Source: Candidatus Mediterraneibacter quadrami (GTDB lineage: Bacteria > Bacillota > Clostridia > Lachnospirales > Lachnospiraceae). From it: DNA of 48,257 nucleotides. The position numbers were made by a program, and so were the translations under genes. Below, in pieces: positions 1 through 48,257 of the stretch. Location: NCBI GenBank assembly GCA_019120575.1, contig DWUU01000009.1, forward strand, positions 1-48,257, read 5' to 3'. The notes beneath the pieces are model-generated. The model was not told the DNA's origin. It made no database searches and worked only from the letters and a program-made list of their open reading frames with translations. Each line of letters opens with the position of its first letter. Position 1 is the first letter of the stretch.

Positions 1-3000
1 TCAGCTGCGTATACATCCACCAGTTTTGTCAGGTAGTCGTATCTCTCCATAGCTTCCTGCTCGTTGCGCGCGAACAGTCTTGCAGCCTTCTCCGGATTGG
101 ATCTCTTCAGAGCATTGTAACGAACCTCGCCGTCAAGGAATGCCTGGTAATCCTCTTCCTTCGGAGCTTTGCTGTCAAGGAAGAACTTGTTGCCTTCAGC
201 AGCCGGATTGAACCGGAAGTTGTTCCAGTATCCGCACTCTACTGCCAGCTGTTCCTCTGTCTGGGCTTTGCTCATACCCTTCTTGATACCGTGGTTGATA
301 CACGGAGCGTAAGCGATGATGAGTGACGGTCCCGGATATGCCTCAGCCTCTGTGATGGCTTTGACTGTCTGGTTGAAGTCAGCGCCCATAGCGATCTGTG
401 CAACGTATACATAGCCGTAGCTCATTGCCATGCCCGCAAGGTCTTTCTTCTTCGTCTCTTTACCGCCTGCAGCGAACTGTGCCGTAGCACCTGTCTTTGT
501 AGCCTTGGAAGACTGTCCGCCTGTGTTGGAGTAAACCTCTGTATCGAATACCATGATGTTGATGTCCTTGCCGCTTGCAAGTACGTGGTCAACGCCGCCG
601 AATCCGATATCGTAAGCCCATCCGTCACCGCCGAATACCCACTGGGATTTCTTAGCGAGGAAGTCTTTGTTCTTCAGAAGTTCTGTCTTCTCCATACGGT
701 CGCATCCGCATTTCTCCAGAGCTGCCACAAGTTTGTCTGCAGCGGTTCCGTTTGTAGCGCCGCATGCGTATGTATCGATGTATTCCTGAGCAGCAGCTTT
801 AACGTCTGCATCCTCAGCCTCTGCAGCAAGTGTTGCAGCGTAACCTTTCATTCTGTCACGGATCGTGTTCTGAGCGAGCAGCATACCGTAACCAAACTCA
901 GCGTTATCCTCGAACAGGGAGTTGGACCATGCCGGACCCTGTCCCTTCTCGTTTACAGTGTACGGTGTGGACGGTGAGGAGTTGCCCCAGATGGAGGAAC
1001 ATCCTGTCGCGTTTGCGATGTACATTCTGTCACCGAAGAGCTGTGTGATCAGCTTCGCGTACGGAGTCTCGCCGCAGCCTGCACATGCGCCGGAGAACTC
1101 AAGGAGCGGCTGTTTGAACTGGCTGCCCTTTACAGTTGTCTCTTTGAATTTTGCGACAACTTCCGGTTTCACCGGGATCTCTCTTCCATAATCGAAGAAG
1201 TCCTGCTTGCCGGCATTTGCTTCCATGTTGCCCATAACAAGAGCCTTCTCGCCCTTCTTTCCAGGACATACGTTCGCACATGAACCACATCCTGTACAGT
1301 CGTAAGCGGATACTGTCATGGAGAACTTCATGCCCGGCATACCGATCATATCGATGGCTTCCATTCCTTCCGGAGCATTAGCAAGCTCTTCCTCTGTCAG
1401 CGCTACCGGACGGATAACAGCATGCGGACATACATATGCACAGCGGTTACACTGGATACAGTTCTCCGGCTTCCATACCGGGATATCCACTGCGATACCG
1501 CGTTTCTCGTATGCAGAAGATCCGGACGGTGTAGAACCGTCTACATAGTCGTTAAATGCAGATACCGGAAGCGTATTTCCTTCCTGAGCATTTACCTTAG
1601 CCTGGATGTTCTTAACAAAATCAACAACGTCTTTTCTTCCGTTCTCGTCTACCTTCGGCTGCGCAAGTCCTTCGTCAGCTGCGTCTTTCCAGCTCTCCGG
1701 AACTGTCACTTCTACAACCTGTTTTGCACCTGCATCAATAGCATCATAGTTCATCTGTACGATCTTGTCGCCTTTTCTTCCATAGGTAGCTTTCGCAGCG
1801 GCTTTCATCAGGTCGATTGCCTCTTCCTCCGGAATGATGGCTGCAAGTTTGAAGAATGCAGACTGAAGGACTGTGTTGATACGTCCGCCGAGTCCGATCT
1901 CTTTACCGATCCTGATACCGTCAATCGTGTAGAACTTGATGTTGTGGTTTGCGATGTATGCTTTTACCTGTCCCGGCAGATGTTTCTCAAGCCCTTCCAT
2001 ATCCCACGGACAGTTCAGAAGGAATGTACCGCCGTCAACAAGTTCCTGAACCATGTTGTACTTATCCACATAGGACGGGTTGTGGCATGCCACGAAATTT
2101 GCCTGATGGATCAGGTATGTAGATTTAATCGGAAGTTTACCGAAACGCAGGTGAGACATTGTAACACCGCCGGATTTCTTTGAATCATAATCAAAGTATG
2201 CCTGAGCGTACATGTCTGTGTTGTCACCGATGATCTTGATGGAGTTCTTGTTCGCTCCGACTGTACCGTCAGCGCCAAGCCCCCAGAACTTACAGTTGAT
2301 CGTTCCTTCCGGTGTTGTAACGAGCGGCTCGTCAGCTTTCAGTGACAGATGTGTCACGTCATCCTCGATACCGATCGTGAATTTCTGTTTCTCATCATTG
2401 TGATATACAGCAACGATCTGAGCAGGCGTCGTGTCCTTGGAACCAAGTCCGTAACGTCCTGTGTAGATCGGCACTGCGTCGAATTTGGAGCCTTTGAGCG
2501 CTGCGACAACGTCAAGGTACAGCGGCTCGCCCATAGCGCCCGGCTCTTTCGTTCTGTCAAGTACGGAAATCTTCTTAACAGAATCTGGAATTGCATCGAT
2601 GAGCGCCTGTGCGCAGAACGGTCTGTACAGACGTACTTTAACAACGCCGACTTTCTCGCCAGCCTTCATCAGGTAGTCGATAGTCTCCTCGATCGTATCG
2701 CAGACAGAACCCATGGCAACGATCACGTGCTCAGCGTCCTCTGCTCCGTAGTAGTTGAACAGTTTGTAATCTGTTCCGATCTTCGCATTTACTTTGTCCA
2801 TGTAGTTCTGAACGATTCCCGGCATTGCATCGTAGTACGGGTTGCATGCCTCTCTTGCCTGGAAGAAGATATCCGGGTTCTGAGCGGAACCTCTCTGGCA
2901 CGGATGGTTCGGGTTCAGCGCGTGTGCACGGAACGCATCGATGGCATCCATATTTACCAGATCTTTCAGATCTTCGTAATCCCATGTCTCGATCTTCTGG

Positions 3001-3539
3001 ATCTCGTGGGATGTACGGAATCCGTCGAAGAAGTTAATGAACGGAAGTTTTCCTTCCAGCGCTGCACAGTGTGCAACCGGTGTCAGGTCCATAACCTCCT
3101 GTACGCTGGACTCACACAGCATCGCTGCGCCGGTCTGGCGGCAGGAATATACATCAGAGTGATCTCCGAAGATGGAAAGTGCGTGGCTTGCAAGCGCACG
3201 AGCGGATACGTTGAATACACCCGGGAGCTGCTCGCCTGCTACCTTGTACAGGTTCGGGATCATAAGAAGAAGTCCCTGAGAAGCTGTAAATGTTGTCGTA
3301 AGAGCGCCTGCTGCCAGAGATCCGTGTACGGCGCCTGCCGCACCTGCCTCGGACTGCATTTCTACGACATTGACTGTCTGTCCGAAGATATTCTCTCTGC
3401 CCTGTGTCGCCCATTCGTCAACATGCTCAGGCATAACGGATGACGGTGTGATCGGGTAGATCGCCGCAACTTCTGTGTAAGCATATGACACGTGAGCAGC
3501 AGCCTGGTTACCGTCCATGGTCTTCATTTTTCTTGCCAT
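1..3539 (-). CDS. nifJ: Pyruvate:ferredoxin (flavodoxin) oxidoreductase, C-terminal end cut by window
   Basis: Single-chain PFOR, which oxidatively decarboxylates pyruvate to acetyl-CoA and CO2 and passes electrons to ferredoxin in the cytoplasm; this is the central fermentative step of clostridia. About 1179 codons are visible, close to the usual family length, so only a few codons are missing past base 1. Seen: the pyruvate-binding YPITPSS near residue 30; two 4Fe-4S motifs, CIQCNRCAYVCP near 690 and CTGCGSCANVCPG near 750; and the thiamine diphosphate site GDGWAYDIGFGG near 970, followed by DTEVYSNTGGQSSK. The ATG at 3539 is preceded by AGGAGG about 8 nt upstream. It appears to have its own promoter (see 3630-3658). 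No truncation or missing key residue was seen in the visible part. Confidence 0.97.
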   Translation of the reverse strand, partial: MARKMKTMDGNQAAAHVSYAYTEVAAIYPITPSSVMPEHVDEWATQGRENIFGQTVNVVEMQSEAGAAGAVHGSLAAGALTTTFTASQGLLLMIPNLYKVAGEQLPGVFNVSARALASHALSIFGDHSDVYSCRQTGAAMLCESSVQEVMDLTPVAHCAALEGKLPFINFFDGFRTSHEIQKIETWDYEDLKDLVNMDAIDAFRAHALNPNHPCQRGSAQNPDIFFQAREACNPYYDAMPGIVQNYMDKVNAKIGTDYKLFNYYGAEDAEHVIVAMGSVCDTIEETIDYLMKAGEKVGVVKVRLYRPFCAQALIDAIPDSVKKISVLDRTKEPGAMGEPLYLDVVAALKGSKFDAVPIYTGRYGLGSKDTTPAQIVAVYHNDEKQKFTIGIEDDVTHLSLKADEPLVTTPEGTINCKFWGLGADGTVGANKNSIKIIGDNTDMYAQAYFDYDSKKSGGVTMSHLRFGKLPIKSTYLIHQANFVACHNPSYVDKYNMVQELVDGGTFLLNCPWDMEGLEKHLPGQVKAYIANHNIKFYTIDGIRIGKEIGLGGRINTVLQSAFFKLAAIIPEEEAIDLMKAAAKATYGRKGDKIVQMNYDAIDAGAKQVVEVTVPESWKDAADEGLAQPKVDENGRKDVVDFVKNIQAKVNAQEGNTLPVSAFNDYVDGSTPSGSSAYEKRGIAVDIPVWKPENCIQCNRCAYVCPHAVIRPVALTEEELANAPEGMEAIDMIGMPGMKFSMTVSAYDCTGCGSCANVCPGKKGEKALVMGNMEANAGKQDFFDYGREIPVKPEVVAKFKETTVKGSQFKQPLLEFSGACAGCGETPYAKLITQLFGDRMYIANATGCSSIWGNSSPSTPYTVNEKGQGPAWSNSLFEDNAEFGYGMLLAQNTIRDRMKGYAATLAAEAEDADVKAAAQEYIDTYACGATNGTAADKLVAALEKCGCDRMEKTELLKNKDFLAKKSQWVFGGDGWAYDIGFGGVDHVLASGKDINIMVFDTEVYSNTGGQSSKATKTGATAQFAAGGKETKKKDLAGMAMSYGYVYVAQIAMGADFNQTVKAITEAEAYPGPSLIIAYAPCINHGIKKGMSKAQTEEQLAVECGYWNNFRFNPAAEGNKFFLDSKAPKEEDYQAFLDGEVRYNALKRSNPEKAARLFARNEQEAMERYDYLTKLVDVYAA

Positions 3540-3629
3540 TTTATGATTCCTCCTTAAAAATATACAGTGGCGGGGCTGCCGTCCGCACCTTTGCACAGAC
3601 CATCAGCCCGCATGTTCACATGTGGTTTT

Positions 3630-3658
3630 ATTATATCGCCAAAAACGACAAAAGTCTA
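3630..3658 (-). promoter_or_regulatory. Probable sigma-A promoter of nifJ
   Basis: On the minus strand a perfect TATAAT (3635-3630) lies 17 bp downstream of TAGACT (3658-3653, 4 of 6 matches to TTGACA). The -10 box is about 90 bp upstream of the nifJ start. Assigned from consensus and spacing only. Confidence 0.55.
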
Positions 3659-3715
3659 TAGAGGGCAGTCGGTTTTTTTGTATCTTTTGGCGTGCAGAAA
3701 ATCACTTTTATAAAG

Positions 3716-4576
3716 TCAACCTCTTCTTTTAAACCGCCTTCGCAAAACCACCAGCGCCGCCCCCGCGAATATAACCACGCATCCGGCCAGGGCCTGGGAT
3801 ACCGGGAATCCGATTCCCGGGATCAGCAGCTGGTCCGTGCGTAGTCCCTCGATCCACACTCTGCCCAGCGCATATCCGAAGATATAGAGAAGGAAAAGTT
3901 CTCCTTCGTATTTCTTATGCTTCCGGTACAGGAGCAGAATGACGAGCAGCACCGCGCACCACACTGACTCATAGAGGAATGTCGGGCTGACCTGAATGTA
4001 TTCCACGCCGCCGATTGTTTCCATATGTTCGCGCATCCGCTCCGTGATATCGCCGGAACGCACCGCGTCCACAGGCAGCCGCATGGCAAAGAGTCCGTCC
4101 GTATATTCGCCGAACGCCTCGCGGTTGAAGAAATTGCCCCAGCGTCCGAGCATCTGTCCGTTCAGGATCGGCATCGCCACCGTATCCAGGATCAGGAACG
4201 GCGACAGCTTCTTCCACCGGGCCAGGGCGAACACCGCGATTACTGCTCCGATCACCCCGCCGTAGATGGCAAGGCCGCCCTCGCGGAGATTAAAAATATG
4301 AAGAAGATTATCTTTATACATGTCCCAGGAAAAGATCACATAGTAGAGGCGTGCGCCCACGATGCCGGCGATCACGCCGATGATCCCCATGTCCATATAA
4401 TCTTCCGGGTTCTGCCCCGTCCGCTTCGCTTCCGCCGTGGCGATCAGAAAACCGAGCAGGATGGCCGCCCCGATGATGATCCCGTAATAGGCGATGGTGA
4501 AGCCGAAAATATCAATATTCTTTCCCACATGCTCAAAGGAAATACCGAGATTGGGAAAAGCAATATCATAATGCAT
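3716..4576 (-). CDS. lgt: Prolipoprotein diacylglyceryl transferase
   Basis: Lgt moves the diacylglyceryl group from phosphatidylglycerol to the lipobox cysteine of prolipoproteins, the first step of lipoprotein maturation in the membrane. The 286 aa protein has the expected length and several hydrophobic spans. It carries REGGLAIYGG near residue 100 and the family signature GRWGNFFNREAFG near 142-155, which holds the conserved Arg, Asn and Glu. It is the last gene of the murE-to-lgt run, about 47 bp after ychF. No clear intrinsic terminator was found between it and the nifJ promoter. Confidence 0.96.
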   Translation of the reverse strand: MHYDIAFPNLGISFEHVGKNIDIFGFTIAYYGIIIGAAILLGFLIATAEAKRTGQNPEDYMDMGIIGVIAGIVGARLYYVIFSWDMYKDNLLHIFNLREGGLAIYGGVIGAVIAVFALARWKKLSPFLILDTVAMPILNGQMLGRWGNFFNREAFGEYTDGLFAMRLPVDAVRSGDITERMREHMETIGGVEYIQVSPTFLYESVWCAVLLVILLLYRKHKKYEGELFLLYIFGYALGRVWIEGLRTDQLLIPGIGFPVSQALAGCVVIFAGAALVVLRRRFKRRG

Positions 4577-4623
4577 AGAAAAGCCCCTTTCCGCGACATA
4601 CCGCGCTCTTCCGTTCAGTCGCG

Positions 4624-5721
4624 CTATACGTTAAATCTGAACAGCATGATATCGCCGTCCTGAACCACATAGTCTTTTCCTTCCAGGCGGATCAGTCCCT
4701 TTTCTTTGGCTGCCGTATGGGAGCCACAGGCAATGAGGTCATCATAGCTTACTACCTCGGCGCGGATGAATCCGCGTTCGAAGTCAGAATGGATCTTTCC
4801 GGCCGCCTGGGGCGCTTTTGTCCCGGCTTTGATCGTCCACGCGCGCACTTCCGGTTCACCGGCCGTCAGGTAGCTGATAAGACCGAGCAGATGATAGCTT
4901 GCGCGGATCAGTTTCTCAAGGCCGGACTCCTTCAGTCCCAGGTCGTCGAGGAACATTTTCTTCTCATCCTCTTCCAGCTGGGAGATTTCCGCTTCAATCT
5001 CCGCGCAGACAACGAACACTTCGCAGTCCTCTTCCGCCGCATACTCACGGACCGCCTGCACGCCCGCATTGGCAGCGCCGTCATCGGCCAGATCATCCTC
5101 GGATACATTTGCCGCAAAGATCACCGGCTTCGCTGTGAGCAGATTGTACTCATTCATCCATGCCGCTTCATCTTCGTCCTCTGTCTTGAAGGTCTTGGCA
5201 AGCTTGTTATCCTCCAGATGGGCTTTCAGCCTTTCCTGGAACGCATATTCTTTCGCCGCTGTTTTATCGTTGCGGGAAAGCTTAACCGTCTTGGACATTC
5301 TCCGCTCCAGCACTTCCAGATCCGAGAAGATCAGTTCCAGATTGATCGTCTCGATGTCGCGCATGGGATCGATGCTTCCGTCCACATGGACGATATTTGT
5401 ATTCTCGAAACAGCGGACCACATGAACGATGGCATCCACTTCACGGATATTGGCAAGGAACTGGTTTCCCAGACCTTCGCCTTTTGACGCGCCTTTTACC
5501 AGGCCTGCAATATCCACGAATTCGATCACCGCCGGGATGATCTTCTTCGTGTGATACATCTCGCCCAGCACGTTAAGGCGCTCGTCCGGCACGGTCACCA
5601 CGCCCACATTCGGGTCGATCGTACAGAACGGGTAGTTGGCGGATTCCGCGCCTGCTTTTGTCAGCGAATTAAATAAAGTACTTTTCCCTACGTTTGGGAG
5701 TCCAACGATTCCTAATTTCAT
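4624..5721 (-). CDS. ychF: Redox-regulated ATPase/GTPase YchF (Obg family)
   Basis: A universally conserved Obg-type P-loop NTPase that prefers ATP and associates with ribosomes. The start is taken as the ATG at 5721, giving [21 protein letters not shown] lies about 10 nt upstream and the product is 365 aa, matching the family. An in-frame ATG 60 bp further upstream would add 20 non-conserved residues. Seen: P-loop GLPNVGKST at residues 7-15; switch region [12 protein letters not shown]; the variant G4 motif NVSE in place of NKxD, typical of YchF and linked in the family to ATP preference; and a C-terminal TGS-like domain ending [11 protein letters not shown]. It follows an unknown membrane gene by 37 bp. 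Confidence 0.96.
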
Positions 5722-5758
5722 TTCTTCTGTTTCCTCCTGTAAAGCCTTTAATTTCTTC

Positions 5759-6790
5759 TCACATCCGGCAGACCCAGTCATACCATTCTCTCAGCCATTG
5801 TTCTGCCATTGCTTCATTTTCTTTTTTCAATGTGGCATTTTCCTGCATAACACGGGAATACTCCTGACTGCCACGTAATTTCTCCAGTCCTTTTTTCGCC
5901 TTATTATATTCCTTTCTGTCCTTTCGGTAAAAAGCAAGGTACTTCTGAAAGCAGAAAGCTCCCAGAAGGCAGACGCCGATCAGAATGATGATGGAGATGA
6001 TCTCAAGAATGCCGGAGATATCTCCGCACACGCCTCCCAAAAACTGAGATATGTAAACCGGCAAAGCCAACAGCAGCCAGCCCACGTTCATGATCAGAGA
6101 CTGTACGCTTTCCCCAACCGGACTTTGAGGCACGATAGAAAGAAGCGTATTCCCGAAATCAAAAAACACATCTCCAACAACAGCAAGCGCCGCATAAATA
6201 CAATAGAGGAATCCTAAAAAAGCAAAAAAACGAGGAATCCGATCGCCTTTGAACTTTCCTTCCTTTACCCGTTTTTCCAGTAAACTTTCCTTCTCTTTCA
6301 TTTTCAGATAGTCTTCTGTATCCGGGAAATGGTAATCATTGTAAAAGACAGGTTTTGAGGAGGCGCGTTTCACATTCCCTTTCCCATCAGAGACATACTC
6401 TGCACCGAAAAAATCAAACTGAAACTCAACACCCGGAGCATCAAAATAATGAAAGATAATCTTACAGGCAGGATCAGGCCAGGAATCAACCACACCATTA
6501 TGCTGTATAAGATATTCCTGCATTTCCTGCACAGTTTTCTGACGCGTTTCTTTAAAAAACTCATTAATATTTGCGCACGTCTTCTTTGCCCTCTCTTCAG
6601 AGTCTTCGATAAGCTGCCCCAAAAACAGTTTGCCTTTTTCAGGGCCAGTACAGTGCGATCCGGCGGCTAAGCAGCCGGTAACGGCCTCATCATATTTTTC
6701 AGCAAAACTCTCCGCCACATGTTCACCCTGTCCCGGGTCGCTTAAACGGCGATAATTTTCAGGCGGAAACGTTAATTTAGTGAATTCCAT
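5759..6790 (-). CDS. Unrecognised membrane protein with coiled-coil-like C-terminus
   Basis: I do not recognise this 343 aa protein. The first 190 residues look soluble and charged. Two or three hydrophobic segments follow, roughly 190-215 (FFAFLGFLYCIYAALAVV), 235-260 and 268-290 (ISIIILIGVCLLGAF), and then a Lys/Glu-rich, probably helical tail (KENEAMAEQWLREWYDWV). There is no signal peptide. It lies between thiN (18 bp upstream) and ychF (37 bp downstream), in the same direction and probably co-transcribed. Its base use seems more AT-rich than its neighbours, which suggests a lineage-specific insertion into an otherwise conserved housekeeping run. Its function is unknown. Confidence 0.75.
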   Translation of the reverse strand: MEFTKLTFPPENYRRLSDPGQGEHVAESFAEKYDEAVTGCLAAGSHCTGPEKGKLFLGQLIEDSEERAKKTCANINEFFKETRQKTVQEMQEYLIQHNGVVDSWPDPACKIIFHYFDAPGVEFQFDFFGAEYVSDGKGNVKRASSKPVFYNDYHFPDTEDYLKMKEKESLLEKRVKEGKFKGDRIPRFFAFLGFLYCIYAALAVVGDVFFDFGNTLLSIVPQSPVGESVQSLIMNVGWLLLALPVYISQFLGGVCGDISGILEIISIIILIGVCLLGAFCFQKYLAFYRKDRKEYNKAKKGLEKLRGSQEYSRVMQENATLKKENEAMAEQWLREWYDWVCRM

Positions 6791-6808
6791 AGAAACAACT
6801 CCTCTGTT

Positions 6809-7462
6809 TTAATCCCTCGTCTCCATCAGGATCACTTTCCCGTATACGAATGAGATCCTCACTTCATCCTCCGCAAATTCATTGCTCACGCACAGGCTGT
6901 CGTCGGGCTTGAGGAAATGATTTTTCAGCGGATACTTCGCGCCTGTGACCGTCAGTTCATCCACCGGCGTCTCCAGCGGAAACAGCGAAAAATACGGTCC
7001 GAACGCCTCGGCCTTTTTCAGTGTAATGTCTTTATCAATGAGGCGGATCTGATTGTGACTGTCCAGAATCCTGGCATCCGCTCCCGCGTCCAGCGCGATC
7101 TGCAGGCACTGCACATTGGCCCACAGATGATCGATCCGGCTCCCGGTTCCGCCCAGGATCCAGATCTGCTTCCGGTTGAGTCCCAGGCACAGCCGGAGGG
7201 CGATCTCCGTATCAGACGCGTCTTTCACCGGATTGAACTCCCGGACCGGGACATTGATCTTCTCCCGGTAATAATCCACCAGTTCGTGGGGAACGCTGTC
7301 AAAATCCCCAACGATGTAGTCCGGCCGGATCTCATGCCGGTACAGGAATTCCAGCCCCCTGTCCACTGCGATGATAAATTCTGTTTCTTCGCTTTTCAGG
7401 ACCGGCAGCACGAAATCTTCTTCCAGCATGCCGCCGCTTACGATCACCGTTCTCTTACTCAT
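6809..7462 (-). CDS. thiN: Thiamine diphosphokinase
   Basis: Transfers pyrophosphate from ATP to thiamine to make thiamine diphosphate, the cofactor needed for example by the PFOR in this window. The 217 aa protein matches the family length. Motifs in order: AVDRGLEFL near residue 33, the acidic metal-binding GDFDSVP near 52, KDASDTEIAL near 80, and GGTGSRIDH near 105, the thiamine/ATP site. The C-terminal half fits the family beta domain. The start overlaps the end of rpe by 8 bp, indicating translational coupling. The rsgA-rpe-thiN order is common in Firmicutes. Confidence 0.95.
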   Translation of the reverse strand: MSKRTVIVSGGMLEEDFVLPVLKSEETEFIIAVDRGLEFLYRHEIRPDYIVGDFDSVPHELVDYYREKINVPVREFNPVKDASDTEIALRLCLGLNRKQIWILGGTGSRIDHLWANVQCLQIALDAGADARILDSHNQIRLIDKDITLKKAEAFGPYFSLFPLETPVDELTVTGAKYPLKNHFLKPDDSLCVSNEFAEDEVRISFVYGKVILMETRD

Positions 7463-8120
7463 AGCTTTTCAGTATCTCCATGAAACGTTCTGTGTTTTCC
7501 GCAATGTTTCCTTTATAGACACCGGATCCGGACACAATGACATTGGCGCCCGCCTCCAGCACTTCGCCCACATTGCTGTGATAGATGCCGCCGTCCACTT
7601 CGATGTCCGTATCCAGCCCCTTCGCATCCAGTATGGCCCGGAGCTCCCGGATCCGCTCCAGCGATTCCGGAATGAATGCCTGTCCTCCGAAGCCCGGCTC
7701 CACACTCATAATCAGGAACATCTCCGCCTGATCAAGATACGGTTCAAGAGCGCTCACCGGCGTCCCCGGTTTGATCGTCACGCCCGCCTTCACGCCGGCG
7801 CGGCGGATCGCATCCAGTGTGCCTTTCAGATCCTCACACGCTTCCAGATGAACTGTGATGATGTCCGCGCCGCATTTTACAAATTCTTCCACATAGCGCA
7901 CCGGCTCCGTCACCATCAGGTGGACGTCAAGCACCTGTCCGGTCAGTCCTTTGATAGAGGATAGCACCGGCATGCCGAATGAGATGCTCGGGACGAACAG
8001 GCCGTCCATCACGTCAAAATGGATATACTCCGCTCCCGCGCGGTCCGTCTCCCGGATCTGGCTGCCCAGTTCCTTAAAATCCGCCGACAGAATCGACGGC
8101 GCAAGAATATTTTTTCTCAT
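7455..8120 (-). CDS. rpe: Ribulose-phosphate 3-epimerase
   Basis: Interconverts ribulose-5-phosphate and xylulose-5-phosphate in the pentose phosphate pathway. The 221 aa TIM barrel has the expected signatures: LAPSILSADF at the N-terminus, HFDVMDGLFVP (metal ligands and catalytic Asp), VHLMV, SVEPGFGGQAF, and VDGGI with the second catalytic Asp. The start codon directly abuts the rsgA stop (8121) and the end overlaps thiN, so the three genes are very probably co-translated. Confidence 0.97.
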   Translation of the reverse strand: MRKNILAPSILSADFKELGSQIRETDRAGAEYIHFDVMDGLFVPSISFGMPVLSSIKGLTGQVLDVHLMVTEPVRYVEEFVKCGADIITVHLEACEDLKGTLDAIRRAGVKAGVTIKPGTPVSALEPYLDQAEMFLIMSVEPGFGGQAFIPESLERIRELRAILDAKGLDTDIEVDGGIYHSNVGEVLEAGANVIVSGSGVYKGNIAENTERFMEILKSYE

Positions 8121-8999
8121 TTAGTATCGTTTCCTTTCCTGAAGCTCCCGGTACAGGCTCAGATAATTTTCGTACCGTTTCTCATGTATCTTGCCAGTTT
8201 CCACTGCTTCCTTGACCGCGCAGTCGGGCTCATGCGTGTGATCACAGCCGTTGAAGCGGCATTTGCCTTCATAGTGCCGGAATTCCGGAAAGCAGTATTT
8301 CAGTTTGTCTTTTTCCATATCGCTGATATAAAGGGAACTGAACCCCGGCGTATCCATGATATAGGAATCCCGGTCGATCACCAGAAGTTCCGCATGACGG
8401 GTCGTGTGCTTTCCCCTTCCGATCTTCCGGCTGACGCTGCCCGTCTCCATGGTCACCCCGGACTGGATCAGATTGATCAGCGAGGACTTGCCCACGCCGG
8501 ACGGACCGGCGATGGCTGTCGTCTTCCCGTGAAGCAGCCCTTTAAGCGTTTCTATATTTTCCTCTTGTCTGGCGCTTGTAAAAATAACCGGATATCCGCA
8601 GGACGCATAGATTTCCCGGAGTTCTTCGATCTCCGGTCTGCTGCCGATATCGGTCTTGTTAAAACAGAGCACAGCCGGAATATCCCGGCTCTCCATCATA
8701 ACAAGAAACCGGTCCAGGAGATTGAGATGGGGGCTCGGCTCCGTCACCGCGAATACGACCAGCGCCTGATCGATATTGGCTACGGCCGGGCGGATCAGTT
8801 CATTCCTGCGGGGAAGGATCTTCTGAATACTGCCTTCCATGTCCTTCTCATCCAGAACCCTGATCTCCACATCATCTCCCACCAGCGGCTTTATGCCGTC
8901 CCTGCGGAAAATTCCTTTTGCCTTACACTCATAAACACCGGATCCTGCTACGTGAACGTAGTAGAATCCGGCAATACCTTTTACTATTTTACCTGTCAT
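8121..8999 (-). CDS. rsgA: Ribosome small-subunit-dependent GTPase A
   Basis: A circularly permuted GTPase that checks late 30S ribosome assembly. The 292 aa protein shows an N-terminal OB-fold region, then G4 NKTDIG, followed by G1 GPSGVGKSSLIN and G3 DTPGFS; this permuted order is diagnostic. The C-terminal zinc site is C-RFNG-C-DHTHEPD-C. It lies 28 bp after the pknB stop. The prpC-pknB-rsgA-rpe-thiN block is a conserved Firmicute arrangement linking PASTA-kinase signalling and ribosome assembly. Confidence 0.97.
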   Translation of the reverse strand: MTGKIVKGIAGFYYVHVAGSGVYECKAKGIFRRDGIKPLVGDDVEIRVLDEKDMEGSIQKILPRRNELIRPAVANIDQALVVFAVTEPSPHLNLLDRFLVMMESRDIPAVLCFNKTDIGSRPEIEELREIYASCGYPVIFTSARQEENIETLKGLLHGKTTAIAGPSGVGKSSLINLIQSGVTMETGSVSRKIGRGKHTTRHAELLVIDRDSYIMDTPGFSSLYISDMEKDKLKYCFPEFRHYEGKCRFNGCDHTHEPDCAVKEAVETGKIHEKRYENYLSLYRELQERKRY

Positions 9000-9027
9000 A
9001 TAACTGATTGAATTTCTGAATTAATGA

Positions 9028-11130
9028 TTATCCGGCGGTCACGCCGCTGCCAGTGGGATCTGCATCCGTACTCTCCGAGCCGTCATTTTCCGAGGGCTGT
9101 TCAGGTTCCGGCTCGGACGGCTCCGGGCCCAGATTAACGGTAAAGCTTACCGAAGTACCGGCTTCCACTGACATGCCTGAACTGATGGACTGGTCGACCA
9201 CCAGGTTCACATCATTGTTTCTGACATAATCCTCATTGACTTCACCGACGCTGAGTCCCGCATCCCGAAGCGCTTTTTCCGCGGCGCTTCTTGTCTTTCC
9301 GACAAGATTCGGCACGGTCACGTATTTCGTCTCCGGACCTTTGCTCACCACATAGCTGACGGTTGTGCCTTTGTCTACTTTCTCTCCCGCATCAATGCTC
9401 TGGGAAATCACCAGTCCGGCTTCCACGCTGTCGCTGTATTCCTCGCTGGCGCTTCCGGCCAGTCCCGCGTCTTTAAGCGCGGCTTCCGCCTCAGATGCGG
9501 ATTTATTTCTCAGTTCCGGCACTTTCGCCTGATCCTTCCCCAGACTGATCACGATCGTCACTTCCGTGCCTTCCTCCACTTCCGTGCCTGCTTCCGGATC
9601 GCTGGAGATCACGCGGCCTGCGTCGATCTCGTCGCTAAACTGTGCCTCACCATGAACGACCGTCAGCTTCGCCGCCTGCAGGGATTTCTCCGCTTCCTCT
9701 TCTGTCCGGTCAACTATATTCGGGACTTTGACCATCTTCGCTTCTTCACCGCTGCTTATAACAACCGTGATTGTTGAATTCTTCGCCACTTCAGTATCCT
9801 CTGCGGGATCCTGGCTCATGATCTCGCCTTCCTCATACTGATTGGACGGCTGCCTTTCATTTTCCACCTTCATGCCGAGATCTGTGCCTTCAAGTTCTTT
9901 GCGTGCCTCTTCCTCCGTCATTCCGCGCAGATCCGGCACCTTTACCATCTCCTGCTCGTTCTGCACAAGCCCCGGGCCGCTGAAGAATCCGGCTGCACTC
10001 CCCACAAGAAAGAGGATCAGCAGCGCCACGACAACACCGGCAACGATCATGAGGATCTTCATGATCCGTTTTGTATCAGAGTTTACGTTATTTTTTCTTC
10101 TGCCGCGGTCACGGTCCCGGTAACGCCGGTCATCATCATCCTCGTCGTCATCGTCCTCTCCGTCGCGGTCATAATCTTCATCGTCATCATAGTCATCGCC
10201 GTCATTCGGATATCTCCGACGCTGGACCTCATTAATTTCCTCCGTGGACATCACAACAGTGCGGTCATCCACATTGCCTTTATTGCCGATCACCACGAAG
10301 TCCCCGTCCGGATCGACCAGCGACCGCTTCAGATCCAGCAGGAGCGATGCACAGTCATGATACCGCATCGCCGGGTTTTTCTGGGTACATTTCATGATAA
10401 TGCACTCCAGGCTGTACGGAAGATCCGGCACTTCTTCCGCCGGAGAAGTGATCTCCTCCTGCAGGTGCTTGAGCGCAACCGTGACCGTAGAATCCCCGTC
10501 GAACGGTACATGTCCGGTCACCATTTCATACATGGTAATGCCGATGGAATAGATATCGCTCTTCTGATCCACCACGCCGCCTCTTGCCTGCTCCGGCGAT
10601 GTATAGTGGACAGACCCCATCACGCTCGTGCTGATCGTCTGGGTAGACGTGGTCGCGCGGGCGATGCCGAAATCAGTCACCTTTACTTTTCCGTCTTTGG
10701 AAATAATGATATTCTGCGGCTTGATATCCCGGTGTACAATATGCTGATTATGGGCAGCCTGAAGCCCGGTCACCATCTGGATGGAGATGCTGACCGTCTC
10801 TTTCGGCGATAATTTCCCCTTCTTCTCTATATAGTCTTTCAGCGTGATGCCTTCGACCAGCTCCATAACCATATAATAAAGCCCTCTGTCCTGGCCCACA
10901 TCATAGACATTGACCACATTGGGATGCATCAGCCCCGCCGCAGCCTGCGCCTCACTGAGAAATTTCCTGATAAACACTTCATCGGTCCGGTAATCGCTTT
11001 TCAGCACTTTGATGGCTACAAAACGGTTCAGCTTATGGTCTTTGCCCTTATAGACATCCGCCATGCCGCCGCTGCCGACCCGGCCCAGTATCTCGTATCG
11101 CTTTCCTAATACGACCCCTTCTTTAATCAT
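9028..11130 (-). CDS. pknB: PASTA-domain Ser/Thr protein kinase (PrkC/PknB/Stk type)
   Basis: A membrane Ser/Thr kinase that senses peptidoglycan fragments or lipid II through extracellular PASTA repeats and controls growth and cell-wall synthesis. In the 700 aa product, the kinase domain covers about 12-270: glycine loop GSGGMADVYKG at 19-29, Lys41, HRDIKPQN at 133-140, DFG at 153-155, TSPE at 177-180. An unusually Asp-rich juxtamembrane stretch lies at about 309-340. One transmembrane helix spans about 357-380. Four PASTA repeats follow (VPDLRG, VPNIVD, VPELRN, VPNLVG starts), with a Glu/Pro/Ser-rich tail. The start overlaps the prpC stop by 4 bp (ATGA), so kinase and phosphatase are coupled. 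Confidence 0.97.
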   Translation of the reverse strand: MIKEGVVLGKRYEILGRVGSGGMADVYKGKDHKLNRFVAIKVLKSDYRTDEVFIRKFLSEAQAAAGLMHPNVVNVYDVGQDRGLYYMVMELVEGITLKDYIEKKGKLSPKETVSISIQMVTGLQAAHNQHIVHRDIKPQNIIISKDGKVKVTDFGIARATTSTQTISTSVMGSVHYTSPEQARGGVVDQKSDIYSIGITMYEMVTGHVPFDGDSTVTVALKHLQEEITSPAEEVPDLPYSLECIIMKCTQKNPAMRYHDCASLLLDLKRSLVDPDGDFVVIGNKGNVDDRTVVMSTEEINEVQRRRYPNDGDDYDDDEDYDRDGEDDDDEDDDDRRYRDRDRGRRKNNVNSDTKRIMKILMIVAGVVVALLILFLVGSAAGFFSGPGLVQNEQEMVKVPDLRGMTEEEARKELEGTDLGMKVENERQPSNQYEEGEIMSQDPAEDTEVAKNSTITVVISSGEEAKMVKVPNIVDRTEEEAEKSLQAAKLTVVHGEAQFSDEIDAGRVISSDPEAGTEVEEGTEVTIVISLGKDQAKVPELRNKSASEAEAALKDAGLAGSASEEYSDSVEAGLVISQSIDAGEKVDKGTTVSYVVSKGPETKYVTVPNLVGKTRSAAEKALRDAGLSVGEVNEDYVRNNDVNLVVDQSISSGMSVEAGTSVSFTVNLGPEPSEPEPEQPSENDGSESTDADPTGSGVTAG

Positions 11131-11870
11131 AATACACTCACCTCGTCTGCGAACGGTTCAATAAGGACAACTCCGATATTGTCCGTACCGCCGTTCTCTT
11201 TCGCCGCTTCCACAAGGCTCTGGCCGGCCTCCACGATATCCCTGCCGCCCTGCACGATGTGGAACAGTTCTTCATCCTCCACCATATTGCTGAGCCCGTC
11301 TGTACACATCAGTATGATGTCTCCCCGTTTCAGACGGTGCTCGTAAAAATCTACTTCTACATCGGCCTTGGCGCCGATGGCTCTTGTGATGATGTTTTTG
11401 TCCGGATGGTGCTTGGCCTCCTCCGGTTTGATCCCGCCAAGACGGACCATCTCTTCCACCAGTGAATGGTCCTTGGTCAGCTGCTGGATCCCCTGATTGA
11501 TCAGATACAGACGGCTGTCGCCCACATTGGCGAAATACATCATCTGGTTCATGATTGTGGCCGCGACCACGGTGGTCCCCATGCCTTTCAGATGGGTGTC
11601 GCCGGATGCCTCCCGGATGATCTCCCGGTTGGCCGTCTTGATCGCATCGACCAGACATTTCTCCACATTTTCACCTTCGCTGGCCGCCAGTTCTCTTTTA
11701 AGAACTTCGACCGTATATTTGGAAGCGTAGTCCCCCGCCTGGTGTCCGCCCATTCCGTCGGCCACGACGAACAGATTCCGGAGAATCCCAAGAGGCTTAT
11801 CTGTCGCATAGACATAATCCTGATTCACCTGTCGCACCATTCCTACATCTGTAACCGAAAATGTCCTCAT
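11127..11870 (-). CDS. prpC: PP2C-type protein phosphatase, partner of the PASTA kinase
   Basis: Mn-dependent Ser/Thr phosphatase expected to reverse phosphorylation by the adjacent kinase. The start is set at the ATG at 11870 (MRTFSVTDVGMVRQVNQD), which has AAGGAGA upstream and gives 247 aa, the family length; the longer reading frame would run into rlmN. PP2C motifs seen: VNQDYV, VADGMGGHQAGDYAS (metal-binding Asp-Gly), GMGTTVVAA, ANVGDSRLYLI, LMCTDGLSNMV and GGTDNIGVVLI. It begins 10 bp after the rlmN stop and overlaps pknB by 4 bp. Confidence 0.96.
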   Translation of the reverse strand: MRTFSVTDVGMVRQVNQDYVYATDKPLGILRNLFVVADGMGGHQAGDYASKYTVEVLKRELAASEGENVEKCLVDAIKTANREIIREASGDTHLKGMGTTVVAATIMNQMMYFANVGDSRLYLINQGIQQLTKDHSLVEEMVRLGGIKPEEAKHHPDKNIITRAIGAKADVEVDFYEHRLKRGDIILMCTDGLSNMVEDEELFHIVQGGRDIVEAGQSLVEAAKENGGTDNIGVVLIEPFADEVSVL

Positions 11871-11880
11871 ACCTGTCTCC

Positions 11881-12933
11881 TTATCTTCCTTCCAAAAAGT
11901 CCTCGTCTTCCGCATAGCGGCGTCTGAGCTGTCCACAGGCCCCGTCGATATCAGCGCCCATTTCCCTTCTTATAGTAACATTTATTCCGCTTTTTTCAAG
12001 TTTATTTTTGAAATTCAGAGCATTTTCCCTGCTCGGCCGCACGAAGCTGCGCTCCCTTACCGGATTGACCGGAATCAGGTTCAGATGGCAGTTCCGCGGC
12101 TTTAAAATCGCCGCCAGCTCCCGGGCGTCTTCATCCCGGTCGTTGACGCCGTGGACCAGGCTGTACTCAAATGTCACCCGCCGGCCCGTCTTCTCAAAAT
12201 AGGCGTCGCAGGCGGCCAGCACCTCCAGAAGTTTATATTTATTTGCCACCGGCATGAGGCGGCGCCGCTTCTCCTGGGTGGAGCCGTGCAGGGACAGGGC
12301 CAGTGTGATCTGGAATCCCTCATCCGCCAGCCGCAGCATATTCGGCACGATGCCGCAGGTGGAAACCGTTACATTCCGCTGGCTGATGTGAAGGCCGTGT
12401 TCATCCGTGAGCAGGCGGATAAATTTCACAAAATTATCGTAATTGTCAAGCGGTTCGCCCGTCCCCATGATCACTACATTGGACACCCGCTCTCCTGTGA
12501 TCTTCTGGATCTGACAGATCTGTCCGAGCATCTCCGACGGGGTCAGGTTCCGTTTCAGACCGCCGATGGTGGACGCGCAGAAGGCGCAGCCCATCCGGCA
12601 GCCCGCCTGGGAGGAAATGCACACAGAATTGCCGTGTTTGTATTTCATGAGCACACTCTCGATCATGTTGCCGTCGTGAAGACGGAACAGGAACTTGTTT
12701 GTGCCGTCCAGCTTCGAAACCTGTCGTTCTTCCATCTGTACCGGCATGATTATGTACTCTTCCTCAAGCCGCTCCCTCAGTTTCAGTGACAGGTTGGTCA
12801 TCTCGTCGAACCGGTCCGCCAGTTTTACATGCAGCCATTCATAGACCTGTTTTGAGCGGAATGCCTTCTCGCCCAGATGTTCCATCTCTGTTTTCAGTTC
12901 GTCATATCCAAAGGACCGGATATCCTTTTTCAT
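11881..12933 (-). CDS. rlmN: Dual-specificity 23S rRNA/tRNA adenine-C2 methyltransferase
   Basis: Radical-SAM enzyme that methylates C2 of A2503 in 23S rRNA and of A37 in some tRNAs, tuning decoding accuracy. The 350 aa product has the radical-SAM cluster motif CRMGCAFC (CxxxCxxC) near residue 118, and the C-terminal cysteine in DGACGQLRRRY that carries the methyl intermediate. GTGEPLDNYDN is also present. RlmN is preferred over Cfr because of the housekeeping context and the overall match. It ends 10 bp before prpC and starts 4 bp after the rsmB stop. Confidence 0.96.
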   Translation of the reverse strand: MKKDIRSFGYDELKTEMEHLGEKAFRSKQVYEWLHVKLADRFDEMTNLSLKLRERLEEEYIIMPVQMEERQVSKLDGTNKFLFRLHDGNMIESVLMKYKHGNSVCISSQAGCRMGCAFCASTIGGLKRNLTPSEMLGQICQIQKITGERVSNVVIMGTGEPLDNYDNFVKFIRLLTDEHGLHISQRNVTVSTCGIVPNMLRLADEGFQITLALSLHGSTQEKRRRLMPVANKYKLLEVLAACDAYFEKTGRRVTFEYSLVHGVNDRDEDARELAAILKPRNCHLNLIPVNPVRERSFVRPSRENALNFKNKLEKSGINVTIRREMGADIDGACGQLRRRYAEDEDFLEGR

Positions 12934-12937
12934 CCGT

Positions 12938-14320
12938 TCAGTTCTCCTCTTTCCTGATCAGTTTCGCGATAAAGAATCCGTCGCTCTGATGAATCCCCGG
13001 AAGGAGCTGAAGAAAGCCGCCGTCTGTCACGCTTCCTTTCAGTTCTTCGCAGAGCCTGTCTTTTATATCCGCAGACCGGAATTCCGGATGTTCTTCCAGA
13101 AACCGGTATACATTCTCCTCATTCTCGCCCGGATTGACTGTACAGGTACTGTAAACAAGCGTGCCGCCAGGCTTCACGTACGCCTGCGCACAGTCCAGAA
13201 TCTGACGCTGAAGACGGATCAGGCTCTCAATGCCTTCCGGCGCCGCCCGGTAGCGAAGATCCGGTTTCTTCCCGATCACGCCCAGGCCGGAGCAGGGCAG
13301 GTCGGCGATCACAATATCTGCTTTCTTTACGGACGCCTCATCCGGCACAGACGCATCCATGCATACCGCGGATATATTTTCAAGTTTCATCCGACTGATA
13401 TTTTCGCGGATCAGCTCCACCTTCACATCCGTCAGATCCCGTGCTTCCACGCGGCCGCGCGTCTGCGTTCCCGAAGCTTCATCGGCCAGCAGGATCTTCT
13501 CCGCCATATGGAGCGCCTTGCCGCCGGGAGCTGCACAGACGTCGATCACCTCTGCGCCGGCGCGCGGATCCGCTATCTCGGACACCAGCATGGAGCTGAT
13601 ATCCTGAACGGTGAAAAGGCCGTTCCGGAAAGCATCCAGCTCATCCAGATGATCATAACCGGAGATGCAGAGCGCATAGGGCAGATACGGATGCTGTGTC
13701 ACATTAAGCCCTTCGGCTCCCAGCTCTTCTTTCAGAAGTTCCGGCGTCGTACGGTTCAGGCAGCACCGGACGGTCAGCGGCTTCTCCGTCTGAAAGTCCG
13801 CAAGCATCACTTCAATCACATCCGGTTCATACGTCTTCTGCCACAGGTCCAGGATCCATTCCGGACAGGAATACCGGACGGACAGTTCCTTCATCCGGTC
13901 CTTCGGGTACTCCACCCGGTCAAGTCCTCTGGCCACGGCGCGGAGCACCCCGTTCACATATCCTCTCAGCCCGGAGAAACCCTTCCGCACCGCCAGCTTC
14001 ACCGCCTCGCTGCACACTGCATGGTCCGGCACGCTGTCCATATATTTAAGCTGGTAGACCGCGCTCCGCAGGATCCCGCGGATCACCGGCTTCATTTTCT
14101 TCACTTTTACTTTTGAAAACTGATCGAGAATATAATCGATCTCAATCATATGCTCCAGCGTCCCGTCCACGACGCGGGTAATAAACGCCCGGTCCCGCTT
14201 CTCGAGATACTGGTACTTATTCAGCACGTCCCGCAGGATGATATGGCTGAACTGGCGGTTCTCCGTGATCTCCAGGAGCACTTCCAGAACGATCTCCCGC
14301 TCATTTACCGTTTTTGTCAT
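12938..14320 (-). CDS. rsmB: 16S rRNA (cytosine-967-C5) methyltransferase
   Basis: Methylates C5 of a cytosine in 16S rRNA (C967 in E. coli numbering). The 460 aa product starts with a NusB-like RNA-binding domain (about 1-140), followed by a SAM-dependent Rossmann domain. Visible motifs are VIDVCAAPGGKALHMAE (SAM binding), DLPCSGLGVIGKKPD (first catalytic Cys) and YSTCTVNPGENEENV (second catalytic Cys). Its start overlaps the yugP stop by 4 bp. The fmt-rsmB-rlmN-prpC-pknB order is widely conserved in Firmicutes. Confidence 0.96.
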   Translation of the reverse strand: MTKTVNEREIVLEVLLEITENRQFSHIILRDVLNKYQYLEKRDRAFITRVVDGTLEHMIEIDYILDQFSKVKVKKMKPVIRGILRSAVYQLKYMDSVPDHAVCSEAVKLAVRKGFSGLRGYVNGVLRAVARGLDRVEYPKDRMKELSVRYSCPEWILDLWQKTYEPDVIEVMLADFQTEKPLTVRCCLNRTTPELLKEELGAEGLNVTQHPYLPYALCISGYDHLDELDAFRNGLFTVQDISSMLVSEIADPRAGAEVIDVCAAPGGKALHMAEKILLADEASGTQTRGRVEARDLTDVKVELIRENISRMKLENISAVCMDASVPDEASVKKADIVIADLPCSGLGVIGKKPDLRYRAAPEGIESLIRLQRQILDCAQAYVKPGGTLVYSTCTVNPGENEENVYRFLEEHPEFRSADIKDRLCEELKGSVTDGGFLQLLPGIHQSDGFFIAKLIRKEEN

Positions 14321-15015
14321 TTACGTTTTCTTCCTCCTATGATCACGAGACGCAGAAGCTGCAGGATCATGGACGCCGCGCTCGCCACATAGGTCAGCGC
14401 CGCCGCACCCAGCACCTTCTTCACCGAATCCACCTCGTCCGGATACAGCATTCCGGAACTCTCCAGCACTTTTACGGCCCGGCCGGAAGCATTGAACTCC
14501 ACCGGCAGGGTCACGATCTGGAACAGGACTGCCGCCGAAAAGAGCAGGATTCCCAGATTGATAAAGAATATCGCTGTCTGCCCGTTCATGAAAAGGCCGA
14601 TCAGGATCAGCGGCCATGCCGCCATGGATCCGATATTCGCCACCGGCACGAGGGAGCCGCGGATCGCAAGCGGGACATACCCTCTCGCATGCTGGACCGC
14701 ATGCCCGCACTCATGAGCTGCCACGCCGATGGCCGCAACGGATGTGGAATTGTAAACCGTATCCGAAAGCCCCAGCGTCTTATTGCCCGGATTATAGTGG
14801 TCCGTCAGATTCCCGCCGATATGGATCACCTGCACGTCATAGATCCCGTTCCGGTGCAGGATCTGCTCTGCAGCCTCCCGGCCGGTAAGCCCCGAATGGC
14901 TCTGTATCCGGGAATATCTGGCAAATACATTCTTCACCCGCGCCGACGCCGCGATGCAAATGACCGCGCCGATCACAACCAGAATATAGGTCCAGTCATA
15001 GTAATAATAAAACAT
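14317..15015 (-). CDS. yugP: Zinc metallopeptidase of the YugP family, membrane-anchored
   Basis: A 232 aa protein with an N-terminal hydrophobic helix (WTYILVVIGAVICIAASA) and the zinc-binding active-site motif VAAHECGHAVQHARGY (HExxH form) near residue 100. More hydrophobic segments follow at about 123-185 and 205-225. This matches the neutral zinc metallopeptidase family typified by B. subtilis YugP, whose substrate is not established. It lies between fmt (4 bp gap) and rsmB (4 bp overlap), a placement common in Clostridia. A role in membrane-protein quality control is only inference. Confidence 0.9.
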   Translation of the reverse strand: MFYYYYDWTYILVVIGAVICIAASARVKNVFARYSRIQSHSGLTGREAAEQILHRNGIYDVQVIHIGGNLTDHYNPGNKTLGLSDTVYNSTSVAAIGVAAHECGHAVQHARGYVPLAIRGSLVPVANIGSMAAWPLILIGLFMNGQTAIFFINLGILLFSAAVLFQIVTLPVEFNASGRAVKVLESSGMLYPDEVDSVKKVLGAAALTYVASAASMILQLLRLVIIGGRKRK

Positions 15016-15019
15016 CTGT

Positions 15020-15958
15020 TTACCCCCTGGTCAGGAGCTCACCCGGCTCCATTGTATTTCCCCTCAGGAATGCACCCGCGTCCATCCGCTTCTTGCCCGG
15101 CATCTGGACTTCCAGCACGCGAAGGACGCCGTCCCCGGTCTGCACCGCAAAGCTTTCCTTCTCAACAGATACAACCGTCCCCGGCTGCACATCCGCCGTT
15201 TCCGACGCTTCCGCCGCAGCGCGCCAGATCTTCATGACTTTCCCGTTCCAGTGCGTATAAGCACTTGGCCAGGAATTGAGTCCCCGGACAAGCCGCTCGA
15301 TCTTCACTGCCGGCTCCGCCCAGTCGATATTGCCCAGCTCTTTCGTCAGCATTTTCGCATACGCGGTAGGGCTGTCCCCCTGTTTCTCCCGGACCGCGGT
15401 ACCGTCCTCCAGCGCTTTCAGCGTCTCCACGCAGAGCGCCGCCCCGGCTGCCGCCAGCTTGTCATGCAGGCTCTCCCCTGTCTCGTCCGCCGTGACCGGA
15501 ACTTCTGTCTTCAGGATCATGTCGCCGGTATCCAGACCTTCATCCATCTGCATGGTGGTCACACCAGTCACTTTCTCGCCCTCGATGATGGCCCACTGGA
15601 TCGGCGCCGCGCCCCGGTATTTCGGGAGCAGGGACGCATGGACATTGATGCATCCGTAAGGCGTCATTTCCAGAATCTCTTTCGGCAGGATCTGGCCGAA
15701 CGCAACGACCACCATCACATCTGCTTTGTATTTCCGCAGTTCTTCCACACACTCCGGATCACGCACCCTTTTTGGCTGGTACACCGGGATATTATAAAAG
15801 AGCGCCTTCTCCTTAACCGGCGTATACTGCATCCTGCCGCCCCGGCCTTTCGGTTTATCCGGCTGGGTCACCGCGAGACACACCTCGTGTCCGGCTGCGA
15901 TCAGCGCCTCCAGCGTGCCCACGGAAAAATCCGGGGTTCCCATAAAGATCACGCGCAT
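15020..15958 (-). CDS. fmt: Methionyl-tRNA formyltransferase
   Basis: Formylates initiator Met-tRNA using 10-formyl-tetrahydrofolate. The 312 aa product has the N-terminal formyltransferase fold starting MRVIFMGTPDFSVGTLEAL, the active-site segment NVHASLLPKYRGAAPIQWAI and ETGESLHDKL, plus the C-terminal tRNA-binding domain. The start is supported by CGGAGGAA just upstream, 3 bp after the def stop. Functionally paired with the adjacent peptide deformylase. Confidence 0.97.
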   Translation of the reverse strand: MRVIFMGTPDFSVGTLEALIAAGHEVCLAVTQPDKPKGRGGRMQYTPVKEKALFYNIPVYQPKRVRDPECVEELRKYKADVMVVVAFGQILPKEILEMTPYGCINVHASLLPKYRGAAPIQWAIIEGEKVTGVTTMQMDEGLDTGDMILKTEVPVTADETGESLHDKLAAAGAALCVETLKALEDGTAVREKQGDSPTAYAKMLTKELGNIDWAEPAVKIERLVRGLNSWPSAYTHWNGKVMKIWRAAAEASETADVQPGTVVSVEKESFAVQTGDGVLRVLEVQMPGKKRMDAGAFLRGNTMEPGELLTRG

Positions 15959-15961
15959 GGC

Positions 15962-16450
15962 CTATTCCTCCGTTTCTTTCTCATCCTCTTCATACGTCAC
16001 ATCGTGGAGTCCGTCCTCTGTCTTATCCACATACAGTTCTCCGGACAGATGATCGATCTCGTGGCAGAACGCGCGGGCCAGCAGTCCTTCGCCTTCCAGC
16101 TCCACCGGCTCCATATCCTGATCGTACGCGCGCACCCTCACATAATTCGGGCGGGTAACGATCCCCCACTTGCCGGGCACGCTTAAGCACCCTTCTTCAC
16201 CTGTCTGCTCGCCGGACGTCGCGATGATCTCCGGATTGATCAGAACGATCGGCCCATCCCCCACATCGATGACCACGATCTGCTTCAGGATGCCCACCTG
16301 GGGCGCCGCCAGTCCGACGCCGTGGTACTCATACATTGTCTCCAGCATATCCCCGATCAGGATCTTCGTCCGGAGCGTCATCTTCGGCACCGGCTTGCAC
16401 TGTTTTGTCAGGATCTCGTCCCCCATCTCTCTTATCTGTCTGATTGCCAT
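15962..16450 (-). CDS. def: Peptide deformylase
   Basis: Removes the formyl group from nascent proteins. The 162 aa product carries all three family motifs: GVGLAAPQVGI near residue 45, EEGCLSVPG near 90 (metal-binding Cys) and FCHEIDHLSGELYVD near 130 (HExxH). The acidic C-terminal tail (EEDEKETEE) is usual for clostridial forms. It sits immediately upstream of fmt, and a 91 bp gap separates it from priA. Confidence 0.97.
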   Translation of the reverse strand: MAIRQIREMGDEILTKQCKPVPKMTLRTKILIGDMLETMYEYHGVGLAAPQVGILKQIVVIDVGDGPIVLINPEIIATSGEQTGEEGCLSVPGKWGIVTRPNYVRVRAYDQDMEPVELEGEGLLARAFCHEIDHLSGELYVDKTEDGLHDVTYEEDEKETEE

Positions 16451-16541
16451 AATTTTATTCCTTTCTGATACTGTATCTGATTTTCATGTATTTTATTCCT
16501 CCGACGCAGCGTTCCGGCCTGTATTGTCTGCAGGTCCGCTG

Positions 16542-18764
16542 TCACATCGGATTAAAATCAAACTGGATCCGCATCCGGTCAAAACCGGAATTGATCTCAA
16601 TATACCGTTCCACCCGGTTCTTGATCTCCACCAGGATCTCATACCGGCCGGCCTTCACATAGATCACCCGGCGGTAAACATCCTTGATCTTGTCGATCCC
16701 GGGGCCCGCCGGCCCGATCACCTGTACATCCCGGGAGCCACGGCTGACCCGCAGGATATATTCCTTCAGATAGCGGCAGCCTTTCTCCAGAAGGGCTTCA
16801 TCCCCGCCGGAAATAAATACTGCCAGCAGATTTTCCACGGGCGGATATCCCATCAGTTCCCGGTACCGGATCTCCTCCCCGTAAAACGCCTCATAATCCT
16901 GGGCCGCAGCCGTCTCAATAGCATAGTGGGACGGATCGTAAGTCTGGATCACCGCCTCGCCCGGCTTCTCGCCTCGCCCGGCCCGGCCCGCCGCCTGGGT
17001 CAGGAGCTGGAACGTCCGCTCGCCGGAACGGTAATCCGACGTATAGAGCGACATGTCCGCCGCCAGAACGCCAACCAGCGTCACATTCGGGAAGTCATGC
17101 CCCTTCACGATCATCTGGGTTCCCACCAGGATATCCGCCTCTTCATTGGCAAAGGCTGAGAGGATCTTCTCATGGGCGTCCTTCTGCCGGGTCGTGTCCA
17201 TATCCATCCGCAGCACCCGCGCCTGCGGAAATGCCTGGTGCACCAGTTCCTCGATCTGCTGGGTGCCGGCGCGGAATTCCCCGATATACCGGGATCCGCA
17301 TTCCGGGCAGGCCGTCACTTTCGGCTGTTCATATCCGCAGTAATGGCAGCGCATCGTCCCGTCCCGGTGAACGGAAAGAGACACATCGCAGTGCGGGCAT
17401 TTTACCACATGGCCGCACTCCCTGCAGGAAATGAACCCCGAATAGCCGCGGCGGTTCAGAAACAGCATGGTCTGTTCGCCCTTTGCGAGCCGCTCCCCCA
17501 TCAGTTCCGTCAGCTTTCTGCTTAAAATGGAACGGTTCCCGTTCTTTAATTCTTCCCGCATATCCACCGTATATACCCGGGCCATCTGCTGCATCCGGGA
17601 ACGGTTCTTCATCTCAAAAAGCACATACTCGCCGCGGCGTGCCCGGTACATGGCTTCCATGGAAGGGGTGGCGCTGCCGAGCACCACGCCGGCGTCCTCC
17701 GACTGCGCCCGCCGGACGGCGGTCTCCCGCGCATGGTATCGGGGCGTCTGCTCGCTCTTGTATGTGGGTTCATGCTCCTCGTCGATCACGATCAGCCCCA
17801 GGTTCGGGAACGGGGTAAATAAAGCAGACCTCGGACCGATCATCACATCCACCTGACCGGCTCTTGCCCGCATCATCTGGTCGTAACGTTCTCCGGCTGA
17901 AAGCCTGGAGTTCATGATCGCCACCCGGTCTCCGAACCGCCGGTAGAACCGCATCACCGTCTGATAAGTCAGGGCAATCTCCGGGATCAGGACAATGGCC
18001 TGCCGGCCCTGTTCCACAACCGTGCGGATCATTTCCATGTAAACTTCCGTCTTGCCGCTTCCCGTCACCCCGTGGATCAGATACGTGTGCCGGATGCCCT
18101 GAAGGTAATCTTCCCGGAACCGGTCAATGATCCGCCGCTGTTCCGGCGTATAGTCAACGGGCTCTTCCTGCCGTCCGGTTTCTTTCAGCGGCGTGCGGAA
18201 GACCTGTTCGCTCTCGATGTCCAGAACCCCCTGCTCCTCCAGCGCCCGGATAACCGGAAGGGTGATATTGAGCTTCTTCGTCACCAGCTCATATTCCAGC
18301 AGATGGTCATCCAGAAGGGCTGCCATCAGCCTGGCCCTGGCTTTCTGATTCTTCTCCAGATAATAATGAAGCTGCCGTTTCCCGGTCTCTTCATCAAGCA
18401 GCAGGCGGAGACGCTTTTTCACCTTTGCATTTTCCTTCTGCTTGATCGGCAGGACCGTTTTAAGCGCCTGGATCATGGTTCCGCCGTAATTCTCTTTCAT
18501 CCATGCGGCCAGGGCCACCAGCTTCGCCTCGATCTCCACGCCCCGTTCCGGAATTTCCGCAATCTCCTTCACCTTTGAGAGATCATAGCCGCATTCTTCC
18601 GAGATGCCGGTCACATAGCCTTTGATCCGCCGGTTGCCCTTTCCGAAAGGCACAAGCACCTGCATCCCCGGCTCCAGCCGGTCTTCCATCTCCCCCGGGA
18701 TCCGGTACTGGAAGATCTTATCCAGTTTTTCATGCTGTATATCTACGATAACGTCTGCAAACAC
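16542..18764 (-). CDS. priA: Primosomal replication restart helicase
   Basis: A 3'-to-5' superfamily 2 helicase that reloads the replisome at stalled forks. The 740 aa product shows an N-terminal DNA-binding domain (ADVIVDIQHEKLDKIFQYRIP), Walker A GVTGSGKTEVYM, the DEEH box IDEEHEPTYKSEQ, two zinc-binding clusters CRECGHVVKCPHC and CHYCGYEQPKVTACPEC, and helicase motifs TQMIVKGHDFPNV and QAAGRAGRGEKPG. It starts 4 bp after the murE stop. Confidence 0.97.
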   Translation of the reverse strand: MFADVIVDIQHEKLDKIFQYRIPGEMEDRLEPGMQVLVPFGKGNRRIKGYVTGISEECGYDLSKVKEIAEIPERGVEIEAKLVALAAWMKENYGGTMIQALKTVLPIKQKENAKVKKRLRLLLDEETGKRQLHYYLEKNQKARARLMAALLDDHLLEYELVTKKLNITLPVIRALEEQGVLDIESEQVFRTPLKETGRQEEPVDYTPEQRRIIDRFREDYLQGIRHTYLIHGVTGSGKTEVYMEMIRTVVEQGRQAIVLIPEIALTYQTVMRFYRRFGDRVAIMNSRLSAGERYDQMMRARAGQVDVMIGPRSALFTPFPNLGLIVIDEEHEPTYKSEQTPRYHARETAVRRAQSEDAGVVLGSATPSMEAMYRARRGEYVLFEMKNRSRMQQMARVYTVDMREELKNGNRSILSRKLTELMGERLAKGEQTMLFLNRRGYSGFISCRECGHVVKCPHCDVSLSVHRDGTMRCHYCGYEQPKVTACPECGSRYIGEFRAGTQQIEELVHQAFPQARVLRMDMDTTRQKDAHEKILSAFANEEADILVGTQMIVKGHDFPNVTLVGVLAADMSLYTSDYRSGERTFQLLTQAAGRAGRGEKPGEAVIQTYDPSHYAIETAAAQDYEAFYGEEIRYRELMGYPPVENLLAVFISGGDEALLEKGCRYLKEYILRVSRGSRDVQVIGPAGPGIDKIKDVYRRVIYVKAGRYEILVEIKNRVERYIEINSGFDRMRIQFDFNPM

Positions 18765-18768
18765 GCGA

Positions 18769-20250
18769 TCACTCTCTCTGATTCTTTTCCTGCGCCAGTT
18801 CCTCCAGGACTTCCGCGATCAGGACGCGCTCATCCATCGGATATTTTACGCCCCGGATCTCCTGGTAATCCTCATGCCCCTTGCCCGCGAGAACGATCAC
18901 ATCGCCCGGTTCGCCGTGTTCGATGGCATAGCGGATCGCCTCTTTGCGGTCACAGATCTCCACATATTTTCCGTTCGTCCTGCCGATCCCCGTCTTAATG
19001 TCGTCAATAATCGCCTGGGGCTCTTCAAACCTCGGGTTATCCGAAGTAATGATAGTCAGATCCGCCAGACGGCCGGACACTTCACCCATCTCATATCGGC
19101 GGTCTTTCGAACGGTTTCCGCCGCATCCGAAGAGACACACAAGCCTCTTCGGATGATATTCCTTCAGCGTCGTGAGCAGGCTTTCCAGACTCATGGCATT
19201 GTGGGCGTAATCGATCATCAGCGTAAATTCATCCGATACTTTAATCATCTCGATCCGGCCCTTCACTTTCGCCTTCCGGAGCGCCTCTTTGATCTTCTCC
19301 ACCGGAACGTTGAAATGACGGCAGACCGAGATCGCGGTCAGGGAATTATATACGCTGAACGTGCCCGGGATGTCGATCTCCACATCAAAATCCATGACGC
19401 CGGACACATGGTACGCCACGCCCAGATAGCCGGGCCTTGATACGAGCCGGACATTCTCCGCCCTGAGATCCGCTTCCTCCGAGAATCCGAAAGTCTCCGT
19501 CCGGCAGGTCGCCCCCTGGAATACATCGCGGAAATACTTGTCATCCACATTTGCAATGCCCACTTTGCACTGTTTGAACAGAAGCCCCTTGCACCGCTTG
19601 TAATCGTCAAAATCCTTATGCTCATTTGGACCGATGTGGTCATGGCCCAGATTGGTGAAAATGCCGATCTCAAACGGAATGCCCGCCGTACGGTTGAGCA
19701 TCAGCCCCTGGGACGATACTTCCATAACCACGCAGTCGCATCCTTCTTCCACCATCTGCGCAAAATACTGCTGGATCGTATAAGACTCCGGCGTCGTATT
19801 TGCGGCCGGGATCCGTTTCTCCCCGATGATCGCCTCAATGGTGCCGATCAGGCCCACTTTATACCCCACGCTGTCAAGGATGGACTTGATCATGTATGTG
19901 GTCGTCGTTTTCCCCTTCGTCCCGGTGATCCCGATCACTTTCAGTTTCTCCGCCGGATATCCGAAATAAGCCGCCGACATCAGCGCCAGCGCATACCGCG
20001 TATCTTCCACCCGGATCACGGTCATATGTTCCGGCGCTTCCACGTCCCGCTCCACAACGACCGCCGCCGCGCCTTTTGCCGCCACATCGGGAATATATTT
20101 ATGCCCGTCGGACACGGCGCCGCTGATGCAGACAAAGACCGATCCTGTCTCCACTTTTCTCGAATCATTGATCAGCATCGTTATTTCGATCTCGTCGCTT
20201 CCCTGAGCCACCTGATATTCCAGGCGCTCCAGTAACTGATTTAACTTCAC
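18769..20250 (-). CDS. murE: UDP-MurNAc-tripeptide synthetase, meso-diaminopimelate-adding (GTG start)
   Basis: Adds meso-diaminopimelate to UDP-MurNAc-L-Ala-D-Glu in peptidoglycan synthesis. The start is set at the GTG at 20250 (VKLNQLLERLEYQV) because AGGAGG lies exactly 8 nt upstream. The ATG at 20277, 27 bp earlier, has no ribosome site of its own and adds nine non-conserved residues. The resulting 493 aa fits the family. Motifs: INDSRKV, GITGTKGKTTTTYM (P-loop), TTPE, EVSSQGL, and SDNPRFEEP, whose DNPR tetrad is typical of meso-Dap-specific enzymes. First gene of the long housekeeping run; promoter candidate at 20307-20335. Confidence 0.96.
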   Translation of the reverse strand: MKLNQLLERLEYQVAQGSDEIEITMLINDSRKVETGSVFVCISGAVSDGHKYIPDVAAKGAAAVVVERDVEAPEHMTVIRVEDTRYALALMSAAYFGYPAEKLKVIGITGTKGKTTTTYMIKSILDSVGYKVGLIGTIEAIIGEKRIPAANTTPESYTIQQYFAQMVEEGCDCVVMEVSSQGLMLNRTAGIPFEIGIFTNLGHDHIGPNEHKDFDDYKRCKGLLFKQCKVGIANVDDKYFRDVFQGATCRTETFGFSEEADLRAENVRLVSRPGYLGVAYHVSGVMDFDVEIDIPGTFSVYNSLTAISVCRHFNVPVEKIKEALRKAKVKGRIEMIKVSDEFTLMIDYAHNAMSLESLLTTLKEYHPKRLVCLFGCGGNRSKDRRYEMGEVSGRLADLTIITSDNPRFEEPQAIIDDIKTGIGRTNGKYVEICDRKEAIRYAIEHGEPGDVIVLAGKGHEDYQEIRGVKYPMDERVLIAEVLEELAQEKNQRE

Positions 20251-20306
20251 TTCCAAGCCCTCCTGCCTGTTCTCCATTTAATGGAAAGAATACTATAACA
20301 CAGTAT

Positions 20307-20335
20307 AGGATACCACAATCCCGGAGATGTTGCAA
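20307..20335 (-). promoter_or_regulatory. Candidate promoter of the murE-to-lgt run
   Basis: On the minus strand TTGCAA (20335-20330) is followed after 17 bp by TATCCT (20312-20307), ending about 56 bp before the murE GTG. Both boxes are 4-of-6 matches. A small palindrome, CTATA...TATAG, lies just downstream at about 20293-20308. No other convincing promoter was noticed up to ychF, so a transcript of about 16.5 kb is possible, but internal promoters cannot be excluded. Confidence 0.4.
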
Positions 20336-20368
20336 AGATTTGCGGGGCGGTCCGCACCGGATCCGGAT

Positions 20369-21595
20369 TTACAGCATTTTATAAATGTCCGGGAACACTT
20401 CCACGCTCCGCTTCAGGATCCCTTTTACATATGCGATCAGGATTCCGTAATTGGTCATCGGCACGCCCTGGTCTTCGGCGCAGCTCAGCCGGTATTTCAT
20501 CTCCCGCTCATTCAGCATGCAGCCGCCGCAGTGGATGATCAGTTTATAACCGGTCAGATCATCCGGGAATTCCGTCCCGGATGTAGTCTCGATCCGGATG
20601 TCTTTCCCGGTGTATTCCCGGATCCACCGCGGGATCTTCACGGTTCCGATATCATCGCACTGACGGTGGTGGGTGCAGCCCTCGCTGATGAGCACGGCGT
20701 CGCCGTCGGACAGGCTGTCAAGCGCGGTCACGCCACGGACGGCCTGCTTAAGATTCCCTTTATAGCGGGCCATCAGGATGGAAAAGGAAGTGAGCGGGAT
20801 CTCCTCCGGCGTATCTTTCGACACCTGCGCGAACACCTGGCTGTCGGTAATGACCATCTTCGGTTTCTTCTGAAAGTTTCCGAGCACATGCTTCAGTTCA
20901 TTTTCTTTTACGACCACGGATGCCGCGTCCGCTTCAAGGATGTCCCGGATCGTCTGCTGCTGGGGAAGGATGAGCCTCCCTTTCGGCGCCGCGGAATCAA
21001 TGGGGACGACCAGAACGACGATATCCGAGGGATCCAGCAGATCCCGGACAAGGGCTCGCTCCGGTTCTTCCCGCTTTGCCACGGCGGCGATCCGTTCTTT
21101 CAGTTCAAAGATCCCTTCACCGGTCGCCGCGCTTACCGGGCACAGCCGGTCATCCGTCAGATCCAGCCGTTTTTTTATGCCCTGGATCGCGTCAGGCCCG
21201 GCCAATTCTTTTTTATTTACCGCAACGATGAACGGGATCCCCTTCGCGCGGATCCGGTCGAGAAGCGCCCGGTCCTCCCCGGACGCGCCCGCCGTCCCGT
21301 CGATCACAAGCACCGCCGCATCCGTTTTATTAAGCACCTGGTAACTCCTGCGGACGCGCAGGCTTCCCAGTTCGCCCTCATCATCGATCCCCGGCGTGTC
21401 CATCATTACCACCGGACCAAGGGGCAGAAGCTCCATTGATTTATAGACCGGATCTGTCGTTGTGCCTTTCACATCCGACACAACCGCCAGGTCCTGTCCC
21501 GTAACCGCATTGATGATGCTTGATTTTCCCGCATTTCGTTTTCCAAAAAAACCGATGTGTGTCCGCTCGGACATCGGCGTCTGATTCATTCCCAT
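20369..21595 (-). CDS. hydF: [FeFe]-hydrogenase H-cluster maturation GTPase
   Basis: HydF is the scaffold/GTPase on which the 2Fe subcluster of [FeFe] hydrogenase is assembled before transfer to HydA. The start is set at the ATG at 21595 (MGMNQTPMSERTHIGFFGKRN) because AGGAGG lies 8 nt upstream; the result is 408 aa, the usual length. Seen: P-loop GKRNAGKSSIINA, DTPGIDDEG, NKKE and the FeS-cluster ligands CTHHRQCDD (Cys-x-His) and IIHCGGC (HCxxC) in the C-terminal domain. HydE, HydG and HydA are not in the window. It follows tyrS by 86 bp, and two mutually exclusive hairpins occupy that gap. Confidence 0.96.
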   Translation of the reverse strand: MGMNQTPMSERTHIGFFGKRNAGKSSIINAVTGQDLAVVSDVKGTTTDPVYKSMELLPLGPVVMMDTPGIDDEGELGSLRVRRSYQVLNKTDAAVLVIDGTAGASGEDRALLDRIRAKGIPFIVAVNKKELAGPDAIQGIKKRLDLTDDRLCPVSAATGEGIFELKERIAAVAKREEPERALVRDLLDPSDIVVLVVPIDSAAPKGRLILPQQQTIRDILEADAASVVVKENELKHVLGNFQKKPKMVITDSQVFAQVSKDTPEEIPLTSFSILMARYKGNLKQAVRGVTALDSLSDGDAVLISEGCTHHRQCDDIGTVKIPRWIREYTGKDIRIETTSGTEFPDDLTGYKLIIHCGGCMLNEREMKYRLSCAEDQGVPMTNYGILIAYVKGILKRSVEVFPDIYKML

Positions 21596-21619
21596 CGCTG
21601 CTTCCTCCTTTTTCTGTTC

Positions 21620-21667
21620 AGAATCTGCAAAGCGGAGTGCAGATTCTCCGTCCATCCGCACTCCGCT
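21620..21667 (-). other. Two mutually exclusive RNA hairpins between tyrS and hydF
   Basis: AGAATCTGC (21620-21628) pairs perfectly with GCAGATTCT (21639-21647). AGCGGAGTGC (21631-21640) pairs perfectly with GCACTCCGCT (21658-21667). The pairings share bases and cannot form together. No U-run follows either hairpin, so this is not an ordinary terminator. It ends just before the hydF ribosome site (21604-21609), so it could affect hydF translation or transcript processing. Pairing is seen directly; function is inference. Confidence 0.5.
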
Positions 21668-21681
21668 GTCTCATACTGTTT

Positions 21682-22905
21682 TTACTTTACGATCAGTCTG
21701 TGGAAGTTTTTCTTTCCTTTTTTCAGGATCATTCCCTCGCCTGCAAATGCATCTTTTGCAAATACGGCTTTGATATCCGTTACTTTCTCGCCGTCCACGG
21801 ATGTACCGCCCTGCTGCACCGCGCGTCTCGCCTCGGATTTGGACGGAACAAGGCCGGCCCTCACGAGCATGGTCAGGATGTCAATGTTTCCGTCAATGAA
21901 ATCATTTTCCTCCAGCTCTGTCGTCGGCATCTCCGCCGCATTTCCCTTGCTGAACAGTGCGCGTGCGCTCTCCTGCGCCTTCTTCGCCTCTTCCTCGCCG
22001 TGTACCAGTTTTGTCAGCTCGTATGCCAGGATCTCTTTCGCTGTATTGAGCTGCGCGCCCTCCCAGGCATCCATCTTATCGATCTCCTCCAGGGGAAGGA
22101 AGGTCAGCATGCGGATGCATCTGAGCACATCCGCGTCCGCCACATTTCTCCAGTACTGATAGAACTCGAACGGAGATGTCTTCTCCGGGTCAAGCCATAC
22201 GGCGCCGGACTGGGTCTTGCCCATCTTCTTGCCCTCGGAGTTCAGAAGCAGTGTGATCGTCATGGCGCCTGCGTCCTTGCCCAGCTTCCGGCGGATCAGC
22301 TCCGTACCCGCCAGCATGTTGCTCCACTGGTCGTCGCCGCCGAACTGCAGGTTGCAGCCGTATTTCTGGTACAGTGCGTAGAAATCATACGCCTGCATGA
22401 TCATGTAATTGAACTCCAGGAAGCTTAAGCCCCGCTCCATCCTCTGTTTGTAGCACTCCGCCGTCAGCATCCGGTTGACCGAGAAATGGGGCCCGACTTC
22501 GCGGAGCAGTTCGATATAGTTCAGGTCAAGGAGCCAGTCCGCGTTGTTTACCATGAGCGCCTTGCCTTCGGAAAAGTCAATGAATTTGCTCATCTGCTTC
22601 TTGAAGCAGTCGCAGTTGTGCTGGATCTGCTCCGGGGTCATCATGCTGCGCATATCCGTTCTTCCGGACGGGTCGCCGATGTAGCCGGTCCCGCCGCCGA
22701 TCAGGGCGATCGGCTTGTTGCCCGCCTCCTGGAGGCGCTTCATCAGGCACAGCGCCATAAAATGTCCCACATGAAGGCTGTCCGCCGTCGGGTCGAACCC
22801 GATATAGAATACCGCTTTCCCGGTATTGACCAGTTCACGGATCTCCTCCTCATCTGTCACCTGTGCGATCAGCCCTCTCGCCTGAAGTTCTTCATAGATT
22901 CCCAT
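21682..22905 (-). CDS. tyrS: Tyrosyl-tRNA synthetase
   Basis: Class I aminoacyl-tRNA synthetase charging tRNA-Tyr. The 407 aa product has the HIGH-type motif HVGH at residues 45-48, [20 protein letters not shown], the KMSKS-type motif KMGKT near 232 and a C-terminal S4 RNA-binding domain from about 340. AAGGAGA precedes the ATG. Expression is predicted to be controlled by the T-box leader directly upstream, whose specifier codon is a tyrosine codon, in agreement with this identity. Confidence 0.97.
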
Positions 22906-22974
22906 CTTCTCTTTTCTCCTTTTTCAAATATTTCTTTTCATCCGCGGCTTTCTGTCCGCGGCATGATCTGCTGT

Positions 22975-23262
22975 AAAAAAAATGCCCTTACTGCTTTCAC
23001 AGTAAGGGCGAAATCTTCCGCGGTACCACCTTGTTTCACTGACGCCGGAAATCATTTCCCCGGCACCAGCCTCAGCCAGCACTTTAACGCGTGCCAATCC
23101 GTCAGTGCCTACTGATCCGCAAGGATGTTCAGCATGAAGCTCCGAGACGTATTCATATGCGGTTCCTTCGCGCGCCTCTCATCCGCCGGCTGCTTTCTGT
23201 CCGGGTGTACCGTATATTACTTGCTCTCTTCAAGACTTTTTCCCTTTATTAACTCTGTCTGA
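22975..23262 (-). promoter_or_regulatory. T-box riboswitch leader of tyrS (tyrosine, UAC specifier)
   Basis: This T-box leader occupies most of the gene-free stretch upstream of tyrS. The minus strand carries the T-box core AAGGTGGTACCGCGG (23032-23018). An intrinsic terminator follows: GCCCTTACTG (22984-22993) pairs with CAGTAAGGGC (23000-23009), with eight U's at 22982-22975. In the predicted Stem I, GAATAC contains UAC at 23151-23149, a Tyr codon in the usual specifier-loop context. Family knowledge: uncharged tRNA-Tyr pairs with the specifier and with the T-box bulge, favouring the antiterminator so that tyrS is transcribed under tyrosine starvation. Confidence 0.95.
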
Positions 23263-23267
23263 TAGAC

Positions 23268-23296
23268 AGATTAGCCTATCCGTGCGGATTTGTCAA
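23268..23296 (-). promoter_or_regulatory. Promoter of the tyrS T-box transcript
   Basis: A perfect TTGACA (23296-23291) is followed after 17 bp by TAATCT (23273-23268), which matches the most conserved -10 positions (first T, A, last T). It is placed directly before the T-box leader, and transcription would start near 23262. Confidence 0.6.
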
Positions 23297-23309
23297 CCCG
23301 GAAATCGAT

Positions 23310-23370
23310 TTTGGGACACCGCAAAACGCGGTTTGGGACGTAGTAAAATTGAATTTTACTACGTCCCAAA
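23310..23370 (+). repeat. REP-like composite palindromic repeat, copy 1
   Basis: Layout on the plus strand: TTTGGGACA (23310-23318), a 13 nt variable core that forms a small hairpin (ACCGC/GCGGT), then a perfect palindrome with two 19 nt arms (23332-23350 and 23352-23370) around a single G. The arm reads TTTGGGACGTAGTAAAATT. The same architecture recurs at 29470-29531 on the other strand. It lies between the tyrS promoter and the nagE stop. No U-run follows it, so it is not a standard terminator. Tagged palindromes of this kind resemble REP sequences mobilised by RAYT transposases, but none is encoded here. Confidence 0.8.
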
Positions 23371-23399
23371 CCATGAAAAGGGATTATATGTTTAAATTA

Positions 23400-24872
23400 T
23401 TATTTGCAGAGTTTTTTGAATTCGTCTGCTACGAACTGTACTTTTGTTCCTACGATAACCTGTAAGGAATTCTTGCCCGGACGGATCACGCCTGCAATAC
23501 CTGCAGATTTGATCTTCTTCTCGTCAACCTTTGTGTAATCCTTGATCTCAAGACGAAGTCTTGTGATACAGTTATCGATGGATGTAACGTTCTCTTTGCC
23601 GCCAACACCCTCAAGGATGATGGAAGCAACCTCTGTGAAGTTGTCGTTTGCAAGAACAACACTCTTCTCAGCCTCTGTATCATCGTCATCCTCACGTCCC
23701 GGTGTCTTCAGATCGAATTTCACGATCGCGAAGCGGAATACTGCGTAGAAGATGATGAATGCAGCGATGCCCAGCGGGATGATCATCCATGTATTCGCAG
23801 CTGCCGGAAGGGAAGCCGAGAATACAAGGTCGGTCAGACCTGCGGAGAAGCTGAATCCTGCACGGAATCCGACAATTACTGTCACTACTGTAAAGATTGC
23901 ATACAGCAGAGCGTAGATCAGGTACAGAGCCGGTGCAAGGAACATGAAGCCGAACTCGAACGGCTCAGTAACACCGCAGACAAATGCTGCGATAGCTGCA
24001 GAGCTGAGGAGACCGATTGCAACTTTCTTCTTGTTGCTCTTTGCTGTGTGTACCATAGCGAGAGCCGCACCCGGGATACCGAACATCATACACGGGAAGA
24101 ATCCTGACATGTACATACCAAGACTCCATGTAACATCTGCTGATGTCTCGCCTGCCCAGAAGTGAGTCAGGTCGCCGAGGCCGATGGTGTCAAACCAGAA
24201 TACATTGTTGAGTGCATGGTGCAGGCCGAACGGGATAAGCAGTCTGTTGAAGAATGCATACAGTCCGGCTCCAACTGCTCCGAGGCTTGCGATGCCTTCG
24301 CCAAGTGCAACCAGTGCACCGAAGAGCAGCGGCCATACGAAGAGCAGGATAACGGATACGATGATGGATACAACGCCTGCGATGATCGCTACGCAGCGCT
24401 TGCCGCTGAAGAATGACAGCCAGTCCGGAAGCTTTGTGCTCTTAAACTTGTTGTAGCACATGGATCCGATCACACCTGCAAGGATACCGATGAACGGGTT
24501 TGCAATCTTATCGAATGCAAGAGTTGCATCAGCATTCTCTGCGATAGACGGCATGATAACTGTTACGTTTGCTGTTGCCAGCAGGTTTGTCATCATCAGC
24601 CAGGAAGCCAGGGCTGCCAGACCGCCGGTACCGTCGTTCTCGTCGGACATTCCGACACCGATACCGATCGCAAACAGGATCGCCATGTTGTCGATCAGGG
24701 CGCCGCCTGCTTTCACCAGATAGTAACCAATCTGCTGAACGATTCCTGTTACATCACCGCCCTGCATCGTTGACGGACACAGTGCGTATCCGATACCCAT
24801 GAGGATACCGCAGATCGGAAGAACAGCAACCGGGAGCATTAACGCTTTACCTAATTTCTGTAAAAACTTCAT
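23400..24872 (-). CDS. nagE: PTS transporter IIBC component, probably N-acetylglucosamine-specific
   Basis: Membrane permease and phosphotransfer protein that imports a sugar and phosphorylates it. The 490 aa product has an N-terminal IIC domain of the glucose/GlcNAc superfamily (FLQKLGKALMLPVAVLPICG at the start, about ten hydrophobic segments to residue 365), an acidic linker (GREDDDDTEAEKS), and a C-terminal IIB domain with the phosphorylated cysteine Cys435 in SIDNCITRLRLE. It has no IIA domain; that is the separate gene 89 bp upstream. Substrate assignment to GlcNAc rests on the linked nagA and nagB. Last gene of the operon. Confidence 0.88.
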   Translation of the reverse strand: MKFLQKLGKALMLPVAVLPICGILMGIGYALCPSTMQGGDVTGIVQQIGYYLVKAGGALIDNMAILFAIGIGVGMSDENDGTGGLAALASWLMMTNLLATANVTVIMPSIAENADATLAFDKIANPFIGILAGVIGSMCYNKFKSTKLPDWLSFFSGKRCVAIIAGVVSIIVSVILLFVWPLLFGALVALGEGIASLGAVGAGLYAFFNRLLIPFGLHHALNNVFWFDTIGLGDLTHFWAGETSADVTWSLGMYMSGFFPCMMFGIPGAALAMVHTAKSNKKKVAIGLLSSAAIAAFVCGVTEPFEFGFMFLAPALYLIYALLYAIFTVVTVIVGFRAGFSFSAGLTDLVFSASLPAAANTWMIIPLGIAAFIIFYAVFRFAIVKFDLKTPGREDDDDTEAEKSVVLANDNFTEVASIILEGVGGKENVTSIDNCITRLRLEIKDYTKVDEKKIKSAGIAGVIRPGKNSLQVIVGTKVQFVADEFKKLCK

Positions 24873-24961
24873 TAGTTTCCCTCCTTAATTTTGACTCTCG
24901 TCATAATCCCTTTCTATTTTAACCGGATGCTCCGGTCAAAACCATATTGATGGTGATCCGG

Positions 24962-25435
24962 TTACTGGATGACAACCAGATCGTCGCCTGCAGCCACGTC
25001 TTTTGTTCCGACGTTCTCCACCGATTTGTAATCCGGTGTGTTGCAGACAAGCACCGGTGTGATAATGTCATAGCCGGCTGCTTTTACTTTCTCGAGATCC
25101 ACTTCCAGGAGCAGATCCCCTTTCTTCACATGGTCCCCTGCCTTTACGTGGCCGGTGAAGCCTTCCCCGTTCATTTTCACGGTGTCAAGGCCTACATGGA
25201 TCAGCACCTCTGCGCCGAAATCCGTAACCATGCTGACTGCGTGGAGCGTATCGAATACCATGCCGATCTCTCCGTCGGCCGGCGCATAGATCTTTCCCTC
25301 TGACAGGATCACCGCTGCGCCCTTGCCCAGCATTTCTTCAGCGAATGTAGGGTCGTTTACTTCACTCAGCGGAACTGCTTTTCCCTTCGCCGGCGCACCG
25401 AGCACGTGGCCTTTTTTCTTAAACAGATTAAACAT
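24962..25435 (-). CDS. PTS sugar transporter IIA component, glucose family
   Basis: Cytoplasmic phosphocarrier (157 aa) that passes phosphate from HPr to the IIB domain of the adjacent transporter. It shows the glucose-family IIA fold with LSEGKIYAPADGEIGMVFD, a supporting His65 in TLHAVSM, and the phosphorylated His80 in VLIHVGLDTVKMNGEGF. It starts 17 bp after the antiterminator stop and is followed by the IIBC gene, so this system has a split EIIA as in many Clostridia. It probably also helps set the phosphorylation state of the antiterminator's PRD domains. Confidence 0.92.
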   Translation of the reverse strand: MFNLFKKKGHVLGAPAKGKAVPLSEVNDPTFAEEMLGKGAAVILSEGKIYAPADGEIGMVFDTLHAVSMVTDFGAEVLIHVGLDTVKMNGEGFTGHVKAGDHVKKGDLLLEVDLEKVKAAGYDIITPVLVCNTPDYKSVENVGTKDVAAGDDLVVIQ

Positions 25436-25452
25436 TGTCCTCTCCTCCTTTT

Positions 25453-26298
25453 CTACTGCTCTTCATTTTCTGCCATGGTCACCCTTCTGATATGGATGGC
25501 CAGATACATGACTTCCTCGCTTGAAAGCCTGCACTCCGTATTTTTTTCGATATATTCCGCAATCTTTCGGCTGCACGCGTACTCCTTCGGATATTTCGTC
25601 CGCATCAGTTCCGCCAGTTCGTCCTCTTCATTGGGAAGAAGTTCGTTGCGGTACACTCTCTGCAGTAGGAATTTCAAATGCGTCACAAACCGTTCATAGT
25701 GGAGCGTCCTCTCGTCGAGAACGATGCCCAGTTCATCGCTGGTGATCTCCAGGATGTCCCGCAGCTGGTTCGGGAACCGGAATGCATCCCGGATATCCGT
25801 TCCATATTCCGCGTTCACGAAATGAAGAGCGATAAATCCCGCCTCGTCTTCCGGCAGCTCGACGCCGGTCCGTTCTTTTATAAGCTTCAGCGCGTAGCTT
25901 CCGAGGTCGAACTCGTGGGGGTAGAACCGCTTGATCTCCCACAGGAGCGCATTCTGCAGATTGATCCCTTTCTCGAAACGCTCGATCGCAAAATTAATAT
26001 GATCCGTAAGTGTTACATAAATGCTCTGATTCAGTTTCAGATTCAGATTGCTCTTTGCGAAAGAGATAATATCCGTTGAAATCTTCACCCGCTCAAGAGG
26101 CATATCAGCCAGCAGCTCTTTGAGCTGGTCCGCTGTATCCCTGCTTTTTATACGGAATACTTTTTCAATTTTCTTCTCATCCACAGGCTGTCCGGGCCGC
26201 ACGCCGAAGCCGAGGCCCCTGCCCATTACCACAAGCTCTTTTCCCGTTTCGTCGAAAGCAGAAACAATATTATTATTAATTACTTTTTCTACTAACAT
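25453..26298 (-). CDS. LicT/BglG-family transcription antiterminator with two PRD domains
   Basis: RNA-binding antiterminator of PTS genes. The 281 aa product has an N-terminal co-antiterminator RNA-binding domain (MLVEKVINNNIVSAF...GRGLGFG, residues 1-55) followed by PRD1 (about 70-165) and PRD2 (about 175-281), with conserved histidines in DHINFAIERFEKG, PHEFDLG, HFVNAEYG and LAIHIRRV. Known for the family: sugar-dependent PTS phosphorylation of the PRDs controls dimerisation and binding to RAT hairpins. Two RAT sites are present, one in its own leader (26369-26396) and one before nagB (28617-28643), so it is predicted to activate the GlcNAc genes and itself. Confidence 0.93.
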   Translation of the reverse strand: MLVEKVINNNIVSAFDETGKELVVMGRGLGFGVRPGQPVDEKKIEKVFRIKSRDTADQLKELLADMPLERVKISTDIISFAKSNLNLKLNQSIYVTLTDHINFAIERFEKGINLQNALLWEIKRFYPHEFDLGSYALKLIKERTGVELPEDEAGFIALHFVNAEYGTDIRDAFRFPNQLRDILEITSDELGIVLDERTLHYERFVTHLKFLLQRVYRNELLPNEEDELAELMRTKYPKEYACSRKIAEYIEKNTECRLSSEEVMYLAIHIRRVTMAENEEQ

Positions 26299-26314
26299 AT
26301 CTACCTTTCAGGAT

Positions 26315-26396
26315 ATAAAAAAACCAGATCATATAAATATATCTTCTGACCCTATATTTATAAAATCTGGTTTTGCCTGCCGCACAGTAACAATCC
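26315..26396 (-). promoter_or_regulatory. RAT antiterminator site plus overlapping terminator before the antiterminator gene
   Basis: On the minus strand the RAT occupies 26396-26369. It begins GGATTGTTACTG, has loop residues and AGGCAAAACC at its 3' end, closely matching the LicT/BglG-type RAT consensus. Its 3' end overlaps the terminator stem: AACCAGAT followed by an A/T-rich arm pairs with the complementary arm ending ATCTGGTT, then a U-run at 26324-26318. Binding of the antiterminator to the RAT should prevent the terminator from forming. Confidence 0.92.
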
Positions 26397-26419
26397 TGCC
26401 GTATTATCTTATTGTTTAC

Positions 26420-26448
26420 ACTCTAGCAGAAATTGACGGTAAAGTCAA
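26420..26448 (-). promoter_or_regulatory. Promoter of the antiterminator-IIA-IIBC genes
   Basis: TTGACT (26448-26443), a 17 bp spacer and TAGAGT (26425-26420) on the minus strand, followed within about 25 bp by the RAT site. It gives the regulator and transporter genes a transcription start separate from the nagB promoter. Confidence 0.65.
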
Positions 26449-26495
26449 TCTGTTCTTTATAATTTGTTTATATAATTTATTTTTTATTTATGCTT

Positions 26496-27617
26496 TTAGA
26501 CCTGTTTTTTACCGTTTACATACACTGCCTTAACATTCAGATCTTCATCAAGCAGGACAAAATCCGCATCCTTGCCGGGTGCAATGCTTCCGCACCGGTC
26601 ATAGATGCCGATCTCCTTCGCAGGATTCATGGTCGCACAGCCGACCGCATCCTCCAGCGGGATGCCCATGCGCTGTACAGCCACGCGGATGCAGCCCATC
26701 AGGTCTGTGGCTGAACCGGCGATGGTCCCGTCGGCAAGAGTCGCCAGCGGCCCTTTGACAAATACATCCTGGCCGCCCAGCGTATACTGGCCGTCTGTCA
26801 GGCCTGTGGCGCGCATGCTGTCACTGATCATGATAATCCGGTCTGCGCCGAACATGGCAAATGTGGCGCGCACCACTGACGGATGAATGTGAACGCCGTC
26901 GCAGATCAGCTCCACATGGCATTTCTCATCGTCTCTCGCCGCACCGATGACGCCCGGCTCCCGGTGATTGAGCGGCGGCATCGCATTATAGAGATGGGTC
27001 ACATGGCTCGCACCCTCTGCCAGCGCTCTTGAAGCCTCGTCATAATTCGCCACCGTATGAGCGATGGAGATCACAACCTCATCTTTCACATCGCGGATGA
27101 AGTCGATCGCCCCGTCGTTCTCCGGCGCAATGTCCACCAGTTTGATCAGGCCGCCGGACTCTTCCTGCAGCTTCCGGAAAAGCTCCGTATCACATTTCCG
27201 GATATAATCCGCCGCCTGGGCGCCTTTTTTCTTAATGCTGATGAACGGGCCTTCCATATTGATGCCGACCAGCTTCGCGCCCTCTGTCCCGGTATAAGCC
27301 CCGGCCGTCTTCATAATGCTGTGGAGTTCTTCCTCTGACAGTGTCATGGTCGCCGGACAGATCGACGTTACGCCGACGGAAGCCTCATGCTTCGCCATAT
27401 TTGCGATCGCCTCTTCTTTTGCATCGCAGAAATCATCGCCCACGCATCCGTGGAAATGGATGTCCACAAGCCCCGGGATCATATAGCAGCCTTCGCCGTC
27501 CAGCACTTCGTCCGCTGCAGCAGAAGCCGGATCCACAAACCTGCCGCCGGCAACCGCCATCTTGCCCGGGATGAATTTCTTATCTTCTGTATAGATCTTT
27601 ACATTTTTAATAAGCAT
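26496..27617 (-). CDS. nagA: N-acetylglucosamine-6-phosphate deacetylase
   Basis: Hydrolyses GlcNAc-6-phosphate to glucosamine-6-phosphate and acetate. The 373 aa amidohydrolase shows VDIHFHGC (HxH metal motif) near residue 54, NMEGPFI with the metal-binding Glu, SIAHT, the substrate segment HVTHLYNAMPPLNHREPG, and the catalytic Asp in MISDSMRATGL. It follows nagB by 39 bp. A separate promoter and RAT follow its stop, so nagBA and the transporter genes are two linked but separately switchable units. Confidence 0.96.
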   Translation of the reverse strand: MLIKNVKIYTEDKKFIPGKMAVAGGRFVDPASAAADEVLDGEGCYMIPGLVDIHFHGCVGDDFCDAKEEAIANMAKHEASVGVTSICPATMTLSEEELHSIMKTAGAYTGTEGAKLVGINMEGPFISIKKKGAQAADYIRKCDTELFRKLQEESGGLIKLVDIAPENDGAIDFIRDVKDEVVISIAHTVANYDEASRALAEGASHVTHLYNAMPPLNHREPGVIGAARDDEKCHVELICDGVHIHPSVVRATFAMFGADRIIMISDSMRATGLTDGQYTLGGQDVFVKGPLATLADGTIAGSATDLMGCIRVAVQRMGIPLEDAVGCATMNPAKEIGIYDRCGSIAPGKDADFVLLDEDLNVKAVYVNGKKQV

Positions 27618-27656
27618 TTTCCCATACCTCCTGTACAGGCCGCATCTGCGGTCTTC

Positions 27657-28394
27657 TTATGCCTGCTCCGGCACTTTGGACAGAGCCGCCTTGTCCGCTA
27701 CAATCACAACATCCGGGTGAAGCTGAAGAATGGAGGCCGGAACTTCCGGTGTAACCGGTCCGAAGAATGCTTTCGCCACGATGTCAGCTTTTGCCTCGCC
27801 GTTTACGATCAGGAGAATCTTCTTTGCTTTCATGATCGTTCCGATTCCCATCGTGTATGCCTGGCGCGGAACATCGTCTGCTGATGCGAAGAATCTCTTG
27901 TTCGCCTCAATGGTGCTCTCTGTCAGATCCACGCAGTGTGTTGTCTGTGCGAATGAGCTGTCCGGCTCATTGAAGCCGATATGTCCGTTATGTCCCAGAC
28001 CCAGAAGCTGGATATCCACCCCGCCCATAGAATCAATCAGCGCCTCGTATCTCGCGCACTCTTTGTCCGCATCCGGTTCGGTTCCGTCCGGCACATTCGT
28101 GTTCGCCGGATCGATATTTACGCGGTCAAACAGATGCTCATGCATGAAATAATAGTAACTCTGGTCGTTGTCCCGTGTCAGTCCCCTGTACTCGTCCAGG
28201 TTCACGGTCTTAACTTCCGAGAAATCCAGATCGCCGCTTTCACAGCGCGCTACCAGTTCATCATATGTACCAATCGGTGTGGAGCCTGTCGCAAGCCCGA
28301 GCACACAGTCCGGTTTCAGGATAACCTGAGCCGCCAGGATGTTGGCTGCTTTTCTGCTCATTTCCTCATAATTTTCCGCTTCATAGATTCTCAT
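27657..28394 (-). CDS. nagB: Glucosamine-6-phosphate deaminase
   Basis: Converts glucosamine-6-phosphate to fructose-6-phosphate and ammonia, feeding glycolysis. The 245 aa product has LGLATGSTPIGTYDEL (phosphate loop), TVNLDEYRGL with the catalytic Asp, and LGLGHNGHIGFNEPDSSF with the catalytic His and Glu. AAGGAGG precedes the ATG. First gene of the GlcNAc operon, preceded by a leader of about 260 nt holding a RAT/terminator and a second terminator-like hairpin. Confidence 0.97.
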   Translation of the reverse strand: MRIYEAENYEEMSRKAANILAAQVILKPDCVLGLATGSTPIGTYDELVARCESGDLDFSEVKTVNLDEYRGLTRDNDQSYYYFMHEHLFDRVNIDPANTNVPDGTEPDADKECARYEALIDSMGGVDIQLLGLGHNGHIGFNEPDSSFAQTTHCVDLTESTIEANKRFFASADDVPRQAYTMGIGTIMKAKKILLIVNGEAKADIVAKAFFGPVTPEVPASILQLHPDVVIVADKAALSKVPEQA

Positions 28395-28440
28395 TTCACA
28401 TTCCTCCTTAATATTCGCCGGACAGCTGCCAGATACGCAT

Positions 28441-28493
28441 AAAAAAGAATCCTGCTTCGCAGGATTCTCCGCCTGCGGCGGGTGGCGCAGGCG
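28441..28493 (-). terminator. Second terminator-like structure inside the nagB leader
   Basis: On the minus strand a GC-rich hairpin CGCCTGC...GCAGGCG (28493-28470) is followed by GAATCCTGC-GAA-GCAGGATTC (28467-28447) and six U's (28446-28441), about 45 nt before the nagB start. The second hairpin has a 9 bp perfect stem and a U-run, so it has the form of an intrinsic terminator downstream of the RAT switch. Another perfect 10 bp hairpin (28541-28550 with 28555-28564) lies between the two. Whether it is a second attenuator is unknown. Confidence 0.6.
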
Positions 28494-28566
28494 ACATCTC
28501 CCATTCTGCCGCAGTGCGATCCTCTCAGAGCGTTTTCATCTCACAGGAAAGCAATTTCCTGTGAAA

Positions 28567-28643
28567 TAAAAAACAGATTTCCAGGCATGACAATCTACTT
28601 CATCACCCGAAAATCTGGTTTTGCCTTCTGGAAGTAACAATCC
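28567..28643 (-). promoter_or_regulatory. RAT antiterminator site plus overlapping terminator before nagB
   Basis: The minus-strand RAT at 28643-28617 begins GGATTGTTACTT and ends AAGGCAAAACC, the same pattern as the copy at 26396-26369. It overlaps a terminator whose arms CAGATTTTC (28617-28609) and GGAAATCTG (28582-28574) pair with one G-U, followed by U's at 28573-28567. It should be opened by the same LicT/BglG-type protein when the GlcNAc PTS is active. Confidence 0.92.
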
Positions 28644-28661
28644 AGCCTTCTGCTATCTTTT

Positions 28662-28690
28662 ATAGTAGCAACCGGAGCTGTTTTTGTCAA
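28662..28690 (-). promoter_or_regulatory. Promoter of nagBA
   Basis: Perfect TTGACA (28690-28685), 17 bp spacer, TACTAT (28667-28662) on the minus strand, about 20 bp before the RAT site. It lies between the truA stop (28714) and the nagB leader. Confidence 0.75.
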
Positions 28691-28713
28691 GGTTGCGCGG
28701 CGTTTTCCGGCAA

Positions 28714-29457
28714 CTATTTCCCGCCGTATTCTATGCTTTTAAGGACCAGTCCCTGAGGCGGCGCTGTCGCACCGGTTTTTCCTTTGTTTTCCCCTTTGAT
28801 CAGCTCCTTTACACTTTCCGGAGAACGGAATCCCCGCCCCGCCTCAACCAGTGTGCCGGTGATGATCCTGACCATATTGTAGAGGAACCCGTTCCCGCTG
28901 ATCCGGAGCGTAATCAGGTCGCCCGCCCGCTCCACATCCAGACTGAAAACCGTGCGCACGGTCGTCTTCGCCCCGGTGTGGATATTACAGAAATTGCGGA
29001 AATCATGTTCCCCGACAAAATAAGACGCTGCCAGACACATCTTCTCCTTATCGAGGGGAAATGACACATGCCAGGCGTCCCGTCTGCGAAGGGGATCCGG
29101 CATCTCCCGGTTCAGAATGCGGTACTCGTATGTCTTCACCGAAGCCTGACGCCGCGGATGCCAGTCCGTCGGCACTTCCTCCGACTGCACCACCACGATA
29201 TCCTCCGGCAGCAGCGGATTCACCGCACAGGCGAACCGCTCCGGCGGAATCGTAGACGACGTGTCAAACACCGCCACATTTCCCTCGGCATGCACACCCG
29301 CATCCGTCCGGCTGGCGCCAGTCACCGCAATCTCTTCCCCCGTCAGCCGGGAAAGCGCTTTATTCAGTACTTCTTCAATCGTGATCCCGTTGGGCTGGAC
29401 CTGCCAGCCACAGTAATCCGTACCGTCGTAAGCGACGGTCAGCTTAATCCTTTTCAT
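28714..29457 (-). CDS. truA: tRNA pseudouridine(38-40) synthase
   Basis: Forms pseudouridine at positions 38-40 of the tRNA anticodon arm. The 247 aa product begins MKRIKLTVAYDGTDYCGWQVQPNG and has the catalytic Asp in GASRTDAGVHAEGNVAVF, plus the C-terminal RISGNGFLYNMVRIITGTL. AAGGAGA precedes the ATG. The ecfA1-ecfA2-ecfT-truA order is standard in Firmicutes. Here a 62 bp palindromic repeat is inserted between ecfT and truA. Confidence 0.97.
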   Translation of the reverse strand: MKRIKLTVAYDGTDYCGWQVQPNGITIEEVLNKALSRLTGEEIAVTGASRTDAGVHAEGNVAVFDTSSTIPPERFACAVNPLLPEDIVVVQSEEVPTDWHPRRQASVKTYEYRILNREMPDPLRRRDAWHVSFPLDKEKMCLAASYFVGEHDFRNFCNIHTGAKTTVRTVFSLDVERAGDLITLRISGNGFLYNMVRIITGTLVEAGRGFRSPESVKELIKGENKGKTGATAPPQGLVLKSIEYGGK

Positions 29458-29469
29458 AGAATCTCCTTG

Positions 29470-29531
29470 ATTGGGGACGTAGTAAAATTGAATTTTACTA
29501 CGTCCCCAATTAAAGTTTGCCCTGTCCCAAA
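29470..29531 (-). repeat. REP-like composite palindromic repeat, copy 2
   Basis: Read on the minus strand: TTTGGGACA (29531-29523), a 13 nt variable core (29522-29510), then a perfect palindrome with two 20 nt arms around one base (29510-29491 and 29489-29470). The arm includes TTGGGGACGTAGTAAAATT. Relative to copy 1 at 23310, the tag, the 13 nt spacing and the palindrome are kept while the core differs except for a central GCAAA. It lies in the ecfT-truA gap, ending next to the truA ribosome site. Confidence 0.85.
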
Positions 29532-29556
29532 GGTGAAACAGATCAATATACCATCA

Positions 29557-30381
29557 TCAGAATATCCACAGTTTAAAGGGTAAAAAACGTCCGACTACAA
29601 ACATTATGACAAGATAGATCAAGGTGATAAAATATGCAGCCCGGTCTCTGCCGTGATAGTGCAGAGGCTTCATTTTTGTCCGACCGTCCCCGCCGTGGTA
29701 GCAACGCGCTTCCATTGCCATTGCCAGGTCATTGGCGCGCCGGAATGCGGATACAAACAGAGGGACCAGGATTGGCACCATGGCTTTTGCCCGCTGGATG
29801 ATGTTCCCGCTCTCGAAATCCGCCCCTCTCGCCTGCTGAGCTTTCATGATCTTGTCCGTCTCTTCCAGCAGAATCGGAATGAACCGGAGCGCAATGGACA
29901 TCATCATTGCCACTTCGTGAACCGGTACGTTGAACCGGTTCAGCGGATGGAGAAGTTTCTCCATGCCGTCAGTCAGGCCGTTTGGCGATGTGGTAAAGGT
30001 CATGATAGAAGACCCGGCCACCAGATACATGAGCCGGACCGCCATGAATACGGAAGTCCTGAGCCCGTTCTCTGTGATGGTGAAAATACCGAACTGTACC
30101 AGGATCTCCCCTCCGTCCGTCAGGAACAGGTTCATCACCACGGTAAACAAAAGCAGGATCACCACCGGTTTCAGGCCTTTAAGTATGTATTTGAGCGGCA
30201 CTTTTGACAGACGGATCACGCATCCCAGATAAATGGTCGCGATCACATAGCCGGGCAGGCTGTTCTGGATAAAAAGCGACACGAGAAAAAGCAGGGTGCA
30301 GACGATCTTCACCCTGGGATCCAGTCTGTGTATCCGGCTCTCAGCCGGGTAATACTGCCCGATTGTTATATCTCTGATCAT
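29557..30381 (-). CDS. ecfT: Energy-coupling-factor transporter transmembrane protein
   Basis: Membrane coupling subunit of the group II ECF transporter, which links interchangeable vitamin-binding S components to the two ATPases. The 274 aa product has about five hydrophobic segments and the coupling-helix motif QQARGADFESG; a second Ala-Arg-Gly-like motif appears as MAMEARCYHGG. It starts 11 bp after ecfA2. No S component is encoded in the window, as expected for a shared ECF module. Confidence 0.95.
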   Translation of the reverse strand: MIRDITIGQYYPAESRIHRLDPRVKIVCTLLFLVSLFIQNSLPGYVIATIYLGCVIRLSKVPLKYILKGLKPVVILLLFTVVMNLFLTDGGEILVQFGIFTITENGLRTSVFMAVRLMYLVAGSSIMTFTTSPNGLTDGMEKLLHPLNRFNVPVHEVAMMMSIALRFIPILLEETDKIMKAQQARGADFESGNIIQRAKAMVPILVPLFVSAFRRANDLAMAMEARCYHGGDGRTKMKPLHYHGRDRAAYFITLIYLVIMFVVGRFLPFKLWIF

Positions 30382-30392
30382 AATAGTTCCTC

Positions 30393-31253
30393 TTAAATCT
30401 TTCCACTGCGCCGGAAGCTTCCGAGGATCTCCTCCGCCGCTTCCCTGATCGTTGTGGCATCCGGGGACACGTCGAATCCCCGCGCCTGCAGGTCATGCAT
30501 AACATAGGTAACCTGGGGCGCCGCAAGTCCGACCTTCTCCAGTTCTTTATAATGCCGGAATACCTCCCGGGGCGTCCCGTCCAGCATCTTCTCCCCGTGG
30601 TTCATGACGATGAGCCGCTCCACATAGCGGGCCACATCCTCCATACTGTGGGAGACCAGGATCACGGTCATACCCGTTTTCCGGTGCAGTTCGCTGATCT
30701 GGTCCAGGATCTCATCCCGTCCCTTCGGATCAAGCCCCGCCGTCGGCTCATCCAGAATGAGCACCTTCGGACGCATGGCCAGCACGCCGGCGATGGCCAC
30801 CCGCCGCTTCTGACCGCCGGACAGTTCAAAAGGCGACTGTTTATAATATTTCTCAGGGAACCCGACGTGCTCCAGCGCTTCCCGTGCCCGCTTCTCGCAC
30901 TCGTCCTGCGGAAGGCCCTGGTTCTTCGGCCCGAAGCAGACATCGCTTATCACATCCACCTCAAAAAGCTGGTACTCCGGATACTGGAACACCAACCCCA
31001 CCCGCGTGCGCAGCTCCCGCATGTTATATCCGTCTTCGTAAATGTTCTGCCCGTCATAGAGGACTCTTCCGGATGTCGCACGGACCAGCCCGTTCAGGTG
31101 CTGGATCAGCGTGGATTTCCCGGAACCGGTATGTCCGATGATCCCCACGAACTGCCCCTGCGGGATCTCAAAACTCACGTCCCTCAGAGCATGCTTCTCA
31201 TAGGCCGTGCCCGGACTGTATACATAACTTACATGTTCTAACGCAATCGACAT
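30393..31253 (-). CDS. ecfA2: Energy-coupling-factor transporter ATPase 2
   Basis: ABC-type ATPase of the ECF module. The 286 aa product has Walker A GHTGSGKSTLIQHLNGL, Q-loop FQYPEYQLFE, signature LSGGQKRRVAIAGVL, Walker B LILDEPTAGLD and the switch His in LVSHSMED. The start overlaps the end of ecfA1 by 16 bp, indicating coupled translation. Confidence 0.96.
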   Translation of the reverse strand: MSIALEHVSYVYSPGTAYEKHALRDVSFEIPQGQFVGIIGHTGSGKSTLIQHLNGLVRATSGRVLYDGQNIYEDGYNMRELRTRVGLVFQYPEYQLFEVDVISDVCFGPKNQGLPQDECEKRAREALEHVGFPEKYYKQSPFELSGGQKRRVAIAGVLAMRPKVLILDEPTAGLDPKGRDEILDQISELHRKTGMTVILVSHSMEDVARYVERLIVMNHGEKMLDGTPREVFRHYKELEKVGLAAPQVTYVMHDLQARGFDVSPDATTIREAAEEILGSFRRSGKI

Positions 31254-32095
31254 AATGCTTCCACCAATTCTTCTCTTCTGAGGATCCCTTCCGGAAGATC
31301 CAGCCCCTGCCGGCGAAGCTCCTCCGCCAGCATCGTTACCTGGGGAACGTCCATACGGTAAGTCTTCAGCTCATCCACCCGGCTGAAAATCTCCCGGGGC
31401 GTCCCGTACATCACGATATGCCCGCCGTCCATGACAAACACCTGATCCGCATCGATCACTTCTTCCATATAGTGGGTGATCAGGATGACGGTAACCTGCT
31501 TCTTCTTCCTGAGTTCCTCCACCGCCCGGATCACTTCTTTTCTTCCGTTCGGATCCAGCATGGCGGTGGGCTCATCCAGCACAATGCATTTTGGCTCCAT
31601 GGCCAGCACGCCGGCGATGGCTACCCGCTGCTTCTGCCCGCCGGACAGCCTGTTCGGCGAATCTTTCCTGCGCTCCAGCATGCCCACGGCCTTCAGACTT
31701 TCTTCCACCCGTTGCCAGATCTCGTCTGTGGGCACGCCCAGATTCTCCGGACCGAATCCCACATCCTCCTCCACAACCGTTCCGATAATCTGGTTGTCCG
31801 GATTCTGAAATACCATGCCCGCCGTCTGCCGCACATCCCAGAGCTGTGCCGGATCCTTCGTATCCCGGCCGTCCACCCACATGGTCCCGCCGGTGGGCAC
31901 AAGAATGGCGTTCATATGCTTGGCAAGGGTTGATTTCCCCGACCCGTTATGTCCGAGGACAGCCACAAAAGAGCCCTGGGGAATATCAATATCAACTCCG
32001 TCAATGGCCCGCTCGGAGCCGATCACATTTCCCTCATCATCCCGCTTGTCATACTCATAGATCAGTTGTTCGGCATGTATCATCCCGGCCGGCAT
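31238..32095 (-). CDS. ecfA1: Energy-coupling-factor transporter ATPase 1
   Basis: Partner ATPase of EcfA2. The 285 aa product has Walker A GHNGSGKSTLAKHM, Q-loop FQNPDNQIIG, signature LSGGQKQRVAIAGVL, Walker B IVLDEPTAMLD and the switch His in LITHYMEEV. AGGAGGTGA lies just upstream of the ATG at 32095. First gene of the ecf-truA operon, with a promoter about 80 bp upstream. Confidence 0.96.
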   Translation of the reverse strand: MPAGMIHAEQLIYEYDKRDDEGNVIGSERAIDGVDIDIPQGSFVAVLGHNGSGKSTLAKHMNAILVPTGGTMWVDGRDTKDPAQLWDVRQTAGMVFQNPDNQIIGTVVEEDVGFGPENLGVPTDEIWQRVEESLKAVGMLERRKDSPNRLSGGQKQRVAIAGVLAMEPKCIVLDEPTAMLDPNGRKEVIRAVEELRKKKQVTVILITHYMEEVIDADQVFVMDGGHIVMYGTPREIFSRVDELKTYRMDVPQVTMLAEELRRQGLDLPEGILRREELVEALCRLR

Positions 32096-32172
32096 ACTTT
32101 CACCTCCTGTTTAAAATGAGCCGCCTGCACCGCTGTTGGTCCACGGCCTCCCGCACGGCGAATCTGCACTTT

Positions 32173-32201
32173 ATTTTACGGCATTGAAGCGCATTTTGCA
32201 A
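32173..32201 (-). promoter_or_regulatory. Promoter of ecfA1-ecfA2-ecfT-truA
   Basis: TTGCAA (32201-32196), 17 bp spacer and TAAAAT (32178-32173, five of six) on the minus strand. The expected leader is about 70 nt and GC-rich, ending in the strong ecfA1 ribosome site. Confidence 0.6.
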
Positions 32202-32231
32202 GACTTCCCTGCCCTTCATGCACGCCGGGCG

Positions 32232-32305
32232 CAAAAAACTCCCGGGACAGGACCCGGAACAGATCAGCTTTCCAAAGCCTCTTTATTCCAGTTCCGTCCC
32301 GGGAG
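32232..32305 (-). terminator. Intrinsic terminator after the hypB-to-TIM-barrel gene cluster
   Basis: On the minus strand CTCCCGGGAC (32305-32296) pairs with GTCCCGGGAG (32248-32239). A weaker inner stem (GGAAC with GTTCC) continues it, and six U's follow the closing arm. It lies 35 bp after the stop of the TIM-barrel gene, marking the end of that transcription unit and insulating the ecf promoter. Confidence 0.8.
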
Positions 32306-32339
32306 AGGGCTCACATTTATCACATTCTCAAACACAGTA

Positions 32340-33269
32340 TTATCGGTTAAGGGACGACGCCATCCGGTGATACGTATGCCGCACGCCCCGGATCACCTTC
32401 CCGTATTCCAGGATATTCTCCGGGAGAGCCATGCCCAGATATCCGGAATCCCCCAGATGATGAAGGTCCGTCCCGGTCATCTTGCACATCAGGGCAATCT
32501 CACGGATCGTTGCTGTATCCGCACCTTCCTGGGATGTTCCGATGGCAGTCAGGGTCAGTTTACCCAGACTGTGGGCGCAGGACACCAGCCCTCGGATATA
32601 TTCGGTGGTAATGCCCGGCACCGTCCCCGGCGCAGGCATGAGCACCACGTCTGCGCCCGCGCCGATAAACGCCCGCACATCTTCTTCCGTGATGATATTC
32701 TCCCCGCTTTCTGCAAGCACGCCCGCCGCATGCATCTTCCCGGCAATGAGCATCACCCGGTCGCCGAATTCCTGCCGGAATTTCCGGAGCGTATGGATGA
32801 TTGCCGCATTCGTCACGCCCACCCCCGGATTGCCAGTGAGGACGATAAAGTCCACGCCCATGTCTATGGCTTTGCGGACATTCTCAACGGTCGCCGCCCG
32901 CCCGGAAGTCAGATGCCATTCTCCGTTTGTCTCCACGGAACTCTCCACATCCTCCTCCAGAGGTTCCAGATTGATCCCCACAGCCCGGCCGGTCAGCCAC
33001 TTCACTTCCCGGATCACATCTTCCGGCGCCGTCTCCGGCAGCCCCTGCACCTCCGGCTTATTTACGTCAAATAAATTCAGGATCAGCAGATCCGCACCCA
33101 TGGCGCAGGCGAACTCTGCGTTGGTCACATCCCCGAGCATCGGACGCACCGCTCCGATTGTCTCACACACCAGAAGCCTTCCCTCGCTTCCCGCAATGGC
33201 GTCGATCAGCTGCGCGCTGTCCATCTTGAGAATATCCGACGCCGTACAGTTTAAATATCTTTTTCCCAT
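32340..33269 (-). CDS. TIM-barrel-like protein of unknown function (resembles DUF7916 / PEP-phosphonomutase-like proteins)
   Basis: A 309 aa cytoplasmic protein. Alternating strand-like segments ending in small or acidic residues (LLVCETIGAVRPML, GADLLILNLFDVN, GVDFIVLTGNPGVGVTN, VMLIAGKMHAAGV, GADVVLMPAPGTVPG) suggest a TIM barrel. The start (KRYLNCTASDILKMDSAQLIDAI) resembles a family often mislabelled as haloacid dehalogenase or PEP phosphonomutase; I recall this as DUF7916 but could not check. No catalytic residues can be assigned. Its start shares one base with the stop of the membrane protein gene upstream, so the two are translationally coupled. Last gene of the HypAB cluster. Confidence 0.75.
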   Translation of the reverse strand: MGKRYLNCTASDILKMDSAQLIDAIAGSEGRLLVCETIGAVRPMLGDVTNAEFACAMGADLLILNLFDVNKPEVQGLPETAPEDVIREVKWLTGRAVGINLEPLEEDVESSVETNGEWHLTSGRAATVENVRKAIDMGVDFIVLTGNPGVGVTNAAIIHTLRKFRQEFGDRVMLIAGKMHAAGVLAESGENIITEEDVRAFIGAGADVVLMPAPGTVPGITTEYIRGLVSCAHSLGKLTLTAIGTSQEGADTATIREIALMCKMTGTDLHHLGDSGYLGMALPENILEYGKVIRGVRHTYHRMASSLNR

Positions 33270-34318
33270 TATTTCATCTCCGCTCTCGCTGCCGCGTTCT
33301 TGTAATATTTAAATTCTGTAAATACTTCGTTTTTATACGGATTGATCTTTTTCTTCTTAGACGCATAAATGATGTACGCAAGCGCCGCGATATTCGTCAC
33401 CAGCGCCAGCACGCTCACCACGGTCATCATCGTCGGGTCTGCGTTCGCATTTCCGCCTGCGGCAATGCCGTTCAGCGTCCCGTCCGCGTAAAGCTTCGGA
33501 AGCGTCGCCCACGGGAAAAGCTGCGTCCCGTCGGAGAGCGTCTCCTGGAAGAGCGGAAACACCTGGGCAAACATGCACCAGATGCACAGCGTGTTCGCAC
33601 GGTTCATGATCCAGCCGCCCTTGTTCCAGAGGAGCGCCGCGATGGTCGGCGCCAGAAGGAGCGCCACGCCGCAGAACCAGGAATGGGTGGGCAGACAGTT
33701 GTATGTATAGGCGAAGTTCCAGATATCATAGACGATGATGTAGACCCAGATCATATCCGGCCAGATCATGTCCTTCTTATCCTTTGAACTGTACACCGCC
33801 CACCAGCCGGTCATACAGAAAATGTTGATGATGCCGGCAAGTCCGTTGAACACATTGTGCCAGCCGCCGAAGAGCCAGACGTCCTCGGAGGACAGCCACC
33901 AGGAATACCATCCGTTGATGGCGGATTCGAAATCACTGGCAACCGCGATCAGGATGTTGATCGCCACGATCACGAACGGATAGGCTTTAAACCAGTGGGT
34001 CCTGCCGATGCCCCACTCATACTTGATCATCATAAATCCGATACAGCCCGCCAGCGACGCATAGAGCTTCGCATAGTGGAACCAACCGTTCATGTAGACG
34101 TGGGTCTGATTGGTCAGCGCCCACTCCGCGCCCATCCCGGCGCCTACGGCAATGGCGATGAAGTAAACCGTCAGCGCCGCCGGGATCACGAAGAACATGA
34201 TGATCCCTCCGGCTTTCGTTCTCCTCGCAAATTCATTGAGCAGGATCAGCGCCGCCAGAACTCCCAGCATGGCGATCCACTGCGGTACAGCCTCCGCACC
34301 GTAAACATGAAACAGCAT
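33269..34318 (-). CDS. Trp-rich polytopic membrane protein (DUF5692-like), unknown function
   Basis: A 349 aa protein with about nine to ten hydrophobic segments, beginning WIAMLGVLAALILL. It is rich in Trp, Tyr and Phe, with motifs such as GWHNVFNGLAGIINIFCMTGWW, WVYIIVYDIWNFAYTYN and CLPTHSWFCGVALLLAP. It ends in a lysine-rich cytoplasmic tail. It looks like the family I know as DUF5692, which has no described function. It lies 65 bp after hypA, behind an AAGGGGG-type ribosome site, and abuts the TIM-barrel gene. A transporter or small-molecule membrane enzyme is possible, but nothing in the sequence decides. Confidence 0.75.
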   Translation of the reverse strand: MLFHVYGAEAVPQWIAMLGVLAALILLNEFARRTKAGGIIMFFVIPAALTVYFIAIAVGAGMGAEWALTNQTHVYMNGWFHYAKLYASLAGCIGFMMIKYEWGIGRTHWFKAYPFVIVAINILIAVASDFESAINGWYSWWLSSEDVWLFGGWHNVFNGLAGIINIFCMTGWWAVYSSKDKKDMIWPDMIWVYIIVYDIWNFAYTYNCLPTHSWFCGVALLLAPTIAALLWNKGGWIMNRANTLCIWCMFAQVFPLFQETLSDGTQLFPWATLPKLYADGTLNGIAAGGNANADPTMMTVVSVLALVTNIAALAYIIYASKKKKINPYKNEVFTEFKYYKNAAARAEMK

Positions 34319-34383
34319 AACAAATGCCCCCTTTTCTCTCTTTTGTTAATTTTTAATGGAACGGTCCGGACTTTTCTCCGGGC

Positions 34384-34728
34384 TCAGCACGCCTCGATCT
34401 CCCGGATATTGCACTCGTCCCCCGCCGCCAGGTATGTATCCCAGCTGCCGCAGTGCGGGCACTGACGGCCATACTGCACGGTCGGGTATGTCTTTCCGCA
34501 GGCTTCGCAGTACGTCACCGCGGGCAGGATCTCGATCTTCATCTCCGCCTTCTCGATGAGCGGGAACTTCTTCCGGTAATACGCCCAGCAGTCCGTCAGA
34601 TAATCCGGGACGATGGAGCTGACCTCCCCCACCTCCAGGGTGACCGAGCCGATCTCATTTAAATGATTTTCTTTTGCAACACTCTGAAGCGTCTTTGTGA
34701 TGTGTACGATTATCCCTAATTCATGCAT
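34384..34728 (-). CDS. hypA: Nickel metallochaperone HypA
   Basis: HypA binds nickel through its N-terminus and hands it to target enzymes together with HypB. The 114 aa product begins MHELGI, keeping the Met-His-Glu nickel site, and has a zinc site of two CxxC pairs (Cys74/77 in YCEACG and Cys90/93 in QCPHCG) with the family spacing. It sits between the large oxidoreductase (17 bp upstream) and the membrane protein. No hypC, hypD, hypE, hypF or [NiFe]-hydrogenase subunit is in the window, so its client is not obvious. Confidence 0.93.
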   Translation of the reverse strand: MHELGIIVHITKTLQSVAKENHLNEIGSVTLEVGEVSSIVPDYLTDCWAYYRKKFPLIEKAEMKIEILPAVTYCEACGKTYPTVQYGRQCPHCGSWDTYLAAGDECNIREIEAC

Positions 34729-34745
34729 TTTTCTCTTCCGGCTTT

Positions 34746-37439
34746 TCAGTTCTTCTTAAATTTGATCCTGATGGCGCGTTTGAGCGCATAGGGCAGGATG
34801 CCTTTCAGCTTGTCCTCCGCTTTTCTCATGGTGCTCATCTCCGGCAGGTCGCGGCTTAAATGAATAGCGTCGAACTCGCATCGCGTCGTACACAGGCCGC
34901 AGCCGATGCATTTATTCTCATCCACGACCGTGGCTCCGCATCCGAGGCATCTGGCGGCCTCGATCTTCACCTGCTCTTCCGTAAATGTACTGCGCAGGTC
35001 GCGGAAGCTCTCTTTCGCAATCCCGGCTTTCCTTCCCGGGATCTGCCGCTTCGCGTTGTCAAACTCCTCCAGCACCACATCGTCCTTGTCAAGCTCTGTA
35101 AACTGCCGCAGGTCGCGCCCCAGCGTCAGAGAATGCCCTTCATGCACGAACCGGTGGATGGATTCACAGCCCTGTTTGCCCGCCGCGATAGCATCGATGG
35201 CAAACTTCGGTCCCGTATAGACGTCGCCGCCCACGAAGATATCCGGCTCTGCCGTCTGGTATGTCACCGGATCCGCCTTGGCCGTCCCGTTGGGATTGAA
35301 TTCCACTGCCGTACCTTTCAGGAGTTCGCCCCACTGGATGGACTGGCCGATGGACAGGAGCACATTTTCGCACGGTACGGTCATGCACTCGTTCTCATCA
35401 TATACCGGTGCGAACCGGCCTTCCGCATTAAATACAGATGTACACTTTTTGAGGACAATGCCTGTGACTTTACCGCCTTCCGTCAGGATCTCTTTCGGTC
35501 CCCATCCGTTCCAGACGATCACGCCTTCTTCCCGGGCCTCCGCCACTTCGTCCGCAGCCGCCGGCATCTCTTCCGGGCTCTCCAGACAGTACATGCTGAC
35601 CGCCTCCGAACCGGAGCGGAGCGCTGTCCTGGCCACATCGATGGCCACATTCCCGCCGCCGACGACCACAGTTCTGCCGGAAAGTTCTGCACGGCTCTCC
35701 GCCAGATTGATCTGGTACAGGAATTCTACGCCGGTCTGCACGCCATCCGCATCCTCGCCGGGAACGCCCGCTTTCCTGCCGCCCTGGGCGCCGATGGCCA
35801 CATAGAAGGCGCGGTAGCCTTCTTCGCGCAGCTGCGGGATCGTTATGTCTCTGCCTGCTTCCACTCCACATCGGAACTCCACATCCATCTGCCGGAGTAC
35901 GTCGATCTCCGCTTCGATCACGGACTTCTCCAGCCGGAATGTTGGAATGCCGTTCAGCAGCATGCCGCCGGGCCGCTCAGCTTTTTCAAAAACGGTTACC
36001 GGGTAGCCCTTCGTCTTCAGATAATATGCCGCCGACATGCCGGCCGGCCCTGCGCCGATGACCGCGATCTTCTGCTCAAACTGTTTTCCCTCATGGTTCT
36101 CGCAGAGCGGAACATACCGGTGTTCTTCATGGAGCTCCTGCTCCGCGATGAATTTCTTGATCTCATCAATGGCAACGGCCTGATCCACCGTGCCCCTTGT
36201 GCAGGCATCCTCACAGCGCCGGTTGCAGATCGCGCCGCACACGGCCGGGAAAGGATTGTCCTGTTTGATCAGCCTCAGCGCGTCCAGATGCCGTCCCTCC
36301 GCCGCCATCTTTATGTAGCCCTGCACTGCCAGGTGCGCCGGACAGGCTGTCTTGCACGGCGACGTACCGGTCTCGTAGCAGTTGATCTTCGCATGGTCCC
36401 GGTAATCCGGATCCCATTTGTCACGTCCCCACTTCTCCGCATCCGGGAGCAGCGCTTTCGGATATTTGATCTCGCCGTGCTTCGTGCAGAGCTTCTGCCC
36501 CAGCTTCGCCGCGCCCACGGGACAGACCTCCACGCACTTTCCGCAGGCAACGCATTTTTCTTTCTCCACATGCGCCCGGTATGCGGAACGGGACATGTTC
36601 GGCGTATTGAAAAGCTGGGACGTCCGGAGTCCGTTGCAGACGCCCGGCGCGCAGTTACAGATGGCGAAGATCTTCTCCTCGCCGTCGATATTGGTAATCT
36701 GGTGTACGAATCCGTTCCGCTCGGCGCGCTCCAGGATCTCCATCACTTCGTCCAGATCGATATAGCGCCCTTTTCCTGTCTCCACGAGATAGTCCGCCAT
36801 GTCGCCCACGCCGATGCACAAGTCGCCCTCGATCTCTCCGCACCCCTCGCCGCGCATGGTCTGCTGCCGGCGGCAGGAGCAGGCGCCCACTGCGTATTTA
36901 TCCTGATATTTCCTAAGCCAGTGGGAAATGTGCTCCACACTCGCAGACTGCTGCTGCGCCGGGATCGCCTTCTCCACCGGAATGACATGCATCCCGATGC
37001 CGGAGCCGCCCGGCGGCACCATCGGCGTCACCTTCTCAAGGGGCAGCCGGGACATGTTTTCAAAGAAATCCGCCAGCACCGGATGCTCCTCGGTCTGCTT
37101 CTTGTTCATCATCATAAACTCCGCGCAGCCGGGCACGAACATGGGGAGCACGTATTGTTTATGTCTGTCCTCATTTTCCCAGTTGTACTCGATCATGCCG
37201 ATCACGGACATCTCATCAAGGAGCTGCTGTACTCTCGCCTTGTCTTTCCCCGACTTCTTCGCGATCTGCTCCAGTGTCATCGGCTTTCTGACTTTCATGG
37301 ACAGACATACTTCCGCCATCTCGTCGGTAAGTACTTCCGCAAGCCCCCAGTACTCGGGGTCGTCCACCGTCACCTTATGCCCGATCCGGTCTGTGATCAT
37401 CTGCCCCAGTTTCAGGATCAGTTTTCTCTCTTCACTCAT
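34746..37439 (-). CDS. Multidomain FAD-dependent iron-sulfur oxidoreductase with N-terminal HTH-like and ferredoxin modules
   Basis: An 897 aa soluble protein built from recognisable modules. Residues 54-84 resemble a winged HTH (MTLEQIAKKSGKDKARVQQL). Residues 187-268 carry clustered cysteines (CSC at 187-189, Cys200, Cys208, CNC at 261-263, Cys268). Residues 296-306 are a 4Fe-4S motif CVACGKCVEVCP. Residues 354-413 contain the cysteines of a GltD/NfnB-type N-terminal cluster domain. FAD binding GAGPAGMSAAYYL starts at 462, NAD(P)H binding VVGGGNVAIDVA near 595, and a second FAD site GGDVYTGPKFAIDAIAAGKQG follows. A C-terminal ferredoxin part has CLGCG and CIGCGLCTTRC near 840-865. Predicted to move electrons between NAD(P)H and ferredoxin or an unknown partner. 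It overlaps hypB by 4 bp. Confidence 0.88.
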   Translation of the reverse strand: MSEERKLILKLGQMITDRIGHKVTVDDPEYWGLAEVLTDEMAEVCLSMKVRKPMTLEQIAKKSGKDKARVQQLLDEMSVIGMIEYNWENEDRHKQYVLPMFVPGCAEFMMMNKKQTEEHPVLADFFENMSRLPLEKVTPMVPPGGSGIGMHVIPVEKAIPAQQQSASVEHISHWLRKYQDKYAVGACSCRRQQTMRGEGCGEIEGDLCIGVGDMADYLVETGKGRYIDLDEVMEILERAERNGFVHQITNIDGEEKIFAICNCAPGVCNGLRTSQLFNTPNMSRSAYRAHVEKEKCVACGKCVEVCPVGAAKLGQKLCTKHGEIKYPKALLPDAEKWGRDKWDPDYRDHAKINCYETGTSPCKTACPAHLAVQGYIKMAAEGRHLDALRLIKQDNPFPAVCGAICNRRCEDACTRGTVDQAVAIDEIKKFIAEQELHEEHRYVPLCENHEGKQFEQKIAVIGAGPAGMSAAYYLKTKGYPVTVFEKAERPGGMLLNGIPTFRLEKSVIEAEIDVLRQMDVEFRCGVEAGRDITIPQLREEGYRAFYVAIGAQGGRKAGVPGEDADGVQTGVEFLYQINLAESRAELSGRTVVVGGGNVAIDVARTALRSGSEAVSMYCLESPEEMPAAADEVAEAREEGVIVWNGWGPKEILTEGGKVTGIVLKKCTSVFNAEGRFAPVYDENECMTVPCENVLLSIGQSIQWGELLKGTAVEFNPNGTAKADPVTYQTAEPDIFVGGDVYTGPKFAIDAIAAGKQGCESIHRFVHEGHSLTLGRDLRQFTELDKDDVVLEEFDNAKRQIPGRKAGIAKESFRDLRSTFTEEQVKIEAARCLGCGATVVDENKCIGCGLCTTRCEFDAIHLSRDLPEMSTMRKAEDKLKGILPYALKRAIRIKFKKN

Positions 37440-38107
37440 TTATCCGCCTCCTTCCATTCCTTTACCTGTTCTCTTATCCAGCCGTACCACTCTTCCATCC
37501 CCTCGCCCGTCTTCGCAGAGACCGGGATGATCTTCATATCCGGGTTCAGCCGCAGCACCCGCTCCCTGCAGGCGTCGAAGTCGAAGTCAAAACAGGACGC
37601 CGCATCAATCTTATTGATCAGCAGGCAGTGGGACACCTGAAACATGAGCGGATATTTCAGCGGCTTGTCATCTCCCTCCGGAACGCTTAAGATCATCACG
37701 TTCTTCACCGCGCCGGTGTCAAATTCCGCCGGGCACACCAGATTGCCCACATTTTCCAGGATGGCCAGATCCACGTCGTCAGTCCCCAGTTCTTCCAGCC
37801 CCTGGCGGGTCATATCCGCATCCAGGTGACACATGCCGCCGGTGTGGAGCTGGATCACCTTCGCCCCGGTCTCACTGATGGCGTCCGCGTCAACCGCGCT
37901 GTCAATGTCCGCCTCCATCACGCCGATGCGCATCTCATCCTGCAGCGCCCGGATCGTACGCTGCAGAGTGGTCGTCTTCCCGCCGCCCGGCGAAGACATC
38001 AGGTTGATCAGGAAGGTGCCGTTTTCTTTCAGCTCCTTCCGGACCTTGTCCGCCTCCTGGTCATTGTCGTCAAATATCCGTTTCTTGATCTCGTATACTT
38101 TGTACAT
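37436..38107 (-). CDS. hypB: Nickel-insertion GTPase HypB
   Basis: SIMIBI-class GTPase that works with HypA in nickel delivery. The 223 aa product has P-loop SSPGGGKTT at residues 38-46, switch EADIDSAVD, the conserved metal pair Cys93-His94 in GGMCHLDADM, a further metal-site Cys125 in NVGNLVCPAEFD and the guanine motif NKID at 165-168. The extra N-terminal CxxCGC nickel site of the E. coli protein is absent, as in many species. It starts 13 bp after the tetR stop and overlaps the oxidoreductase gene by 4 bp (ATGA). Confidence 0.95.
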   Translation of the reverse strand: MYKVYEIKKRIFDDNDQEADKVRKELKENGTFLINLMSSPGGGKTTTLQRTIRALQDEMRIGVMEADIDSAVDADAISETGAKVIQLHTGGMCHLDADMTRQGLEELGTDDVDLAILENVGNLVCPAEFDTGAVKNVMILSVPEGDDKPLKYPLMFQVSHCLLINKIDAASCFDFDFDACRERVLRLNPDMKIIPVSAKTGEGMEEWYGWIREQVKEWKEADK

Positions 38108-38120
38108 CGTCCTCTCTCCT

Positions 38121-38768
38121 CTAAGCTTTCAGTCCGTCGATCATGAGCTGCACCGCGATCTTCACCTGCAGGAGCAGGCTCACCTTCAGATCCAGGTTCA
38201 GCATGCTCCCGTTCCACGCCAGACGCTTCATCAGGCCGAACAGCGTATGCGCCAGAGAATAGCAGACTTCATCCGGCGTCCATTCAAAAGACAGGGTCCG
38301 GTCATTCAGCCCCTTTTCCAGTGCATCCGTGACCCGCGGCTTCAGGCTCATGATGCAGGCCTCATACTCCGTCAGCTTCTCTTTCGCCACCCGGTTCTGG
38401 AAAATGAATACGTCAAATTCCTGCAGATATTTGAAAAACGCTTCCTCATGCTCAAAGATCCGCACAAGCGCATTCAATATGTACTGCAACTGCTCCAGCC
38501 CGGTCATGTCCGGGTAGCCGGCGACGCCATTCACATCCAGGTATTCACTGTCGATCTTTCTCCAGTAAGCGACTCCCGCTTCCACGGCAAGTCCGGCCTT
38601 GGTGTCATAGTAACGGTAGATCGTGGCGCTTCCCACGCCGGCACGCGCGGCGATCTCATCAACCGAAGTCTGCTCGATCCCCTTTTCACAGAACAGCTCC
38701 ATGGCCGCCGCGATGATCTTCTGCGAACGGTACCGGGAGCTGCGGATCCGTGCCTGGGATTCTTTCAT
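38121..38768 (-). CDS. TetR-family transcriptional regulator, probable local repressor of the HypAB cluster
   Basis: The start is set at the ATG at 38768 (MKESQARIRSSRYRSQKIIAA), which has GGGAG/GAGG upstream and gives 215 aa; a longer frame from 38831 would read through the promoter and operator. The N-terminal HTH is typical of TetR proteins: AAMELFCEKGIEQTSVDEIA, then GVGSATIYRYYDTKAGL. The C-terminal ligand domain is unrecognised. It is the first gene of the cluster and lies 13 bp before hypB. A perfect palindrome overlapping its -10 box suggests it represses itself and the downstream genes until an unknown ligand binds. Confidence 0.9.
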   Translation of the reverse strand: MKESQARIRSSRYRSQKIIAAAMELFCEKGIEQTSVDEIAARAGVGSATIYRYYDTKAGLAVEAGVAYWRKIDSEYLDVNGVAGYPDMTGLEQLQYILNALVRIFEHEEAFFKYLQEFDVFIFQNRVAKEKLTEYEACIMSLKPRVTDALEKGLNDRTLSFEWTPDEVCYSLAHTLFGLMKRLAWNGSMLNLDLKVSLLLQVKIAVQLMIDGLKA

Positions 38769-38793
38769 AGGGCACCTCTCCCTTCTGTTCCTT

Positions 38794-38812
38794 ATGATAG
38801 TCATACTATCAT
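38794..38812. promoter_or_regulatory. Perfect palindromic operator, probable TetR site
   Basis: ATGATAGT (38794-38801), a 3 nt centre, then ACTATCAT (38805-38812): a 19 bp perfect inverted repeat of the size TetR dimers usually bind. It covers the predicted -10 box of the promoter driving the TetR gene, so bound repressor would block polymerase. Confidence 0.7.
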
Positions 38813-38831
38813 ATTTATATATTGCTTTCAA
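38803..38831 (-). promoter_or_regulatory. Promoter of the TetR-hypB-oxidoreductase-hypA cluster
   Basis: TTGAAA (38831-38826, five of six), 17 bp spacer and TAGTAT (38808-38803, four of six) on the minus strand. The -10 box is inside the palindrome 38794-38812. It is AT-rich and 35 bp upstream of the regulator's ATG. Confidence 0.65.
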
Positions 38832-38890
38832 TATTTTGAAAATATTATTCTATTCTTTATATATATTGCACAACCCATACCCGGTTTCAG

Positions 38891-39766
38891 TCACTCTGCT
38901 TTCCCCTGGAACCCTTCTCCGAACACCTCGCTTGTCTCGGTAAACATACAGAACGCCCCGGCATCCGCTTCCTGCACCGCCTGTTTTATCAGCCACGCCT
39001 CCGCCTTGGCGCAGGCGCACAGCAGTACATCCCGATGCATGCCGGTGTAGCCGCCGGACGCCGGGATCACCGTGACGCCCCGCCGCACATTTTCCCGGAT
39101 CCGCTCCGTAACCGCCGCCCCCTGCTCCGTAATAATAATGGCCAGCGCGCCCGCGCCGGCGCCGTACAGGATCTTGTCCAGCACGATGGCGGAGATCCCG
39201 GTCGCCGTCAGCCCGTAGAGCGCCGCATCCACATCCCCGAACACCGACCAGCCCAGCAGGATCACCGCAAGGTCAATGGCCATGGTGATCACACCGATCG
39301 ACAGGTACGGCTTTTTCTTCTTGATCGTAAGCGTCAGGAAATCAATGCCGCCCGAGGATGATCCGCGGATATAGAACAGCGCCATCCCGCATCCCAGAAA
39401 TACGCCGGAACAAAGCGCCGCCATCAGCCTGCTTCCGGAATACACGGGCAGCACCGGAAAGACCGCATCAAGGAAAAACGAAGCGATCACCATCGTCTTC
39501 GCGCTTTTCAGGAGCAGCCGCTTTCCCACCGCCTTATAACTGATCAGGACAAGCGGAATATTAAAAAGAAGGGTCAGTGTTCCCACCGGAAAACCGGTCA
39601 GATCATTCAGGATAAGCGCCAGGCCGGTCACGCCGCCCGGAGCAAAATCCGCATTTCCCGCAAAGGTATAAATGCCGGCAGCATAAAGGATGCTGCCGGC
39701 AATATCATAGAGGAGATCCCAGAGCAGGATCTTCAGATTAAAACTGTTCTTTAAGCCTGAAATCAT
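38891..39766 (-). CDS. YitT family membrane protein, copy 1
   Basis: A 291 aa protein with an N-terminal membrane domain of about five or six helices carrying the family GGVTGLALIL near residue 44 and RGSSSGGIDFLTL near 134, and a soluble C-terminal DUF2179-type domain (LAIIITEQGAAVTERI...GVTVIPASGGYTG). The family's function is not established. It lies about 75 bp downstream of a second YitT gene of similar length, so the two look like an old tandem duplication with considerable divergence. Confidence 0.9.
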   Translation of the reverse strand: MISGLKNSFNLKILLWDLLYDIAGSILYAAGIYTFAGNADFAPGGVTGLALILNDLTGFPVGTLTLLFNIPLVLISYKAVGKRLLLKSAKTMVIASFFLDAVFPVLPVYSGSRLMAALCSGVFLGCGMALFYIRGSSSGGIDFLTLTIKKKKPYLSIGVITMAIDLAVILLGWSVFGDVDAALYGLTATGISAIVLDKILYGAGAGALAIIITEQGAAVTERIRENVRRGVTVIPASGGYTGMHRDVLLCACAKAEAWLIKQAVQEADAGAFCMFTETSEVFGEGFQGKAE

Positions 39767-39841
39767 TTCCTCACCATTCCCATCCGATCTGTTGGAAACA
39801 GCATTTGTATTCTTCAGACAGATTATGCATTCGTTCCCGTT

Positions 39842-40714
39842 CTATCTGTGCCCGGCCGCCTGATGCTTCGGAAGGGTGAAGCCTTTGCCGCTGACTTCGT
39901 TTACTTTCGCCACTACCATAAATGCGTTGGGATCAATCTCCGTGACCAGCCGGTTCAGATGCGCCAGCTGCCGGTTGGAGATGACGGTCATGATCATATC
40001 CTGCTCCTTTTTCAGATAGCCGGTCGCTGTATGGATCAGGGTGGATCCGCGGTCCATCTCCCGGTTGATGGCGGTATTGATCTCCTCCACCCTCTCGCTT
40101 ATGATCTTCACCTGGGTCTGCGCGCGTCCGAATACCAGCACTTTATCCAGCACGATCGTATAAGTCATGACCAGGAGGATCCCGTACAGGATCGCTTCCT
40201 TATCCGAGAACAGCATCTGGCCGATCAGGATCACAATGTCAAATGCGTACAAAAGCCCCGATACCGGCAGCCCCAGCTTTTTGTTCAGGATCAGCGGCGG
40301 GATATCCATTCCGCCTGTGGATGCTCCCGCCCGGATCACGATGCCCAGGGCAAATCCGATGAACAGTCCGCCAAAGAGACTGGACAGGAGCCGGTCATCG
40401 GTGATCCCTTCCGCGACAGCCGGAATGCGCTGAAAAAACTCCAGAGCAACCGGATAGAAAAACGTGCTGAGCAACGTCGTCATTGCAAATGCTCTGCCAA
40501 GGACAACCAGGCCGAGAATAAACATCACGGCATTGAACAGAAAGACAAACGCCGAGATCGGCAGGCTGGTATAATGCCCGACGATCAGGGACAGGCCCGT
40601 CGTCCCGCCCGTCATCAGGCCGTTCGGCAGGATAAACATAACGATCCCCAATGCCATGGCCGCATTCCCCAGCAGGATCATAAAAATATTAGAAAGCTTA
40701 AACACGGAATTCAT
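39842..40714 (-). CDS. YitT family membrane protein, copy 2
   Basis: A 290 aa YitT protein starting MNSVFKLSNIFMILLGNAAMA. It has membrane motifs TGGTTGLSLIV and RAGASTGGMDIPPLIL and the C-terminal DUF2179-type domain (VKIISERVEEINTAI...GSTLIHTATGYLKKE). It is 49 bp downstream of a DUF4143 ATPase gene. Its leader shares about 30 bp with the leader of the second ATPase gene at 44843. A remnant of a gene like this one is found at 43531-43578. Confidence 0.9.
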   Translation of the reverse strand: MNSVFKLSNIFMILLGNAAMALGIVMFILPNGLMTGGTTGLSLIVGHYTSLPISAFVFLFNAVMFILGLVVLGRAFAMTTLLSTFFYPVALEFFQRIPAVAEGITDDRLLSSLFGGLFIGFALGIVIRAGASTGGMDIPPLILNKKLGLPVSGLLYAFDIVILIGQMLFSDKEAILYGILLVMTYTIVLDKVLVFGRAQTQVKIISERVEEINTAINREMDRGSTLIHTATGYLKKEQDMIMTVISNRQLAHLNRLVTEIDPNAFMVVAKVNEVSGKGFTLPKHQAAGHR

Positions 40715-40763
40715 GTTTTTGTATCTCCTTTAATGAAAATCTAAAGTCAGGTTTATTTTATCC

Positions 40764-41954
40764 TTACTGCTCTGTCAGGAATTTCAGTGCATTCAGATGT
40801 ATGATCCCCTCTCTGGAAAAATCCAGCTTATCCATGGATATCACATATTTCGGATAATTATCCTGTATATTGGAGTACGCTCCGAACTCCCGGTCGATCA
40901 CTTTCTGATCATACAGATAATAGGCCACCTGATAATATTCTTTCTTCCCGTCTTTCAGAGCCACAAAATCCACTTCCCCCCTCGGGATCTTGCCGACATA
41001 TACCTCGTATCCTCTGGCGAGCAGTTCGTTGTAAATTACATTTTCCAGAAGCGCTCCCATCTCCAGTTTGAAGCCGCTGTTATGGATCCTTCCAAGCCCC
41101 GGATCTGTAAGATAATACTTATCCAGCGTGGTCAGGATCTTCCTGCCTCTTATATCATACCGCTGCGCTTTCGACACAATAAGAGAAGTCTGTATATGGT
41201 CCAGATAATTATATAATGTCTGCGTGCTCACATTCCGATCCACACTTTTAAAATACTTCAATATGCCCTGGGAGGAAAATGTCTGGGAAGGGTTTGCCAT
41301 GAGATATTCCATAATCCGGTTTAACAGATCCACATCTTTTGAGCCCGTTCTCTGCACAATATCCCGCAGTACAACGGAATTGTACAGATCCTGCAGAACA
41401 GTCCGGATCTCGCTCTCTCCCTGCATGGAAAAACGCTGCGGCATGCCGCCCCAGTTCATATATTCTGTGAGATCATTTTCATCCGGACTGTCAATCCGTC
41501 TCGCCTCACACGCTTCCTTAAACGAAAAGGGCATCACCCGGAACGTAACATATCTGCCCGACAGCAGCGTCGCAAGCTCTCCCGATAAAAGCTTACTGTT
41601 TGAGCCTGTGATAAAAATACTTACATCCCAGGTCGCCCGGAATGAATTGATCACCCTTTCAAATTCCGACACCATCTGGATCTCATCAAAAAAGAGATAA
41701 TATCTTCTTTCATTCTGCCTTCTGTCACAGATATAATCATACAGCCGCTGCGCATTTGTGATTGAAGAATACTGAAAATCCTCAAAATTCATGTAAATGA
41801 TCTGTTCTTTCTCCACGCCGGCCTGCAGCAATTCGTCCATGATCTGATGCAAAAGCACGGATTTCCCGGAACGTCTCAGACCGACCAGCACCTTGATCAG
41901 TTCATTATCGTAAAACGGACGGATCCTTTTTAATATATTTTCACGTTTGATCAT
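40764..41954 (-). CDS. AAA ATPase with DUF4143-type C-terminus, copy 1
   Basis: A 396 aa P-loop ATPase: Walker A VGLRRSGKSVLLHQ near residue 25, Walker B YYLFFDEIQMV near 88, sensor FITGSNSKLLSGELATLLSGRYV near 134, then a winged-helix-like section (FSSQGILKYFKSVDRNVSTQTLYNYLDH) and a nuclease-like C-terminal part (VYVGKIPRGEVDFVALKDG). Proteins of this type are common in gut anaerobes and their function is unclear. Its upstream region shares a block of about 38 bp with that of copy 2 at 43617-44843 and contains a perfect 21 bp inverted repeat. Confidence 0.9.
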   Translation of the reverse strand: MIKRENILKRIRPFYDNELIKVLVGLRRSGKSVLLHQIMDELLQAGVEKEQIIYMNFEDFQYSSITNAQRLYDYICDRRQNERRYYLFFDEIQMVSEFERVINSFRATWDVSIFITGSNSKLLSGELATLLSGRYVTFRVMPFSFKEACEARRIDSPDENDLTEYMNWGGMPQRFSMQGESEIRTVLQDLYNSVVLRDIVQRTGSKDVDLLNRIMEYLMANPSQTFSSQGILKYFKSVDRNVSTQTLYNYLDHIQTSLIVSKAQRYDIRGRKILTTLDKYYLTDPGLGRIHNSGFKLEMGALLENVIYNELLARGYEVYVGKIPRGEVDFVALKDGKKEYYQVAYYLYDQKVIDREFGAYSNIQDNYPKYVISMDKLDFSREGIIHLNALKFLTEQ

Positions 41955-42008
41955 AAAAACACCTCCGTTTCTATATTATTTACACTTCAATTTTAGAATA
42001 AACGCGCA

Positions 42009-42052
42009 AAAAAGTAAAGTTATTTTGATGTATCAAAATAACTTTACTTTTT
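42009..42052. repeat. Perfect 21 bp inverted repeat in the divergent ATPase/sigma promoter region
   Basis: Left arm 42009-42029 (AAAAAGTAAAGTTATTTTGAT) and right arm 42032-42052 are exact reverse complements with a 2 bp centre. It lies between the minus-strand ATPase gene (start 41954) and the plus-strand sigma-factor remnant (ATG 42179). It overlaps a possible ATPase -35 (TTTACT, 42017-42012) and sits just before an extended -10 for the plus-strand gene (TGATATAAT, 42059-42067). It could be a two-way operator or a bidirectional terminator. Confidence 0.85.
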
Positions 42053-42058
42053 GTTTCC

Positions 42059-42067
42059 TGATATAAT
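42059..42067 (+). promoter_or_regulatory. Extended -10 promoter for the sigma/anti-sigma pair
   Basis: TGATATAAT fits the TGnTATAAT extended -10 class, which needs little or no -35 box. It lies immediately right of the 21 bp inverted repeat and about 110 bp before the sigma-gene ATG at 42179. Confidence 0.5.
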
Positions 42068-42178
42068 ATTCTGCTTAAAATCAAAAGACCCAGCATGGTC
42101 CGCATCGTTAATATCAGGTATTTATGCATCTTTTCTTTTCCCGGAACAGTATATATAGTCAAAGAGGAGGATAAACAC

Positions 42179-42647
42179 ATGAACGATAAAGAGCTCGAAC
42201 TGATCCGGCGCCTGAAGAAAAAGGACCAGGAAGCCCTGGAAGAGATCATTCGCCTGTTTCATCAGTATGCTGCCGCAATCATCTCCCGGATTCTGTACGG
42301 ACAGGCTGAAGTCCTATATCGGCGCGCTTGCAAGGAACACAGCTATTGCCGAAAAGAAAAAACTGCGAAATACCGTTTCTCTGGAAGAAGACATTTTCGG
42401 CAATCTGCCCGACCAGTTCCACCAGGCTGAATTACGGAGCGTCATCCTTTCCGCCCTTAAGGAACTGAAACCGGAAGACCGGCTCATTCTTCTGAAATAT
42501 TACTTTCAGGAACTGACGCTGCAGCAGATCGCCGATGAATGGCGGCTGCCGCTTCCGACCGTCAAGAGCCGTCTGCAGCGAAGCCGGAAAAAATTCAAAA
42601 CAATACTGGAAGAAAGGGGGTTTTCTTATGAAGATCACTTACTATGA
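42179..42647 (+). pseudogene. ECF-type RNA polymerase sigma factor, broken by an internal out-of-frame deletion
   Basis: A strong ribosome site (AGAGGAGG) precedes the ATG at 42179. The first frame gives the start of a sigma factor (MNDKELELIRRLKKKDQEAL...YAAAIISRILYGQ, the beginning of region 2). Near 42304 homology jumps to another frame as LKSYIGALARNTAIAEKKKL and continues into a complete region 4 (LKPEDRLILLKYYFQELTLQ...LPLPTVKSRLQRSRKK) to 42647. The sigma region 2 core that melts promoter DNA, about 30 residues, is missing and the join is out of frame. No single frame encodes a working protein. It overlaps the anti-sigma-like gene by 20 bp. Confidence 0.85.
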
Positions 42648-43476
42648 TTTATTCGATCTCATCGCAGAAGATGCGGGGATCATGCTGGCACAGTCCGAGA
42701 ATTCCATGATCCGGCCAGATCTCTGCGATATAAACGAAACGGTCCGTTCTGTCATGGAACAGGCCGCCCGCAGCGGCAGCCATACTGCGAAAAAAAAGGG
42801 AACGCACCGGCACAGAAAGATGCTCCGCCTGCTCATCGCCGCCATCCTCATCCTCTCTGCTTCCGGCATCGCATTCGCAGCCTATCAGTATGATCTTTCC
42901 AGAGACGGAGCTGCACTGATCACAGATGAAAACCGGGACCTGATCGGCAAAGACGCCTGTCTCACATGGACCGTGTATGACAAGGACGGTAACTATGTAA
43001 GAGGGACGCCTCCTGCTCCCGAGCCGACATTTCAGGATATCTTTGGTGACAGCAAGATCATCACCAGCGCAGCGGATCCGGACGTACTCCCCCATTCAGT
43101 CGCCTGGTTCCAGGCAGAAGAAAGAAATGTCTGCGAAGTAACTCCTGAAGTCATTTTCGAGAACGGCACGATGATCGTCTTCACGAAGGCAGACGGCAGC
43201 GGCTGGCACCTGTCAGAAGGCGATACCCTTATATTCGAAACAGAAACATACCCGCTGGACCGGGAGCCGGATAAAGCCCAGCATGTCGCATCCTGCTATG
43301 TACTTGATCATACGCTCATGAACAACGAAATCGTTCCGGTGACAGGTCCGAATCTGAAATATGAACTGACGGCAGAAAAAACCGGCGAGTACTACATCTG
43401 CTTTATCGGTGCAAGTTCTGAGCCGATCTCGCTGAAAGAAGGGACGATCCGTATCCAGACAAAGGATCAGCGCTGA
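42628..43476 (+). CDS. Probable membrane anti-sigma factor, single-pass, with extracytoplasmic domain
   Basis: The start is set at the ATG at 42628 (MKITYYDLFDLIAEDAG) behind GAAAGGGGG; a longer frame from 42535 would only read the sigma gene out of frame. The 282 aa product has a cytoplasmic N-terminus of about 65 residues, a basic patch (KKKGTHRHRK), one transmembrane helix (MLRLLIAAILILSASGIAFAA, about 72-92) and an extracytoplasmic domain of about 190 residues. Overlap with an ECF-type sigma gene and this topology suggest an anti-sigma factor or its sensor, although no zinc anti-sigma motif is visible. With its partner broken it may be an orphan. Confidence 0.7.
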   Translation: MKITYYDLFDLIAEDAGIMLAQSENSMIRPDLCDINETVRSVMEQAARSGSHTAKKKGTHRHRKMLRLLIAAILILSASGIAFAAYQYDLSRDGAALITDENRDLIGKDACLTWTVYDKDGNYVRGTPPAPEPTFQDIFGDSKIITSAADPDVLPHSVAWFQAEERNVCEVTPEVIFENGTMIVFTKADGSGWHLSEGDTLIFETETYPLDREPDKAQHVASCYVLDHTLMNNEIVPVTGPNLKYELTAEKTGEYYICFIGASSEPISLKEGTIRIQTKDQR

Positions 43477-43530
43477 CCGGCAACCCAGGCTTCCTGTCCC
43501 GGATCAGAAGCGGGATCACGATCCTGTCGG

Positions 43531-43616
43531 GCCATAGCCGCATTGCCCGGCAGGATCATAAAAATATTGATTTTCATGCTGTTTTTGTTTCCTTTCGTAC
43601 TGCTCTGCCAGATATT
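43531..43616 (-). pseudogene. Recombination scar: fused remnants of a yitT start and a DUF4143 ATPase end
   Basis: On the minus strand 43616-43594 reads like the end of ATPase copy 1 (CTGAAATATCTGGCAGAG, LKYLAEQ versus LKFLTEQ). After a shortened spacer, 43578-43531 reads MKINIFMILPGNAAMA, matching the start of YitT copy 2 (NIFMILLGNAAMA). The intact arrangement is at about 40655-40795, where the spacer is roughly 33 bp longer. The scar lies directly against the stop of ATPase copy 2. A former ATPase-yitT unit therefore existed here and was mostly deleted. Confidence 0.75.
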
Positions 43617-44843
43617 TCAGATAAGATTGCACGGTATAAAGCTGTTCCTGCTATTAATCGGTATCACTTCTTCACACATGCATAAGATCCCGCCGGCGCC
43701 GATCTGCATACCTGTCTTTTCAAGCACTTCGTATTTCTTTATCTCCCGCCGGTTCGGATTTGCCGATTTTTTTATCTCCAGCGGATGTATCTTGCCATTT
43801 TCCTCAATAAGCACATCAATTTCTTTTGCGTTAGAGTCACGGTAATACGTCAGATTAACTTCTGACTGTAAATAAGAATAATTCTTCAACAGCTCTGCAA
43901 CCACATAGTTTTCAAAATAATGTCCGCTTGCCGCTCCGTTCATCAATGTATCTCTTGTGAGCCACATTGAGAGATACGCACACAGGCCCGTATCGCAGAA
44001 ATATAATTTCGGCGTCTTTGCCAGCCGCTTTATTTCGTTATTGGCAAAGGGCTTCAACAGGTAAATAATCCCAAGACTTTCCAGAAGAAGAAGCCATGCT
44101 TTTGCAGTGGGCTGAGAAATATCCGCCGCTTCCGCCAGAGTACTGTAATTGACCTGCTCCGCCGTCAGCGCAGCACAGGCGTTCAGAAACCGCCGGAACC
44201 GGACTGTGTCCGTAATCCCGCCCTCTTCCGATACATCCCGCATCAGATAAGTCTCAATATAAGAATTGAAATATTCCTGCCGCTGTTCCTCATCTGCATT
44301 CAGAGCCGCAGGCATGCCGCCTTTCCATATATGATCAAATATATCTGTGATATCATTTTTCCCGGATACCTTCTGTCTTTCCAGCAGACAATCCAGCGTA
44401 AAATCTAGTTCATTCGGAAATATTATATTATCTGTTTCATTCTTTGATAAACTGTACAATTCAAGTATCCCGATTCTTCCCGCAAGAGTCTCGCGGATAT
44501 TGGATATCATATGATACTGCTGCGATCCGGTCAGCCAGAAAAGTCCTCTTTGATCCGTTTCGTCACACATTATTTTTATCTGTTCAAAAAGTTCCGGCGC
44601 CTTCTGGATCTCATCTATTATGATCGGAGGCTTATACATCTGAAAAAACAGGACCGGATCCGTCTTTGCAAGCGCACGCGCCATCTGGTTATCCATTGAC
44701 ACATAGGTTCTGTTCTCATTTTCTGCAAGGTGTTTCAGCATTGTTGTCTTTCCGACCTGCCTTGCCCCGGTTACCAGCACCGCTTTAAAAAAAGAACTCA
44801 TCTTAAGAAATTTACGTTCCAGAGTCCGATGGATATATTGCAT
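43617..44843 (-). CDS. AAA ATPase with DUF4143-type C-terminus, copy 2
   Basis: A 408 aa relative of the ATPase at 40764-41954 but clearly diverged: Walker A VTGARQVGKTTMLKHL near residue 24, Walker B PIIIDEIQKAPELFEQI near 75, sensor LFWLTGSQQYHMISNIRETLAGRIG, a winged-helix-like part (NYSTLAEAADISQPTAKAWLLLLESLG) and a nuclease-like C-terminus (TYYRDSNAKEIDVLIEENG...LEIKKSANP). The C-terminus ends at the edge of a recombination scar and may differ from the ancestral one. It has a good promoter of its own. Confidence 0.9.
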   Translation of the reverse strand: MQYIHRTLERKFLKMSSFFKAVLVTGARQVGKTTMLKHLAENENRTYVSMDNQMARALAKTDPVLFFQMYKPPIIIDEIQKAPELFEQIKIMCDETDQRGLFWLTGSQQYHMISNIRETLAGRIGILELYSLSKNETDNIIFPNELDFTLDCLLERQKVSGKNDITDIFDHIWKGGMPAALNADEEQRQEYFNSYIETYLMRDVSEEGGITDTVRFRRFLNACAALTAEQVNYSTLAEAADISQPTAKAWLLLLESLGIIYLLKPFANNEIKRLAKTPKLYFCDTGLCAYLSMWLTRDTLMNGAASGHYFENYVVAELLKNYSYLQSEVNLTYYRDSNAKEIDVLIEENGKIHPLEIKKSANPNRREIKKYEVLEKTGMQIGAGGILCMCEEVIPINSRNSFIPCNLI

Positions 44844-44885
44844 ATGCGCTGAACCTCCTTTTTATGAAAATCTAAAGTCAACTTT

Positions 44886-44913
44886 ATTTTATCCTAAAAT
44901 CATGGTTTGTCAA
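44886..44913 (-). promoter_or_regulatory. Promoter of DUF4143 ATPase copy 2
   Basis: Perfect TTGACA (44913-44908), 16 bp spacer and TAAAAT (44891-44886, five of six) on the minus strand. The region from the -10 box to the ribosome site (about 44862-44894) is nearly identical to the leader of YitT copy 2 at 40730-40763. Confidence 0.65.
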
Positions 44914-45020
44914 TCAAATTTTCAATAGAATAAACGTACAAAATTGGAAGATATTTTGATTGACTTTCCAATATAAATTCAAATTCACCTTGAGATCACA
45001 GCAATTCTACAATGCATCGA

Positions 45021-45049
45021 GTGACGAATATCATGGTTATGTGTATAAT
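45021..45049 (+). promoter_or_regulatory. Promoter of the XRE regulator gene
   Basis: GTGACG (45021-45026), 17 bp spacer, perfect TATAAT (45044-45049) on the plus strand, followed by AAAGGAG and the ATG at 45077. Confidence 0.6.
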
Positions 45050-45076
45050 AAAACCACAATAAAAAAGGAGTTCATT

Positions 45077-45649
45077 ATGGACAACAAAAAATTTGGACAG
45101 TTCATCTTAAAACTCAGAAAAGAAAAAGGATGAACGCAGCTTGAACTGGCAGAAAAACTCAATATAACTGATAAAGTAGTCTCAAAGTGGGAAAGAGGGA
45201 CCGGTTTTCCGGACATTAAAATGATCGAACCTCTGGCCGAGGTATTTTATGTCAGCATCCTGGAAATAATGCAGTCAGAAAGAATACCTGAGCAGACAAT
45301 CCCCAAAGATAATGCTTCAGAAGCCATCAATAACGTTATTGATGTTGTTGCATTTCAAAGAAAAATCGAAAGAAGAAACATAATCATAACTGCAACAGCT
45401 TTTTCAACACTCATTATGCTGCTGTTTCTTATTGATACAATGCAACCGGAAGGGTTTATAATGATCTGTTTACCTCTCATTATGCTCGGCACAGGACTTT
45501 ATCTGACAGGACTCAGTATTTACAGAGCCCGGCATCGTTTAACTTATACTGCCACATTGGTGTCCGGAATACTGGCTTTATTATTTCCGTTACTTATTTT
45601 TCTGTTTTTATGCTTTGCTTTCGTATTGGGCGGACCGGTTCCGACTTAG
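45077..45649 (+). pseudogene. XRE-family transcriptional regulator with C-terminal membrane segments, interrupted by an in-frame TGA
   Basis: From the ATG at 45077 the frame reads MDNKKFGQFILKLRKEKG, then TGA at 45131-45133, then continues in the same frame as TQLELAEKLNITDKVVSKWE and on to 45649, 190 codons plus the final stop. The expected residue at the TGA is Trp (KGWTQ is the usual start of this HTH), so a single TGG-to-TGA change explains it. The C-terminal half has about three hydrophobic segments (IIITATAFSTLIMLLFLI, MICLPLIMLGTGLYLTG, LVSGILALLFPLLIFLFLCF). Everything outside the TGA is intact, so the mutation is recent or a base error. Confidence 0.85.
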
Positions 45650-45677
45650 GAAAAACAAGGATTCTCGAATGATTTTT

Positions 45678-45929
45678 CCGCCGTGCGCAGTTCGATTACG
45701 CGCTTCGCGCTTCATCCCCTCTGTGTACCTTCACACCAGGCTCGAAAGCACCTCGCCAAGTGTTCAGGCATCACTCGCGGGCTGGCGCCCTATGCACTCC
45801 GCCGTGCGCAACGAGACACCTCGATTCCGCTTTGCTTCATCTCGGTCGCGGCAGTCGCCGCATGCACTCCGCCGTGCGCAGTTCGATTCCGCTTCGCGCT
45901 TCATCTCACTCGCGGGCTGGCGCCCTATG
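45678..45929. repeat. GC-rich degenerate direct repeats
   Basis: Part of the gene-free stretch 45650-46293. CCGCCGTGCGCA occurs at 45678, 45799 and 45869. A 24 bp segment, TCACTCGCGGGCTGGCGCC followed by CTATG, occurs exactly at 45771-45794 and 45906-45929. CGCTTCGCGCTTCATC or close variants occur near 45701 and 45891. The units are not evenly spaced and the arms are not CRISPR-like. Open frames across it are accidental. The patch is far more GC-rich than both flanks and ends next to the terminator at 45930-45973. Confidence 0.85.
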
Positions 45930-45973
45930 AAAACGCAAAAAAATACAGGGAAGAATGCAAGCATTCTTCCCTG
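45930..45973 (-). terminator. Strong intrinsic terminator, apparently that of the tuf remnant
   Basis: CAGGGAAGAATGC (45946-45958) and GCATTCTTCCCTG (45961-45973) form a 13 bp perfect stem with a 2 nt loop. On the minus strand it is followed by TATTTTTTTG (45945-45936). It is 43 bp downstream of the tuf-fragment stop, so it was probably the terminator of an EF-Tu gene. Confidence 0.85.
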
Positions 45974-46015
45974 ATTTTATTTGCATTTTCGCACGGCTTG
46001 TAGCCTTACGCGGAC

Positions 46016-46069
46016 TTATTCGATGATGGATGCTACAGTACCTGATCCTACTGTACGGCCACCCTCACG
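46016..46069 (-). pseudogene. tuf: Isolated 3' end of an elongation factor Tu gene
   Basis: Minus-strand translation of 46069-46019 is REGGRTVGSGTVASIIE followed by TAA (46018-46016). This is the C-terminus of bacterial EF-Tu, whose usual preceding residues are MRFAI. Immediately upstream the frame reads Tyr and then TGA, so homology stops sharply at 46069/46070. There is no room for a gene, only the last 17 codons. The terminator just downstream suggests the native tuf flank is kept. See the finding on an integration boundary. Confidence 0.9.
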
Positions 46070-46293
46070 GTATCAGACTGGTATATTAGAATATGTAAAG
46101 CGTATTTTTCAATTCATTCTGTGTAATAAACTACGATTTTTCCACTGATTTCGCATAGTTTCAAAAAGTTTTGTTATCATACTGTTATCATTTAAGAATC
46201 ATGTTGTAGCAATTCTTTCTGCGTGTCTATAAATACCATGATTATATTTTATCTGAGCATATATATACATGATCCGAGCGCGAGGAAACCTCT
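46070..46293. other. AT-rich junction DNA between the tuf fragment and the protease gene
   Basis: No gene or RNA was recognised. It contains a pair of 9 bp direct repeats, TGTTATCAT at 46172-46180 and 46183-46191 (11 bp period), and a small GAGG-TTT-CCTC hairpin just after the protease stop. The composition is clearly more AT-rich than the repeat patch to its left. Confidence 0.5.
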
Positions 46294-48045
46294 TTAAACA
46301 CTTTCGATTATATCTATTGCTTTTTCTATCAGCTCATCCCTTCCATCTCTGATTCCCTCTACCGTTGGATAGCATTCTACATCCGGTTCAAGCCCACATC
46401 GCTGAGTCGGTTCTCCTTGTGGTGTGTAAACTCCTAATCCGGTCATATACATCCTAATCTGCCCGGGTAAATAACATTCAACAATGTCTCCGTCTGCTCC
46501 AAGCGACGGACTTCCCACAACTGTAGCTTTGGGAGCCTGGCGGAGTGCCATAATTGTAAATTCTGCCCGGCTAATACTTTCTTCATTCATTAAAAGAATA
46601 ATTTCCCCACGATATAACTCATCTTCTTTTAAATTTTGCTCTTTCCCTACTACTAATTCACTTTTTAAATATGCACCAGGCATTGCTGGGTTAGGGGTAG
46701 TCATAATAGTAAATACTTTCTGAGTTGGTACAATATATTCTCCCAATAAATACGGGATATAAACCGAGGGATAGTACCGTAGATCTATGATAATACCATT
46801 CGTATCATGAAATCTATCCATTAATTTCTGCAGTTCTCCCTCTTTAAGGACTGATGGATCAATATATCCAATTGTATTTTCTTTTAAAAGACCATTTTCA
46901 ATAGGATTTTGATAAGCATAGGGAGAGTTCTGTGTCGTGATCTGCACTGTTTCTTCAGATTCTCCTCGGGCAATTCGCACTTCAGCCTGTTCCTTTTTCG
47001 ATTGGAGTAATAAATTTCTCATTTTATAAAGGATTTTATCCGACTCAGGTATAGCCTGATATTTCTTTTGTTCCTCTATCCGCTCTTCCATTGTCATTCC
47101 ATCAATTTCCAGAAGAATGTCTCCTGGCTTTAACTGACAATTACTCTGAGCTGTCTGAGTTACTACTGCCTGTCCATCAACCATTTTAATACTACATGGC
47201 AAAAAATGATCGCCATAATAATACTCCAGTATCTGCTCTTTATCACTAATTGTAATATGTGCATCCCCCGTCATAGCCGCAGTTTGTGCGATTGCAAGAA
47301 CATAGCTGCGGTAATCGGAGGATTCTGCAACTACAGGAATGGATTCTTTTAAAACTGTATCCCAATCTTTTACCGTAATATCAACATTTGGAGAATAATA
47401 TTCGTACATGTTCCAGAAACGAAACAACCCCAGTAATTTCATTCCCATATCTGTATCTTCCACCGGATATCTTTTTTCATTGTGAAAAGTAACTTTTGAT
47501 TGATTCTCAAAAGGTGCATAAGAATCTTCCCGTGTTAAAATATAAATCTGAGACAAATCGCAGAGATATCTGCTCAATTCATTTCCAAGAAATTCTTTAT
47601 CTTCTATCCATGCAGTATCCGCAACCTGAAGCCCCTTCCTATCCTGAAGGGACTTCAGGTTCTTGGTTTCCTTGCTGTCCTTTACATCATATGGGAATTT
47701 CTGCAACCAATCCAGGAGAATCTCATTTGTTGCAGCACAGTTCTCGGATTTTAATACTTCAGGCATTACCCGAAAAAGTTCTGCATCCCAGTTTATATCT
47801 CCTGAAACAACCAGCGGATGACGATATTTAACATATCCCCACACTTTACATAACTTGTAAAGAGATTCTTCCTGGACCTCAGAAAGCACTGTCCTCTCAA
47901 TTTTAGAACCATTTTCGAATTCTTTATCTTTATCCCTTGGCAATGGCTTAAATCGTAAAAATAAAGATACTGTCAGTAATAATACCGCACCCAATATTGC
48001 TGCTAATCCTATAATTGACAGCCCCCTCTTGGAAATCCTTTTCAT
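46294..48045 (-). CDS. S41-family (C-terminal-processing-like) protease or protease homologue, membrane-anchored
   Basis: A 583 aa protein with an N-terminal signal anchor (LSIIGLAAILGAVLLLTVSLFL), a helical N-terminal domain, a PDZ-like domain (NCQLKPGDILLEIDGMTMEER, near 300-320) and a C-terminal S41 fold: GIIIDLRYYPS, LLMNEESISRAEFTIMAL with the expected nucleophilic Ser, then GSPSLGADGDI. CtpA/CtpB enzymes have a catalytic Lys in the last motif (GxxTxGK); here that position is Ala. It could use a different catalytic set, as tricorn-type relatives do, or be inactive. AT-rich and preceded by a small peptide ORF (57 bp gap). The GAGGGAG ribosome site supports the start. Confidence 0.85.
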   Translation of the reverse strand: MKRISKRGLSIIGLAAILGAVLLLTVSLFLRFKPLPRDKDKEFENGSKIERTVLSEVQEESLYKLCKVWGYVKYRHPLVVSGDINWDAELFRVMPEVLKSENCAATNEILLDWLQKFPYDVKDSKETKNLKSLQDRKGLQVADTAWIEDKEFLGNELSRYLCDLSQIYILTREDSYAPFENQSKVTFHNEKRYPVEDTDMGMKLLGLFRFWNMYEYYSPNVDITVKDWDTVLKESIPVVAESSDYRSYVLAIAQTAAMTGDAHITISDKEQILEYYYGDHFLPCSIKMVDGQAVVTQTAQSNCQLKPGDILLEIDGMTMEERIEEQKKYQAIPESDKILYKMRNLLLQSKKEQAEVRIARGESEETVQITTQNSPYAYQNPIENGLLKENTIGYIDPSVLKEGELQKLMDRFHDTNGIIIDLRYYPSVYIPYLLGEYIVPTQKVFTIMTTPNPAMPGAYLKSELVVGKEQNLKEDELYRGEIILLMNEESISRAEFTIMALRQAPKATVVGSPSLGADGDIVECYLPGQIRMYMTGLGVYTPQGEPTQRCGLEPDVECYPTVEGIRDGRDELIEKAIDIIESV

Positions 48046-48102
48046 TTTTCTCCCTCAACTTTCTGTCATAGACAATACATAATCTTCTGTACTACCACTC
48101 TC

Positions 48103-48207
48103 TCAGCAGCAATCCGATTTATTGAAATGTTCAGTTTCTACCGGAAATATATAAAAACACAAACATACCCCTAATGCAAACTTAGACGTTATTGTATAAT
48201 TTCTCAT
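48103..48207 (-). CDS. Possible 34-residue cysteine-containing hydrophobic peptide
   Basis: A short frame starting at the ATG at 48207 behind GGGGGAG (7 nt spacing) and ending at TGA 48105-48103. It has a basic N-terminus (MRNYTITSK), a hydrophobic stretch (FALGVCLCFYIFPV) and a polar end with paired cysteines (NKSDCC). It lies 57 bp upstream of the S41 protease and in the same direction. Size, one membrane-like segment and terminal cysteines recall small secreted or signalling peptides, but no family was recognised. It may also be non-coding. Confidence 0.4.
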   Translation of the reverse strand: MRNYTITSKFALGVCLCFYIFPVETEHFNKSDCC

Positions 48208-48257
48208 TATCTTTCTCCCCCATTAAGTAAATTGTAATTTATGAAAATCTTTTTTGT

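Follow-up and report, generated by a model that had tools for sequence, protein, structure and literature searches.

In the window analysed here (a stretch of 48,257 nucleotides from Candidatus Mediterraneibacter quadrami, family Lachnospiraceae), genes for the nickel chaperones HypA and HypB occur in a six-gene operon in which a profile search found no hypCDEF genes and no hydrogenase subunits, raising the question of which enzyme this pair serves and in what reaction. As originally predicted, six ORFs lie in the same direction at 32340..38831 on the minus strand, with gaps or overlaps of 13, −4, 17, 65, and −1 bp; all were found again when the sequence was re-read. In the direction of transcription, the features of the operon are:

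38803..38831, minus strand: promoter-like site TTGAAA-17-TAGTAT (scan for promoter-like sites)
38794..38812, minus strand: palindrome ATGATAGT-ATG-ACTATCAT, spanning the −10 element (sequence)
38121..38768, minus strand: TetR-family regulator, 215 aa from an ATG start at 38768 (TetR_N, 1.1e-16); ORF extendable to TTG 38831
37436..38107, minus strand: HypB GTPase of the IsrA-linked type (TIGR00073, 4e-76; tree; Walker A SSPGGGKT)
34746..37439, minus strand: IsrA-type FAD/FeS oxidoreductase, 897 aa (Fer4_20, Pyr_redox_2, and Fer4; six-Cys site)
34384..34728, minus strand: HypA nickel metallochaperone (PF01155, 1e-30; metal ligands)
33269..34318, minus strand: DUF5692 polytopic membrane protein (PF18948, 5.5e-132)
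32340..33269, minus strand: DUF7916 protein, last gene, lineage-specific (PF25509, 2.9e-127)
32240..32259, minus strand: terminator-like hairpin with a T-run (hairpin scan)

While the TetR gene had been predicted to start at TTG 38831, this TTG is the −35 box of the promoter-like site, and ATG 38768, which is preceded by GGGAGAGG, appears to be the likelier start. The promoter-like site is weak by itself (four such sites observed in the scan; 4.6 expected from shuffling). The palindrome spanning its −10 element is present as a single copy in the window, is shared with two loci of the same or a very near species (L132 and L133), and has a counterpart, TGATAGTATAACTATCA, preceding tetR in L134, suggesting that it is probably the TetR operator. 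A terminator-like hairpin with a T-run follows the last gene (32259–32240), where a strong terminator had been proposed; the scan finds sites of this kind fairly often (10 observed; 5.6 expected from shuffling).

The 897-aa protein, predicted to be an FAD- and FeS-containing oxidoreductase, indeed contains Fer4_20 (8.2e-21), Pyr_redox_2 (4.8e-25), and Fer4 domains and, judged by sequence, is built like IsrA, a putative isoprene reductase from Acetobacterium wieringae. In the available parts of its description (Kronen 2023, PMC10134865), IsrA comes from strain ISORED-2, where it is encoded in the isr operon, and its homologues form clade 9; its link to isoprene rests on proteomics and RT-PCR rather than on enzymology, HypA, HypB, TetR, and DUF5692 were already reported next to IsrA homologues, an oleate hydratase adjoins the homologues of A. 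woodii and A. fimetarium, and IsrA was argued to be a nickel client. According to an available part of a second report (PMC9765523), 1,3-butadiene is also reduced by a strain that reduces isoprene, while ethene and propene are not. The window protein resembles IsrA and clade 9 in its size (~900 aa), in its PF14691 and PF07992 domains, in two further Fer4 sites (Fer4 at 291–310 and Fer4_21 at 838–863, compared to ~289–300 and 848–877), in its flanking hypA and hypB genes, and in an N-terminal-domain site of six cysteines, four of them in two CxC motifs (C187xC189, C208, C261xC263, and C268). All six cysteines are invariant in two alignments of homologues (12/12 and 29/29). The window operon differs from the isr operon in that it lacks both a second HypA and a gene for a 4Fe-4S ferredoxin and has DUF5692 and DUF7916 instead. 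A structure model of the enzyme was poor (pLDDT 62.4, pTM 0.57).

The six genes had been taken to be a unit, and their separation in other genomes had been named as evidence against the original prediction; they do separate, and the recurring unit is a four-gene core, HypB-IsrA-HypA-DUF5692. Among 80 named DUF5692 loci, 61 include IsrA and 42 include all four core genes, while DUF7916 adjoins DUF5692 in two; no IsrA was seen in 19, nine of which have >20 kb of sequence. The core extends to Bacteroidales MAGs, many from ruminants, and the titles of at least 23 of the 80 loci give a ruminant stomach compartment. In a sample of 150 genomes from 150 Lachnospiraceae genera, IsrA was present in 31, including all 21 genomes with DUF5692 and 10 of the 129 others (Fisher 2e-18, a value that ignores genome kinship). 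The IsrA count scores the best 15 candidates per genome, such that misses are possible, and leaves out six of 37 genomes with matches weaker than 1e-60 (G013, G022, G046, G098, G111, and G140); the DUF5692 count leaves out a fragment in G092. For neighbourhoods, 37 of 38 matches were taken, the window included (partial match G109:C69 left out), and 19 of the 31 IsrA matches in a class-level sample were added as new loci, three being already in the set (the window, L229, and L230) and nine left out. DUF7916 was also considered as a functional member and rejected; its seven true matches in the 150 genomes (weak partial matches in six of 13 genomes left out) include two with IsrA, which represents no association (p = 0.63, kinship ignored). 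In L134, its position is held by a homologue of YitT (73% identity to the window YitT). DUF7916 and the window TetR are local additions to the core. The TIM-barrel label originally given to the last protein was replaced by the family DUF7916, which resembles nitronate monooxygenase and dihydrodipicolinate synthase only weakly in sequence. The tryptophan-rich membrane protein was confirmed as such (20 Trp in 349 residues); its AlphaFold2 model is mostly helical (pLDDT 77.6, pTM 0.79) and yielded no informative match in a PDB structure search.

Indications of a substrate come from the neighbours of IsrA relatives. The known substrate of the polyunsaturated-fatty-acid isomerase PAI is linoleic acid, and its product is a conjugated diene. 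Homologues of PAI from Cutibacterium (Propionibacterium) acnes (PDB 2b9w, the best PDB match of the three PAI-family proteins tested) adjoin IsrA in related genomes, although the proteins of the window operon belong to other families. PAI-family genes lie ≤7 kb from IsrA in six of 60 loci; if an ABC-transporter-like cluster is set aside, no other enzyme family outside the core is as common there. All genomes with a PAI homologue carry IsrA (5/5 in the family sample, 1/1 in the class sample). A CrtI-like flavoprotein, which adjoins PAI in G043, G109, G130, and G641, was found in four of the 150 genomes at E < 1e-100, all with IsrA, and in six at 1e-30, five with IsrA. The PAI and CrtI-like counts in the family sample score the best 10 candidates per genome, and the searches of the class sample score the best 7 or the best 4, such that misses are possible. 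The PAI-linked IsrAs of L113 and L118 share one 11-row tree group with the window IsrA. With regard to single loci, L279 retains only the last 94 residues of PAI and is not among the six, the PAI-family protein of L293 was matched by phmmer and not by tblastn at 1e-10, and the PAI label on L122 was discarded because it came from a flavin domain that had matched falsely (L122 has BaiCD there; no PAI was found by tblastn). Other neighbours of IsrA homologues include BaiCD (G113), an HGD-D dehydratase pair (G148), and an AMP-binding enzyme (G130); neighbours such as a symporter, ABC transporters, and sensors appeared to be incidental, and no oleate hydratase was found among ten large neighbours tested. 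Neither PAI nor a CrtI-like gene was detected among the best 10 candidates scored in the window genome, so the fatty-acid link comes through relatives alone.

We consider there to be an even chance that this is a TetR-controlled operon for a nickel-chaperoned, IsrA-type reductase that acts on conjugated unsaturated fatty acids and has DUF5692 as its membrane partner. Electrons from NAD(P)H would pass to FAD and through a chain of [4Fe-4S] clusters to the N-terminal metal site formed by the six cysteines, into which the dedicated HypA/HypB pair probably inserts nickel and at which a conjugated C=C-C=C system would be hydrogenated to a monoene. DUF5692 may hand over or prepare a lipid-borne substrate. 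In nature, this would most likely be a fatty acid with conjugated double bonds, for example conjugated linoleic acid, and the operon would then serve both to remove toxic polyunsaturated fat and as an outlet for electrons.

A less probable, yet substantial, alternative is that the same reductase acts on another conjugated or activated C=C bond, such as that of a dietary terpenoid, polyene, bile-acid, or aromatic enone. The association of IsrA with isoprene in the available account (Kronen 2023, PMC10134865), the location of one IsrA homologue ~3 kb from the bile-acid flavoenzyme BaiCD, the CrtI/carotenoid-isomerase-like neighbours, and the diversity of IsrA homologues in the tree are consistent with such substrates, while the recurrence of PAI as an enzyme neighbour and the grouping of two PAI-linked IsrAs with the window IsrA argue for fatty acids. 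A further, tentative extension, somewhat less probable again, is that the core constitutes a complete anaerobic biohydrogenation machine of the gut and rumen, widely carried by uncultured ruminant Bacteroidales, in which DUF5692 would be a membrane fatty-acid double-bond isomerase making the conjugated diene (the role of PAI in genera without DUF5692) and IsrA would be the nickel-dependent conjugated-fatty-acid reductase. No genome in the family sample carries both DUF5692 and a PAI homologue (p = 0.0015, kinship ignored). As a plain substitute for PAI, DUF5692 was rejected because this exclusivity is not strict; in L288, L291, and L293, which come from other families, DUF5692 occurs together with a distant PAI. 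It is improbable that the IsrA-type protein works as an electron-bifurcating device similar to a transhydrogenase and related to NfnL/GltD, with the six-cysteine site as a mere electron relay and DUF5692 as a membrane anchor or redox partner; its core does resemble NfnA and GltD-type proteins by sequence, but this would leave the dedicated nickel chaperones and the PAI and CrtI-like neighbours unexplained.

Nickel handling by the chaperones themselves seems sound, as the predicted metal ligands of HypA (MHE and C74/77/90/93) and HypB (C93-H94 and C125) were confirmed. HypB scores 255.3 bits against TIGR00073 (curated cut-off 121.2), and HypA passes PF01155 (106.5 bits; cut-off 28.9) and falls below the hydrogenase equivalog TIGR00100 (73.6 bits; cut-off 88.1). 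HypA or HypB is found near IsrA in 31 of 36 Lachnospiraceae loci, including 20 of the 25 without DUF5692 nearby, and in none of the nine loci with DUF5692 but no IsrA or the six with DUF7916 but no IsrA. In the named DUF5692 loci, one or the other is present in 59 of 61 with IsrA, as compared to three of 19 without. HypB proteins from 32 IsrA loci and from four hydrogenase loci are separated in a tree (branch support 100/98; 13 hydrogenase loci read, L003 and 12 others, only five with HypB), and the window HypB falls outside the hydrogenase lineage. Since the pair follows IsrA rather than DUF5692 or DUF7916 and its HypB differs in lineage from those of hydrogenase loci, the 897-aa enzyme is likely to be the nickel client. 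The original prediction tentatively placed the nickel in the TIM-barrel (DUF7916) or membrane (DUF5692) protein, which these counts make quite improbable, slightly more so than electron bifurcation: both do share the operon with HypA/HypB, DUF5692 is tightly co-inherited with IsrA, and three IsrA-free DUF5692 loci do have HypA, if only in small or cut stretches, but the family loci without IsrA lack the pair and DUF7916 is rarely adjacent in the named loci. A nickel- and redox-dependent operon with an uncharacterised client and a local regulator, as first proposed, is retained; the six-gene unit and the TIM-barrel or membrane client are not.

The locus is hydrogenase-free, as predicted, but the genome is not; hypCDEF and a NiFe hydrogenase, whose presence elsewhere in the genome the original prediction had named as contrary to it, are both found on contig C4 (hypABFCDE with an Ech-like [NiFe]-hydrogenase). 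That the window pair serves this hydrogenase and sits beside IsrA incidentally is very unlikely, given that the hydrogenase is adjoined by its own hypABFCDE, that the window HypB lies off the hydrogenase side of the tree, and that no NiFe large subunit was detected in 26 of 31 IsrA genomes. The window chaperones share families and metal ligands with those of [NiFe]-hydrogenase maturation, but their operon has neither HypCDEF nor a hydrogenase, and their HypB is separated from the four HypBs of hydrogenase loci in this bacterial family.

Bacterial hydrogenation of polyunsaturated fat in the gut and rumen shapes milk and meat fat and the host's supply of conjugated linoleic acid, and conjugated linoleic acid reductase is an activity of Butyrivibrio; the reaction proposed for the IsrA-type enzyme would be of the same kind. 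A 16S primer pattern tried as a Butyrivibrio marker was unspecific (20 of 397 genomes matched); both genus qPCR primers matched without mismatch in two of the 20, G321, which has the full module, and G072, which has no IsrA, and several others end before the reverse primer. In the accessible parts of the biohydrogenation literature searched, we found no gene assigned to conjugated linoleic acid reductase, and the bacteria responsible for rumen biohydrogenation are described as uncertain (PMC6694141 and PMC4353346, in part). The co-occurrence of IsrA with DUF5692 and with PAI and the PAI-family genes near IsrA are new here; no isomerase context of IsrA relatives is mentioned in the available parts of Kronen 2023 (PMC10134865). 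With a module of four genes that goes along with fatty-acid isomerase genes and occurs in many uncultured Bacteroidales of ruminants, the biohydrogenation question becomes directly testable. If the proposal is true, the nickel enzyme would catalyse a new type of reaction and would have its own maturation pair, distinct from those of hydrogenase, urease, and CO dehydrogenase.

The six genes predicted between 32340 and 38831 were present as claimed and are set out below with their surroundings. The TetR gene is better started at ATG 38768 than at TTG 38831, because the latter forms the -35 box of a putative promoter-like site, TTGAAA-17-TAGTAT. The palindrome overlying the -10 of this site is identical in loci L132 and L133, both of which encode a DUF5692 protein 100% identical to that of the window; the version in L134 has 7-bp arms.

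28714–32095: downstream of the operon, truA and open reading frames that, by eye, resemble the two ATPases and the transmembrane subunit of an energy-coupling-factor transporter
32340–38831, minus strand: genes for TetR, HypB, an 897-aa flavo-iron-sulfur enzyme, HypA, DUF5692 (PF18948), and DUF7916 (PF25509), in this order, with gaps of 13, -4, 17, 65, and -1 bp; a terminator-like hairpin lies downstream of the DUF7916 gene, the last of the operon
38794–38812: perfect palindrome ATGATAGT-ATG-ACTATCAT
38891–40714: upstream of the TetR gene, two adjacent YitT-family membrane proteins
G000:C4:87001–106900 (locus L003, on contig C4 of the window's own genome): hypABFCDE adjoining an Ech-like [NiFe]-hydrogenase gene set in divergent orientation

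The 897-aa protein has the same domain set as IsrA, the isoprene-induced 901-aa protein of Acetobacterium wieringae, whose published description lists PF14691, PF07992, a further pair of Fer4 sites, and a site of six cysteines that includes two CxC motifs (Kronen 2023, PMC10134865). Residues C187, C189, C208, C261, C263, and C268 of the window enzyme were invariant in two alignments (12/12 and 29/29 rows); judged by its sequence, this enzyme is of the IsrA kind. The same paper reports two HypA, one HypB, and one ferredoxin in the isrA operon, and neighbor frequencies of 0.73 for HypA, 0.56 for HypB, 0.21 for TetR, and 0.40 for DUF5692 among 988 IsrA homologues (PMC10134865). Because DUF5692 was thus already named among IsrA neighbors, the cluster itself is no novelty; our literature searches found no other paper with the name DUF5692, and found the term DUF7916 in no paper.

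The six genes do not form a lasting unit, which counts against the original prediction. Among the best 80 named DUF5692 loci of at least 579 relatives, some of them truncated by contig ends, the counts were 61 for IsrA, 53 for HypB, 51 for HypA, and 42 for all four core genes, against three for a window-like TetR (all Mediterraneibacter) and two for DUF7916; in L134, from Candidatus M. tabaqchaliae, DUF5692 is followed by a YitT homologue in place of DUF7916. The recurrent unit is HypB-IsrA-HypA-DUF5692, with this gene order kept or rearranged, from Lachnospiraceae to Bacteroidales. Across a fixed set of 150 genera from the window's family, IsrA was present in 21/21 genomes with a full DUF5692 but in 10/129 others (Fisher 2e-18, genomes treated as unrelated), and the two co-occurred even from distant loci of one genome; therefore, DUF5692 seems to depend on IsrA beyond mere adjacency. 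A small protein (L145:11101–11439, 112 aa, no Pfam match) also occurs in 35 further named loci, with a median length of 115 aa and a median position between HypA and DUF5692. One further locus (L049, G113:C166) presents a row of DUF5692, a Fer2/NAD reductase, a CrtI-like flavoprotein, and an open reading frame weakly matching DUF5692 (4.6e-4). The four core genes were also found with a GntR/FCD regulator on a Subdoligranulum variabile plasmid (locus L222, OY725877.1, 185170–204213; 267 kb, typed as mobilizable, MOBV), and the core module may therefore be mobile.

Also against the original prediction, hypC-F and [NiFe]-hydrogenase genes, absent from this locus, occur elsewhere in the window's genome, an assembly of 61 contigs that is 94% complete. 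On its contig C4, a complete hypA-hypB-hypF-hypC-hypD-hypE set is divergent from hydrogenase genes for Proton_antipo_M, NADHdh, Oxidored_q6, 30-kDa, 49-kDa/NiFe, and ferredoxin subunits; we read this hydrogenase as Ech or group 4 type. Across the family sample, IsrA (full-length, E < 1e-60) was found in 31/150 genomes, the NiFe large subunit in 17/150, and both in five, with no association between them (p 0.35); a NiFe hydrogenase was undetected in 26 of the 31 IsrA genomes. The proposal that DUF7916 or DUF5692 is the nickel client loses ground, as neither HypA nor HypB was found in the stretch examined at any of six family loci with DUF7916 or nine with DUF5692 that lacked IsrA; all nine genomes behind the latter carry IsrA elsewhere. 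Conversely, with neighbors defined by gene centers within 5 kb, 36 full family IsrA loci (window excluded) had HypA in 29, HypB in 22, and either in 31, including 20/25 without DUF5692 nearby; among the best 80 named loci, HypA or HypB was present in 59/61 with IsrA, and HypA in 3/19 without it. A tree built from 38 HypB proteins has a branch with 100/98 support that sets apart four hydrogenase-locus HypBs, including the window genome's own, from 32 IsrA-locus HypBs and two tandem HypBs of genome G049. The latter carry the label 'hyd' for their position 6 to 7 kb from the G049 hydrogenase and, because they fall on the IsrA side, this label requires three changes on the tree. The first Gly of Walker A is replaced by Ser in 29/32 IsrA-locus HypBs and 1/6 labeled 'hyd', and MHE and two CxxC pairs are conserved in every one of the 37 IsrA-locus HypAs examined. 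Because HypA and HypB track IsrA loci, and the HypB lineage differs from that of hydrogenase loci, the IsrA-type enzyme is the likely nickel client. Tandem HypB pairs also occur near IsrA or in IsrA genomes (L107, L116, L118, L119, and L238), the copies being split between two tree groups in L107, L116, L119, and L238.

We infer the substrate, possibly a conjugated fatty acid, from gene context in relatives. When everything within 7 kb of 60 IsrA loci (the window, 36 family, 19 class-sample, and four others) was clustered, with no families preselected, the recurrent neighbors were HypA (52), HypB (43), DUF5692 (23), a 235-aa regulator cluster (19; tested members were GntR/FCD), and an ABC-transporter-like cluster (11), followed by polyunsaturated-fatty-acid isomerase (PAI) with 6. 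The six PAI-bearing loci include L113 and L118 in the family, the others belonging to families f71, f77, f24, and f56; of the four distant PAI-family proteins, the two compared with the PDB both had 2b9w, which we take to be PAI although its PDB name is 'putative aminooxidase', as best match (2.8e-62 and 6.8e-24). Arg and Phe at 2b9w positions 88 and 193, which presumably line the fatty-acid channel, are retained in L118 and L288 (alignments counted by eye). PAI homologues (E < 1e-15) occurred in 5/150 family genomes, with IsrA in 5/5 and DUF5692 in 0/5; among 331 class genomes (at least 12 from the family, window genome included), the only one with a PAI homologue (1e-40) also has IsrA, itself found in 26/331. 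A CrtI/carotenoid-isomerase-like flavoprotein (L119; E < 1e-100) was found in 4/150 genomes, all with IsrA, and at about 1e-50 in two more, G113 with IsrA and G048 without; it adjoins HypA-IsrA in G075, PAI in G043, G109, G130, and G641, and an IsrA cluster with a PAI remnant in G437. Searches of the window genome found neither a PAI homologue nor a CrtI-like gene; in the IsrA tree, the window's enzyme shares an 11-row group (SH-aLRT 99) with those of L113 and L118, both PAI-linked. Oleate hydratase is a reported neighbor of the IsrA homologues in A. woodii and A. fimetarium (Kronen 2023, PMC10134865), and an isoprene-reducing strain is reported to reduce 1,3-butadiene as well, but not ethene or propene (PMC9765523). 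In a literature lying mostly outside subscription journals and preprints, HypA, HypB, nickel, and biohydrogenation were joined in Kronen 2023 only, HypB appeared with linoleic acid and rumen in no paper, and no gene for a fatty-acid reductase of this kind was found. The IsrA family probably acts on several substrates, because some homologues adjoin BaiCD, an HGD-D dehydratase pair, or an AMP-binding enzyme; in L122 (G113:C189), the BaiCD bile-acid flavoenzyme (1056 bits) lies about 3 kb from the IsrA cluster.

In the proposed mechanism, electrons would pass from NAD(P)H through FAD and a [4Fe-4S] chain to the six-Cys site, which HypB and HypA would load; there, the IsrA-type enzyme would convert a conjugated diene to a monoene, the membrane-soluble substrate being handled by DUF5692. 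Because many polar residues of DUF5692 are invariant over 21 rows (e.g., E29, D129, D183, D188, D198, N201, Y204, and Y206), an enzymatic role would suit it; its AlphaFold2 model (pLDDT 77.6) shows a membrane protein made of helices, and a structure search with this model gave no informative match. No family-sample genome holds both DUF5692 and a PAI homologue (p 0.0015 by counting), which hints that DUF5692 may perform PAI's job; since L288, L291, and L293 hold DUF5692 and a distant PAI together, we keep this as a bold reading only.

By title, 67 of the best 80 named DUF5692 loci are Bacteroidota MAGs, or 68 counting L137, whose IsrA groups with Lachnospiraceae; the remaining titles are Lachnospiraceae or unspecific. 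A ruminant stomach compartment appears in at least 23 of these 80 titles, which is not an enrichment figure, because these are the nearest loci only and the collection is perhaps rich in such MAGs. Butyrivibrio is the classical biohydrogenation organism. Its link to the module is mixed: among genomes with matches to the two genus primers from the literature (PMC4823909), the module is complete in G321 (4.6 Mb), and IsrA is missing from G072 (2.3 Mb). Published reports, in which the responsible bacteria are uncertain, suggest that rumen biohydrogenation may be performed by uncultured Bacteroidales and Lachnospiraceae (PMC4353346, PMC6694141), and the make-up of the named DUF5692 loci fits these reports.
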